NCBI GenBank assembly: GCA_944472155.2
Contig: OX235271.1
Span: 85,511,256-85,575,255 of the forward strand
Direction: 5' to 3'
DNA length: 64,000 bases
Source: Trichobilharzia szidati
Taxonomy: Eukaryota > Platyhelminthes > Trematoda > Strigeidida > Schistosomatidae
Shown: piece by piece, positions 1 through 64,000 of the stretch
How the letters are laid out: each line of letters opens with the position of its first letter
How positions within the stretch are numbered: position 1 is the stretch's first letter
The notes under the pieces: generated by a model
Told to the model about the DNA's origin: nothing
Seen by the model: only the letters and a program-made list of their open reading frames with translations
The model's database searches: none
Program-made: the position numbers and the translations under genes

Positions 1-2089
1 CAAGTTAACATGTGTATAAATTTCACAGATGTAATAAGCATTTGATCCACTCACGAGGAGAATATTCCTGGCTAACTTAATCAAAGAAGTATAAAGTTTG
101 AAGATTTTATCTCTTTCAGTTGGTTGTAACGGATAGATAAGAGTCACTTGTATAATATTTGCTTTTTACAGAAGAGAAGATGTGACAGGTGATTTGGAAG
201 TCACACAATTCCTGAAATCTATCGTGGAATATATAGAAGACTAATCTATGGAATTTCTCCAACTCTGTGATTGTTCCCTCCCTTGTTCACATATTCAGTG
301 TAGCTAAGATAAGGAATTGTTCACCAGATGTAAGATAAATTTATCTGATATGTATCCATCCTCAGATATTTCTCAATACGGTCGAAGGAACACAATGTCA
401 ATCTTTGCTTGAAAAGTTCTCATCCAGTTTCTCCGAACGGATCTGGTGGTGACGAAAACTGCAGACTGGTCGAACATCACTACCAACGGGTACAAACTGA
501 TACAGATGTTGCGGACAGAGTGTTTGGTGAACTTATGATGACTAGTCACCATAGCTATGATGCAGCTATAAAAACTCTACAACTGTGATTTTTTCACTGG
601 ATTGTTATTCACTCTTTTTAGTGTAGATATGTACTCTTTGATTCTGATTTATTTTTAACTTCATTGATTGTTGTTTCCTTGCAAATATATGCATTTATGT
701 CGACTAACTTTGTCTCTTTTACCTATCATGTTGAGGACATTGCAGAGTTAACGAGAATGAAAGGCAGCGTAGTAATACTTATGTGAAATGCGTCAGTCTT
801 AAACTGTTATTATTTCCTCAATGCGTCATTAAGCCTTACGTAAAGTGTTTCAGTCACGTTTAGCCCGGTTGCGTATAATATTATTATTCACGATTGTTCA
901 GAAAGTGGCCGTAAAAAATATGTTCGTACTGTGATAACGAAACATAACCTAGAAAACGTAGGTTCTATACGTACACGACTTGTATTGGTAGTCTAGGCAC
1001 TTCAAGTACACTCTGCAACGCACATCCTATTTATCACAAATAGTCTGTTATTCTTATGTTGCGTTTAACACCACTATCTCAAAGGAAATCATTAGGTAAT
1101 AAAGAGATAACTACATTATTCTTCTTGTGTTATCAATTTCTATCAATAAGCTCTTACATGATCACATCAACGCTTAGACTCGTGCATTAGTTGACTACGT
1201 CACTAAACTTCATTGATTATTTCGTTATCATAAAATACGGTAACACATTAGATAGGCTTTTGTTGTGCATATCGCCTGTTTAAGGTTTCCTAGCGAAAGC
1301 AATTACTCAAAAGCAATGGCAGTACCCCATCGTGACCAAATTCAACCACGTGTAAATATGACATTTTACGAATATTACGTCTTCTACACTGGCATCACTT
1401 CGCTACTCCACAAACAGTAAGTATTAATAGTGCATGAATGGAGTGAAAAATTTTCAAAACAATATTTATTTCGATAAATACATTCGTAATATCACAAATA
1501 TTTCATCATTTACACAAATATTATCCTTTTTAATCCCATTAGAATGTCTAAATGTATTGAGTGGTTGAGGAAGTAAAGACCATAATCTGGAAATTAAAGA
1601 TGATAAAAATTTAGTGAGAAAATGGTGAGTTATATAAATAACTTAAAACATAGTACCTACCAGTTAAACGACTGCCTCTTCACCGTTATCTGACGAAATA
1701 AACAACTCACTTTTCTTTCTTACTGTGAGATTTGGTAAAGATCATGAAATCATACCTACCTCGATATTTAAATATCTCCTCATCATTTAAGTAAAATACA
1801 CTAAGAAATTGGAATTATTTAGCATTTTCTATCATAATTGACATTTTCCGACGAATTCTGACATTTCTTATGCGCCTCAGCATGTCAATTCGATGAAAGG
1901 ACAGCATCTTTAAACACACTGAAAACGACCGTTATTCTCAAGTTTTACACGATTTTTCGTTAAAATACGGTATGTAAACCGTATTTCTGTCGAAAAAACC
2001 ACTAAAAACAAAGTAGAATAGCCCAAACACAACACCACGATAACACCTTACAAACTGCAGCAATCAGCTGATTTGTGCCGCTATCCTCT
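1..2089. other. Non-coding stretch, no recognised feature
   Basis: AT-rich sequence without a convincing ORF, splice-flanked exon or repeat that I can match elsewhere in the window. It ends where the gypsy pol remnant becomes readable. Confidence 0.5.
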
Positions 2090-4140
2090 GCCCACTGTCG
2101 CTCACCGTGTCCTTCTGAATGACCCGCCTGTAATCGCTAAACAACAGTAGTTACCTCTAGGGGAACTTCAGACTAACAAGAGTGAGTTCAAACACATGCT
2201 CAAAATGGGGATAATCAAACCACCTAACAACCCATAGTCTTCAACTCCGCATGTACTACCTAAAAACGCCCGAATGGCCCCATATTGCTACTCATTTCCT
2301 TACATACATGAGTGCATCCCTGAAAGGTGCACCGGTATTCAGTATGCTCCATCTAAAACTTGTCTGTCCTCAGATTATTGATGATGTTTCAAATCCTGCA
2401 GTCACTGCACCTTTCTGTCCTTCTGAGTTTTTTCGCAACGCAACCCGTAAATTTCGGCTTTTTATCCATGATGTCTTTCGTGGTGCAGATGAAGAAATTC
2501 ATCAAGATCACCGAAGACAGGTTTTCTGCCAACTTTGCAGACATTTAATAAGAGTTAACCAGTTCAAGCTCCAGATTCATACCCACCCTGTGGTTACTTT
2601 TGGTCATGTTGTGGTGATAGCGGGCTGCAAGATAAAAATTGCAGACAACAATCTACGCCAATATTCACGTCCCGAATCAGGGTCATGAGAAAAATAATAA
2701 CAAAGCTTAACCTTGAGAAGATCACCAGCCAGTCACAGAGGAGTTAAAGTGTGGAAATATGATTCACAGATATATGTCTTGATTTTTTGAGAAACGGCCA
2801 CAAGAGATAACAGAATAACCTTCAGCAAGAAAACAACCAATCAGAAGAGGTTGCTTCTCCGCTAACAATAACGCTAATAATAATATACAAAAAAATCTAT
2901 AAATATCTCTTAATTTTCTTAACAAACGACTTGTTGCCTAGCTTTTGTCTTCTGTCGTTACAATGTGTTTGATGAACTTGACGCTCACCCTTTACCTCAG
3001 GAATGCAGGCAAGTAAAAACTTCAAGTGTTAACGGCTCTGAAATCTTCGTTTACGCTTCTAGGTTTGGTAAGCTATTCTATCGTTTTATTACTACGTGCA
3101 CTCATATTTTAACTTTGACAGCACTAAGAAATATTCCAGGAAGTAGGCTAGAAACACTTGCGGGGACTCCAGAAGCACTGATGTCACAGATGTCACTATA
3201 CTAGCGCATTTGGATGTACTTTAGCTGGCACATCTAACGTTGCTTTTGGGGCTGTCTTACCGAAACATAAAGTTAACTTCTTCTCTCCTTTCCAGGAAGC
3301 ATGCAGAAAGCACTTACGGTCCATGACTGCTTGCATCTATTTGTCCTCCAAACACTTCTACCACTTCGCCAAAGATCGCCAGGTCAGAGTCCCCACTCAT
3401 CATAATCCTTTGACTTTTGCTTTTCACGCAAACATGGATAGATATCATTTGAGCAATGCATAAGTTCAGCTACATCTCACAATTCACTTCGTACATCTTT
3501 AATGTTTCTGGTGGGTACACGCATTGTCTCGAATTGGCACCACTTCAATTAATCCAACTACTGACTTGAAGGATATGTCAGAAATTCAGACTTTAGAGTT
3601 GAGTGTAGACGAAGTTTTTCTCAACTCTTCGTTGAAGACAGAACGCCTATCTGTTGCCGAAAGCGAGGGCATCATACTGCGCGACATGACCACAGGCATA
3701 CCAAAACCTGTAGTTCCTTTATCTCTTCAAAACCTCTCAAACCCTAGTATACCTGCTACAGAAAGTCTTACATCAGCCATGTTCATTTCAGAAGAAATAA
3801 ATCCTGATTTGAGAAATTGGGTGCAATGTTGTACACAATACCAGCGCTGGAACGTTTGTGAGCATACCGTTAGCAGAATTACCCATTTTCTACAGGCGAC
3901 GCACTTTCTCTACGTTCGCCTGAACATCACTGGTCCACCACCTCCCTACGACGCCCCTTTTTACCTATTCATATTCTCATATCACCTCAAAAGTTGGCTA
4001 TAAGTTATCCATATACTGGATACCATGCAGATGATGTTTGGACGTCCTTCTACGGTGACAACCGATCACGGGAAACGATCTGAATGCTTAACGTCTAAAG
4101 TGCTTTCAACACTCACTTGGCGGTGTATACAAAGGCCCAA
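2090..4140 (+). pseudogene. Decayed Ty3/gypsy pol (RT, RNase H, integrase), interrupted by a solo LTR
   Basis: Conceptual translation over several frames follows the gypsy Pol order. The RT N-side motif (MLKMGIIKPPNNP) lies near 2190. RT core matches follow (LKGAPVFS near 2320; IHDVFRGAD near 2470). After the nested LTR (2610-2962) the RT/RNase H connection resumes at 2965 (HPLPQECRQVK), then RNase H (HHNPLTFAF near 3400). The integrase zinc-binding region is in an open stretch 3524-4003 (WVQCCTQYQRW), and a degenerate core (FGRPSTVTTDHG) is near 4050. Stops, frameshifts and the missing YxDD box show it is dead. No flanking LTRs of its own were found. The open stretches 2251-2688, 2965-3204 and 3524-4003 belong to this remnant and are not separate genes. 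Confidence 0.85.
2610..2962 (+). mobile_element. Solo LTR of a gypsy-type element, nested in the pol remnant
   Basis: A 353-bp TG...CA unit (starts TGTGGTGATAG, ends GTCGTTACA) flanked by the 4-bp duplication ATGT (2606-2609 and 2963-2966). It belongs to the same family as the solo LTRs at 21980, 31430 and 52133 but is the most diverged. The gypsy reading continues on both sides, so this is a later insertion into an older element, reduced by LTR-LTR recombination. Confidence 0.85.
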
Positions 4141-4709
4141 GAAGTAGGCAGATTTTGTAAATTACATTTTTTAAAACAGTATTATTTTACTCAAGAAAGA
4201 ATAATAGTGATAATATTTATTTTCCATGTTATGTTAACTGTGTGACACCATATCGTCTAATTGAGCTGCACTGAGAATTCTTCAGATTCAGTCCAGGTTA
4301 GGGTAGTAGCTTAGCACTCAGTTAACCTATGACAAGGTTCGGTAGCACTTGATACTTGTAGAGGTTTATTTCAAATGTAAACCTAAGGCGAAACGGAAAA
4401 AGTAGAGTTTCTGCAACTTAAATCTTTCGAAATGGCAACTAAGCAGCTTTGATTCCTAAGATTTTGGGGCTTCTATTCCTATACTTTCGTAAAGAACTAG
4501 TGGTGTAGGACTTTGTGGAATATCGTGGATTTCAGTTCTGTTCTATTATCCAACACTGACCCCAGTCCAATAATGTAACCTCTATATCTGCATGATACTC
4601 TGGGGGCTAGGAGTCTAGTGAAGTGCCAATGTTTTCTTGACTGCTCGTAAGCTGCTGAGTATAACAGGACAAGATTCCACTATTTGTGAAACACGCATTT
4701 TATGTGAAG
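4141..4709. other. Non-coding stretch, no recognised feature
   Basis: Between the decayed gypsy pol and the BEL/Pao element. No ORF or repeat match was found. Confidence 0.45.
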
Positions 4710-4714
4710 CTATC

Positions 4715-5110
4715 TGTTAATCGCGACAGATAGATAGACTGTATGATAAGCAGCCAATCAATATTATGTGACCTTTTTTGTCGCGATTATTGGCCAATTA
4801 ATGTAACTCACACCACGTGATGGTGACCTTGAATGTTCTTTTTTGTCTGTCACTCTACTTGTATATACATGTAATTAATTGACTGTTCATTTTGTCCGTA
4901 CCTTCAATACTGTTCGGTACGTTTTTGTCCGTTTTTTGTAATGACGGTGGATTTGTACATTTTTCTTGGTGTAATTTTATGATTTGTTTTATGTTTTAGA
5001 AACAGATAAAGTTAAAGTCAAGTTATTCTGTTTTAACTATAGCTAAGCCGAGACTCTGTATCGTCAGTAATGAGGAAGGACTAAATCTGTAGGACAAAAA
5101 TAATCCTACA
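4715..5110 (+). repeat. 5' LTR of the spectrin-DPP3 element
   Basis: 396 bp, begins TGTTAATCGCG and ends ATCCTACA. By eye it differs from the 3' LTR at one T-run length (6 versus 5 T near 4840) and one substitution in the penultimate base. A TATA-like GTATATACATG lies near 4861 and could serve as the promoter; I see no canonical AATAAA. Confidence 0.95.
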
Positions 5111-5160
5111 AAGTTTCGAACAGTACTGCAGACGAAAGTTTCGAACAGTATGGCAGACGA
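5111..5160 (+). repeat. 25-bp tandem duplication between LTR and ORF start
   Basis: Two 25-bp units, 5111-5135 and 5136-5160, both starting AAGTTTCGAACAGTA and ending GCAGACGA. They differ at two adjacent positions, and only the second unit contains the ATG that opens the ORF (5150). The first unit abuts the LTR, where a primer-binding site is expected. Confidence 0.85.
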
Positions 5161-8100
5161 AAGTTATGAAACTATGCCGTCGTTAACTCCACAGTTAGGA
5201 AAGAGTAATGAAGCTGATTTCCTTGGAAGCAACGAGTATGAATCACGCTATATGGTAGAATTGGAGCTAGCGAAATTGCGCATAGTCCAAAAAGAGAAGG
5301 AAATGGAATTAGAAAGATTACGACAAGGTAGTCGCGAATGTTCTTGTCACAATAAATCGCCTTACAAACCTTCTACTTCTCATAAAGTCTCTGTATCTCC
5401 TAATGATGAGTCCACCAGAACCATATCTAAGTTTCTGGACATGCTTAAAGGATATCAATATTTTAAGTGGAATTCCGATGAACTTGAGTGTTGGATCAAT
5501 GAAAAACTGCAAACATATACAAATGAGGATTTTAAAGAACTCAGTAATCTTCAGCTGAAAAAACAGAAACATCAAGAGTTTGAGTTCGAAGTAACAGTTC
5601 ATGCTGAAACACTCTCAGCTCTAGATTCTACGGGAGAAGAAATGATTGGTCAGGGACACTTCGCAACAGATATTATCAAAAACCGTCTTGATGAATTGCA
5701 TGCCCTGTGGGAAAGGCTTATGGCTATTTTCAGAGAAAAATCCAGTGTCATTAACCTAAAGCTTAAATTTGTCCAGTTTTTACGCCAAGTCGACGAAATA
5801 CTTTTCTGGATACGTGAAAACGAAACTTACGTAACATCAGAGGATTTAGGTCAAGACTTGGAAGATGTTGAGACACTTCAAAAAGGGTTTAATGAGTTTA
5901 CAAAAGATCTCGAAAATCAAGAAAGTCGTGTCGAAGACATCTATCGGAAGGCAGATGAACTTCTAAAAGAGAAATTTCCTGAGGATGCCCTAGTCATAGA
6001 AAAGTTCAGACAGGTCCGCGAAGCTCTAGAACGTCTGAAGGATCTGGTTAGAAAACGACAAGAAAAGCTCCTGGAAGCCTATGAGATACAGTGCTTCTTT
6101 AGAGACACAGATAAAGCTATATCGTGGGTGAATGAAAAGTCTATTCCCTTATCCATTGAGGACTGTGGTCGTGATCTTGCCTCAGTCCAAGCCTTACAAA
6201 GGAAGCACGAAGCATTAGAAAGGGATTTGACTGCCCCAGATGAAAAGATTGTTCGACTTGGAGACGATGCTAAGGCGCTTGCACAGAAGCATCCTGATTC
6301 GCAAGACACTATACAAGGCAAGTATGACGAATTAATTACTGCATGGGATAAGCTGAAAAGTCAGGCTGTAGATAGGAGAGGTAAACTGGAAGAGTCATTC
6401 AAGATGCATCGCTTTTCGGCTGACTGGAGAGACTTGAGTATCTGGATGAATGACATGAAGACGTTAATGTTGGCGGATGATTTGGCAAAGGATGTAGTTG
6501 GTGCTGAAGCCCAAGTAGAGCGACATAAGGAATACACCGCTGAGATAAATTCTCGAGCTGAAAGTTTCGATACATGCATGCAAGAAGGTCAGGCATTACT
6601 AAGTGTTGGCCATCCCTGTAGTGGAGACATAGCTGCTAAACTTTCCACCCTTGAAAGAGAGAGAGCCTCCTTGATGCAGTTGTGTGAGGAAAGACGTGAA
6701 CAGCTAGAACAGTGTATGGGCCTTCAGTATTTTTACCGCGACGCTGAACAGTCGGAATCTTGGATTGGTAAGCAAGAGGCCCTCTTAGAAATAAATGATG
6801 TGGGAGACTCACTCGATTCTGTGGAAGCACTTATAAGGAAACATGAAGACTTCGAAAAGTCACTTTTAGCACAAGAAGAAAAGATGCGACAACTTGATGA
6901 ATTCGCTGCAAAATTAATCGAGTCAAACCACTATGCGGCTTCACAGGTTCATGAGATTCAGGAAGGTCTTCAAAGTAGACGAAATGCATTAAAGGAGAAA
7001 GCTCAGAACCGCCGTCAGCGTCTTGAAGATTTCCACCGTTACCAAATGTTCGATAGAGATGCAGATGAAATGCAGTCATGGATATCAGGAAAACTTAAAT
7101 ATGCACTTGATGAAAGTTACAAAGACTCCACGAATTTGCAAACAAAGATGCAGAAGCACCAGAATTTCGAGGCAGAAATACAAGCGAACCAATCCCGCGT
7201 CAAAGATATTAAAAAGACAGGTCAGGATTTGTTAAATGCAAACCACTACAACTCGCCAGAAATAAAAGTAAAGATTGAACAGTTGGATGAAACTTGGTCT
7301 CATCTCGTAAATGCCATGGGAGACAAGAAGAAAAATTTAGATCAAGCAAGTAGTCAACAACAGTTCGCTCGTAACGTAGATGTCAAGTTATGGTTGAATT
7401 ATGTTGAAGCTCAGATAGCCTCAGAGGATGTCGGTCGTGATCTAAACGGTGTGATGAACGCACAAAAGCTGCACAACTTGCTTGAATCTGATGTAGCTAC
7501 TCATCGTGAACGTATAGATGCATTCAAAGTCCAGGCTGACACGCTTGCTGCAGAAAGTCATCTCGACGCTCCTATTATCCAAGAAGAACAAAGACAGTTA
7601 GCCCAACGTTACCATGACCTGCAAATCCCTCTAAGTCAACGTCGTGAGAAGTTAAGAGATGCCCTTCCCTCGGACACATCTTTGCAGCTTGAATATGGTG
7701 ACTGTAGTGAGCTGATGAAGTTACTAGTCGATTGTTGTAAAGATTTTAAAGCACATTCGCTTAACCAAATCGAATCAGAAATGTGGCATCAGTATGCTGA
7801 AAGCTTCACTACTGGCTCAGTAGCCACTCACAAAGATGCCTTCAGGTTATGTGTTAAAGATAAGAACCCTGTTGTTGAAAACTATGTTGGTTTTATCGAG
7901 TCGTACCGTGATCCCTTTGGTGTTCGTGCAAGGTTTGAATCATTTGTCGCTGTTGTAAATAGATCAGTGTCTAAAAATTTCCAACGACTTGTAAATAATG
8001 CTGAAAGGTTGTTAACAAGTTTACCATGGCCTTCTACGTTTGAAAAAGTTAATTTCTCACAGCCAGACTTTACTAGTTTGAATGTGGTTACGTTTGCAAC

Positions 8101-9214
8101 TGCTGGGATTCCTGTTGGAACTAATACTCCTAACTATGATGATGTACGACAAGTCGATGGATTTAAAAATGTTTCTTTGAATAATGTACTTAGTGTTCGT
8201 CTCGAGGATCCTAAACCAGAATTTCTACGTAATGAAGACAAGCAAATGTACGTGGAACATGCTGAAAGTTCCTTTGAATTACAAGTTGGACTTCATGAAC
8301 TGACGGGATATGGTTCAGGTAAACTGTTTCGGCGTGATTGTTATGGAAAACGAAATTTCCACACGAAAACTACTGAATATGTCATAAATGGAGATCCTGT
8401 AAAAGGTTGGTGTAATCCAGGAGAAACGTATGACATCAAGTTTTCAAACCTTTCATCTGCAATAGACAAGTGTCAAGCTGAGTGCGTTGGAATTTATTTA
8501 TCTGATTTACCTCTTGTTCTGGAGCAGTTCGGTCTGAATACCGACTGTGCTCAAGGCGATGTCTCCGATGTAGTCTATATTAATTGGTTGTCAATGATTC
8601 CTTCAGTTGTAACTTCCATAGAGTTTTATTCTCCAGCAGAAAATGCTGATAACATTAGATCATGGTGTCAAGCACATTATTGTGCTCGTTATGCAATTCT
8701 ACGAGTTTTGATTAAAGCTGACGATTCTATGGGACGTACGCATAAAGTAGTTGGTGAGGACGATGCATCTGATTTGTGTATTTCCTTGGATCCAAAAAGA
8801 CTTTTAACTGTGGCTCGTTCAGCAATTGGTGAATTCTTAAGAAAATTACAATATTACAAAGGTAAAGAGAATGCTATGTGTGGATATGCCTTCTTCCAAC
8901 ACTATAGTCAACTACTTCCAAAATATTTGACTGATTTGCTCTGGCATAAATGGCTACGTGGATATCTTCTGATGCTGCAAACAAGATCTAAGTGGTTGGA
9001 TATAAAGCACAACCTACAACCTGATGATCTCGTCTTAGTTAACAGTGCTGAAACACAGAGAGGTCTCTGGCGAAAGGCTATAGTTAAGCAGATGTACTAT
9101 GACCAAGATGGCCACGTCAGGACACTGTGTTTGAAAACTTCAGCTCAAGAAGTGGAACAAGATATAAGAAGCGTACGAAAGGTCAACGTGGTGATCGTTC
9201 GCGGGGAGTGTTAA
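5150..9214 (+). CDS. Chimeric Gag head / alpha-spectrin repeats / DPP3 / BEL-Pao Pol tail protein
   Basis: 1,354 codons with no stop or intron. Residues 1 to ~97: charged coiled-coil Gag-like head (ELELAKLRIVQKEKEMELER). Residues ~101-840: seven ~106-residue spectrin repeats matching the N-terminal part of alpha-spectrin (WINEKLQ; GRDLASVQALQRKHEALERD; GDSLDSVEAL). Residues ~841-1255: dipeptidyl peptidase III from the middle to near the end of the catalytic region (GFIESYRDPFG near 923; HELTGYGSGKLF at 1049; ILRVL near 1180). Residues ~1256-1354: the C-terminal Pol domain of BEL/Pao (LPKYLTDLLWHKW, DDLVLVNSAETQRGLWR). DPP3 zinc chemistry looks lost: the HELLGH motif reads HELTGY (His to Tyr at 1054) and the zinc-ligand Glu of EECRAE is Lys1107. 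The stop codon lies inside the 3' LTR. Family assignments are by recognition; product and activity are unknown. An unprocessed host gene is excluded by the lack of introns and the flanking LTRs. Confidence 0.9.
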   Translation: MADESYETMPSLTPQLGKSNEADFLGSNEYESRYMVELELAKLRIVQKEKEMELERLRQGSRECSCHNKSPYKPSTSHKVSVSPNDESTRTISKFLDMLKGYQYFKWNSDELECWINEKLQTYTNEDFKELSNLQLKKQKHQEFEFEVTVHAETLSALDSTGEEMIGQGHFATDIIKNRLDELHALWERLMAIFREKSSVINLKLKFVQFLRQVDEILFWIRENETYVTSEDLGQDLEDVETLQKGFNEFTKDLENQESRVEDIYRKADELLKEKFPEDALVIEKFRQVREALERLKDLVRKRQEKLLEAYEIQCFFRDTDKAISWVNEKSIPLSIEDCGRDLASVQALQRKHEALERDLTAPDEKIVRLGDDAKALAQKHPDSQDTIQGKYDELITAWDKLKSQAVDRRGKLEESFKMHRFSADWRDLSIWMNDMKTLMLADDLAKDVVGAEAQVERHKEYTAEINSRAESFDTCMQEGQALLSVGHPCSGDIAAKLSTLERERASLMQLCEERREQLEQCMGLQYFYRDAEQSESWIGKQEALLEINDVGDSLDSVEALIRKHEDFEKSLLAQEEKMRQLDEFAAKLIESNHYAASQVHEIQEGLQSRRNALKEKAQNRRQRLEDFHRYQMFDRDADEMQSWISGKLKYALDESYKDSTNLQTKMQKHQNFEAEIQANQSRVKDIKKTGQDLLNANHYNSPEIKVKIEQLDETWSHLVNAMGDKKKNLDQASSQQQFARNVDVKLWLNYVEAQIASEDVGRDLNGVMNAQKLHNLLESDVATHRERIDAFKVQADTLAAESHLDAPIIQEEQRQLAQRYHDLQIPLSQRREKLRDALPSDTSLQLEYGDCSELMKLLVDCCKDFKAHSLNQIESEMWHQYAESFTTGSVATHKDAFRLCVKDKNPVVENYVGFIESYRDPFGVRARFESFVAVVNRSVSKNFQRLVNNAERLLTSLPWPSTFEKVNFSQPDFTSLNVVTFATAGIPVGTNTPNYDDVRQVDGFKNVSLNNVLSVRLEDPKPEFLRNEDKQMYVEHAESSFELQVGLHELTGYGSGKLFRRDCYGKRNFHTKTTEYVINGDPVKGWCNPGETYDIKFSNLSSAIDKCQAECVGIYLSDLPLVLEQFGLNTDCAQGDVSDVVYINWLSMIPSVVTSIEFYSPAENADNIRSWCQAHYCARYAILRVLIKADDSMGRTHKVVGEDDASDLCISLDPKRLLTVARSAIGEFLRKLQYYKGKENAMCGYAFFQHYSQLLPKYLTDLLWHKWLRGYLLMLQTRSKWLDIKHNLQPDDLVLVNSAETQRGLWRKAIVKQMYYDQDGHVRTLCLKTSAQEVEQDIRSVRKVNVVIVRGEC
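9203..9208 (+). other. Polypurine tract of the chimeric element
   Basis: GGGGAG immediately precedes the TG of the 3' LTR, the position where plus-strand synthesis is primed. It lies within the last codons of the ORF. Confidence 0.7.
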
Positions 9215-9603
9215 TCGCGACAGATAGATAGACTGTATGATAAGCAGCCAATCAATATTATGTGACCTTTTTTGTCGCGATTATTGGCCAATTAATGTAA
9301 CTCACACCACGTGATGGTGACCTTGAATGTTCTTTTTGTCTGTCACTCTACTTGTATATACATGTAATTAATTGACTGTTCATTTTGTCCGTACCTTCAA
9401 TACTGTTCGGTACGTTTTTGTCCGTTTTTTGTAATGACGGTGGATTTGTACATTTTTCTTGGTGTAATTTTATGATTTGTTTTATGTTTTAGAAACAGAT
9501 AAAGTTAAAGTCAAGTTATTCTGTTTTAACTATAGCTAAGCCGAGACTCTGTATCGTCAGTAATGAGGAAGGACTAAATCTGTAGGACAAAAATAATCCT
9601 AAA
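9209..9603 (+). repeat. 3' LTR of the spectrin-DPP3 element
   Basis: 395 bp, nearly identical to 4715-5110. It ends CCTAAA rather than CCTACA, so the terminal CA has one substitution. It is followed directly by the target duplication CTATC. Confidence 0.95.
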
Positions 9604-9608
9604 CTATC

Positions 9609-10942
9609 TTCATTTATTAAATGTAAAATTCGCGGTTAATGAATCCTATAGGGCTCAGTGGTTTCAGGCACTGTGCTGATGCATGCTGTGAGAACTAAAG
9701 GTTTCAGGAATATCATACCCCTAAGTCCCAGATATTGTTTAGTGACAAAAGCAGTAGACTGTCAAGACTAAATGTCGCTGGTACCTGTTCTTGCACAAAG
9801 AGCGTATATCCGGACTTAAGTAGTAAGTAGCCATGTGTCACATCATTTCGGTAGCGTTCTCGGATCATCCTGAATGGTGCAGGTTCTACCGTCACATTTA
9901 TTCGGCAGGAACATATATAGTATTTCCAAATTATCTGCAAAACAATGTAATCAAAGAAGGTACCTATATTACTATATTCATAAAAATTAACCTTTTTCAG
10001 GATGGGAAGTGTGAACTCATTTTAGCAATTTAAGTGTGGTTTATCAAAAATGAGGCTGACCATTTACAAAACGTGTCACTTATTCCAAATGAATTTAGTT
10101 TGAAGTAGAAAGAAGGGTGGCGAACCATATCAAAAACGCGAAAACAAAATTCCTGAAATGTATTCATCACCCTTGGGACTTTAGAGGCCAGGGACCTAAA
10201 ATAAGGCTGTTGCAGCGATTCAAATTGCCTCTAGTTCGAAATGCAACGAAACACTGTAATATTAATCAAAATGTCGTATTGTGATCCTCAAGCTAACTAG
10301 ATGCAGAGAAATTGGTGGCAGTTGATGAAATCCAACTAATTCTTCTAAAACGGAAAGAAGGATACATTATCAGTTCACATACACTCATAGTGAGTAGAAA
10401 GATGCAAAATTAATTTCTAACTACAAAACACGACCTAGGTACCACTACTCAAACTGATAACCTGTCATCGTTGCTCGCGCTTCAGTTAAGATTCTGAAAA
10501 GAATAGCCAGGAAATCTCTAATGGCTTTTTTGGAAAACAGCAGCCTTTGATTCAGGTCTCAGCACGCTCCTAGAGAAATCCTGTGACGATTTCTTTCACC
10601 GAACGCCTAATTAGTATGATATAACTTTAAAGAAATGCTCGCAAGCCCAATCCAATTTCCCTATTCCATTTCACAAGTTTGTAACGCCTAGAATAGCCAT
10701 GTGGGAGAGTACGAAAGCCGAACTTGAATTATTCAGATCCCCAGGGCTAGTCATGACAGCACTGTCAGCAGGAGAAAATGGGAAAGGATGGGCACATAAT
10801 GAGAACAGAATAACATAAGCATGCGCAGTTCGTCTTTACTCTCAACATATTGGACACCCCAAATTTTAACCTTTGTGAAAAACCTTTGCGCACTATTTCA
10901 AGTTGTGCAATGTGGCGGCTGGTTTGATGACACGACGACATC
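9609..10942. other. Intergenic region upstream of the EF-Ts gene
   Basis: No exon or repeat recognised. It presumably holds the promoter and 5' UTR of the downstream gene, but no element stands out. Confidence 0.4.
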
Positions 10943-11335
10943 ATGTTGAATGTTCTACTTTCTCCTATAATAACGCGCAATACATCCCTGTATTGTGTGC
11001 GGTTTTATTCACAGTCGGCTGATAAAGCACTTTTGTATAAACTGCGCAAAGCAACTGGTTATACATTTTCAGCTTGTAAAGAAGCACTCGTTAAACATGA
11101 AAATGATCTTGAGAAAGCCAAAGATTGGTTAGCAAAAGAGGCTGTTGCTCGAGGTTGGGACAAGGCTGGCAAACTAGCAGGACGGTCAATGAGTGAAGGT
11201 CTTTTGGGAGTACTAGGGAGTCGTACTCGGGCTGTTATTGTTGAAGTTAATTGTGAAACTGATTTTGTTGCGAGGAATAATTCTTTTCAGTCTCTAGTAG
11301 CTGTAACTGCTGAGACTGTAATGCAAAATTACACA
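10943..11335 (+). CDS. TSFM: Mitochondrial elongation factor Ts, exon 1
   Basis: 131 codons ending in phase 0 before a GTAAGT donor at 11336. EF-Ts is the guanine-nucleotide exchange factor that recycles mitochondrial EF-Tu. Residues 1-24 form a basic, Ser/Arg/Tyr-containing, acid-free leader typical of mitochondrial import. Residues ~27-75 are the UBA-like EF-Tu-binding N-domain (LRKATGYTFSACKEAL). The EF-Ts core signature CETDFVARN starts at residue 104. The ATG at 10943 is the first in frame and directly opens the targeting leader. With exons 2 and 3 the protein would be 328 aa, close to animal mitochondrial EF-Ts. Confidence 0.95.
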
Positions 11336-12129
11336 GTAAGTATCGAAATTTTTTGTTTTCTTAAGTTATTTGACTTACTGCGTTGCTGATAAACTCATTC
11401 CATCTTTTGAATGAACCTAAACAAAATTGACTGATTAGTCTTTTTGTTTCTTTGTTATAAGTTTAGATGTTATCAGACAGGTTTCCCCGAATGAACTGTA
11501 ATGCCTCGTATTATGTTGTACTTGTACAAACTTTAATATTAAATAGCGTCATGTTAGCAAGTAGCTTTAGGTATGGCAGCATTCATGAATTAAACTATAA
11601 GAGTAACAGCTGTCTTATTATGTTACTATTTCAGTGTATTCCAGTTCGACTATTTCCATAATGAGGTGAGAACTTTGTAGGATAGGGTGCATGAATCCCC
11701 TGAGTTTTTTATGACCACTTTATAAGTTGCTGACGCTTACTTTAACCCCTTGCCAGTCCTATTCTGTATCCAAATAATTTTTTGTTGGTAAACTTAAATT
11801 CTATTCCATCAACAAAGTCAAATCATTAGTTTTCTGATCACCAAGTACGGCTTGGTTTATCTTATCCGATGAACTAAGATAAACTAAGTTAAACGCTTAA
11901 TTTTCTTCTTGCTATAACTTTCATTTAAAAGATGATAAGAGAAAAATGTTGACTGTGAGGGTAAAGTGGTACTCTTAACTTGGCATGGACTTGAAAGCAT
12001 AAAGTAAAGAGGAATAGCGACCCATCCTGGGCCCGCACCTAAATCGTCTTTGCGTCCTGATGGCCGTTACAAAATTTCCAAACACAAGATTGTTTCTATC
12101 TCCTCAGGATATTGATGTCACACGTATTA

Positions 12130-12545
12130 TTATTTATTTATTTAAACGCAGAAAAACTTGGTACAATATGGCACCAAGAAAGATGCGCCACACAATATTG
12201 TGTGAGGGCTAAGATACTGCCCGGGCGCCCAGACCGAAGCAGGTGGTTTTAAGACCCCTATGACTATCAGCAGCGGCAGCGTCAGGAGCTGCGTTCCCAT
12301 GGTTGCCGGTGACCCATATGGGTTCATACGCCATTTGATCCGATTGAATTCTGGAGCCCATGTACCCCATGGTAACTGCTTTTAGTCTAACCGCTATCCA
12401 AACAACCTTCCTGACATGGTAGGACCTGCAGGGACATGAGTCCCAGTCAGTTTAGCTTGTTGGGTCACTGCGGCATTAAAGCCCGACCACCACGGCAGTA
12501 GATATCGTGGGATGTCACACGTAGGGGAGAATTAGCTGCAGAGTT
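12130..12545 (-). repeat. Retroposon copy: shared head plus an alternative body
   Basis: On the minus strand the first ~120 bases match the head of the 573-bp unit at 14047 (GTGGTCGGGCT, ACCCAACAAGCT, then AAAAGCAGTTACC). The remainder instead matches the copy at 15450-15790 (CTCCAGAATTC, then an open stretch reading MNPYGSPATMGTQLLTL). This indicates at least two subfamilies sharing a 5' head. Confidence 0.65.
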
Positions 12546-13879
12546 TGTTATATGCTTTTCATTTTAATAATACTCGCTATCTACTATAAGAATAGAAAAT
12601 GATTGACAGGGTAATCATGAGAATATTTTCTTAAAAGCTTTAGTTGACAAGTTTAGTATGTTTACAATGTGCTCTTGTTTTCTTAAATCCAACTATTTCC
12701 CATTGAGACATGCCCATTTTAATAAGAAAAAATCTAAGTTACCGAACGCGGTCACCACTCCTCTTGTCTGGGAAGCACACTAATTCCATTAGATTGGTAA
12801 CTAATTAAATTACGGCTTGGTTATCAAAAAATTATTTAGTGCATGTTGTCATCGATTGCACTGTTAGTGTCTCCGTCTACCCGTTCGGAGTTGACCTTGC
12901 TTATGAGTAGTGTCCTTCTCCAAATATATATGGTTATGAAACGTCGAAATTAAAGATTAATAACTACCAATCTTACTCATATCACGTGTAATGCGATTAT
13001 GACAAGCACTATCAAGGTTGGCTGCGTCCCATTTCATGTGAGGAACCTAAGTAAATTGTTAAAGTTATTCATCTTTACATTGAAGTGACTTTATTGTACT
13101 ATTCGTGACCAACCACCCTTTATCACAGAGAGATGCTTGTTGAAGTATAACCAGATTCAAGTAAGCTTGTGTACAAACCAAGGTGTGAGATATCTTTGAA
13201 GCTTTCAACTGCCTTGAAATGTGTATGTAGATGTAGGTTTATTACGTAGAATTCGGTTTTTTCATGAGTGCAGATGTATTCGGGCCTTATATCCGTATTA
13301 GTCTTGTATTCCAAAATCTCAATTTTATCTGCTTTTGCAGTATTCACTTATTTCACCCTTCTTTCTAATCCCTTTCTGTACATTAATGTAAAGTTTGGCA
13401 TCTCGTACCGCCCACAGAACTAATGAACTTATCTCCATTTCCGAAACTGTCCATGAGGTTGGCTTCATATATGAACACAAGTGTTCACTATCAGAACATT
13501 AAACCATTTGAAAAATAATTATTCACTGAAAGTCTAAGCCACTCCTCATTTACTAAATCTCCGTTCATTGAGTCGGGTATTTAAATACTCATTATCTATT
13601 TCACATATTTTTGTCAGCACTAAAATTAACATGAATGTTACTAGCAACATTTAGTACTTTAGACTCATATCAGGTCCTCTGTGAATTTACTGAACGCCGG
13701 ACCACAAGCAACAGCGCAACCCCACTCTCATTCCCACCCTAATGTAAATAACTAACTGCTACAGTCTTACGACCACCTAACAAATCTTTCTGGCATGGTA
13801 GAACTTGTAAAACCAATTATTCCGTGCTGTACAATTCATTGATTCATTGCAACACACCAACTCCACCAGTACATCAAGG

Positions 13880-14046
13880 TAGCTGTTGTCGGTCAGTGCC
13901 CTTAGTGTTGCTTACGTTTATTCTGTTATCCTTTGACTACTCTTGTATTTCTCTTCTGTTTATGTATGGCTGTTATGTTGTTTTGTGCAGCCCATTTCTA
14001 AGAGTTCATGGAGTGTGGCGACTTGAACTGCTGCACATCGGTGCAA
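13880..14046 (+). repeat. LINE 3'-end fragment, left half
   Basis: Ends with the typical 3'-UTR of the LINE family seen at 34560 and 48680 (GTGTGGCGACTTGAACTGCT). It is interrupted by the 573-bp retroposon and resumes at 14620 with CATCGGTGCAAAGTTCTGTG. Confidence 0.7.
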
Positions 14047-14619
14047 CCCGACCGATAGCTGCTACTTTGACGTGGTGGTCGGGCTTGCACATCGTGATGA
14101 CCCAACAAGCTACACTGGCTAGAACCAATGTTCCTGCAGGTCCTACCATGCCAGGAAGGTTGTTAGGATAGCGATTAGACTAAAAGCAGTTACCGGCATT
14201 GTGTAAGAATCTTTCTTACACTATGCTGGGGGTCTGAGGGCGAAGTCGTACTGCTGGGGAACAGGGATGTAACAGCAGTAAGGTGTTTCCCTCAGATGAC
14301 CAGCATGCCAGCTATGCTGTCTCTGCACTCCGGAGAGAGGGGGTTAGAAAAGGTCGACCCCAAAAATTGTACATCCCGACTTACCCTACGGTGGTCCGTA
14401 ACCGGCGGTAAGTTTACTAATACGGAACCAAACCAAGAAACCAGTTCATACAGGCCGTGTGTGACCGGCCTCAAGCAGTTGTCCCCTGGGCTCTGTGGTC
14501 ACGCAACACTAACCCTCTCTCTGTTTCAGGTACTCGAAGAATCAATCAACTTCCACGGTGTGGGCAGCCGGGAAGTAACAACCGCCCACACACTTCCAAA
14601 AGCACACGAAGCCTTCCAG
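14047..14619 (+). mobile_element. Full-length 573-bp unclassified retroposon with 12-bp target duplication
   Basis: Flanked by a perfect ACATCGGTGCAA at 14035-14046 and 14620-14631; removing it restores the LINE 3' end. It begins CCCGACCGATAGCTGC and ends CACGAAGCCTTCCAG, with no poly(A). Partial relatives lie at 12380-12545 (-), 29860-30150 (-) and 51950-52750 (+). Short overlapping open stretches (14296-14685, 14457-14696) do not resemble known proteins. A long target duplication suggests LINE-type endonuclease insertion. Confidence 0.7.
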
Positions 14620-15142
14620 ACATCGGTGCAAAGTTCTGTGTCGAAAACAGACAGACAGACAAGAGTTCATGCTGCAGTAGATTAGTGTTCAAGTAATAAA
14701 AAATAATAGTAATATAGCTCTAGACATGTATCGTTTCGATTCCGTTAATATGAAATCTGAATGCACAACTTGAAAAATAGCATCATCTTTTTAATATTTC
14801 CACTGTTATGTACTACTATGGCTTGCGGTTACTAAAAGTTTAGATTCAGCTCATTGTAATTCGGGATGTCAAACACTAGTGGCTAATGCGTTGCCTAGTA
14901 CATAAGCCTCTAATAACCTGCGTTATTCACTCTCTACACTTTGTTTTTTATGCGTCTGTAGTGATCTATATTTCCATGGGCTCAACTAGTGTCTGCACTA
15001 TTCCTTGGTGGATCCAATGAATCTAAAACACTGGCCACCAATATGATTTTCAATCATTTCTTAAAGCATATTTTTTTCCATCTTTTGGCGTACATTGAAT
15101 ACATTATATGATCATAATGCTCCATCCTGTTTTTCATTTAAG

Positions 15143-15418
15143 GAACCAACTCAAATTTCTTTGGATTCTGACCAACTGAATAAGTTAACCATGCCAAACT
15201 CTTCAACTCTACAAAATATTGTGGCTGCGGCCATAGGGTCTATTGGTGAAAGTATTAAGATAAGAAGAGCGATAGGAATTTGTGTCCCCGAAGGCTCGAG
15301 CTCAAGTCGTTTAGCCATTTATTCTCACACAAGCACAGAAGGTATATTGCAAGGAATACGAGACGTTCGTTTCGGAAAATATGCTGCAGTTATCCGGTAT
15401 AGACCAGTGAATGATAAA
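15143..15418 (+). CDS. TSFM: Mitochondrial elongation factor Ts, exon 2
   Basis: 92 codons, phase 0 at both ends (acceptor AAG before 15143; donor GTAAGT at 15419). It encodes the EF-Ts dimerisation/core region (LQNIVAAAIGSIGESIKIRR ... FGKYAAVIRYR). The in-frame ATG at 15095 is intronic. Phases match exons 1 and 3 without adjustment. Confidence 0.92.
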
Positions 15419-15449
15419 GTAAGTTTGTTAGTTGTTTTTTTTTAAATTT

Positions 15450-15790
15450 TATTAAAACATAAAACTGACACATCACGGGCACCAGTAAATGCTCCACACA
15501 AAATCTTACAGTCTGTGCGACAGCTAGGAATACCCGGACGCCCAGATCGAAGCTAGTGGTCGTCTTTAACGGAGCCTTTGTGTGGCCTGAAGTTTGATCC
15601 ACAATACAGTAGAGCAGCGTGAGGAACTGTGTTCCTATGGTTTCTGGCAACCAAAACAGGTTCATACACCATTCGATTCTTTCGAATTCTGGAGCCCATG
15701 TACACTATAGGTTTAGAATCAGGGTTTTCCAGCTCATCAAGGTAGATGCGTGTTTCCAACAGTTCAGTTGTTAGCGTCACACGTTCACAT
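15450..15790 (-). repeat. Copy of the alternative-body retroposon
   Basis: Matches 12140-12390 in the same orientation (GCCCAGATCGAAGC and CTGGAGCCCATGTAC on the plus strand). Degenerate and without visible target duplications. Confidence 0.6.
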
Positions 15791-16029
15791 TCGTCTTCCT
15801 AACTTTTGGGGAACACCTCTACGTAAAGGCAGTGAATAGGACTTACCTGCAGAGGGTATGAACTCATGGCCACATTAGAGCATTTCAAGTAGAAGACCAA
15901 AGTCTATCCACCCTCAACAGTATCAGGTCGTTTATGGAGGGGGGGCTTTGTTAATTATCTTTATCTTTCCGTTTACTCGACATTTTTGTATGATACCAGT
16001 AATTTTACTGCCTCCAAATATAATGTCCG

Positions 16030-16860
16030 ATTGTGCTGAAGATGAGTATATGCTGAGTCAGCTGATTTCCCTACCTTCTTTCGTCTTATGTGCAGCAGTT
16101 CGAATCGCCACACTTCACGTAGCATACAAAGCAAGAGAAGAGAGATAATAAACAGAAATATGAGGCGAAAAGAATAGTAATATGGAAGAACTGTATAGTT
16201 TTATTGAATATTATAAGTCACAAGGAATGGATGCATCTGCGCCACTGAAAATGATTTTGAGCCATATCACCAATTGTCTCCAGCCCTCATTGGTTCTTAC
16301 AATCCCGAGGACCCAAATCACTCAGGGAGTTTACACCTTCCTGCGTGGTTGGCTTGCTGGCTTAAACTAACTGTTGTGGATTTCATTGACTGATGAGGCA
16401 ATGTTTTGGTTTGACCACCACTAGCCAACTCTTTTCCAACCTGACCCTATGTCAGTCAGCTAACATTGCCCGTCAGTCGAGGAAGGCGACGGCTAGCCTA
16501 GGCATACGTAACACATGACCGAGCCATCTCAATCGGTGTAACTTGACAGCCTCATCGATTAATTTCCTCTCCTTACGTAACACTCGATGAGTAATCTCAA
16601 TATTGCTCACCCTATTATACCAATTCACACGGTAAATACAATACAGATACCTATTATCAAAGACAGCTAGGGAACCTGTTCATGTCTTGCACCTTCAATG
16701 GCCATGTCTCACAACCATAAAGGAGGACGGAGCGTACTGCTGAGCAGTACACACGCCCTTTGGTCGGCAGCTAGCCGGATGTCACGTGTTCACCAGAGAT
16801 GGCGTAAGTTGACAGGTATATGCCAAACGAGCCTTCTGTATCCATGCAGAGATTTCTTTC
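16030..16860 (-). mobile_element. Truncated LINE: RT C-terminal tail and 3' UTR
   Basis: Reverse complement of the family that reads RLRWLGHVLRMP-like and WKRARGGQTKTW-like at 34130 and 48290. This is the conserved tail of a schistosome non-LTR retrotransposon, followed by its 3' UTR (CAGTTCGAATCGCCACACTT on plus at about 16098). 5'-truncated, with stops. Clade not assigned. Confidence 0.7.
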
Positions 16861-17814
16861 GCCTGAAACTCCGAAAAGAAAGATGCGCTTTTATTATCAG
16901 CGAGAACCGATTATGGATAGAACATAATGATCTAAACGGACAGATCGGAGTAAACCACGATTACTGTATAAGAACGTATTGTCTTGTTATCTCTGATTTT
17001 AAAGCTCATTTAATTAGTTTAAATTTCCCTGACCTGTACATGTCTACTGTGATAAAAATAAGTTTTATGGGCGTTGTGGTTCACCAGCTCAGGTATCTAG
17101 ACACCAAGCAGCAGACTACTGGTTCGAACCATTTACAATCTGCCAAACACTTGACATATGAGTCGACTCATTAACTCATACATGTGACATACGTAGTCCA
17201 TAGCCTAATGTGAAATACACTTACATGTATTATCTACAAGCAAAGTCAAAAATGGTTGTTTTGAAGATGCGGCATATTGTTAAAGAATGATTTTGGTCAA
17301 TATTAGCTATAAGTTTTACTCTTCTTGAGGTTTTCTAAACTGATTGTATAGGGAAAAACATATTGATGTTAAACACATCTTAATACCAAAAGTCAACCTT
17401 TACAAGACAGTTCACTAACTTCAACCGTTGGGTACACCTCTATAAATAAGAAAGAAGAATCTTATTCATTCTCTATGTCCCAGAATTTTAAAAATTTGCC
17501 ATAAACAAACGGTTGACTGTAGGACTTGAAAACCTTCGCACAACACTCTTAAAAATGATAGATGATATCTTAGAAGTTGAACTGAAAGAAAGATGAGGAA
17601 AGAAATTACTCCCAGACAAATCATACTGCCAAAAAGATACTCTTTATGAGTTTGACATTTAAAGTTGTCTCTGTCTCTGTAGTAATTAATTACTCAAGTC
17701 GTCTACTCAAGTGTGTTAAGCTCTCTTTTTTATGCCGGTGACTAACACACCTGCTATTCTCCAGCCGAAGTATGTTTCAACAATGCCTGTTGTGTTCAAC
17801 TCTCTTTTGTAAAT

Positions 17815-18040
17815 CTTCCATTTCAGATGCTCTTGTGGAACTGATTACATTGAACTTTGTAAGGGTGTTCTTTGTAAACACATAGCTGAACACTACTCGG
17901 TTTGGTTGATGAAAATCGAGCATAGAATGACAAAGTGTTCGATCTGTGAACATGCTTAGTCAGATCATTCAATCCCACGTAGCTTATCCTCTAAAACTAT
18001 CTGTAGAATTTAATCCAGCAAATTTAAAAGTTAATGTTTT
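17815..18040 (+). mobile_element. Penelope-like element fragment (GIY-YIG domain)
   Basis: Reads FRCSCGTDYIELCKGVLCKH and then AEHYSVWL, the degenerate GIY-YIG endonuclease start of a PLE, comparable to 23930 and 30550. Stops follow shortly. Confidence 0.65.
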
Positions 18041-18179
18041 CTTCACTTATATGTAAAGCCGAAACTTTGACCATATATTGACAACAAAAAAACTAAACTA
18101 TGTACTCAAAAACCGTTTTGTTCAATCCCTATGCTCTTTTTATCGATTAAATTCATTCCACTTCAGTCTGCGAAATAAC

Positions 18180-18872
18180 CTTGACATCACCAACTGCAAC
18201 AACAGACAACAATCAGCATAAATGGAAGGAACCTGAAAGAAACAACCTCTTTTACCTACCTGGGAAGCATCGTTTCAACTACAGGCCGACGGAACTGACG
18301 AGGACATCAAAGCAAGAATCGGAAAAGCAAGGTGATCTTTCATTTCTCTTAAGTCTGTGTGGAGGTCAACAGCACTCAGCATCAAAAATAAGATCCGAAT
18401 TTTCAACTCCAATGTGAAGTCAGTCAGTGCTACTATACGGATCAGAGACTTGCACTGCGCGTCATAAAGAGCATCTCAAACAAACTACAGACCTTCATTA
18501 ACAGTTGTCTTCGCTCAATACCACTCAAGATCAGATGGCCGGCCAGAAAGGATCAGCAATAGGGATCTCTGGGAGAGAACTAACCAGGAACCGATTGTGA
18601 AACGAACTGGTAGGAAGAAATCGAGGTGGATTGGCCATGCTCTGAGGAAATCATCAAGTGACATCACTAGACAAGTCATTGCTCGAGTGGAACCCGAAAG
18701 GAAAGCGGCGAGTTGGTCGTCAGTGCAAGAGTGACTTGGAGGAGGTCATGTGAAGAGGAGATGAAAGCGTGTGGGCAGACTTGGAGCCAGGTGAAGGCTC
18801 TAGCAGAGAACCGAACACAATGGAGACGCGTGGCTGAAGCCCTATGTTCCTCTAGGAATCAAAGGAAACAAT
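18180..18872 (+). mobile_element. RTE/SR2-like LINE, C-terminal fragment and 3' end
   Basis: Degenerate coding sequence parallel to the intact tail at 49229-49699. It includes the equivalents of RKWRWIGH, WNPKGKR and WRRSCEEEMK in broken frames. It ends with the LINE 3' tail GAAGCCCTATGTTCC and CAATAATATA. Confidence 0.8.
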
Positions 18873-18889
18873 AATATACTTTAGTTTGC

Positions 18890-19035
18890 GTTCAGCTGTG
18901 GTTCTTTGGTCTAAGCGTTCGACTTCCAGTCAATGGGTCACAGGTTCTAACTCCGTCCCATCTACCTAGATTAGGACAGTGAGGTGAAGTATCACTAGTT
19001 CTCACACAATAGGTGTGGCTCATCGCCAACTGCAT
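18890..19035 (+). repeat. tRNA-headed SINE-like sequence
   Basis: Contains an A-box-like TTTGGTCTAAGCGTTCGAC and, after a suitable spacing, a B-box-like CACAGGTTCTAACTCCG. This arrangement fits an internal Pol III promoter. No target duplication was found. Confidence 0.5.
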
Positions 19036-19324
19036 GGAATTCCATGAGGTCGTTAAGTAATGTTTCATTTCATGCTGGTCACAGGCGCTTAAACGAGATA
19101 TTATTACATAGATTTCTTTTGAAATTTTGGTGTGCAGGGATTTGGTTGGTTGTAGGTTTTGTTCACGAGTTGATATCATTTAGAGAATCAGTACTATCTG
19201 GTTTTCCAATAGTTTTCTTACTGATTTCAGCCTGTGATCAGATATTATGCATTTCTGTTTGAAGTAGTAAGCATAAATTATTTCTATCTGTTGTAATTTA
19301 CACTTTCTTTCTCTTTCCACACAG

Positions 19325-19642
19325 CCTGCCAATGATGCATGGCATGAACGTGCTGCCCGTCTAGGCAGACAGATATGTCAACATATTGTTGGCATGAATC
19401 CAAATCCTGGCTTACAACCAATCCATACAGTTACATCTACAGTTACAAATCCAGATGAAGAGAAATCTTTACTATTACAACCTTTCTTGTTAGATGAAAC
19501 AATTAGTGTTGGAGAACATTTATTACGGAATGAAATGATCCTAGAAGATTTTATTCGTGTTGAATGCGGTGAAAGTGATCCAGTGGATACTACTAAAAAT
19601 GTCTTACCAAATGAAGGTCAACCAGTCGCTCAGACATCTTAA
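19325..19642 (+). CDS. TSFM: Mitochondrial elongation factor Ts, exon 3 (terminal)
   Basis: 105 codons plus TAA, starting in phase 0 after acceptor CACACAG. Reads PANDAWHERAARLGRQICQH and then IVGMNPN. The C-terminal part (HLLRNEMILEDFIRVECGE) matches the end of the EF-Ts core, where a phrase such as VGEHL-LEDFIRVECGE closes the fold. It ends PVAQTS. No AATAAA was seen in the next 500 bases, so the polyadenylation site is unassigned. Confidence 0.93.
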   Translation, partial: PANDAWHERAARLGRQICQHIVGMNPNPGLQPIHTVTSTVTNPDEEKSLLLQPFLLDETISVGEHLLRNEMILEDFIRVECGESDPVDTTKNVLPNEGQPVAQTS

Positions 19643-20171
19643 AAGCATTATTCACAATTATTGCCAATGTGATTATTATCTGAAAGAGTTGTTATATTAC
19701 TTACTGTGTATAGTATTGAAAAATTAATATGAATTGTTGTAAACATAATTCAACGTGTACATCGTGTGTGTGTGTGTGTGTGTGTTTGAATATCTTTAAG
19801 GCATTTAGAAGAAATATAGTCTGAAAGAGATTTTTGCTCAATTTTAATTACACACTCAACAAGTAAGCTTGTTTTCATCACATCATACTTAATTTTTTCT
19901 CTAGTTTTTGATATTTCTAAGACAGTTTAGTTTAACTCTTAAAGTAGACTTTACTTGTTTAGTTGTTTTGTTTTGTTTTGTTTTGCGAATATGTACACAA
20001 TTATGTACTTTTCTTTCATGAATACCTTTCATATTGTTTTGTCTCTTTTACATAACCTATGTTTGTATGTATGTATGTTTTCTATTCATTATATAGACAA
20101 GTTGCATAACTTTTTATTATATAAAGCTTCTCATCTGAATATGCTTATGTGATATTTTCTTTGCATATCGT
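19643..20171. other. EF-Ts 3' flank with a (GT)n microsatellite
   Basis: Presumed 3' UTR and downstream DNA, very T-rich, with a GT dinucleotide run at about 19763-19785 and short TTTTG repeats near 19965. Confidence 0.5.
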
Positions 20172-20400
20172 TTCGTGTTCCGAGTGGAACATAGAGCTTC
20201 GAACTTGAAGCGTTGAAGTTTCGGTAGCCCCCAGTGTTGTTTTTACCCGGGGGGGGGGGGGCTGCCGACTTCACACACTATGAGCTAGTAAACGAGTTGG
20301 TGAGGTTTAAGAGTTCGTCAGCTGGGAGGCGGACCCCGGACAACGAGCCGGTCGTAGTCAGCGAGTATTCTATCACTGAACCACCGACATTTCCACACCG
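20172..20400 (-). mobile_element. tRNA-headed SINE copy (degenerate)
   Basis: Opposite-strand copy of the SINE family best preserved at 27445-27684: tail GTTCCGAGTGGAACATAG, then the CTTGAAG region, a G-run near 20250, and the degraded tRNA-like head near 20330-20395. Confidence 0.65.
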
Positions 20401-21960
20401 TATGAAGTGGAATCATTGGTAATCACATATATATTGCCCTGGAAAGTACTACATTTGCGTTCGTTATAACTCTATGTTTCAGTACGTGAAAATCTACGAC
20501 TGAAAACTCGAATACTATTCTCACACTGAGAAGGAGACACTGATTGATTCATTGTAGCTCTCCTGCTGTCCTAACACCTCCCCTTTTTCAACAAGTTTTC
20601 GATTGAACAGTCGCTTGAAGATTCTCAATGGGTTGTCATGCTCTCTGCAATTCCTTAGTACCTTCGACTGGTGTTTTCATACTTGGTGGTTCTTGATGTA
20701 ATATTTCTGTGAGTGAATTTTCTTCACATTTAGTTACTAACATAAGCTGAATCTGCTCATCTTCTGATGTTGTTTACATGTTTTGACTACAACAGTCCTC
20801 TGACTTTCACTTTATATGTGTGTAACTGTCGTAGTTTTCTCTTCAATGACTCCAGTGGTGCACTTTAGTTTTTTGGTTATGAAATCGCAAGTCGACACAG
20901 ACTCATTAACCGAAAAGTATCTGAATTTTTTCCCTTGATGTTTATTGTACTTCTTTTTTCTACCTTCATGTTTTATTTTTACACTTCGGGAGTAAATTAT
21001 CCTGCATAATGCGGATTCTTTGTCTAAATATATATATTTTTTCAACAAGTGATAATCGATTAATATTTGGTGAATTCGATATTGTTACGTAATCCAATAA
21101 AAAGAAAACGTTTAAAGTCATTCTGTTATCCTTTTCTTTCAGAATGGTTCCTTTAAGTGTTCAGCTTGACCATTCGACTGCGAATGAATGATATAGTGGA
21201 TGTAGGACATACTGAATACTGTTTTTGTGACAGAACTGTTGAAAATGACTTGATATGAACTGTGTACCATTGTCTGGGCAATCCTAGGCGGCAGTATACT
21301 ACTTCTCCAGGTTTCTCAATTGTAGACCTTGCAGAAAACATTTACCATAAAAATTTCTGACCATTTTGGAAATACATTACATCAGCAGCAACGTTGAGAT
21401 GTACATACCCTTGAACAAACTAAAATTAAGGGTATTTCTTAAAGGGCTAGGTAATAGATCTAATCAATACCTAAAAACTCCAGATCATGATGTGAATTTA
21501 GCGTCACGTATAATTTTGCCAAACAGTTTTGGCCTTTTTAGCAAAATGACATGTGTTGGAAACTGGTGGACATCCAATCTCGTGCCAAGTTTATCGGGAG
21601 ATCTAGATTATATCTGAGGCAGCGTCGAGTTGAAGTCGAATTGGATGATCATTGTAGAAAACTTCAGGATATTTCTGTCTATTCAAGAATTACACATAAG
21701 GAACACTGGAAACTATCTTGGTCTTTTACTGGGATGTGGATATCGATCCATTACTGGATAGACTTGAATGAGTACTATGAGTCTGAGGCTTACAAAAGCC
21801 TTTTTAATGTCCATATGCTCTACATCTGTTTTTCTTATATGAGCATTGTACAACTGTAATACCATGCTCCACAGAAGCAATAACTAGTGAATGCTTCTGA
21901 ACTGTCGCAGGGATTGAAGGATTAGGAGTAGTTTTGACTGAATAAAGGTGATTATTATTT
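20401..21960 (-). pseudogene. Decayed Ty3/gypsy element: gag zinc knuckle, protease, integrase, PPT, LTR end
   Basis: Read on the minus strand in order. A Gag CCHC region at about 21880-21800 (CFCGAWYYSC, KKNRCRAYGH) matches the knuckles of the intact element at 61088-63259. Protease at about 21650-21480 reads HPIRLQLDAASDI. Integrase at about 21340-21130 shows NGTQF- and SIQYVLHPLYHS-like stretches. A polypurine tract (plus strand CCTCCCCTTTTT, 20577-20588) abuts an LTR terminus at 20576. Only about 180 bases separate protease from the integrase DNG region, so reverse transcriptase is missing here too. Many stops and frameshifts. The LTR outer limit near 20401 is uncertain. Confidence 0.75.
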
Positions 21961-21979
21961 TCAATTACTTTTGTACTAT

Positions 21980-22316
21980 TGTAACGACAGAAGGCAAGAG
22001 TCAGGCAACAGATCATTTATTAAGGAAATCAACTCATGTTTATATATGTCTTCATGTACATTACTATGGATATTTAAGCAAACAAACACAGTCTTCTGAT
22101 TGGTTGTTTCTCACGTGAAGTTAATCTTTCATCTATTTGTGACTGTTTCTTGAATGTCAAATCCTCTATATGTTAACTGCATCCGCCTACGCAAAGTCTG
22201 CTGTGGTCGGTTTTGAATCAATCTTTGTTCACATTTTCTCACGACAAATCTTGGGAACGTAAATATTGACGTAAATTACTGTCTACCAATTTGGCTAGTA
22301 GACAGCTCTCACCACA
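21980..22316 (-). mobile_element. Solo LTR (gypsy-type family)
   Basis: 337 bp, flanked by CTAT at 21976-21979 and 22317-22320. Minus-strand orientation follows the copy at 52133. It lies just upstream of the gag remnant, probably inserted into or beside that older element. Confidence 0.88.
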
Positions 22317-22439
22317 CTATGATTTAAGTTGGTGAGTCTTTGACACTCATGTCTTACATGGTCACTGTGGGAATTTTTTTAATAGTGGATAGCATGCATG
22401 TTCTGACTCCTGAATCAATTAGAAAACGTAATCTCCGCG

Positions 22440-22980
22440 AAAGAAGACGTGGCTTTTCACTGGCTGACTGGTTTCAACATAGGACTTTGCACAGATGTGC
22501 AACAGTTTGAGTTGCTACACTCGATGTAGCAAAGCAAGAGAAGAGAGATTATTGAATGTATCTGCGCCAGCCATTGAGAACGATTTTGAGCCATATCACC
22601 ATTGGTCTCCAGCCTTCATTGCTTCTTACCGTCCCGAGCGACCCAACCAGTCAGGAAGTCTACACCTCCCTACGTGGCTGGCTTAAAATAACTTATGGAT
22701 TTCATTGACTGATGAAGCCATGTTTTGGTTTGACCACCATTGGGTCTTTTTCAACCTGTTCTTATGTCAGCTAACACTGCCTATCTATGGAGGGGATGTC
22801 TAGGCATGCGTAACACATGTCTTAACCATCTCAGTCGGTATAACTTCACAACCTCGTCGATTGATTTCCCCTCCTCACCTAACACTCGACCGATGCCTTA
22901 CCTCAACATTGCTCACCTTATCATACCACCATGTAACTCGGGAGACAGAACGCAGACGTGGCTTTAACCCAATGAGAGGT
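22440..22980 (-). mobile_element. Truncated LINE: RT tail and 3' UTR
   Basis: Same family as 16030-16860. The 3' UTR (CACAGATGTGCAACAGTTTG on plus) is followed by the reversed tail of the RT domain with stops. Confidence 0.7.
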
Positions 22981-23138
22981 CTAGGGAAATCTTGTATTGA
23001 ATAATTTTATGATAATTCACTTAAGTTCGATCTATAAGTTATTTCAGGACATTTATAACACCTATGATCTTGGTCAAGTAGGTTAAGAATGAACTGGAAG
23101 GGAATTTATTAAGTTTAATAATTCCCATTGTAGCATTA

Positions 23139-24587
23139 GGAACACAATATTCAGCGAAGAGACTCTTTTCAACGAATTTATTATCAAGCTGTATAATCAT
23201 ATGTATATATATATATGGTTTTTATAAAAATTATATCCGGTGAGGGAATTGTTTTATGGCAAAGCTTGAAAATTCTCAACTTAGTCAAACCATCGGTTAT
23301 TTTGACATTTATAAAAGATACGTAGACGACACTTTCGTTATCTGCGATAAAAATGTAATTCTTGATGATGTCTTGTTTGCTTTCAACAACTGCCATCCTT
23401 CTTTACAATTCACCGTAGTTTAGGAGTTCGAACTAAGTATTCCCTTTCTTGATGTGTGCCTTAGCAGACGTAATGACGGGTCTCTCAAAAGATCTATCCA
23501 CAAGAAACGTACATGGAACGGACAACTAACTAATTTTTACAGTTGGGTCCCTATTTCCAGAAAAAGGAACTTAATTCATTCGTTCTGCTCTAGGATAAGG
23601 AAAATTTGTAGTTCTGATTCCGTTGACTCGGAACTTGACTTCTTAAAAGCCACTCTCGCAGAAAACGGTTACCCAAACCGATTTATTGACAGCAACATGA
23701 AAGAAAAGCAGTCTAAAACTGGTCACCGACACAGTTCCAAAGAAAACCTTATTCATGAACTTGGAATTCAAAGGTGATCAAGCTTCAGATATGCTCAAAA
23801 ATCGTCTCTCTAAATCAGTCAGTAAGACATTCTATGCAGCAAAATTACATATGACATTCAGTAGCCGCAAGTTGTTCTTTACCTCTGTAAAAGATAAGCT
23901 CCCCCGTCTGGCCGCCTCCATGTGCATCTATCAGTTCATTTGCTCTTGTGGAGTAAGGTACATTGGCCGTAGTCAGAGGACGCTTTCCACACGGATACGA
24001 GAACATATTCCAGCATGGTTTTACAAGGGAGAAAGAAAGTGTGTGCGAAGCTCTATTTTGGAACACCTGATCGACTTCTGTCACTCTGTCAACCCTGACC
24101 ATGATTTTAAGATCATATATGGAATCCATGCTAACTTCCCGCGTTTTCTTCGTTACAGACTTCTAAAGACAGCTGAGGCCTTGACCATTCGTGATTTTAA
24201 GCCAGACCTTTGTGTACAAAAGAATTATGTACAATCCCTACTTCAGCCTTGGCCGTAGAGGGATAGACATTTATTTATTTTGTTTATTTAGTTATTCCAT
24301 GTACTCTTCCCTTATTGCTACGATCATTATTAGTATTATTATCATTATTATTATTACTATTCACACTCTGAATGTTTTCCACTTGACATTTTAAACCCAA
24401 AATTATTAATTTTTAATATTTTAATTGCATTTCATGCAACTATTATTATTTCATGTATTCACACCTTTGACCTAATTCCCTCACCGGATATAATTTTTAT
24501 AAAAACCATATATATATATATACATATGATTATACAGCTTGATAATAAATTCGTTGAAAAGAGTCTCTTCGCTGAATATTGTGTTCT
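23139..24587 (+). mobile_element. Penelope-like element bounded by ~110-bp inverted terminal repeats
   Basis: Inverted arms 23141-23250 and 24474-24585 are identical by eye except for one extra TA step in the central (TA)n. Inside, an RT fragment with YVDDTF lies near 23315 and continues to 23777 after an in-frame stop; a GIY-YIG endonuclease frame lies at 23755-24258. The N-terminal two thirds of RT are missing, so this copy is 5'-truncated. Inverted rather than direct terminal repeats are known for PLEs. Confidence 0.85.
23755..24258 (+). pseudogene. PLE GIY-YIG endonuclease domain
   Basis: Open frame in which FICSCGVRYIGRSQRTLSTR and IREHIPAW form the GIY-YIG core; further on are EHLIDFCHSVNPDHDF and LLKTAEALTIRDFKPDLC, which are typical of PLE tails. 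It overlaps the preceding RT frame (23454-23777) in a different frame, so a frameshift has split RT from endonuclease. This is not a functional polyprotein. Confidence 0.75.
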
Positions 24588-24769
24588 TAATTTATTAAGT
24601 CTCTTTTATCTGGGGAAACATTATTTTGCTATTAAATATCACGGCTATATCTTCGTCTTTTTAGTTCTCATTGCTTAGCACTGATAACTCACAAACTCTT
24701 ATTTATTCTTCACTTAAGCTACTTTCTCAATCCATTGAAAATTCCCCTCTGTTTGTGCTATATACTACT

Positions 24770-24960
24770 GCCAACTGATTGTTATGAGTATTTGTATACC
24801 ACTCATATCAACTAATAATGCTTGCTAGCGAGATCGAGGTAATCTAAACACTGAACAACTGTTTCACTTGTTTGGGGCCGAGCCTATCAGTGGTGTATCC
24901 GGTTCAACTAAGCTGAGAAATGCTCCGGTTCTGAACTTTATTTGTAAGTGAACTTAAGAC
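24770..24960 (+). repeat. Dispersed repeat, copy 1
   Basis: Matches 30220-30440 in the same orientation (TGCTTGCTAGC; CAGTGTACCTGGTTC-like; GAATCCTGGCTAGC-like). Unclassified. Confidence 0.5.
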
Positions 24961-25185
24961 TATTTATTTTGATGTAGTTGTGTTCTCTGAACTGAATGGT
25001 TTATTTGCGAAGCTTTCATTGCCCTACTAGGCAACATCTTCAGTGCATACTTCAATTTGAAGTGAGCTTTTAAATTCCTCCAAGAGTTTATTAGTCATCT
25101 CTCTTGGTGACCTTGAACGTGATTGGTTGTTTTGTTTGTTTTCATACCCTCTAGGCTACTTGTATTGGTAGTGATTGTTTCCTTG
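24960..25185 (+). repeat. Dispersed repeat related to 36000-36180
   Basis: Shares TTCATTGCCCTACTAGGCAA, ATCTTCAGTGCATACTT and TGACCTTGA-GTGATTGG-type blocks with 36000-36180 and, inverted, with 36330-36500. Confidence 0.5.
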
Positions 25186-25189
25186 ACGT

Positions 25190-25800
25190 GAAGTTTGACC
25201 ATTTGTGTATGAACTGCAGCAGTTCAGTTTGCCACACTGTAGCATGCAAAGTACAGAAAATAAAGAGACTCAAAAGAACTATACTAAGCGGAAATATAAG
25301 GTAGTAACAAGGAAAAACATCAGGACTTAATGGATCTTAGATTGTGCAAAGAATAATTGCATCTGTGCCACTGAGAACGATTTTGAGCCATTTCAAGAAT
25401 AGTCTGCATCCATTGGTTCTTAGCCTCTCGACGATTCAAGTCAGCCAGACAGTCTACACCTTCCTGTTTGACTCAAACCAACTGTCAGAGGCTTCATTGT
25501 TTTGATTTTATCACTCTTAACTCATTTCCAACCTAATCTTACGTCAGCTCACGTTGCTCAACGGTGTGTAGGCGGTGGCTCAACATGTGTCCTAGCCATC
25601 TCAATCTACGTAGCTTCACAATCTTATCGACTGATTTCCATTCCTTCCTGCTATACTACTGTAGCCTAACTTCAATATTGGTCACCATATTGTGTACCGC
25701 TTATCGTAGGAGAGAGAAAGCAAACATCTGAGATCAAAGACAGCTAGTCTTTTGATATCTTCCACTTTCAATGGTTATATCTCACAGTTTACAAATCCTC
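25190..25800 (-). mobile_element. Truncated LINE: RT tail and 3' UTR, strongly degenerate
   Basis: Same family and orientation as 16030 and 22440 (CAGCAGTTCAGTTTGCCACA on plus near 25219). Confidence 0.6.
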
Positions 25801-26059
25801 AGAAATTCAAGCCAAAAATAAACCAATCAAAAACTGTATAATTAGGTTATCATGTCAGTGGATGCATCAGTCATGACTTTACGGCTAACAACCATAGGTT
25901 GTCTATCCTATCACTCCTCTCCTTCTAATTCAGTACGATTATGATCGAAAAACACGAAACTGGAAAGCTAGTGAGATGATGAACGAATAGTATGATTCAT
26001 GCTAGGTGGCTCGCCATCGGCAGGATGTCCTGTCTGAATCAGATCTTGTGGTTGTTGGC

Positions 26060-26190
26060 CCTCACCTATGAAGCGTAACTGCAGTATTGAAGGAACTCAT
26101 AACCTCTCTGAGATTTGAACCCGGGTCACCCAGTGCTGCAGTCTCAAAGACAAGCTACTTGAGCTCTCACTTGACCTCCTATTGGACTTT
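26060..26190 (-). repeat. tRNA-like SINE fragment
   Basis: The minus strand reads a B-box-like GGGTTCAAATCTC preceded by CAGCACTGGGTGACCC and an A-box-like segment. No body was assigned. Confidence 0.45.
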
Positions 26191-26369
26191 AACGAATACT
26201 TTCATTGGACACTAGGCAGTAACTAACGTCATATGTGTAGTCCTTGATCCAAACTGAATTCTATCAGTCAGGTATTATATTTATGCATATTATCATTATA
26301 CAAATATTTTGAACTGTAATCTGTTGATTTTTAACCCCGTTTTGTTTTTCTCACTGATTGTGATTAGAC

Positions 26370-26630
26370 CGCCATTTTTGACCTTTGTTGATATGTCGGC
26401 TCCCAGTGTGGACGCCTCGAAGATATCTGAGGATTGACTTGAAGTACTTTAGTGGATGATAGCTAGCGATAGAATCCAGGATGTGCATTTCGTCCTATTT
26501 AGGACTCATCATCTGGATGTATCTCCATTCCAAAGAAGTAATGGTATTTCCATTAAGACTCCGACCCCAGTACCCATTGTTTCAAAAGCTAAAGTGTTAT
26601 TCACTAAACGTTTTTGGGTCACATAAGCCA
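26370..26630 (-). mobile_element. SM-alpha-type SINE with a near-perfect hammerhead fold
   Basis: Antisense copy of the schistosome hammerhead-bearing SINE type. The ribozyme segment is 26471-26520 on the minus strand. The tRNA-like part is degraded. Confidence 0.7.
26471..26520 (-). ncRNA. Hammerhead ribozyme, core-inactivated by one base
   Basis: On the minus strand stem I is ACATCCAG with CTGGATTC. The core ATGATGA should be CTGATGA. Stem II GTCC/GGAC closes on TAAATA, followed by GAAA. Stem III is ATG/CAT, with cleavage triplet ATC. Every helix is paired; the only core defect is C3 to A, which removes the conserved C3-G8 pair. Confidence 0.65.
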
Positions 26631-26925
26631 CCACCTCTTGTACAATGGGCATTCGTTACCGTTTGTTTTTTATTCAATTTTGATTTTACCCATTGACCTT
26701 ATTGATTCATTGTTATTTAAATCAATAAGGTTGTTAAGAACAACAATTCTTTAACTGCTATAGAACCTGATCAAGAGGGAGTTATCGAAGTGAATATTTT
26801 CTGCTTTTTTTTTTACTAATCACTCTTTTAATCATTTTCTTCACAAAAAAATACCTACTTTTAAAACAAAAAAAACTATCTTTTATACAAAAACATAATA
26901 CAACGAACATATTTCAGTTTCTCTT

Positions 26926-27333
26926 CTATAAACAATGTACAGCTAATATCATAGCTGTTACTGATGCTGCTGAAAATATACACGTGATTAACAACAAACA
27001 TTCAGCAATAGCTCCAGACATTTTAACATAACGTGATGCTTGTGCTTGAAGCATTTGTATTTTTAATTCATATACCTCTTGTGCACGAATTTGTCCACTC
27101 AATGCTAATGTTTCATCTGGACACGGGAATACTTCACATAATTCCATATGAAAATGTCCTAATCCTCCTTGACATGCTTCACCAAGACAATCACGTGTAC
27201 GTATACGTCTTTGATGATAGTCAAGACCACAGTTTGGTGAACATTCAGACCATGGTGACCATTGTGACCATTTACCCCGGATAAATTCACAATATTTACC
27301 ATAAGCTTCTTCTGGACAAATACAATATGTTTC
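26926..27333 (-). CDS. EGF/TSP1 membrane protein, terminal exon (TSP1 domain and transmembrane segment)
   Basis: Minus-strand acceptor TTTCAG before 27333; starts in phase 0; stop TAG at 26928-26926. It opens with the end of an EGF-like module (ETYCICPEEAYGKYCEF). A thrombospondin type 1 repeat follows (KWSQWSPWSECSPNCG, with W-x2-W-x2-W for C-mannosylation; RIRTRDC; MELCEVFPC), then a linker, a hydrophobic segment (ECLLLITCIFSAASVTAMIL) and a three-to-four-residue tail. It is therefore probably a type I surface protein with almost no cytoplasmic part. The phase matches the exon at 34997-35117. The segment 26926-27147 alone would start internally at Met and is not the true start. Family member not identified. 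Confidence 0.85.
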   Translation of the reverse strand, partial: ETYCICPEEAYGKYCEFIRGKWSQWSPWSECSPNCGLDYHQRRIRTRDCLGEACQGGLGHFHMELCEVFPCPDETLALSGQIRAQEVYELKIQMLQAQASRYVKMSGAIAECLLLITCIFSAASVTAMILAVHCL

Positions 27334-27444
27334 CTGAAATATAAATAAATAAATTTAAAAGAAATATATATATATCTTATTATTTCTAAAAAGTTGTCTA
27401 ATTTCGACGTTAACTAAGGTAATTTTATCAATTTATGAAGATCC

Positions 27445-27684
27445 CGTGGTGCGTCGGTGGTACAGCGGTTAGGACGCTCGCCGACCATGCACATGGTCCG
27501 GGGTTCGATCCCCGGCCGACGCACTCCTTTACCTTACTAGGCCAGTGATAAGACTGGTAAAGAGGGAAGGTTGGTTGGGCATGAGGCTAGCAACCCCATC
27601 CTGTAAAAATAAACACTGCTACCGAAACTTCAAGCCTCTAGATTGAAGCCCTATGTTCCACTGGGAGCGTGAAGGAATAAAAAA
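27445..27684 (+). mobile_element. Full-length tRNA-derived SINE with 10-bp target duplication
   Basis: 240 bp between perfect ATGAAGATCC copies (27435-27444, 27685-27694). The head is a 72-nt tRNA-like unit (27451-27522). The tail GAAGCCCTATGTTCCACT, followed by GGAATAAAAAA, resembles the 3' tail of the RTE-type LINE at 49660-49699. Other copies: 20172 (-), 44078 (-), 47610 (+), 50610 (-). This is the best-preserved copy. Confidence 0.9.
27451..27522 (+). ncRNA. tRNA-like head of the SINE
   Basis: Acceptor-like ends GCGTCGG/CCGACGC pair over 7 bp. A-box-like TGGTACAGCGGTTAGGACGC; T-arm and B-box CGGGGTTCGATCCCCGG. The centre folds as GACCATG-CA-CATGGTC, so there is no normal anticodon loop. 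It acts as a Pol III promoter rather than a decoding tRNA. Confidence 0.8.
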
Positions 27685-27830
27685 ATGAAGATCCTGCAGT
27701 CTTTTTAAAAGTTATACACACAGTTGTCAGCTACATGCCTTCAAACCATAATGTGGCGAGTATTACTGATAAGATTTGTCAGCATCATATAAATATATGT
27801 GTAAAACTTGGGCACTGTGGTAGTAAGTAA

Positions 27831-29373
27831 TTCCATATTAGTTTGTTTATTAGACGTATCACATAGTGAGGAACAGTATTATTTACTGCATGACGTTTCG
27901 AACAAAATTTATTGTTCATAATCATATCAATTATAAATATGGCTATAGAGGCAGTCAGAAACCAACTCATTTCTGATCAAGAACTCGAACTTAGGACGAA
28001 AGTGCCACTTGGGTACATAATGCTGGGGGTGCAGCTGTGCCTGACTTCCACAGTATTTAAATTCCAAAGGAAAATTTACAAACAAACTGTGGGAGTTGCC
28101 ATGGGATCACCGATATCCCCAGTTGTGGCAGATATATTCATGCAAAGGTGGGAAAACATAGCAATTGAAACGTTCACCCCCACCCCAAAAGTATGGTGGA
28201 GGTATGTAGATGACATATTCACTGTACTTAGAACACAAGATATAGATAGATTTTTTGAACACATCAACTCGAAGGTTGAAGCAATTCAATTCACTTATGA
28301 ATTGGAAAATCAGGAAGGAGAGCTCCCAATGTTAGATTGCAACGTAAAAAGGAAAGAAGATGGGAAGTTAAACACTAGTGTTTACAGGAAACCCACACAT
28401 CCAAACAGATATTTGGACTTCCGATCATCCCATCCTATGTCAGTAAAAATTGGATTGGTGAAATGTTTAAATGACAGAGCACAAAAACTAAGTAGTACCA
28501 AGGAAAATCTAAAAAAGGAACTGATACACATAAAAGAAGCCTTGAAACTTAATAATTACCCGGATAAATTAGTCAGGAAATGTAAAAATAAAATAAATAA
28601 TGATAGTAGTGATAGTAATAATAACAATAATAATGATAATAATTATAGTGATAATAATAATAATATTAATGACGACACCAACAATAAGGAATCTAAATCA
28701 TCAGTAGTAATTCCATACAAGGAAGGAACCTCGGAAGCCTTACGCAGAATTCTCAACAAGGCAGGAATAAAAACGACATTCAAACCCACAAACTCAATTG
28801 GAAACAAGCTTTGTCGGTTAAAGGATCCTGTGGAGCCTTTAAAACAAAACAATTTAGTTTACCTAATACCCTGCTGGTATGACTGTCAGGTCAAATACAT
28901 AGGTCAAACTAGTAGAACAGGGGCAGTCAGACTAGCTGAACACAAAAACCTAGCAAAATCTAGATTAGTTGACCCGAATAAGATAAGAAATCCAGAGAAT
29001 AGTTCAGCCATGGCACTACGTGCAATTAAACACAACCATACAATAGAGTGATGGGATAAGATGACAGTTTTAAAATCTAATACAGCTAACAGGGTAGAGG
29101 GAGAGATTGATAACAGAAGCTTTGTTTATCGAATCAACTGCAAATACATGTAATAGGAATAATTCAACACCTGTCTCAGATATCTAGAAAGTTCTACTAC
29201 CCCTACGACGACAAATAGCAGAGAATAAAGAAAACTATAAAACTCAAGTTTCGAAGTCGTATGATTATAATTGATGAAATGATTATGAACAATAAATTTT
29301 GTTCGAAACCTTGTCATCCAGTACATAATACTGTTTCACTGTGTCAAACGTCTAATAAGCAAACTAATATGGA
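27831..29373 (+). mobile_element. Penelope-like element with ~105-bp inverted terminal repeats
   Basis: Left arm 27831-27936 and right arm 29265-29373 are inverted (TTATTAGACGT, AACAGTATTAT, TTCGAACAAAATTTATTGTT). The arms have diverged visibly, unlike those of the element at 23139. Encloses the RT/GIY-YIG frame 27912-29051. Lies in an intron of the minus-strand EGF/TSP1 gene. Confidence 0.85.
27912..29051 (+). CDS. PLE polyprotein, 5'-truncated: RT C-half, Asn-rich linker, GIY-YIG endonuclease
   Basis: 379-codon open frame. It starts inside the terminal repeat, so the RT N-terminus is missing. Residues ~55-85: GVAMGSPISPVVADIFM, the RT palm/B motif. YVDDIF catalytic box at residue 98. RKPTHPNRYLDFRSSHP near 155 is a PLE hallmark. 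Residues ~230-260 are an Asn/Asp/Ser tract encoded by AAT/GAT-rich triplets. The GIY-YIG domain from ~314 reads NLVYLIPC and then VKYIGQTSRTGAVRLAEHKN. The final stop at 29051 precedes a decayed continuation (LKSNTANRVEGEID-like). The product is unlikely to be functional, but the frame is long and open. Confidence 0.8.
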   Translation: MFIIISIINMAIEAVRNQLISDQELELRTKVPLGYIMLGVQLCLTSTVFKFQRKIYKQTVGVAMGSPISPVVADIFMQRWENIAIETFTPTPKVWWRYVDDIFTVLRTQDIDRFFEHINSKVEAIQFTYELENQEGELPMLDCNVKRKEDGKLNTSVYRKPTHPNRYLDFRSSHPMSVKIGLVKCLNDRAQKLSSTKENLKKELIHIKEALKLNNYPDKLVRKCKNKINNDSSDSNNNNNNDNNYSDNNNNINDDTNNKESKSSVVIPYKEGTSEALRRILNKAGIKTTFKPTNSIGNKLCRLKDPVEPLKQNNLVYLIPCWYDCQVKYIGQTSRTGAVRLAEHKNLAKSRLVDPNKIRNPENSSAMALRAIKHNHTIE

Positions 29374-29859
29374 AGCATACAAAGAGACGTTCATCGGCAA
29401 ATATACATCAAATAGCAGGGAGATACATTAGAGAAATGAAAGGAATGCAAAGAAACACAACACGAAGTACAGAAGTAACCACGATACAAAGATCTTTGCA
29501 AATGGTGCGTTCTGAAGGATAAGGTATACATAATTTGATCACATATAGAGATACCAATTTCCAAATAAACATTCCTTTACCAAGTCTACGTCTTCTACCG
29601 TTTCAATAAGACATTTATTACAAATCAGTAATGAAAGGCTTTCAGTGATGACGAGCAGTTACTTACTTCCCGTGGCTGCCTACACTGTGGGGGTTGATTT
29701 CTTCTTAATATGCCTAAAACATCAGATGCATTAGTGTTGCGTAATTGCAGGGTGAAAGGAGCAGTAGCCTGCTTAAAGAGATTTTTGAACTTGTATTCGT
29801 AAGAAGACCACATAATGGGTTACGGACCACCATAGGATAAGTTGGGTTATATGATTTTC
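29374..29859. other. Intronic stretch, no recognised feature
   Basis: No repeat or exon recognised. A short minus frame (29625-29813) has no family resemblance. Confidence 0.4.
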
Positions 29860-30150
29860 TAAGCTAACATTTTCCAGTCGCTGTCTCCTGAACAGGAAGC
29901 AGCATGGTTGGCATGCTGGTCGCCTGAGGGAAACTTCTTATTACTGGTTTATCACTATTCACCCCCAGAACTCGGAATAGTGTACACGATCTACACTATG
30001 ATAGTAACTACTTTTATTCTAACTGCTATCCAAGAGAACTTTCTGACATGTTAGAACTTGCAAGAACATTCGTTGCAGCCAGTATAGCTGGTTGGGTTAT
30101 TGAGATAATGAAAGCCCGATAGCCATTTCTAGGTAGCATCTATTAATCAG
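29860..30150 (-). repeat. Degenerate copy of the 573-bp retroposon (5' part)
   Basis: The reverse complement aligns with 14070-14330 (CGGGCTTTC, ACCCAACCAGCTATACTGGC, TTTCCCTCAGGCGACCAGCA). Confidence 0.65.
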
Positions 30151-30219
30151 AGATCACAATCTGTGATCTGCTTCATATCTTAAATGAAAGTCAAGAAAGC
30201 ATAAATGCTTGATTCTATG

Positions 30220-30440
30220 TACCACCGATTGATTGACATTGAGTAGTTCGACACCATTCACCTCTAGCTGTAGTGCTTGCTAGCCAGGTTGAAATAGTCT
30301 GAACACCATATGGTCACTTCGCTCCTTATGGGTAGAGCTCATCAGCAGTGTACCTGGTTCGATTCAACTCAGAAAGCCGAATCAGTTGAAACCATCTGAA
30401 TCCTGGCTAGCTATTTGAGCGAACCGGTAATATGTTGAAT
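30220..30440 (+). repeat. Dispersed repeat, copy 2
   Basis: Matches 24770-24960. Unclassified. Confidence 0.5.
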
Positions 30441-30544
30441 CAAATTCGCGATTTGCAATCTACACAGTTCTACATGAAAATTCACTATAGTTTCCTTTGG
30501 AAACCAGAATCGTTAAATTGTCAGTAAATTTCTTGAAAATTCTT

Positions 30545-30900
30545 TATAATGATTATGTATCTACCAGTTTGACTGCTCCTGTGGAGCCCGTTACAAAGGC
30601 CTTACAATTAGGCGTGTTTCTCGTCGGATTTCCGAACATCATCATACTGCGTGGTTAAGTAAAGGACAAACAAAATCTACTCGTAGCTCTATTTCATCTT
30701 GTGGATACAGAACACAAGAATGATGTTAACCAGGCTTTCAAAGTCATTTACCGCTTACCAACAAATCTTAACTTCGCCTTAAAGTTCGTCTACTAAATGT
30801 TACTGAGGCTGGCTGTTGGGATCCACATTAAGAAGCCTCACTTATGTATCCGAAAGAAGCTGGTTCAGATACTGTCCTTACCTTGGTCATCAAGGTTCTA
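30545..30900 (+). mobile_element. Penelope-like element fragment (GIY-YIG)
   Basis: Reads YQFDCSCGARYKGLTIRR and then SEHHHTAWLSKGQTKSTRSS, followed by frameshifted tail motifs down to a CCTTGGTC end comparable to 24250. Truncated at 5'. Confidence 0.7.
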
Positions 30901-31429
30901 ATGATCCTCAATTTGTTGTTGTGGAAATTTCATTGATTCTATTTGATATTCTATTTACTATTACATTTGTTTGCTTATTATAACTAATGCGTCTTTCTTG
31001 AACCGTAATTTCTTCGATCTTAACATGTCGATAATATTTAGAAACATCAGTATTGTTAATGGCGATTATTCTAGAATATTCTATACATATATAGAATTGT
31101 TGAGCCAGAAGAGGAAATTATCGAAAGGGATATTCTTTGCTCACTTTTTTTTCCTAAGTGATTTCAGTTAATTCTGTCCTCATCAAAGTTTTATCTATCA
31201 AAACTAAACATAAATCATATTTAAAAAATATTTTTGTTTACATTAAATTCATGATTTCATGAAAGCCACAAATGTTTACAATAAGATTTCAAGAGATGAT
31301 TGATTATTTTCAACATCACCTTGCAAACACATAATCACTTATCTTCTTCAGTACATTGATTGGTTTCTATCGGACCTAAGGGCTCAGTTTCTGTTTTACA
31401 ATGTTAACTCGTAGTAGTAATAGTAGTAT

Positions 31430-31772
31430 TGTAACGACTGAAGACAGGGGCCAGGCAACAAAACGCTTATTCAGGAAATCAACTGATATTTATATATTTT
31501 TATGTACATAATTATTCGTTGTTACTAGCGGAGAAACAGCGTCTTCTGATTGGTTGTTTTCTCGCTGAAAGTTATTCTGTCATCTCTTTGTGGCCATTTC
31601 TTTGAAGGTCAGACCTTATATCTGCGAATCACTTCCGCCCACGCAAAGTCTGCTGTGATTGGCTGTTTAGTTAGCCATTGTTCTTGTTTTTTCTCATGAC
31701 CAAGAAACGGGACGTAAACATTGACGTAAATTATTGTCTACCATTTTTGGCTAGTAGACAGCTCTCACCACA
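31430..31772 (-). mobile_element. Solo LTR (gypsy-type family)
   Basis: 343 bp between GTAT duplications (31426-31429, 31773-31776). Closely related to 21980-22316, same orientation. Lies in the intron of the EGF/TSP1 gene. Confidence 0.88.
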
Positions 31773-31776
31773 GTAT

Positions 31777-31985
31777 GGATGCTTCAATGATGCTTAATGG
31801 TTGACATAATACTGTTCGGATTGATGGTGAAAGCGGATGAATCAAAGATGTGAGTTTCTTTCTAGTTGGGACTAGTCAGTCGAATGTGACAGTAGGTTCA
31901 GTGAATGTTGGTGTTCCTATTGAGACTCAAACCCAGTATCCTTTGTTTCAAACAAAATGGGCCTTGAGAATCACGTGTGGCCTGA
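31777..31985 (-). mobile_element. SM-alpha-type SINE, degenerate
   Basis: The minus strand reads CTGACTAGTCCCAACTAGAA and then AGAAAC, a hammerhead core and stem II with substitutions. It starts directly at the right target duplication of the solo LTR. Confidence 0.55.
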
Positions 31986-33829
31986 ATTCTACTGCTAGCT
32001 ATCAGTAAACAAGTAACTTTGAGTTCATAACCCTGATAGTACCAAAGCTCATATACCGAAATGAAACTGATCATTTCTATGCAGAAATAAATGGACGAGG
32101 AAAGTCACAAACATGAATCAGTGATTCCATTGCAATTCTGTTTTCAAATGCTGAAATATTCAGAAAACCAATTTTATTCTTCACAACACTAAGTATAGCG
32201 TTAAAAGAACAAAATTGATACACCTAGCAGCCAATATTCATTGATGCTGTATTCTTTTTAATCCTTATTCTATAATAGGCTTAATAAATAAAGTTGTAAC
32301 CTGTGTGTTTTACTCTTTCACCTATCTGTATGTACAACGATTACTTAATACAGTTTATTTATTAACAACGGAGATTAAAACATAATGGCAAATTGATTAG
32401 AGCTCACTGTTTATACGAGCGAAGACAGAAGTGATCACAAGGTGTTTTCGCGCATAGTGTAGCGGCAAACACCATAAGGGATATTCCAGTTGTGTAAAAA
32501 AATCGATAAAACACTTTTACAACAGCCAAATCTAACATCTTATTTCATTAGAACATTCTTCTGAATACTCAGTACAAAATCACGTAAGATCAACTACTTG
32601 AAGAAATTCAAATCGTAATTGACTGCCTATGTTCTCTCCATTCAAGTAGGCAGAAACCAAAGAGAGGTGAATCTATTTTTTGGTGATAACTTATGTACTG
32701 GATGGGTTTATAGCATACCCTAACAATGACTCTAAGTGTAACAGCATACTCCTTTGCTGTGTTCACATAGTGCCTGACACCAGTTTACTTGGGCACAGCC
32801 TAGTTTGACTGCTCCCATGCTTGGATATAGTCTGCCTACAATCCATGTCATCGAATTCCATTAAACGTGAAGTGGCAATGCGCGTTCTTTCATTGACCAT
32901 AGACCTCTTGAACCTTCCTGAGAATTTTACTCCCCAGAGTATGAAGTATATTGTAAAACGGATGTGCGAAGACTTTGCCTTCTTGAAGAAGCTAACGAGC
33001 TATAGATTTAAATTAAAGTGGAGTTATACAAGCCTACTACTCTAAGTCTTATACCTCAGAAGTATATTAACAAAGCCATGACAGAATGCATTAAAAAGTG
33101 TCTTTAAGTGTATAGAGAGATTTCGGTGGCCTGTGTAACAGAATAATTGCTTGGAAAATCCCTTCTGGATAATCTTATTAAAATATTGATACTTATTTGG
33201 ATATTTCAACTAACTTTGTAAACTTTTTCCTGTCTCCTCCTGGGCTGTATGTTCTTCTTCTTCTAACGTTTGCATATCATCTATTCACTAAATCCTCATT
33301 ATCTGTCTTTATTTTTATGTAAACCCTAATTTAAATGCTTCTCTTTGCGGTTGTGTAATAGTGTTAGTAATCCGTTAATTTACGACTGTCATTTTGACTG
33401 AATGAAGTTAAGGTTATCCATGGGGATTTTGACCTTGGACTACCCGCTAGAAATATTTGGTGCATCATTCTCACTGGCAGACTTTTGATCCCACCTAGCT
33501 GCGAATATTCTTCTTGAATCTCAGGTACTTAATATGGTTGATTTATGTTACATAATTTCGTTGTATACTACTTGATTTGTATTTGAGAAACCACTGACTT
33601 TGTACAGCTGTTCAACGCCAATGTTGAGGTAATTTGTAGTTTTCGCATGTTATTATTGTTAAACAGTACCACAGATTTTACCTCAAATAACCGTCGTTTT
33701 GCTGTCGCCAAGGCGCTTTGAAGCGACAAGTAACTCAAGAAAGTTTTGGTCAAATATACATTAAGATACGAAAGTTGGTTCCCAGTGTTTCTGTAACTAT
33801 ATTAATACATCACTTCGACGTTTTTCCAA
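31986..33829. other. Intronic stretch, no recognised feature
   Basis: No repeat match. The open stretch 32821-33045 (+) (SSNSIKREVAMRVLSLTIDL) has no recognised family and no clear splice sites, so I do not call a gene. Confidence 0.4.
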
Positions 33830-34680
33830 TGAGGTATTTATTTGGACGACTTTGCATATACCAGTTTACGCCGTCTCTGGCTTAGTAGACGTGATATCCG
33901 GCTGGCTGTCGACCAAAGGGTGTGTGTACTGCTCAGCAGTTAGCTCCGTTATCCTTTATGGCTGTGAGCGGGACATGGCCATTGACAGTGGAAGACATGA
34001 AAAGCCTGGCTAGCTGACTTTGATCATAGGTGTATCAGTTCTATCTCCCGTGTGAAGTGATATAATGCGGTGAGCAATACTGGGGTTAGGTAAGGAGGGG
34101 AAAACAATCGACGAGGCTGTGAAGTTACATCGACTGAGAGAGATGGTTAGGACATGTGTCACGCATGCCTAGCCCAGCCGTCGCCTTCCTCGACGAGCAA
34201 TGTTAGCTGACATAGAATCAGGTTGGAAAAGAGCCAGTGGTGACTAAACCAAAACATGGCTTCATCAGTCAATGAAATCCACAACAGTTAGTTTAAGCCA
34301 GCTAGCCAGCCACTTAGGGAGGTTTAAACTTCCTGACTAGTTGGGGTCCTCGGGATGGTAAAAACCAATGAGGGCTGGAGACAATTGGTGATACGGCTGA
34401 AAATCGTTCTCAATGGCTACCGTAGATGCATCCACTCATTTTGACTTATAGTATCCAATAAAACTATATAGTTCTTCCATATAACTATTCTTTTTGCGTC
34501 AGATCTCTGTTCACTGTCTCTATTTTGCATTTCTTTTTACTTTCTTCTCTTGCTTTGTGTGCTACGTGAAGTGTGGCGACTCAAACTGCTGCACATCTGT
34601 GCAAAGTTCTATGTTGAAACCAGTTAGTCATTTCGATGGCTTCCGCGTTCTTGCTATAGTATTGCTTCATAGTCATATCT
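33830..34680 (+). mobile_element. Truncated LINE: RT tail and 3' UTR
   Basis: Plus-strand copy of the family at 16030. Degenerate coding (LLYGCE-like near 33955; GHVSRMP-like near 34150) and the 3' UTR GTGTGGCGACTCAAACTGCT at about 34570. Confidence 0.72.
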
Positions 34681-34996
34681 AATCTTCAGACTTCGAAGTT
34701 AAACACACACACATACATAAAATTTCATTCTCATGCTTTTATACTGCTATATGTTGCCCATTACATCAGAAATACCTCTTATTTTGTTTGTCTAAGTGGA
34801 GCTTATTCAAACTGGCAGGAGGGCTATTTGGGAGCATCCCATATTACTGCATTATATACTCACTCTACACACATATCTGAGCAATTTATTTAAACAAAAC
34901 TTAGAAATTCAATATTCAATGTGATTTGTTTAATTTAATCAAATTAGAGAAAAGGTTAATCTTTATTTTTGTTTTATTATTATCATCTTTACTTAC

Positions 34997-35117
34997 TTGT
35001 CCATTTTTTGAACTGACACAATCTCCACGTATACATACCGTACTAACACAACGATCTCTAAAGGCTAAACAATTTGGGAAAAGATAAGATGGATCACTTG
35101 TAAGTGATGATGGACAC
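34997..35117 (-). CDS. EGF/TSP1 membrane protein, internal exon (EGF-like)
   Basis: 121 bp. Acceptor CTTCTAAG before 35117, donor GTAAGT from 34996. One base completes the Gln codon split with the upstream exon, then 40 codons follow: CPSSLTSDPSYLFPNCLAFR and then DRCVSTVCIRGDCVSSKNGQ. The module's remaining Cys pair (YCICPE...YC) is in the next exon at 27333, giving an EGF-like domain spanning the intron. The exon ends in phase 0. Confidence 0.8.
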
Positions 35118-35404
35118 CTTAGAAGAGAAAAAAAGAGCAATAAAAATGAAGTGAAGGTAATTTTATTTTGAAAAAAATAAATAAATAAAAAATAGGTGAT
35201 CATTTCGCTGCAATCATTTTAGTCAATAATAAATTACTATACCCTTTTTTTAAGTTAATTCGCGTTTCGCTTTGATTGACCATGTTGGATTGAAATCCTT
35301 GATCTCTGTTGACATGTCAGTTCCTAGTAGAGAGCTTCGACGACATTTATTGGTTAACGTGATGTTATTATGGTTGATAGTGACTAGTAATGGGATGAAT
35401 AATA

Positions 35405-35600
35405 GCTGATATCTTTTGTACAAGAGGTTACCCAAGTGGCCTAGTGGAGGGAAACCCTCTGGCGTTTGAAACGATAAATCCTAGGTTTGAGTCTCAACTG
35501 GAACACTATCACCTCCTGTGAATGTAGGTACGTCCAACTGACGAGTCCCCAACAGGATGAAATGTACATCCTAGATTCCACTGTTACTCACCATTAATCC
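35405..35600 (+). mobile_element. SM-alpha-type SINE with intact hammerhead core
   Basis: tRNA-like head (GGCCTAGTGGAGGG as A-box, TAGGTTTGAGTCTC as B-box) followed by a hammerhead at 35531-35578. Immediately upstream (35270-35400) lies a stretch matching the opposite-orientation SINE flank at 26380, suggesting an inverted composite. Confidence 0.65.
35531..35578 (+). ncRNA. Hammerhead ribozyme candidate, core intact, stem I weakened
   Basis: Core CTGACGA, stem II GTCC/GGAT, GAAA, stem III ATG/CAT with loop TA, triplet ATC. Stem I has two mismatches (C opposite A; A opposite C). All invariant core bases are present, so residual cleavage is possible. Confidence 0.55.
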
Positions 35601-35759
35601 TATTGCAGCCTAAATTTTCATTTCTCCTTCAATCAACATCTACTCGACCACTGGTCAATGATAGTCACTGCTTGTACAATAGGGTTAATTGAATTTATCA
35701 GGAATACATTGAAATCAAAAACTATAAATAGCGTAAATATAAAATTAATTGCAACTAAC

Positions 35760-35902
35760 TGGCAGTAATATGTATTCGTTCCTAGCGTCCCCAAGCATAC
35801 ACCGCCGTTAGCTATATTACATGCCATATTTCCAGGGATACCAGAGGCTACTTCAACACACGGGTCGCGTGTAGTATTGCAATTTATGCCCATATGAGTT
35901 GG
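35760..35902 (-). CDS. EGF/TSP1 membrane protein, internal exon (EGF-like)
   Basis: 143 bp, acceptor CATTTAG before 35902, donor GTTAGT from 35759. Starts in phase 0 (PTHMGINC) and ends two bases into Gln. Encodes CNTTRDPCVEVASGIPGNMA and then CNIANGGVCLGTLGTNTYYC, the six-Cys spacing of an EGF-like domain continuing into the next exon (CPSS...NC). Phases agree with the exons on both sides. The Met at 35893 is internal. Confidence 0.78.
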
Positions 35903-35999
35903 CTAAATGAGAAAAAAGTGACAAAAAGAGCAAAATTTAAGTAAAAAACAGCATAAATGTTTCAAATTTATAAATAAAAGTTTAATTTTGAAATAACAG

Positions 36000-36500
36000 A
36001 TAAGATTTGTGGTTCATTTGGTTGCTTTTGATACTGTTGTGTACTCTGAAATGGATGAAAGTTTCATTGTCCATCTAGACAACATCTCCAGTGCTTATTT
36101 AAATGTGAAGTGAGTTTTTGTTTGAATTTTCCATGGCTCTGATGACCTTGACTGTGATTGGCTGTCTTGTCTTTCTAATAATTTTTAATGGTATCGATTA
36201 TTTTGTCGATGTGTTGTTTGACAGTGGAAATATTAAAAATGTTCGAGAATTCTTAGAATCCTGATACTTCAGTGATCAATCTTCACTCAGTGAATTTATC
36301 AAGAATCAGTCATATGGCCTAAAGGTCAAACACAAGGATGAGTAAACTCCTAAAGACAACTAATCATGGTCAAGGTGATCTCAGGAGAAGGTAATATTAT
36401 CAGTGGAGGAATTTCAAAATACTCACTTCATATTGGGAGTATGCACTAAAGATGTTACCGGGAAGGACAAATGAGAGCTTCAGAGTTAAATCATCCGACT
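36000..36500. repeat. Inverted pair of a dispersed repeat
   Basis: Arm 36000-36180 and inverted arm 36330-36500 share the CATCTAGACAACATCTCCAG / GATGTTAC-type block and the flanking ACTTCA-like sequence also seen at 24960-25185. The centre (36181-36329) is unrelated. This could be the terminal repeats of a collapsed PLE. Confidence 0.45.
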
Positions 36501-36539
36501 CAAAGAACATAAGCACAAAAAGAAAGGATCAACAAGTTA

Positions 36540-37436
36540 TTGATAATTTAAAGATCATTTGTTTAAATCCATAGTTGATCAGCTTGTCTGCTGTGCAAGA
36601 ATTAAAAAAATCACTTCTGAAGAATGCCTGTTTTATTGACGGAAATTTCAACGAGGCTTTTAAAGTAGAGACAGGAGTAAGACAAGATTGCCTACTAACA
36701 CTCATGATATTCCTGAATATGGTGAACTCGAACATGCGACAGATTGTGGAAAGTGAGAAGACAGGCATATGTTGGAATGAATAAAACACTGTAGAAAATC
36801 TGAACTTCTCAGAAACTTGAAGATCTATAGGCTAAAACCAACAAGTTGGGAGGAGGAGCAGACAGGGAAGACAGGAATTCAAATGAATATAGTGAAGACA
36901 GAGGTTATGAAGTTGCCTAACCAAAAATGAGGAGTCTAAAGGAAGTCGTCACCTTTACTAGGCAACATCATTTGAACTACAGATAGCACATATGAGGATG
37001 TCAAAGGCAGGCAAGATCGGAAAAGTAAGACAGACTTTTATTACTCTGAAATTAGTGTGGAATCTACTGCAGTGAGCATAAGGAATAAGATCTGAGTTTT
37101 CTATACTAATGTCAAAACACTCAGTGCTTCTACATGGTTCAGAGATTTGGTATGCATGTAATGAAAAGCACTTCCAACAGCTTGCTACATACTTTCATAA
37201 AGAACTGCTTTCGTTTCACAATGAAGATCAGTTGACTGGTCAGAAAGGGTGAGCAACGATGAACTCTGATAATGAACCAACCAACCATCTATTACTAAAC
37301 ATATATATGAAGAAGCAAAATGGAAGAAATGGATGAGATTTATACTGAGGAGACCGTTGAGTGATATCACATGCTAGGCTGTCAAGTAGAATCCCGAGTG
37401 TGAGACGATGATCGTCTGAGTAGGAAATGTGAGTTT
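36540..37436 (+). mobile_element. RTE/SR2-like LINE, internal RT to tail, decayed
   Basis: Reads AFKVETGVRQDCLLTLMIFL (RT palm) from about 36656, but the YADD region is deleted. A degenerate tail with WKKWMRFILRRPLSDIT-like sequence lies near 37325. It ends where the oppositely oriented RTE copy begins. Confidence 0.75.
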
Positions 37437-37449
37437 ATGGGCAATCATG

Positions 37450-38545
37450 GATATTGTTTATTATTATTACTTCCTTTAGTTATTAGAGGAAGATAGGGCT
37501 TCAGCCACACGTCTCCATTGCGTCCCGTCCTCCGCCAACGTTTTCACTTGGCTCCACGTCCGCCCACATGCTTTCATCTCCTCTTCACATGAACTCCTTC
37601 ATGTCACCCCCACACTGACAACCAACTCGCCACTAACCCATTCGGGTTCCACTCGAGCGATGGCCTGGCTTGTGATGTCACTCACTTGATGGTTTGTCTT
37701 CCCAGAGTATGACCAATCTAAGCCAACTCCATTTCTTCCTGCATGTTTGTTGCACAATTTGTTCCTGCTGGGTTGGTTCTCTCCCAGAGATCCCTCCCTG
37801 TTGCTGAGCTTTTCTAGCCGGCCTTCTGATCTTGAGTAGTATGTAGTGAAGACAGCTGTTGATGAAAGTCGGTAGTTTGTTTGAGGTGCTCTTCATGACG
37901 CGCCAAGTCTCTGATCCGTGTAGTGAGTAGCACTGACTTCACACTGTAGTTAGAAATCCGGATCTTATTTTCATTTTCATGCTGAAGAATTCTGTTGATC
38001 TCCACACAGACTTGAGAGAAATGAAAGCTTGCCTTGCTTTCCCGATCCTCGCTGCTTTGATATCCTCATCAGTTCCATCCGCCTGTAGTTGAAACGATGC
38101 TTCCCAGGTAGGTAGGTAGGTAGTAGGTAGATGAAGGAGGTTGCTTCTCTCAGGTTTCTCCCATTTATGCTGATTGTTGTCTATTGTTGATCTCTATGGG
38201 TTGTCGATCTCTATGTTCACCTGAAGTCCTTCCTATCTTTGCTTCTTCTGCCAACTTGTTGCTTTTCACTCGCACATCTTCCAGTTTGCGAGAAATCAGA
38301 CATATATCACATTGGCGAAGTTCAGATCCTCCAAGTTTTTTGTGTGGGTCCATTTTATGCCTGTTTCCTCGCTACCCACCGCCGTCTGTCGCATTATCCA
38401 GTCTACCGGAATCAGGAAAATCATTGGAGATAATAGACAGCCAGCTTGTCTTACTCCCGTCTTCACTTCGAAGGAATCCGTGAGTTTTCCGTTGTGGATT
38501 ACTTGGCATGCAGCATTATCGTACAACTATTGGATGAGGTGTATA
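37450..38545 (-). mobile_element. RTE/SR2-like LINE, internal RT to 3' end, decayed
   Basis: Minus-strand frame 38526-38296 reads FEVKTGVRQAGCLLSPMIFL, with the catalytic box changed to FANV. The tail domain and 3' end (CTGAAGCCCTATCTTCCTCT) are at 37480-37460. Tail-to-tail with the preceding copy. A (TAGG)n microsatellite lies near 38107. Confidence 0.78.
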
Positions 38546-38599
38546 AATGTTGGTGCCCCCCCCCCTAGTGGAAACCATGGAACCAGGTAAATAGAGAGT

Positions 38600-39454
38600 T
38601 CAGAGAATAGAGTGAAGTAGAGATATCCTATGCAGAATTCCTATGTTTGCCTGGAAACTTAAATCTTATTAGGATATATTCAAGTGCTTCCTTTTTGTCT
38701 ATTTTGTTGTACAAATAAAACGAATGTAGAAAAAAAATAAAGCCAATGGTTCTACTGACTTAATCTATCTATATTCCCTCCGATAATAACCTACAATGTT
38801 TATGTATAATGTAAATATAAACGTGATTATGATATGCCATTATTACAAATGAACTTATTGCCTTTCAAAATAATGAACCCATGCATTATTAACTATGTAA
38901 TTCCACTTGTACTAATACACTGTATTGGAGAAAAGAAAACTTTCAATGCACACACACACATCTCTGTTTACTTTCCATCACTATGGTGACAACAATTTCC
39001 ATTCAAATCTTATTCTATTTCTTTTCCTATATAAATAAATAAATAAATTACGTCCCATTGTACTTTTTTTTTAAAGTTGTAAAGTACCGATAAATAACAC
39101 TTGATCACATGAGGAAGAGAGAAGAAGAAAAGTGTTCAATGGCAAATTTCTTCCAGTTAAAATCAAAATCAGATGATGTAAAGCAGCCATTTGACCCTTT
39201 ATTTTTTAAATCGAAAACAAAATTCTTTATTGTTTCTTTCTCTTGATTTGTTTCTGTGCTAAAGAAAGTAAGTCATCGACTGTTTCACATATGATTTAGA
39301 TGATGACTTCTGTAATCTCTTAGTGCTAATGTCAGCGCTAACCTTATCGATCAATGTTAGATGATATGGGATTAAGTTGGAAAAAACATTTAGAAGTCGT
39401 CAAAGCGAATTATACTATCGGTTCATAAAGTCTTTGAGTCTTTAGTTTGATTGG
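38600..39454. other. Intronic stretch, no recognised feature
   Basis: AT-rich, with a short AAAT repeat near 39037. No exon or repeat family recognised. Confidence 0.4.
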
Positions 39455-39800
39455 TCGGAGGATTTCATCACCAGCTGACATCAGTTACAGAATCATTGGA
39501 AAACAGCCTGGGAGTACTGGACAGCTGTTTCGTCATCCCAGTTTAAGAATCTTCATCATCACGCACCCACACTGCGGGGTTTGAACCCAGCACCTTCTGT
39601 TTACAAGGCGAGCTAGCTTGTAGACCATTAAGCTACTGGGACCCGATGCAATGGCCGGCCCATGAATTCTAACTTCTGCCAATTCATGACATAGCGCGAC
39701 CACTTCGCAATGTCTTCTCCAATGAGTTACTGCCTCACCTTCAACCTGCTTGATCCTACTGGTCACGACATCCCACTAGAACTCCAGGTAACTGCCTGAA
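39455..39800 (-). mobile_element. SM-alpha-type SINE, degenerate
   Basis: The minus strand carries a tRNA-like head (GTCCCAGTAGCTTAATGG, then GCTGGGTTCAAACCCCGC) and a worn hammerhead (ACTGGGATGACGAAACAGCT, then GTCCAGTACTCCC). Confidence 0.65.
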
Positions 39801-39859
39801 TAGGGCCAGTCGTTAGTGAGCATCAGATGAATTTCCAGGTATTGGTTTTGTAGGATTTT

Positions 39860-40170
39860 TGTTTGAATGGTTGGAGGATTTCATCATAATGCAGCCAAGT
39901 TGAGAGATGTATACTGACTTGTTGGGATCCTCGAGATACTAAGAACAAATGTCTACAGACTGTTGATCATAAGGATCAAAATCCTTTTTATGACCTCTCA
40001 AATCTATTAAATTCTCATTATTTCCATATAATTATATCATCTGGGGTAAATCTCTGTCTATTGAAGTTTCTATGCATTTATTTTTATCTCTACCTTTATG
40101 TGCTCTCATGACATGTGAGAAATTGAACTACTGCACATTTATATACAGTTCTGCTTGGAAAATTCAGTTC
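39860..40170 (+). mobile_element. LINE 3'-end fragment, degenerate
   Basis: Resembles the 3' part of the family at 48440-48740 (ACTTGTTGGGATCCTCGAGA; TGTGAGAAATTGAACTACTG). Confidence 0.5.
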
Positions 40171-41289
40171 ATTTCAATTCCTGTAGTCTGCAACTATAGG
40201 TTGATAATTCTAGCTTAACGGATTCATTGGCATAAACTGAACTCATGTATTTATTTTAATAAGAATTTTTTGGCATTGTGAGTTTTTCAATGTTTTTCAC
40301 TTTCCATAGTTTAAAATGTTATTCAAGAAATATTTAATGCTAGATTGGAGTAAAATAAGGCGGCTGGTTCGAATCCTGATATAGCTTAGATTTTCAATAT
40401 ACTTGGAACTACTAAATCATTATATCAGTAATATTGCGTAAATCAAAGGCTATCATAGAAGGTCTTAGCATCAAGAATTGACGTGTAAGAATAGATTTTA
40501 GTTATCGGAAAGTCAATATATACTATCCCTATCAACAATATTTTTTTAGGGGATGCATAATTTAGTAAATTGTGTTGTATCACTTAGTGAGATATACAAT
40601 AAACTGATTTAACATGAAACTCCTAATCCAGTTTCACATTAGAGATTACCATCCAAAAGTAGATGTTGTGAACTAACATCATTTAGAAAATCAATGGAAA
40701 CCAAGAAGTGCTGGATGGCGATTTCTCCCCAGTTATGGTCTCTTTAGCAGTGTACATCGACGAAACCACCAGAAATGGAATCTGAAATCTTCAAGTTACG
40801 AGGCTACTTAGGCTGGGATTTAATGACCGACTAGTTATAACTTCTGCTCAGCAACCAATAAAACATTTGAGCATCCACTTGACCTTGAGATAGTAAGTGA
40901 ATGTAAGACTTTCTGCTGATAAGTTTATATATTCTTCGAAGGTACTCAATGTACTTTTATTATGAATTATGTTAAGGTCACATAAAAACGTTTGATATAA
41001 TGTGTAAACTACTTAATAACTAATCAGTAGCCAAAGATATCCAACAAAAATAAAGTTAGATACTAATGTCCATTTCACTTTCTCATTAAAGATTTAATAA
41101 GGAAATATGACTAAACTTTTGAATTTTTTTACAAATTCGGAATACTGAACATTCTTTCATTAAAAAACTACAAAGCAAGAGGTTTTTCAGAGTTATTAAA
41201 ATGTATTCAACATAATTACATATATCTAATATTAGCTACCGGTTAGTATCCAAAGAATATTCTTATTTTGGTTATATTTATTGGTTCTC

Positions 41290-41450
41290 ATTCGTCAGCA
41301 TCATTCGATATATCAGTTCTCTGAGGGAGCGTCTTGATATCATTTCTAACTTGTAGTTGGCTGTTTAAGTGACTGCAGTGTAGTAGGTAGGATCCAAGAT
41401 ATGCATCGATCCTCATTGAGACTTGATATATGACTGTACTATCTGAATTC
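41290..41450 (-). repeat. SM-alpha-type SINE fragment
   Basis: Matches 26380-26520 (AGGATCCAAGATATGCATCGATCC counterpart region); the hammerhead is no longer foldable. Confidence 0.45.
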
Positions 41451-41639
41451 CACTAAGTAACAGTCCTGTTACTGAAATTGCCCCATACCACCCACTGGTT
41501 TGGGCCGTAAACTGTTCATCTCTAAAATATTTTTCTTGTAGAGATTTTTTCTTCTGAGAAGCTAAACTATAGTAGCCATCATAAGCGACACGAACAGTGA
41601 ACTTGAACAACCAGTCAGGATTGAGATACAGCTAGATTC

Positions 41640-43689
41640 GCGAAGTTGTTCAAAATATGTCTACTAAAAAGCACTATGAGTATGACATTTTACACTGGAC
41701 AACTGTCTCTTACGTGTCGTAAGGAAGTTTTACACTTTCTCATAGAATGGTATTTAGAGAAATCAAAGCATACTCAACATATATACTCACATAGATGACT
41801 AGATAGTAGTATTCTGAAATCTGTCTATAATTCTGATTCTATTATTTAGTCTGCCCCAAAGTTGGGCGATGGAATTAGTGCGAGTACTTGTAATGTGGTA
41901 CACGAAGTCTGAAGAATGGTTAACACGATGGTGTATATAATTCAAAGATGACAGTCAGTTATATCTGGCCCATTCGTTCCTATGGAAAGTTGATCTTGGT
42001 CCTACTAGTCGCTGTGCATTAGGTAACAGTAATGTGTAACTTCCAAAAAGCCTTTATGCAACTAAGTGTCATATATCCCAAGAATCCACAATTGATTTAG
42101 TCTCCAGGTTCCTGTACTATATTTTACCAGCACAATGTCATCGACGTAAAAAACAACTGCTTCTCTGAGACAACCAGTTATCCTCCTCCGATTCCATTAT
42201 GCCATTGCTAATACTATTGCATTGTTGAGACTGGTGTTGCCTGTTTCTGCTGCCTCTGCTCTTACTGGTCTCAACGAAACCCAGTAGTACAAAAGCAGCA
42301 CAATAGCAGATAGAAATAGGTTTGATTTACACAGAAAAAGTACCAAGAGAATAAGCAAAGTACAGTACATATCCTTACGAAATGACTTTCTTCCTTAGCA
42401 TGTATTACATCTACAACAATATGTGTCGATGGCAAGGTTATGCATCTTATTAAATCAAACTAGTCTATTGATCTATTCCTAGAACTCTTTCAGTAAACTG
42501 GAACAATTAGCATAATTTGATTTGAATAAACCACTCGTAACACTCCTTCATTCTGATTGGTTGTTCAAGGTCAAATTTTACTGGCCTTGTGAAGTGGTTG
42601 CCATAGTTTAGCTTCAACGAAAAAAACCTTACTCCCAAAAGATATTAGTGGCGAAATTAAACTATGACAGCCAAAATCAAGATCTGCCAAAAGTTGAGTT
42701 TCGGGACCAATCAGATTTAGGGAACTCTACGGCAGGTCATTCAAAATTAAATCATGCCTGACGTTATGGATTTGGTGAGAGTAGGTACAGAATTCTACTC
42801 ATCCCATGGGTGTACACTGGTAGGCAGAGTTAGGTTTTGGAGGCTGAGGTTAGGGTTACTGCTAGATTAAAAATCACAATCAGGAATATCAACGAATCCC
42901 GAAGTACCATTATCCACAGTCATCTGAATAAATACAACCTTCGTGAATGCTATGATTTTACCATGGATTATCTCTGAGGCAACAGGAGAACATTCTCAAA
43001 AGTCGTAAGAGACAATTAATTATCCAGTATAATGTCATGTTTGTAATGTTTTTTAATCCATTTTTTAACAATCACGCAACTTCTTTCTTGCACCTGAGTT
43101 CTGATTGGTCGTTCAAGGTCACTGTGGTTCCGGCTATGATGATTTAACTTCACCATGTTAATGGTAATACCTTGATTGATTATTGTCAGTTTTAAGTCAG
43201 TGATGATGATGATTTCTGGGTTCTTTACTAAAGGGGATAAGCAACTAAACAGAAGACCAGCTACGGATCACTCACCAGCCACTCACCCACCGCCCACCTA
43301 AGCCCATGAAAACAAGACAGAAGGTAGACTGTTCCCTGCCAGTGAGGATAATTCGATTTTATTATACAAATATTGTGTACCTAAGCTGACAAATAACCAA
43401 TTATATTAGTTGTCCAATCGTATTATAGTAAACATCCCGATTTGGTCCAATGATTGAATTTGTCCACTTTAGTTTAATCCTGTCTAAATTTATTTCAGTT
43501 CGTTTTTGATACTTCCTATCAGTTAGATTATATGTTTACATGGACACTTGTGCATAGTGTAGAGATAATATGGCTCTTTAAGGTGAAGTCACTGACAAAG
43601 TTATAAGTCTACTGAGCACCTTGAACAAAATATTCCAGAATGTTTTATTAATGGTCTGCAACAATTTTTGTTTTAATGAAAGCTAGTGA
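41640..43689. other. Intronic stretch, no recognised feature
   Basis: No long ORF, exon or identifiable repeat. Two short stretches near 42545 and 43100 (CTGATTGGT-GTTCAAGGTCA) resemble each other. Confidence 0.4.
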
Positions 43690-44050
43690 GTAATGTTAAG
43701 TGACATAGGATCGAGCTGGAGAAAGAATTAGAAGTAGTTAGACTAAAGCATAAGTCCACGAAGTCTTTGGTAGGCGGTTTAAGTCACAAAGAAAGGTGTA
43801 GACTGTCTGATTGTTGGCGATGCTAAGAATCAATAATTGTAGAATGTTATAGTAATGGCTCAAAATCGTCCTCAATGGAGCAAATATATTCACTACTTGT
43901 AATGGTTCACAAGTATTTTCGTTTATTGTATTTTCATCTCATTTCTTTCCTCTACCTCTTTGTATGCTTCTATGAATTGTTGAAACTTGAACTGATGCAG
44001 ATTTATGCAAAGCTATACTCTTATGATTCAGTCGCTGAAATGTAGAAGAT
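43690..44050 (+). mobile_element. LINE 3'-end fragment
   Basis: Degenerate copy of the family at 48840-49215 (AATGTTAAGTGACATAGGAT; TTGAAACTTGAACTGATGCA). Confidence 0.55.
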
Positions 44051-44077
44051 GGTATTTTTAAAAAATTCATTTGAGTT

Positions 44078-44312
44078 CCCAGTGGGACATAGGACTTCAA
44101 GCTAGAGTTTTGAGTTTTCTGTGGCAGTGGTGTTTATTTTTACGGGATGGGGTTGCTAGTCTTACGCCCAACATTCCCTCTTTGATGAACTCATTACCAG
44201 CTAAGTGAGATTTAGGGGTGCATCGGCCGGGGATCAAATGCTGAACCACTTGGGTGGCTAGCGAATATTCTACCTCTGTGTTACCAACGCGCAGAAGATG
44301 GCATAGATTACA
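44078..44312 (-). mobile_element. tRNA-headed SINE, degenerate
   Basis: Opposite-strand copy of 27445-27684: tail TTCCCAGTGGGACATAGGAC, body with TTTTTACGGGATGGGGTTGC, degraded tRNA head to about 44312. Confidence 0.7.
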
Positions 44313-44574
44313 AAATTTCTGAATATCTGTGATGTTAAAGAGGAGTTTAACTCAACAGCTTATTGCAAACTTATACTTAAGCGACTGTGTTTCTAGATTA
44401 TATAAGACTACCTAACCAGGTTTCCTAAATGATAAATTGTTCTCTTACTGATATGTAATTTTATATGTTTTGTTATCGGTATAATCGTTAATACAACTTG
44501 TTAGTTTGCTCTGACGAACTTCCCACCTAGTCAATTTGTCAGCCCAGTGTTCTAATTACTATTAGTAACAGCAG

Positions 44575-45570
44575 TGACGTAATCCACAACGGGAAACTCA
44601 CGGATCCCTTCGAAGTGAAGACGGGAGTAAGACAAGTTGGCTGTCTATTATCTCCAATGATTTTCCTGATTCCGGTAGACTGCATAATGCGACAGACACC
44701 GGCGGGCAGGGAGGAAACTGGCATAAAATGGACTCAGAAAAAAAACTGGAAGGATCTGGACTTCGCCGATGACATATATGTGTGTCTGATTTCCAACAAA
44801 CTGGAAGATATGCAAGTGAAAAGCAACAAGTTGGCAGAAGAAGCAAAGATAGGAAGTACTTCCGGTGGACATAGAGAAAACAGAGGTGATGAGGATTCTC
44901 GGCCAACAGCGACAGCAACAATCAGCATAAATGGGAGAAATATGAAAGACGCAACCTCCTTTACCAGCTACAGGTGGAACTGACGCGGATATCAAAGCGC
45001 AGATCGCGAAAGCAATGCAAGCTTTCGTTACTCTCAAGTATGTGTGGAGATCAGAAGCACTCAGCATGAAAATGAAAATAAGATCCGTATTTCTAACTAC
45101 AGTGTGAAGTCAGTGCTCTTATACTGATCAGAGACTTGGCGGGCGTCGTGAAGGACACTCCGAAAAAGCTACAAAACTTCATCAGCAGCTATCTTCGCCC
45201 AATATTTAGCTCTAGATCAGATGGGCAGAACAGATTGGCAATAGAGAAGGATCTCTGGGGAGAACCAACCCATCAGGAACCAAATTTGCAACAAATATGC
45301 AGGAAGAAATGGAGGTGTATTGGCCATACTCTGAGAAAACAAACCATCAAGTGAAATCACACGCCAGGCCATCGCTCGAGTGGAACCCGAAAGGGAAGCG
45401 GCGAGTTAGTTGGGAATCAGTGCGAGGGTGACATGTAGGAGGTCATGCGATGAGTAGATGAAAGCATGTGGGCAGACCTGGAGCTAGGTGAAAACGCTGG
45501 CGGAGAACCGAACACAATGAAGACGTGCGTCTGAAGCCCTATGTCCCTCTAGGAACTAAAGGAAACAATA
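44575..45570 (+). mobile_element. RTE/SR2-like LINE, RT palm to 3' end
   Basis: The frame at 44615-44983 keeps KTGVRQVGCLLSPMIFLIPV and an intact catalytic FADD (DLDFADDIYV). The downstream tail is frame-shifted but recognisable to the 3' tail CTGAAGCCCTATGTCCCTCT at about 45530. 5'-truncated. Confidence 0.8.
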
Positions 45571-46179
45571 ATAATAACGACAGTGGCACGATACGATTCC
45601 ACAGAACTCATGATGTAAGAAGACAAAAAGACAGACCGTTGACGTAGAGGGCGTTTACTATCTCGAATCAACAACAAAAGGGTTGGTAACAATTACGTAT
45701 ATATATGTATGTAAATATGCTTTAAATGACGTTGGGAGTCAATAAAACACTGATAAGCTAAAACAGGCAACAAACAATAGACTCCTAAGGTCATAGGTGG
45801 GGGCGCGTGGAGAATACAGACAGCACTGTACTGTGAAGATGAATGTAGTATTTTAGAAGAGTTAGGTCTATATAGCAGTTACCAATAATTGACTTTTATA
45901 AGCATTTTCATAACGTTTCAGGACCCCATATATCTGTAAAGCTTAGAAGAGAAGTTATGAATAGAATATTCTTTTATGACCTATGTCATTAAAATGTAGA
46001 GTTAAAAGTCTTGCCAACAGATAATAATGGTAAAAATGACTTCCAGGTTTTTGGCAACTCCTGAGAGGATGATCTGAAATTGTTGTAAGAAGTCGTGGCT
46101 AATGGGGTTTACCATGTTAAGGTGAGGTGAACGCTCATTAGTAGCACAAATCAACAAAAGTAAGGGTTCATAAGTCACT

Positions 46180-46345
46180 GAATTCTAGCCCAAGTGTCTG
46201 AACAGTCAACGGGCTTCTCTTTATTACTTAGAGAACCTGGGTTCAATCCTTGGTGAGGTCGTCAGTGTGTACCAATGAAGAGTCACAAACTAGTACGAAG
46301 CAGTATTATCCACTACTCCCTGGTTTCCAATAGTTTCTCTAAAAG
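46180..46345 (+). mobile_element. SM-alpha-type SINE, degenerate
   Basis: B-box-like CTGGGTTCAATCCTTGG, then a worn hammerhead (AATGAAGAGTCACAAACTAG, then TACGAAGC and ACTCCCTGGTTTCC). Core mutated. Confidence 0.55.
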
Positions 46346-46439
46346 AAGTCACTTCGTAGTCAATCTTCAAATCAAATGATTTTGATAAAACTATACAATG
46401 TCTATCAAAGCGTATAGTTAAAAATACAGATATACTTAC

Positions 46440-46537
46440 ATGACATAAACAAAAGTGTCTTCCTTGAATGATATTACATCTTCTTGTTCCAACTTTATCA
46501 CAATATTTTTCACATATACCTTCAGTTTTACAATGAC
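46440..46537 (-). CDS. EGF/TSP1 membrane protein, most 5' exon found (EGF-like)
   Basis: 98 bp, acceptor TGTATCTAG before 46537, donor GTAAGT from 46439. Two bases complete a codon from an upstream exon not found here; 32 codons follow (HCKTEGICEKYCDKVGTRRC and then NIIQGRHFCLCH), ending in phase 0 as the next exon requires. Cys spacing is EGF-like and the module finishes in the next exon (PTHMGINC). The protein's signal peptide and N-terminal part must lie upstream on the minus strand; no candidate for them was found in 46.6-64 kb. Confidence 0.72.
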
Positions 46538-46899
46538 CTAGATACAATGAGAAACTATTAAGTTATGATATACTTTTAAATAATACATTTATCTTTTGTT
46601 TAGTTAGAGATAAACGTTTTAAAAAAATATTTATTAATTCATTTGGTCACATTTATAACTTCCTGTTGATGATATGAGACGGCTAAAAACAGCTTAAACC
46701 AGTCTGAACAAATTTAAACCATCGGGCCAAGGCAGAATATTTAGTGTAATACGATTGGACAGTTTTCAAGTTCGAACTTATACAGTCAGTATAATTGGCA
46801 GTTTATTGGCTTAACTTTCTGAGGTAAGTCATATGTGTGCATAATGTATTTTTATACAATGAATTGAATTTTTCTTACTGGCATGGATCAGTCATTTTT

Positions 46900-47300
46900 T
46901 TGTGATCCCTAGAGCCCACAAAAATAAAGGCAGAAGTAACCAGTGATTTGTATTGGTATGGAATCCCCAAATCAGTTGTATTATTTTTATTTTGATTACA
47001 GCTTGAAACCATATAGTATTTTTGATGCAGGTAAGGAATTTGCAGCATGTGATATCGGTAGCCCAAGTTTAGCACGCCGACCATTGATATCAGGTGTGCG
47101 CCGGCAGGGGGATCGAACCCCGGACCATGTGCATGGTCGGCGAGAGTCTTAACCGCTGCGCTACCGAAGAACAAATGCTCCGCCCGAAGACAGAGCTGAA
47201 AAGAATGAGGCAAGACTCATTGTATTGTGTCTTCCGACCGAAGCCTTTAGTAAAAGGCGAAAGATTTATCCGCAAATGAGGAGACACCAGAGTTATTACA
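46900..47300 (-). repeat. tRNA-headed repeat with a different body
   Basis: A tRNA-like head at 47092-47175 (minus: GGTAGCGCAGCGGTTAAGAC, GACCATGCACATGGTCCGGG) is the same as the SINE head at 27451. The downstream body (to about 46900) does not match that SINE. It may be a second SINE subfamily or a chimeric retroposon. Confidence 0.5.
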
Positions 47301-47609
47301 TCACCACCAGCAGAAATAACAGTTGGTGTCTGGAAGTAAAACCTAAGAAACGATTTTCGTCTTACATGGGACTTTTCAGACGGGCATTCCTATTTCCCAA
47401 TAAGCGATGCTGCTCTTATTGAGACTTAGATCCAGCACTTATCGCTTCAAACACTCAAGGCTTTATCTACAGGGCCATGAGAGCCACAAACATCCTGAAT
47501 TCTTGTGCTATCGGTCACCATGGGTAACAAGTATGGTTTGAAATTAGGCACTTGGTATTTTTAATTTCTTATTGAAATATCTTAGTTTAAACCAACCATA
47601 AATGTGTTT

Positions 47610-47805
47610 CAGGGTTCGATCCCCGGCCATCGACGCACTCCTTTACCTCACTAAGCCAGTAACAAGACTGGTAAAGAGGGAAGGTTGTTTAGGCGTGCGG
47701 CTAGCAACCACATCCTGTAAAAATAAACACCACTGCTACTGAAACTTCAAGCCTGTAGCTTGAAGCCCTATGTCCCATTGGGAACTTAAAGGAATAAAAA
47801 ACATA
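47610..47805 (+). mobile_element. tRNA-headed SINE, head-truncated
   Basis: Starts in the B-box (GGGTTCGATCCCCGG) and runs through the body to GAAGCCCTATGTCCCATT and GGAATAAAAAAC, parallel to 27505-27684. Confidence 0.8.
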
Positions 47806-48169
47806 CATTTAATATCAACAAAAAATCAATAAAGGATATTAACACTTAGTTGAACAAGATGAACAGAGAGAGGATAAATCGCTACAAAATAATGTAAATG
47901 TAAGGAATGCATTTATAAAATACCCTAAGAACGACGCCAATTGTAGCGACATACTCCATCGCAATATTCACATAATGACATACATTATATATTTTATTTA
48001 GATATTTGACATTATATTATGAACTTGGTGAGATTTTTATGACGTATTTATTCGAACAGTTTCATAGTTCTCGCTAGTCTTTGACATTAAATGTTGCTTC
48101 ATAGTCATTTCTAGACTTCAGACTTATTGCGTCAGGAATGTTTTGTCTTTATTTGTGTCCAAATGGCAC

Positions 48170-48755
48170 TAATTCAATTTGCTACGTCCGCCTTTATGGT
48201 TGTGACACACTGTCATAGAAAGTGGAAGATATGGAAAGGTTAAATGTCTTTGATCACAGGTGTCTGTGTCCAGTCCCACGTGTTAAGCGAGGATGAGATG
48301 GCTAGGTTACGTGCTGCGCATGCCTAACCATGGCCTCCCACGATGGGCATTACTAGCTGATATAGGTGCAGGTTGGAAAAGAGTAAGTGGTGGCCAAACA
48401 AAAACATGGCATCAATCCATGAAATCCCTGACAGTTAAACTGTGTCAGGTAGGGAGATGCAGACTTCCGGGTTGAGGCCCTCTGGACTCTAAGAATCAAT
48501 GGCTGGAGACAATAGGTGACATGGCTCAAAATCGTTGTCAATGGCTTACGCAGATGTATTCAGTCTGTGTAATCTTTCATATTCCTTTCTACCATTACTC
48601 ATTCTGTTTCACTCTTATACTTGTCAAAACTCTATTGATTCTCTTCACTTATTTTCTTGTCTACCTTTGTGTGCTCTTTGGAACATGGCAACTCGAACTG
48701 CTGCCCTTCGGTGCTAAGTTCTATGTTGAATCCAGCCAGCCAGCCAGTTAAGCGA
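48170..48755 (+). mobile_element. Truncated LINE: RT tail and 3' UTR
   Basis: Open frame 48293-48475 reads [20 protein letters not shown] and then [19 protein letters not shown], the clearest copy of this LINE tail. The 3' UTR ends in CCAGCCAGCC near 48745. Confidence 0.8.
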
Positions 48756-49215
48756 GGATCAGAAGGGGATGTCAGTCGATGAGTTTGTGAAGGTGAATCG
48801 ATTGGAATGACTAGGACACGTGGTGCGTATGCCAAGCTGTCGGCTTCCTCGATGGTCAATGTTAGGTAACATAGGAGCATGCTGGAAGAGAGTTATGGGT
48901 AGTCAAACCAAAATTTGGGATTAGTTTATGAAATCTTTGAGACCAGTAGAGAGGTGTAAGCAGTCTGGGTGGGGTTGTCAGGATTCCAAGGACCAATAGC
49001 TGGAGACATATGGAGTGATATGGCTCAAAATTGTTGTCATTAGCGCAGATGCATTCACTCCCTGTGATCTCCTATTCATCCTTCTATAATTTCTTGTTTA
49101 TTATAGTCCTTCTGAATGACTTCTTCCCTCTCTTGTGTCTATCTTTGTGTGCTGTATGGATTGTGAAAGCTTTAGCTGCTGCACTTCTGTACAAAATTCT
49201 ATGTTTAAACTTGGT
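48756..49215 (+). mobile_element. Second LINE 3' end in tandem
   Basis: Restarts the same family (GATGAGTTTGTGAAGGTGAA; CGTGGTGCGTATGCCAAGC) with its own 3' UTR (GCTGCACTTCTGTACAAAAT), directly after the previous copy. Confidence 0.7.
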
Positions 49216-49228
49216 CAGTCTGTGAATC

Positions 49229-49699
49229 TTGGAAGGAATATATTTTGAACGTCCTATATCATCACTCCCAGTTTTGCTTTACGGATCAGAAACTTGGCGG
49301 CTCACCAAGAATATTTTCAACAGGTTGCAGACCTTTATCAACAACTGTCTTCGCTCCATACTGAAGATTAGATGGCCAGAAAGAATCACAAACAAGAAGC
49401 TATGGGAACAAACGAAACAGGAACCAATCGCCCAACAAATATGCAGGAGGAAGTGGAGATGGATTGGACACTCGCTGAGGAGGCCGTTGAGTGACATCGC
49501 GCGTCAAGCCCTCGAGTGGAACCCGAAAGGGAAGCGGCGAGTGGGACGTCCAAGGGTGACATGGAGGAGATCGTGTGAGGAGGAGATGAAACAGTATGGA
49601 ATAACATGGACGCAAGTGAAAAGAACAGCAGAAGACAGAAGCAAGTGGAGGCGTGCAGTTGAAGCACTATGTTCCACTAGGAACCCAAGGGAACAATAA
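49229..49699 (+). mobile_element. RTE/SR2-like LINE, intact RT C-terminal domain
   Basis: Uninterrupted 156-codon frame to the natural stop: LYGSETWRLTKN, NCLRSILKIRWPERI, RRKWRWIGHSLRR, then RQALEWNPKGKRRVGRPRVT, WRRSCEEEMK, ALCSTRNPREQ. This is the conserved tail of RTE-clade polymerases. It is followed by CAATAATAATAA, typical of RTE 3' microsatellite ends. 5'-truncated. Confidence 0.85.
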
Positions 49700-50050
49700 T
49701 AATAATATCATCACTCCCCTAGTGAATATTTTCAATACTGAATATATGAATGTGATCATTAAAAATGATTGACATTATGTCCAGAACTATTCACTGTGGA
49801 ATTTTATGTCTGCGCATTAATCTAATCAACATAATTGTTTAATTATTATATCTTAATATATTAACTACAATGTGTGCAAGATTTGAAAATATAAATTTAC
49901 CGCCTATAATGTTTATCATTGAACATTTAATGTCTGAATCATTTTTTTGAATTCCAGATAACGAAAACAAAAAGGTATCACTAAAATCTTTATTGTACAA
50001 CAAATTGAAATGTTCTTTAATTAAATTAATTGAATATCGTTGTCATTCTG

Positions 50051-50236
50051 TCATAGAATACAAAATGCTGCTGTTGCGATTAAAACAATTTTCGCAGAAA
50101 AATAATCTAATGGTCTAGATTCCTTCATACTATTTTTGTTGTTTATTAGACATAATTCCCGTTGAGATATAAAACAAAAAGATTTCAGGGAAGAAAATTC
50201 TGTTCCCATACTGGTTTCATTTTCGTACCTGTACAA
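50051..50236 (-). other. Possible terminal exon, unassigned
   Basis: Minus frame preceded by an acceptor-like GATTGTACAG. It encodes about 60 residues ending in a hydrophobic SAKIVLIATAAFCIL and a stop. It could be the last exon of an unrecognised gene, but no partner exon or homologue is recognised and it abuts PLE sequence. Confidence 0.2.
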
Positions 50237-51097
50237 TCGTAGCTAGATATGTGCGAAGTTCTATTCTAGAACACCTGATCGACTCTTGTCACTCTACCAA
50301 CCCTGACCATGATTTTAAGATCATCCATCATCTACTGAATCCATGCTAACTTGCTGGCAGCGTTTTCTTCGTTATAGACTTCTAAAGACAGCGGAGGCCT
50401 TGACCATTCATGAATTTAAGCCAACCAGACCTTTGTGTACAAAAGAAGTAGGTACAATCCCTACTTCTGCCTTGGTCGTAGAGGGATAGACACTTATTTA
50501 TTTTGTTTATTTAGTTAATCTATGTACCTTTCCCTCATTACTACGATTATTATTGTTATTACTTTTCGCACTTTGAATTGTTTCAACTTGTCCCACTATT
50601 CATTCTATATTTTATTCCTTTACGTTCCCAGTGCAACATAGGGCTTCAAGCTAGAGGCTTGAAGTTTCGGTAGCAGTGGTGTTGATTTTTACAGGATGTG
50701 GTTGCTAGCTTCATGCTCAACCAACCTTCCCTCTTTACCAGTCTTATTACTGGCTTAGTGAGGTAAAGGAGTGCGTCGGTGGCCGGTGATCGAACCTCGG
50801 AACACATGCGTCCTACCGCTGTGCTACCGACGCTTGTCATTCTATACACCTTATGAATTATTGCTTATATGACACTAATTGTTTCGCTACTTGACATTTA
50901 ACCATGATTATAATCACAAATATTTTAGTTGCATTTCATACTACTACTATTATTATTTCATGTATTCACACCTTTGATCCAATTCCCTCACTGGATATAA
51001 TTTCTTAAAAACCATATATATACCACTGTACAGTTTGATAATAAATTCGCCGAAAAGAGTCCCTTTGCTGAATATGGTACTTTTAATCCTACAATGG
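50237..51097 (+). mobile_element. Penelope-like element 3' part, split by a SINE
   Basis: GIY-YIG tail motifs in broken frames at 50250-50460 match 24035-24258. After the nested SINE (50610-50836) the element continues to a terminal arm (about 50980-51097) resembling 24474-24585. No left inverted arm, so 5'-truncated. Confidence 0.78.
50610..50836 (-). mobile_element. tRNA-headed SINE nested in the PLE
   Basis: Flanked by TCATTCTATA at 50600-50609 and 50837-50846. Reversed copy of 27445-27684 with a shortened head. Confidence 0.85.
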
Positions 51098-51949
51098 GAA
51101 TTATTAAATTACATATAGACTACGACAAACAATAACAACTAGTTTTGTTGTGTATTTGTGTGTGCATTGAAATCTGACATTGAGTGGGAATCCTAAATTG
51201 CGATAATGTTTGTGTAAATGATCAAAAGTCACAAATGGATTAGATATGGATATAGGTCGAACTCAGGGGAACTTCGTTATTTTATCACTACACTTGATAT
51301 CTGTCAGCCCTTACCTGAACTCACATTCAGGGTTCCTCATATTTTTGGTGTTTGTTTATATGTATTTTGTGGTAATCATTTTCCTCGCACACCATTGAAT
51401 ATAACTCATCCCCTCCCACCCACCCCAATGAAACTTATATTCTGTTGACGGTGAATACATTGGTATGTCAACCTTTTGTCTATTCACAATTTATCTTATG
51501 TTCTGAATGATTGCACATTTTTTATATACGTTCATTTAACAATATTAAATACCGAACTATCCCTCCATATTATATATTTACCCGAATAAAGTCTCCAATA
51601 TAATTTCCATCTGCCTTCAATTTATGATTATATTCATTGATTTATAACTGTAGAGTCTGCGGAAGAATTTAACGAAAACACTTGTCCACTCAAAATCATC
51701 TTCTTCAGATATGAATGAATTAATAAATAAAGGTCAATATAAAGTTCAGCAGATATCCGTAAAATAGAAAATCAGAAGATTAAGTACATTTGGAATGGTA
51801 AAATGTTTAAACGCAATAATAAGGAAATTCTACTGCAGCGTGAATTTTCATTCAACCTGTAATCATTGTTCATCTGACTGACCGACTGAAGGAATGATTT
51901 TCAGGATGGAACTTTGCACAAACAAAGGTAAAGAATAGAAAGACGTTGA
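51098..51949. other. No recognised feature
   Basis: AT-rich. The open stretch 51218-51448 has no recognised family. Confidence 0.4.
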
Positions 51950-52750
51950 TACATGGTTGTTGGGCTTGCGTGTCGCAATGACCTGACAAGCTACACTGGC
52001 TGGGATGAATCTTGCTGAAGGTGGTACCATACCATGAACGATGTTTGAATAGCTTCTGGACTAAAGGTATCTACCGTCAGTGTATGTCATTTACACTATG
52101 TTGAGAGTCCGTTGGCAAAGTTTTACTGCTGGTGCCGTGAGAGCTGTCTACTAGCCAAATTGGTAGACAGTAATTTACGTCAATATTTACGTTCCCAAGA
52201 TTTGTCGTGAGAAAATGTGAACAAAGATTGATTCAAAACCGACCACAGCAGACTTTGCGTAGGCGGATGCAGTTAACATATAGAGGATTTGACATTCAAG
52301 AAACAGTCACAAATAGATGAAAGATTAACTTTACGTGAGAAACAACCAATCGGAAGACTGTGTTTGTTTGCTTAAATATCCATAGTAATGTACATGAAAA
52401 TATATAAATATGCATTGATTTCCTTAATAAATGATCTGTTGCCTGACTCTTGCCTTCTGTCGTTACACTGGTGAATAGGGTTATGAAAGTAGTTAGGTGT
52501 TTCTCTCAGACGACCAGCAAGCCAGTAGTGCTGCTCCTCCGATCTAGAGAGATGGGTTAGAATAGTTTGGCTTCGAAATTTGTACACCTGGATCTACCTT
52601 GTTGATGTCTTTAGCAAAAACCAACTCAAACAGTTGTCTCCTGGACTCTGCGGTCACACTATACTAATACTACTTCTATTTTAGGTACTCTTAGGAGAGT
52701 TGAGAGAATAATAATCGCCCACACGCTTCCATAAAGGCACAAGATTTCCC
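51950..52750 (+). mobile_element. 573-bp retroposon copy interrupted by a solo LTR
   Basis: Aligns with 14070-14619 (GGGCTTGCGTGTCGCAATGA; CTACACTGGCTGGGA; TTTCTCTCAGACGACCAGCA), split at ACTGCTGG by the LTR at 52133-52467. Confidence 0.75.
52133..52467 (+). mobile_element. Solo LTR (gypsy-type family), with paralogous empty site
   Basis: 335 bp between CTGG duplications (52129-52132, 52468-52471). The paralogue at 14260 reads ACTGCTGGGGAACAGGG, the uninterrupted target. A CTTAATAAATG near 52428 suits a polyadenylation signal and sets the orientation. Confidence 0.93.
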
Positions 52751-53180
52751 TATCACAATCCACCTTCATCGTTCGTCATATTGTAATCAGTCTCCTAAGT
52801 GAAGACTGTCTCAAAAAAAGAAGTATTAGGTGCGAAATTACTAACTTACTTTGCAATACTAAATAAACGCCTACTTCCATTCTTCTTACCATTAAAAACG
52901 ACACCACTACTACTGCATTCAGCTACTGACCGACTGTCTGACTGAGTTTTAGTGCGTCAAGAAATTCAGCAGTTCAAGTTGAAATATTCAAAAGAAGTAT
53001 ATTAAGCATAAATATGCAGGAGAAAGAATAGTACGTTGAAAAAGCATAAGGGTTTAATGGTAAATAGAGATCATAAAGAGGAAACTGCTTACGAGCCATT
53101 TAAATTGACCTTCTTAAGAAATGTTTCTAACGAATGAACAAATCCACTGTTTTCAAGTTCTGATTTGCAGAGATTCAGTT

Positions 53181-54689
53181 GCATTATGGGTAAAATTTGT
53201 TTGATATAAAGTCTCACAGTGTTATACAGTAATATCTACTGATGACCACGTTTCGAGCACAAATTATTGCCGCTCATAATCATACCAAGACAGTACTCAC
53301 ACAACTTTCTAACTTCGTTTATATAATTCCATTATTTGTCATCGCTTGGGTTGATTGGTAGTAGTATTCTCCATATTTCCAGTATGAGTGATGAGTCATT
53401 CGTATCGCACGTGTTTGGTGTAGATTCTATGAGCATAGATTCAGTAATCAACCTCTCTCGCTCTCCACCTACCTATGCTACTTATTAGAATTTTAACCCT
53501 CTCCCACCCTATTGTGTGGTTGTTTGTTAATGCATGCCGTGCAATCGCTGAGCTTTTTTCTTTTCTTCTCGGGGTCAACCATTCTTACCTTAGCTAACAT
53601 ATTTCTAGCTTCTTGACACATATAAACTCACTAGTAGAGGGAATAAAATTCACATTTGAATCGAAAAATGAACAAGGAGAATTAGCCATTTTAAACCGTA
53701 AAATAAAACGAACAGAAGAGGGTAAACTACACACTAGCGTTTATAAAAAACCAACGCATTCTGATAGATATTTAGACTTTAATTCATCTCATCCGTTAAC
53801 TGTTAAGGCAGGCTTAGTTAAGTGTTTAACAAACCGAGCAATGGCACTAAGTAGCACAAAAAAGACCTAAATGATGAAATAAAACAGATAGAAGAGGCGT
53901 TGGTGTTAAATAACTATCCCCTAAAATTCATTAGGAAAATCGAAAAAGGCCAAAATAAAAATAAAAAGAATTGTGAAACTAGTAATAATAACATAAATAA
54001 GAGAGAATATAATTCATCTACTGTTATACCATATAAGGAGGGGACATCTGAGACCCTACGTAGGATTCTTAATAAAGCAGGAATTAGAGTGGTGGTATTC
54101 AAACCTACAAACTCACTCAGAGACAAGCTCTGTAGGCTAAAAGACCCGGTGGACCAAATTAAACAAAATAATATAATTTACAAAATACCCTGCAATTATT
54201 CTGAGGTCAACTACGTTGGTCAAACTAGTAGATCGTGCGGGGGTATTCAGATTGTCAGAACATAGGAATTTAGCTGAAGTAAGAATGGTTGACCCCGAGA
54301 AGATAAGTAATTTAGAAAGAAGCTCAGCAATTGCACTCCACGCATTAACACCAAACCACACAATAGGGTGGGAGAGGGTTAACATTCTGAAAAGTAATCT
54401 AGGTAGGTGGAGAGCGAGAGTGGTTGACTACTGAATCCTGGTTCATTGAGTCTACACCCAACACATGCAACAGAAATGACTCAAATACCAGAAATATAGA
54501 AAATACTACTACCAATCAAATCAAACGATGGAAAATAATGGAATTATATGAACGAAGTTAGAAAGTTGTGTGAATAGTGTCTTGATATGATTATGAGCGG
54601 CAATAATTTGTGCTGGAAACGTGGTCATCAGTAGATATTACTGTATAACACTGTGAGACTTTATAAAAATAAACTTTACCCATAATGGA
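53181..54689 (+). mobile_element. Penelope-like element with ~285-bp inverted terminal repeats
   Basis: Arms 53181-53476 and 54408-54689 are inverted copies (CATTATGGGTAAA at the outer ends; GTTATACAGTAATATCTACT; AACCACTCTCGCTCTCC-like inner ends) with clear divergence. Encloses two frame fragments: 53613-53870 (GELAILNRKIKR, YKKPTHSDRYLDFNSSHP) and 53900-54265 (IIYKIPC, VNYVGQTSRSCGG). The RT catalytic part is missing. Related to, but distinct from, the element at 27831. Confidence 0.85.
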
Positions 54690-56029
54690 ATTATACTCTA
54701 CCAAACTGCACAAGTTTTATTCTTATATCAGAGATTCAGTTGGTTTCAAGGAGTACACAACAGTACTATTTCGTTTTGGTTTGAGACTTTTCAGCTGCAT
54801 ACTCCCACTACCCTACCAGGGATTGGACTTGGGAGACAGGTAATATAACTGATATCCAGCTCGTGATCTGACTTGAAACCAACTAATATGAATAAAAGTC
54901 AAAAATTGTTCGTGTGTTTCAGTGTGCGTTCATGCGTGCGTGCGTGCGTATGATTTTGTTTATTAATGAATGTCAAATATTTTGAAAAAGAAGAACGATA
55001 AAAATGACTTTTAAAAGTGAATATCTTTTCAGAAAACAATAAAGTATGATGTGCCACATTTATTCCGATGTCAAAATAACAATAATAACATGAATAATAC
55101 CGAACAGTACACAGATAAATCAGTTATATCCTAACTAACTAACTAACTAACCAACTGATCACAGAATAATGTGACCTATTATAATTCATCCCGGCGAAAA
55201 AAATCCCATTTCTTGACAATTTTAAATTATTTTTCAATTGTTACTTGGTAAGTGTTAGACTGATTTGAAATTAGACAGCGAATTGACATCAGTTAGAGAG
55301 CCATCAAAAGGCGAGAAAGTATTTAAAAGCTGGTTCGTATTAGTTTTGGACTGCTTCCGCGATCCTCAATCACCTTCCCACCTGTGATTGAAATCAACTT
55401 GTCTAACTGATGTCTACTTGCTATATATAACTTGATAAATCAATCAAATCCTTAGAAATTAATCGAATTCTTTCTAAACTCTAGCCACTGGACGAAGTTA
55501 TGTGAACTTCTAGTGAGAAGTCATGACTAGCGGCGTCCACCAAGTTGTCAATGATACTAGTTGATGGAGGTGTAGGAAAAGTGAGAATTGGCTGAAGTTA
55601 GGATTCTTGATCTGGCTATTTGATCCAGTCCAGTGGCTGAATGATCAGTGGGCTCATATTTCAACCATTCCTAGCATGCCATTAGATCCCAAGCTTGTTG
55701 TAATTTTCTAAGACTGATACTGAAAATAGTGAATAGTACTACTGACAGGATTTTGTAAGTAGTTTATTCTATGATCAGTCTTTTGTAGAAGTATGAGTAG
55801 TAGAGAGATGGATTCACTGGTGAAGAGTAGAAATGAAAGAGCCTTGTGAAACAATATAGAAAGCATAAAAGGAAGACGAAATAAACACAGAATGAGGAGC
55901 GTTTGAAAATGGGAATTTCAACATAAAGTTTTTTATATTTTGGTATAACTGGACATCATTTTGACAAGTTAACAGGTCTGCTAACAAATACCACATTAAT
56001 ATTATTATTATTATCATTAAAAAACCGCA
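54690..56029. other. No recognised gene; microsatellites
   Basis: (GTGC)n/(GCGT)n near 54935, (AACT)n near 55130 and an ATT-rich run near 56000. No exons seen. Confidence 0.4.
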
Positions 56030-56092
56030 CATATACGACTGTGCAGACTGATAATAAATTAGTTGAAATGAGACTCTTCGTTGAATCACTTG
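56030..56092 (+). repeat. Penelope-like element terminal fragment
   Basis: ACTGATAATAAATTAGTTGA and GAGACTCTTCGTTGAAT match the outer arm of the PLE at 24530-24585. Confidence 0.6.
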
Positions 56093-56294
56093 TTCTGATA
56101 TTCCAAATACCTCTATGTTCGGCAGCTACAGTGGTAAAATGAATATGTGTAAGAGATGGACTCTCTTTGTATTCCAGAAAGTTATGTATACTTGTGGGTT
56201 GGTAAATCACTAAATACAGTTCTCCCTATTTATCATGTTCGAACAATACAATAATATTCTCAAGAATTTTTTTGTAGGGATTCTGTTTGTTTTT

Positions 56295-56660
56295 GTTTAG
56301 ACCACGGTGTGATATTATTTAGAGAACCACTGGAAAACCAGTATGTACTGGACAGCCGTTTCGTCCTAGTTTGCGACTCTTCAAGATCTTGAACCCAATG
56401 GATTTCGAACCCAGTAACTTCCAGTTACAAGGTAAGCTCGTATACCATTCAACCACTGGGACTCGATTCAATGGCTGATGAATCCTAACTTCTACCGACT
56501 CTTGATTTTAGCGCGACCACCAACGAGCTTGCCTTATAACTAGGAAGTCCTCAGTGTGAAATCCAGTGGGTACGTACTGCCGACGATTCCCAAACTGGGA
56601 TGAAAACGCGGTCCAATATTCTCTGGTTTTCAATGGTTCTCTAACTTATATCAATCCGTG
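56295..56660. mobile_element. Two SM-alpha-type SINE halves in inverted arrangement
   Basis: 56295-56480 reads on the minus strand as tRNA-like head plus hammerhead (TTGAAGAGTCGCAAACTAGG, then ACGAAACGGCTGTCC; C3 changed to T). 56505-56660 reads on the plus strand as a worn hammerhead (GCCGACGATTCCCAAACTGG, then GATGAAAACGC). Heads face each other. Confidence 0.6.
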
Positions 56661-56929
56661 GTCTAATGTAAAACAAATAAAATAACACAAGAATAGTGGA
56701 GTTGTTATAAGTAATTAGCAATAAATCCTCGACTCAGATCTCATATTTGTTGGTACACTTCAGCAAATCATATCTAGAATATGAAAGGGACTAATTTCTC
56801 CCATGAGAGCCACATCGGCATTACCGGATGTTGTAGTTAGGTTGCATATCAATAAGCTATTTGAACCTCCATGACTACCTGTAGAGATGTGATGAACAGA
56901 TTGATTTCCCTATCGGACTAAACTGAATG

Positions 56930-57240
56930 GACTCTTCAGCGTGGAACTTTATATAGAAGAGCAGCAGTTCAAATTGTCACACATCATAAAAACCCTTGTA
57001 AAGGTAGAAAAAAAGAAATGCAAGGAAACTGTGGTGTTGTTCATTCTACTCGTTGGGGTTTAAAGACTCACACCTAACCTTTCCTCTAGGCACACTTCTC
57101 GCTAGTAAATTCGGCAAAATTTAGGACTTCGTCGGTTGTAGATGAAATCCTGGACCACATGCTTGTTAAGCAACACGAACACTGGATGGCTGTTTCGTTC
57201 CAGTCCCAGACTCTTCATCAGTGCCCATTAAAAACCTCAA
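56930..57240 (-). repeat. Composite of LINE 3' end, SINE body and hammerhead segment
   Basis: On the plus strand: LINE 3'-UTR remnant (AGCAGCAGTTCAAATTGTCA), SINE-like body and B-box remnant to about 57165, then the reverse of a hammerhead (minus: CACTGATGAAGAGTCTGGGA, ... ACGAAACAGCC). Confidence 0.45.
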
Positions 57241-57659
57241 AGTAATGAATAAAACCCTATGAGATTACTCAGGGAATAATAAATTAATATATCTGTCTAC
57301 CAGTAAGTATTTCTCGAAACCGATCGATCAGATATCATCAATATAACTGCCATTTTAAATAAATACAACCTTCATTGAACTTCATTCAACAGTTCTCTTC
57401 ATGAATACAGTGTTATTTTCTTGGTTCCACGGGCTTTCTTTGACTGAGCCTTCTAAAGTTATTAGTGCGTTGGTGACTGTTGGATGTCTAAAATGTAACT
57501 TCGCCTGTTTTCTTCCGAAAGAAAGACACAGGTTAGAATCTCAGACTAACTGAGTTGCAGAATGACTTCCAAACAATTAATATAAGTAGTAGAATGCTAT
57601 AATACTCATTCTGCCATGAGATGTTACTTAAGAATGAATAGAACTGAAAATTGATTGAC

Positions 57660-58370
57660 TGTATAACAGAGGTTACCTCCTTCACTTATCTAGGAAGCAT
57701 CGTTTCAACTACAGGAAGAACGGATGGAGATGTCAAAGCCAGCCAGCCAGATTCGGAAAGGCAAGATACGCCTTCATCAAACTGAAACCAGTTTCAAAAT
57801 CTTCTGCACTGCACCCAGTCAGCATTAACAAAAGATTCGGATTCTGTTCAACACAAATGTCAATGAAGTCAGTCAGTCACTTCTTCTATATGGGTCAGAA
57901 ACTTGCACTGTGTGTCACGTAAAGCATTTCCAACAGATTACTGCAGACTTTTATCAACAGATGCCACCTTCACTGGCTGGCTCCATACTGAAGATAAAAT
58001 AACCAGTCAGCCGGCCGGCCAGAGAGAATTAGCAACAAGAAACTCTGGCTGGCAACAAACCAACAGGCGAGAGCCGATTGCTCAACAAATATGTAGAAAA
58101 TGGACATGGATCGGGCATACGTTGAGGAGGCTATCGAATGACATTGCGCTCAATGCAGACCATCACTCCAGTGGAATTCAATGGGAAGTGACGAGTTGGT
58201 CGTCGGTGCGAGGGTGACATGGAGGAGATCGTGTGTTAGGGAGGAGGAGATGAGAGATTATGGGCAATCGTGGGGTTAGCCAGCTGAAGAGGATGGTAGA
58301 AGATAGAAGAAAGTGGAGATGTGTTGTTGAAGGAAGCCCTATGTTCCACTCGGAACCCAAGGGAATAATA
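57660..58370 (+). mobile_element. RTE/SR2-like LINE, C-terminal part and 3' end
   Basis: Broken frames with LGSIVSTTG-, ARQIRKGKIRLHQTE- and WTWIGHTLRRLSNDIALNA-like stretches. Ends GAAGCCCTATGTTCCACTCG, then AATAATAATAATG. Very similar to the interrupted minus-strand copy at 60195-60484/63647-64000. Confidence 0.8.
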
Positions 58371-59789
58371 ATAATGATATAACACTTTTACAACAGAAAT
58401 AATAATAATAATAACAATTTATGCATAAATGCATGTTAATGTATTTTATGACCAGAACAGATGTTGTTTGAAACAGGTGAAAACACTGGTGAAATAAGAT
58501 ACAATTTACATTAAACCAATAGATGACTATGAGTAATCATGATTGTGTTATTAAAACTAAAGCTATCCAGAAGAATTTTATGTTATTTAGACTTGTTAAG
58601 AGTATTCTGAAGCTAAATTCTAATTCCAGATTCTAAATATTTTTTCCAGTTATAGATTCATTACATTTCTCTCCTCAAAATTTAGGAGCTTCGTCTTAGT
58701 GTCGTGGTTTGTAACAATGCCTGTCTGTGAGAGGTTCTACGTCGATCTGTCAGTCAGCCAGTTAGGTGAAGAAAACTCTTTATCGGTAAAAATCACATAT
58801 AACCATAGCTACGAAAAACAGTGAGCTTCATGCATATTATTAAAGCTATAATATTCAAACCTAAGAAGATTACTGATTAAAGGTCTGTCTTCACTCGATA
58901 CAAAATGCATGCTGTCAAATATTAGATTTATGCATAGACACTGATCAATAAAAGTACAGACTATCCACACTTCCTTATCTCGAGTAGGCTAGTTTTCGCG
59001 GGCATGCAACAAGAGGTGGCCCAAGTTAACGTATTCCTCTCTAACTTTCACTATGTGATTATAAATTTCATCCATTACACCTCTCTCACCAGTCATCACT
59101 ACCTAGATACATGGACTTTTCTATTGCTTCTAACAGTCCACCTGTGAAGGTATGTACAGCTTTAAGCTCCTGTTATTCTCACAACAGTACTGAACACTTG
59201 CAGACACGGATTTGTAGCTAATCCGTGACTACTTGGGTAGCCTGTTGGTTGTAAAATTTATTTTATACAAATGTTGCGTACCTCAGAAATTTAAGCCAAT
59301 GGATGACCAATCATATTGACTGCACAAGGTCGGATTTCTAAGTTGTCTAATCCTGCAGTGACTCAATGGTTTAATTTGTTCAAAATTTGCCAAGCTTCCT
59401 TACGCCTGTTTGAATAAAGCTTTAGCTTCTTCCTATCATGTCTACATTCTAACCGATGATGAGGAATAAACATCTTATCGAACCCTGGACGACCTGGAGA
59501 AAACTAAACCTCCTCTTCAACAATAATTTTTAACAAGAAACAACAAGTAAATAGCTGATAGGGATGATTTAGTCAGCTGCACATGTGTGATGATAAGATT
59601 ACCTCAAAATCAGTACAACCCTACAGACCAACTCTATAGAATGTTAAATTCTGGATTCTAGGTTTGAAACTACAGTAGGAATGACAACACACTGAAATAC
59701 AGCTAAATTCAGTTGAATATCTCCAGAAAAGATGAAACACTTTTCTTTACAAGTCTTCATATGTAAGGATTTGATTGGTTTTATTTAAG
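58371..59789. other. No recognised feature
   Basis: AT-rich. A short LINE 3'-end-like GTCGTGGTTTGTAACAATGC and CAGTCAGCCAG lies near 58705-58760. Otherwise nothing recognised. Confidence 0.4.
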
Positions 59790-59905
59790 GAATATGGGAC
59801 AGCTGTTTAGTTCTAGTTGGGAACGCTTCAGATGTATACAGTCCCAGACTAGAAAGAAATAGCTGTTCAGTAATCTCCAGTTTTCAGTAGTACGTTAACT
59901 GACAT
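59790..59905. repeat. Back-to-back hammerhead fragments
   Basis: GGACAGCTGTTTAGTTCTAG (reverse sense) and CAGACTAGAAAGAAATAGCT (forward sense) are inverted copies of the same SM-alpha segment about 40 bases apart. Confidence 0.5.
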
Positions 59906-60194
59906 TGATCCGTTGAAAATTTAACCTGTCGTTATTACTTCTGTTAGCCACAACCGAATACCTAAATTCATTTATAAAACTATATACTACTGACTGACTG
60001 ACATGAGTAGTTGTATACCAGTCAGATCAACCATTTACGGTACCAAACAGATCATGTGCTGTGATATGAACTATTTGGTTTCGTCAGGAAACTGAGGTGA
60101 AAATTTCACCCCTCGATATGTGTGTATTGTATTTCGCTCACTAATTTACAAATTGTGAATTTGATTTATTGCCCATCTATAGTTACTGTTATTA

Positions 60195-60484
60195 TTATAA
60201 TTATTCCCTTGCGTTCCGAGTAGAACACAGAACTTCAAAAACACATCTCCACATTGTTCTATTCTCTGCTATCCTCTTCATATGGGTCCACGATTTCCCA
60301 TAATCTATTATCTCCTCCTCTTTTCACAGTATCTCCTCCATGTCACCCTCGCGCCGATGACTCACTCGTCGCCTCCCATGTGGATTCCATTCGAGTCATG
60401 ACTTGCATTGAGTGCGATGCCAACGTATGCCCGATCCATCTCTATTTTGGCCTACATATTTGTTGAACAGTTGGCTTTCACCTG
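60195..60484 (-). mobile_element. RTE/SR2-like LINE 3' end (distal half of the interrupted copy)
   Basis: Minus-strand 3' end of an RTE copy, continuing from 63647-64000 across the gypsy insertion. Contains the tail region (minus: GAGATGGATCGGGCATACGT) down to the AATAATTATAATAA-like end. Confidence 0.8.
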
Positions 60485-60847
60485 TGTTATGTATGTGAAT
60501 ATGAGGACCTTGTAGACTACGAGCGAATCTAACTAATGCGCTGGCTAATCTGTCTTAATCGCACGTCAACAGCAACAACAATAATACCGCCGGGCACGCA
60601 AGACAAACAAAAGAGAAGACTGGACGTTGATATGAGAGCTTTTACTGACTCAAACAACAGTCGAAAATGTTAAACAACAACTCCGTATTTATACAATTAG
60701 AAAAATCAATGTCACATTTTAAAAATATTAACGACCTTGGGGAATTCAGTAATTTAAATCAATAATCACGCAGATGCGTGAAATCAATGATTATGCTAAT
60801 GTGTGAAATAAATAATGAATATTAATGATTCCCCTGCGTATATATTA
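60485..60847 (-). repeat. 3' LTR of the RT-less gypsy element
   Basis: 363 bp, no difference seen from 63284-63646. Sense strand starts TAATATATACGC and ends CATACATAACA. Confidence 0.93.
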
Positions 60848-60859
60848 CCTCCCCCTTTT
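60848..60859 (-). other. Polypurine tract
   Basis: Sense AAAAGGGGGAGG directly before the 3' LTR. Confidence 0.85.
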
Positions 60860-61087
60860 AAAAAGAATCTTGCAATCAGTTTAGTATCTTTTTTCCTTGG
60901 GGTCGATTTGGAAAGGAACTGTTTGTGTTCGTTTGCGCTGGGATCGTCGGCTGGGTAGTATCTCTTGTTTTGCTTCCGGTTTGACTGGTGGTATTTTGAA
61001 AGTTTCCAGTAGTAATTCCAGTGGGAATTTAGGTTCTTGGGATGTAGTATATCGACGTCGTATCTGATTTTTATGTCTAATCCACCA

Positions 61088-63259
61088 TTAATCCCCAACT
61101 TTAACCTTGTACATTACAGTTCCATGTCGACATTCTATCAAGCCTTCGGCCCATTTTCTGTTCCTCGGTCGATAATCGCGCACATAGACGGCATCACCCT
61201 TGCGGTAATACGTCACACTATTTCTTCGTTGATGTGACGAAGATGGTAACATGGAGTGGTGATGAGTACGTAGCATTCGACCCATTAGAAGTTCTGCAGG
61301 ACTTTTCTTCTGTTCTGCTAGTGGTGTAGTTCGGTATACAAAAAGAAAGTTTTGTATTGCTTCCGGTTTCGCCCCTCCCCCTGTTTTCAACAAGGCTCGT
61401 TTGAAGGTGTCGACAAATCTTTCTGCCTGACCGTTGGATTGAGGGTGATAAGGTGGCGTCCGCACGTGTTGTATACCGTTTCTCCTGCAAAATTCCTGGA
61501 ACACTTGTGAGGTGAACTGACTGCCGTTGTCAGATACGATGATTTCTGGTATACCGTGACATGCGAAGATCTTTTCCAGGACTGATACTGTTCTGCTGCT
61601 AGAAGGTGGTGTCACTTGTACTACCTCCGGCCATTTTGAGTAAGAGTCCACGAGAACCAAGTAGTATATACCTTCTATCGGCCCAGCAAAATCCACATGT
61701 AGGCGGGACCATGGTTTTGACGTGGGCCATGCTCTCGGTGGCGGATCTTTGGCTGCCATGACAGACATCACTTTCAGTTTTTGAGCAGAGCCTCTCTTAC
61801 TGGAGCTAACAGTTGCTACTTTGTTGCTACCAGACATCGAAGCACTTTTGGCGCAGCCATTCTCACTATGACGATTCGAAGTTGGTTTTTCATTAATCAC
61901 GTCATTCTTTCTAATGGGCTTAGGTTTAATATATCTGTCTCTGATTTCTGGCTTTCTTGTTGAGGGTTCAATACTTTCTATCTTCTGGCATACACTGCTT
62001 AACGGAATCTTTGACAGATGCAGCTTCTCGAACCAGTCTAAACCCAAGAGGTCAAGGTTTGAATTGTTGATGTAGCATGTGCCGACGAAATGACTATCGC
62101 GAAAATCAACACTGCATTTTATTTCTCCATTCAATCGAAGTCTTCCACCACATGCGCTAATTGCTATCTGATTTGTCTTCTCTATGGCAGGGCATCCCAA
62201 CTTCTGCCATAATTTCTTTGATATTATTGTAATATCGGATGCTGTGTCGATTTGTAGGCGTGCCGGCCGTGTATTAATCGTCAGATTGATATATTTGCGA
62301 GGTGCTGGAGTACTGATATGATATGCGGCAGTAATACCCAAAGACTTAGGCTTGTTGCGCCGTCCGGGTCGACCACGAGATCTGGGTCGGTTGTTGTGTT
62401 TGCAGTAGCCATCTTTGTGACCAACAGTATGGCATTGACGGCATTTATGCTGTTTGAATGGGCACAAGTTTGCAAAATGCCAGGCGCCACAGTGCCAGCA
62501 GGCTGATGGTGGTTTATGCTGAGAATGACGCGGTGCGGTTGATGTCGACGGTACTGGATGCACCGCATGCACTTCTGCTGCATTTTGGCTGCCAGACTGC
62601 ACCAAGACGGTATCGTTGTGAATGTTGATTAAACGCTGATATTCTTCACCGACGTCTTTCAAAGTCATTCGTGGATCTTGTTCCAAACGATTTAATAGAC
62701 GTGTGCGTATATCAGCAAATTTGGGAGACTGCAAACCACAAATGAAAATCAATACCTTGAACTGGTCTTCTGAGAGTGATTTCAATTTAAAACGTTCACA
62801 CGTGCGATTGACTATACCCAACTGAGTATGGATATCATCATTTTCGTTCAGAGATAGTTTCATGCAATGATATCGAATGTTGAATAAAGATCTCTGATCA
62901 CCGAACTGATGACGAAGGGTATGGACAGTTTCATCGAATGACCTTTCGCTGGGCTTCTGTGGGAGAATTAAGTTGCAATATTTATCTAGCTCATCTGCTC
63001 CCAATTTACGAAGTAGAAGCCGTACTTTCCAGGCATCATCTTTATCCGCAAAGTCTACTCGAAATAGGTCTTCATATCTGCGAAACCAAGTGTCAAAAGT
63101 GACGTTCGCATCTGGATCATAAACAAATTCTGAGATGCTGCTACCAATGCTGTCGTTGGCTGTAGATGAATCGGCAGAGCGTGATATCTGTAGACCAGCA
63201 AGCATTTCCATCAATTTTAGCTGCTGTTCCATTAGTTTCTCTAAACGCAGTGGGTCCAT
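61088..63259 (-). CDS. Gag-protease-integrase fusion of the RT-less gypsy element
   Basis: 723 codons from ATG at 63259 (MDPLRLEKLMEQQ). The frame is open to 63280, but those codons fall in the primer-binding site. Residues ~1-240: Gag capsid-like (DTWFRRYEDLFRVDFADKDD; RQQFGD-type region). Two zinc knuckles from Cys254 (CWHCGAWHFANLC, CX2CX3HX4C; CRQCHTVGHKDGYC). Protease with Asp338 in IDTASD, LLGLDWF near 403. A linker of about 110 residues follows where RT, RNase H and the HHCC finger should be. The integrase core keeps the triad Asp523 (HVDFAGP), Asp577 (SDNGSQF) and Glu613 (GQAERF), with exactly 35 residues between the last two. The C-terminal integrase domain ends KVKVGD. Protease and integrase may be active; DNA synthesis would have to come from another copy. 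The gypsy lineage was not determined. Confidence 0.92.
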   Translation of the reverse strand: MDPLRLEKLMEQQLKLMEMLAGLQISRSADSSTANDSIGSSISEFVYDPDANVTFDTWFRRYEDLFRVDFADKDDAWKVRLLLRKLGADELDKYCNLILPQKPSERSFDETVHTLRHQFGDQRSLFNIRYHCMKLSLNENDDIHTQLGIVNRTCERFKLKSLSEDQFKVLIFICGLQSPKFADIRTRLLNRLEQDPRMTLKDVGEEYQRLINIHNDTVLVQSGSQNAAEVHAVHPVPSTSTAPRHSQHKPPSACWHCGAWHFANLCPFKQHKCRQCHTVGHKDGYCKHNNRPRSRGRPGRRNKPKSLGITAAYHISTPAPRKYINLTINTRPARLQIDTASDITIISKKLWQKLGCPAIEKTNQIAISACGGRLRLNGEIKCSVDFRDSHFVGTCYINNSNLDLLGLDWFEKLHLSKIPLSSVCQKIESIEPSTRKPEIRDRYIKPKPIRKNDVINEKPTSNRHSENGCAKSASMSGSNKVATVSSSKRGSAQKLKVMSVMAAKDPPPRAWPTSKPWSRLHVDFAGPIEGIYYLVLVDSYSKWPEVVQVTPPSSSRTVSVLEKIFACHGIPEIIVSDNGSQFTSQVFQEFCRRNGIQHVRTPPYHPQSNGQAERFVDTFKRALLKTGGGAKPEAIQNFLFVYRTTPLAEQKKSPAELLMGRMLRTHHHSMLPSSSHQRRNSVTYYRKGDAVYVRDYRPRNRKWAEGLIECRHGTVMYKVKVGD

Positions 63260-63283
63260 CTTCAGCAAACCCGTCGCCAAATT

Positions 63284-63646
63284 TGTTATGTATGTGAATA
63301 TGAGGACCTTGTAGACTACGAGCGAATCTAACTAATGCGCTGGCTAATCTGTCTTAATCGCACGTCAACAGCAACAACAATAATACCGCCGGGCACGCAA
63401 GACAAACAAAAGAGAAGACTGGACGTTGATATGAGAGCTTTTACTGACTCAAACAACAGTCGAAAATGTTAAACAACAACTCCGTATTTATACAATTAGA
63501 AAAATCAATGTCACATTTTAAAAATATTAACGACCTTGGGGAATTCAGTAATTTAAATCAATAATCACGCAGATGCGTGAAATCAATGATTATGCTAATG
63601 TGTGAAATAAATAATGAATATTAATGATTCCCCTGCGTATATATTA
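63284..63646 (-). repeat. 5' LTR of the RT-less gypsy element
   Basis: 363 bp, identical by eye to the 3' LTR. Followed on the sense strand by AAT and TTGGCGACGGG. Confidence 0.93.
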
Positions 63647-64000
63647 ACCTGTTGGTTTGTTGTCAGCCAGAGTTTCTTGTTGCTAATTCTATCTGGCCGA
63701 CCGGCTGACTGGTTATTTTATCTTCAGTATGGAGCCAGCCAGTGAAGGTGGCATCCGTTGATAGAACTCTGCTGTAATCTGTTGGAAATGCTTTACGTGA
63801 CAAGCAGTGCAAGTTTCTGACCGGTATAGAAGGACCGACTTGACATTTGTGTTGAAAATCCGAATCTTGCTGTTCATGCTGAGGCGGAGTGCAGGAGATT
63901 TCGAAACTGGTTTCAAGTTGATGAAGGCGTATCTTGCCTTTCCAATTCTGACTTTGACATCTCCTTCCGTTCCGCCTGTAGTTGAAACGATGCTTCCCAG
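63647..64000 (-). mobile_element. RTE/SR2-like LINE, proximal half of the interrupted copy (runs off the window)
   Basis: Minus strand matches 57692-58050 (CTGGGAAGCATCGTTTCAAC; ATGCCACCTTCACTGGCTGG; AGCAACAAGAAACTCTGGCT). It continues at 60484 after the gypsy insertion. Confidence 0.82.

Follow-up and report, generated by a model that had tools for sequence, protein, structure and literature searches.

In the maize LTR retroelement Bs1, pieces of three cellular genes form one hybrid open frame, as outlined in two papers (PMC13317346, PMC5408686). In metazoans, LTR-mediated retroposition, outlined from Tan et al. 2016, proceeds by template switching at short similarities between the RNA of an LTR element and a co-packaged mRNA (PMC5408686). 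Gene capture has also been reported in crocodilian endogenous retroviruses, which are animal LTR elements as well and resemble the present case in this respect (PMC4299795). Among flatworm elements, Sinbad, a Pao/BEL element of Schistosoma mansoni, is described with LTRs of 386 bp that begin with TGT and end with TCA (PMC554778), and TRIM elements have been treated in Echinococcus (PMC4558846).

The element described here lies at positions 4710–9608 of the window, that is, the whole stretch of 64,000 nucleotides of Trichobilharzia szidati DNA that was analyzed. To judge from the outlines of Bs1, both combine fragments of at least two unrelated cellular genes within a single frame of an LTR element, and the kind of event is therefore already known, since Bs1 holds several captured cellular genes in this way. 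However, Bs1 is a plant element, whereas the present one is animal, carries a BEL/Pao-type tail, consists of captured cellular sequence over ~86% of its 1,354-codon frame, and has fusion junctions common to two species together with a likely surviving intermediate. The primary work on Bs1 is reportedly that of Jin and Bennetzen 1994 and of Elrouby and Bureau 2001 and 2010. In the cases outlined from Tan et al. 2016, an mRNA piece enters the element cDNA as a retrocopy (PMC5408686), whereas here two genes are joined and relatives occur in two species. Sinbad and Saci-1 are Pao/BEL LTR elements of a related fluke, the likeness being one by description only; moreover, Sinbad is described as having gag, protease, reverse transcriptase, RNase H, and integrase domains (PMC554778), whereas the window element is without almost all of pol. 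TRIM and other non-autonomous LTR elements, as far as their treatment goes, are similar in having LTRs without pol and in presumably being moved in trans. TRIM-type elements are small and mostly non-coding, whereas the window element has retained a long frame that derives from cellular genes. The original prediction had called dual capture with near-total loss of pol in a flatworm LTR element undescribed, as far as was known; multi-gene capture as such is known from Bs1, and among the open-access PMC papers listed, which leave subscription papers mostly uncovered, there was neither a flatworm nor a BEL/Pao element that had taken up cellular genes, nor an animal case of two genes fused in one LTR-element frame.

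We consider it quite probable that the locus is a non-autonomous BEL/Pao-type element in which two worm mRNAs, for alpha-spectrin and dipeptidyl peptidase III (DPP3), were captured, probably sequentially, and whose movement likely depended in trans on an intact relative. If this reading is true, one animal element family preserves successive stages of capture, first DPP3 alone and later DPP3 with spectrin, and the sister species with their shared junctions would make the capture order and the template-switch points directly readable. Moreover, it would show how elements of this kind can enter parasite proteomes as predicted 'spectrin' or 'DPP3' genes.

Architecture and class of the element

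Positions 4710–9608 of the window are an LTR-flanked mobile element with a target-site duplication; all stranded features given below are on the + strand. Self-comparison places the 5' LTR (396 bp), which starts with TGTTAATC and ends with TACA, at 4715–5110 and the 3' LTR (395 bp) at 9209–9603, the two copies being one substitution and one T-run indel apart. The termini of the 5' LTR are TG...CA, and the 3' LTR ends in AAA through one substitution. Sequence inspection identifies the target-site duplication CTATC on both sides, at 4710–4714 and 9604–9608, and thus the paired direct LTRs and flanking duplication that are hallmarks of LTR retrotransposons are both present. Between the LTRs, the ORF call gives an open frame of 1354 codons (5150–9214), the final sense codon and stop of which sit inside the 3' LTR, and the single long frame, LTRs, and target duplications that had been predicted were thus all recovered. 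The purine tract of that prediction is found as the run GGGGAG (9203–9208), recognized by eye and directly abutting the 3' LTR, but it is short and weak as a polypurine tract, and by eye no tRNA match was recognized as a primer binding site after the 5' LTR. The copy in the window inserted recently and belongs to a family already established, where recent means only 'young', the LTR ages resting on two assumed, uncalibrated rates. BLASTn of the element against the 64-kb window revealed no second copy in it. A weak reverse-transcriptase fragment of a different element type is also found in the window.

Pfam was run separately on four pieces covering the whole ORF, and with curated cut-offs the only families above threshold are spectrin, M49, and DUF5641. 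DUF5641 (E 2.2e-19) marks the tail of the frame (8927–9214), and this region, also seen in relatives, is one that we take to be linked with the C-terminus of BEL/Pao pol. Compared with P0013, a T. szidati relative, the extreme end of the tail is read in another frame, and the tail-region search returned two of 34 candidates, P0240 of T. szidati and P0241 of Trichobilharzia regenti. In a scan of viral contigs with the tail region, one locus gave a 25-residue match and was set aside. No Pfam match to a protease, reverse transcriptase, RNase H, or integrase core was obtained in the four ORF pieces, which bears out the predicted near-total loss of pol; by its tail, the element is likely of BEL/Pao type with nearly all of pol gone, and we class it as derived and non-autonomous rather than as an autonomous BEL/Pao element because these four enzymatic parts are unmatched.

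At the other end, the first ~100 codons (5150–5449) are likely a Gag N-terminus, since they share 60% identity over 97 aa with the N-terminal end of P0241, which then runs into other sequence. That following stretch has no Pfam match, and we take it to be BEL Gag and then the first part of the BEL reverse-transcriptase region. Residues 1–99 of the window frame match no Pfam family, even at E 10, and the same applies to residues 1–119 of P0241 (0 families in 3/3 pieces). Thus, of the assignment of both ends to BEL/Pao Gag and Pol, the Pol side is backed by the DUF5641 tail, but the Gag side is without a profile match.

The captured spectrin and DPP3 segments

The segment at 5450–7663 contains seven spectrin repeats in an uninterrupted series (Pfam E 3.9e-146), and a search of solved structures and protein searches likewise identify it as alpha-spectrin. 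Among the best 120 of 143 matches, obtained from 7994 best candidates scored, frame residues 87–838 are 81.8% identical to P0121 of Schistosoma intercalatum over 753 aligned positions with one gap, and a protein from Heterobilharzia shares 86% identity with the segment over 317 positions. The segment at 7664–8926 is DPP3 (peptidase family M49; Peptidase_M49, Pfam E 2.7e-142), again identified as dipeptidyl peptidase 3 by the solved-structure search. Among the best 120 of 1060 protein matches, frame residues 837–1259, which include the junction codons, align without gaps to residues 225–647 of P0001, a DPP3 protein of T. regenti, at 82.3% identity, and three further schistosomatid DPP3 proteins (P0002–P0004) are 66–71% identical to the window. 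Searched segment by segment, as had been proposed, the frame therefore yielded alpha-spectrin with seven repeats, DPP3, and DUF5641 in agreement with the original prediction, residues 1–99 being left without a family. The 'two host genes' of that prediction are indeed two unrelated cellular genes; the inserts are of worm origin, and not from the bird or snail host, because the nearest proteins are schistosomatid. Both segments are uninterrupted in the element, and a Heterobilharzia DPP3 model drops a clean block of 49 residues that the element keeps, which hints at introns in the DPP3 gene.

The zinc-ligand positions of the DPP3 segment are changed. HELLGH and EECRAE, which we take to be the motifs that hold the zinc-related residues of active DPP3 (M49), read HELTGY and DKCQAE in the window. 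The second His of HELLGH is lost in 6/6 element copies showing the motif, and EECRAE has become D/N-K in 5/5 copies showing it, P0007 and P0008 of T. regenti being left out of these counts owing to gaps at one or both motifs; both motifs are intact in 6/6 control DPP3 proteins. The captured DPP3 is thus likely an inactive peptidase and, judging by its motifs, whatever the element preserves is not DPP3 catalysis.

With conserved DPP3 sites defined as those at least 97% conserved among outgroup DPP3 (108 proteins kept, those of <650 aa excluded), 20/147 are changed in the window, against 0/134 in P0004 and 1/135 in each of P0001, P0002, and P0003 (p 1.5e-5 or less for the two worm genes tested). 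Compared with the schistosomatid majority, the window has 77 differences at 375 DPP3 sites, 10 of them also present in P0001; another 30 are common to the T. regenti elements and absent from P0001, and 28 of these 30 recur in P0240. For spectrin, the outgroups were the proteins from P0123 to P0159 with at least 700 aa (n = 32), and only 5/136 of the most conserved sites are changed in the window, fewer than in its DPP3 segment (Fisher p 0.003). This value does not differ from that of the sole informative worm gene (1/82, p 0.41), whereas in the next conservation class the window is more changed (28/216 vs. 6/113, p 0.035). The lower change in spectrin may reflect a later arrival or constraint; a later capture of spectrin would predict less change than in DPP3.

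A domesticated chimeric worm gene that sits by chance between the LTRs could account for a frame that is open despite many amino-acid changes and for the gene prediction existing in T. szidati. Nevertheless, the locus is a complete element with its target-site duplication, several diverged copies exist (P0240 and P0013 in T. szidati; P0005, P0007, P0008, and P0241 in T. regenti), and the DPP3 differences between the window and P0240 are evenly spread, at 10/149 invariant sites and 7/135 mid and low sites, that is, not depleted where DPP3 is conserved, all of which makes domestication most unlikely.

Shared junctions and the probable order of capture

Relatives were compared as proteins, and sequence matches at the switch points were therefore seen at protein level. 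P0240 (1304 aa) is 94.9% identical to the window frame over residues 52–1354, through all three junctions, a match that by itself would place the window in Trichobilharzia and likely in T. szidati; it stands for a cluster of 13 member sequences, of which the window's own protein could be one, and lies on a 216.9-Mb contig. At 7658–7663, the window joins spectrin straight to DPP3 residue 225–226 at Asp-Ala, encoded there by GATGCC, as P0240 and P0007 also do at Asp-Ala, the latter with the same spectrin/DPP3 junction REKLRDA/LPSDTS, and Asp-Ala occurs at this point in relatives of both parent proteins. The DPP3/tail junction is found again in P0005 and in P0013, which is located on a 179-Mb T. 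szidati contig different from that of P0240. Within Trichobilharzia, all three fusion junctions are therefore present in T. szidati proteins and two of the three in T. regenti, the Gag/spectrin junction not being seen among the T. regenti proteins found. The T. regenti relatives P0005, P0007, P0008, and P0241 are gene models on contigs of 1.4–5.6 kb.

Two other readings of the frame are to be weighed here. The sharing of one frame by unrelated sequence types could be suspected to be an assembly chimera, but this is contradicted by the same fusions on the 179- and 217-Mb T. szidati contigs and on the T. regenti contigs (P0240, P0013, P0007, and P0005); as the original prediction assumed, the fusion is no artifact, and the probability of a chimera is negligible. 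That a BEL element received the two genes as processed pseudogenes of the LINE-type retrocopy kind, or through rearrangement of DNA, is conceivable in that the reverse-transcriptase fragment mentioned above indicates other retroelements nearby. However, neither a poly-A tail nor a duplication was seen by eye within 30 bases of any of the three internal junctions, each gene segment is cut short at its two ends, and the frame is intact at all three joins in the window and, as had been claimed, kept at all three again in P0240, so that we regard this origin as very unlikely.

The relatives differ in what they contain. P0241 starts with the Gag end, is devoid of spectrin, carries DPP3 beginning at its native start (MDFY), preceded by translated upstream sequence, and closes with the same tail as the window frame, and it may be a surviving intermediate, for which reason capture was probably sequential, with DPP3 first. 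P0241 may also lack spectrin by modelling alone, because gene models on short contigs may skip exons. P0008 has a bit of spectrin followed by a P0241-like pol-like piece, the upstream stretch, and then DPP3; its spectrin joins the pol-like piece at a point different from the window junction and, hence, either more than one spectrin junction exists or the gene model is wrong. The simplest order is probably DPP3 and then spectrin, the latter replacing the C-terminus of Gag, the pol remnant, and the start of DPP3.

A DPP3 tree of 18 hand-picked sequences, with supports taken from the unrooted tree, places 7/7 element copies in one clade (support 100) that adjoins T. regenti P0001 (92), with Heterobilharzia next (67), all of them inside schistosomatid DPP3 (100). 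Together with the DPP3 differences given above, the tree agrees with a single capture of DPP3 on the Trichobilharzia stem, earlier than the split between T. szidati and T. regenti. In the best tree, the element copies of this clade separate into a T. szidati group (100) and a T. regenti group (81); P0241 belongs to the latter and does not lie outside the spectrin-DPP3 copies. Such a grouping runs against a simple DPP3-first order, and the tree does not prove the order; template switching between forms within each species would also yield it. Forcing the window, P0240, and P0007 together and apart from P0241 was not rejected with P0013 and P0005 free (AU p 0.16), nor was forcing them apart from P0241 and P0008 under the same freedom (AU p 0.24), whereas forcing them apart from all other rows, including P0013 and P0005, was rejected (p 2e-5). 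P0013 may also be a spectrin form at its 5' part.

A single event, in which one packaged RNA mix gave rise to an old dual capture that then spread, would agree with this position of P0241 and with the full-length T. szidati relative that carries both genes with the same junctions. Nevertheless, it would leave the DPP3 start retained in the spectrin-free P0241 to be explained, as well as the greater change at conserved sites of DPP3 than of spectrin, and we judge it improbable. The one recent dual packaging event of the original prediction fares worse, since the junctions recur in P0240, P0007, and P0005, including those common to T. regenti, and a spectrin-free form exists. The captures thus look old and probably sequential, given the junctions common to T. 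regenti and the existence of P0241.

Proposed mechanism and the open frame

For the sequential reading, we infer the mRNA origin of the inserts, the switch points, their order, the mobilization in trans, and any selection on the frame from the features above. In the common ancestor of T. szidati and T. regenti, the RNA of a BEL/Pao-type element and a DPP3 mRNA would have been co-packaged in a virus-like particle, where reverse transcriptase could have switched template from the element RNA to the DPP3 mRNA and then returned to the former, so that most of pol was replaced. In a second round, spectrin would have replaced the C-terminus of Gag, the remaining pol, and the start of DPP3, with switches at short matches that are seen in proteins only, namely Lys at junction 1 and Asp-Ala at junction 2. 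The LTRs, the leader, and any packaging signal would have been retained and, therefore, the enzymes of an intact element could copy and insert the derived one, which would spread in trans with these borrowed enzymes.

In a bolder form of this scenario, which we hold to be possible but doubtful, the element would be a serial gene collector that took DPP3 and then spectrin, lost its own enzymes, and is still spreading in Trichobilharzia, its fused frame being kept by selection because the Gag-spectrin-dead-DPP3 protein, or translation through it, aids packaging or survival of the element RNA. This would address the question of why a frame of 1,354 codons, the enzyme part of which is likely dead, is kept by an element that has no enzymes. 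For the 67 changes on the DPP3 branch alone, measured at the 375 scored sites, 3.8–4.9 stops would be expected and none is found (the 87–140 changes used elsewhere are illustrative), and the absence of stops may point to selection on translation or RNA stability, an argument that is biased and suggestive only because the element was chosen for its open frame. In the spectrin segment, the window and P0240 differ less often at conserved sites (4/165) than at the others (15/267).

Other retroelement sequences in the window

Besides the element that carries the alpha-spectrin and DPP3 segments, positions 60485-63583 hold another young LTR element, compact and devoid of reverse transcriptase. Its 300-bp repeats (60485-60784 and 63284-63583) are 100% identical and enclose a single 730-aa frame on the minus strand, in which DUF7083 (Gag-side) and an integrase core were recognized, together with weak aspartic-protease matches, and in which no reverse-transcriptase match was found. 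Moreover, the ORF at 27912-29051, presumably Penelope-like by its look, has a weak reverse-transcriptase match (E 2.2e-5) that fails the curated cut-off.

Leader and tail of the spectrin–DPP3 element

By eye, the stretch that separates the 5' LTR from the start codon, in which a primer binding site would be expected, contains an almost perfect tandem duplication some 24 bp long (5108-5158). At the other end, by-eye comparison with the T. szidati protein P0013 shows the final tail codons, within 9180-9240, to be frame-shifted; the end of P0013 continues into the start of the 3' LTR in a different frame from that of the window, and the shifted end is common to the window and P0240, also from T. 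szidati.

Element frames in public proteomes

P0013 and P0240, as well as the T. regenti proteins P0005, P0007, P0008, and P0241, are element frames entered as predicted proteins in public Trichobilharzia proteomes, where such element-derived entries could pass wrongly for an expansion of the spectrin or DPP3 family.
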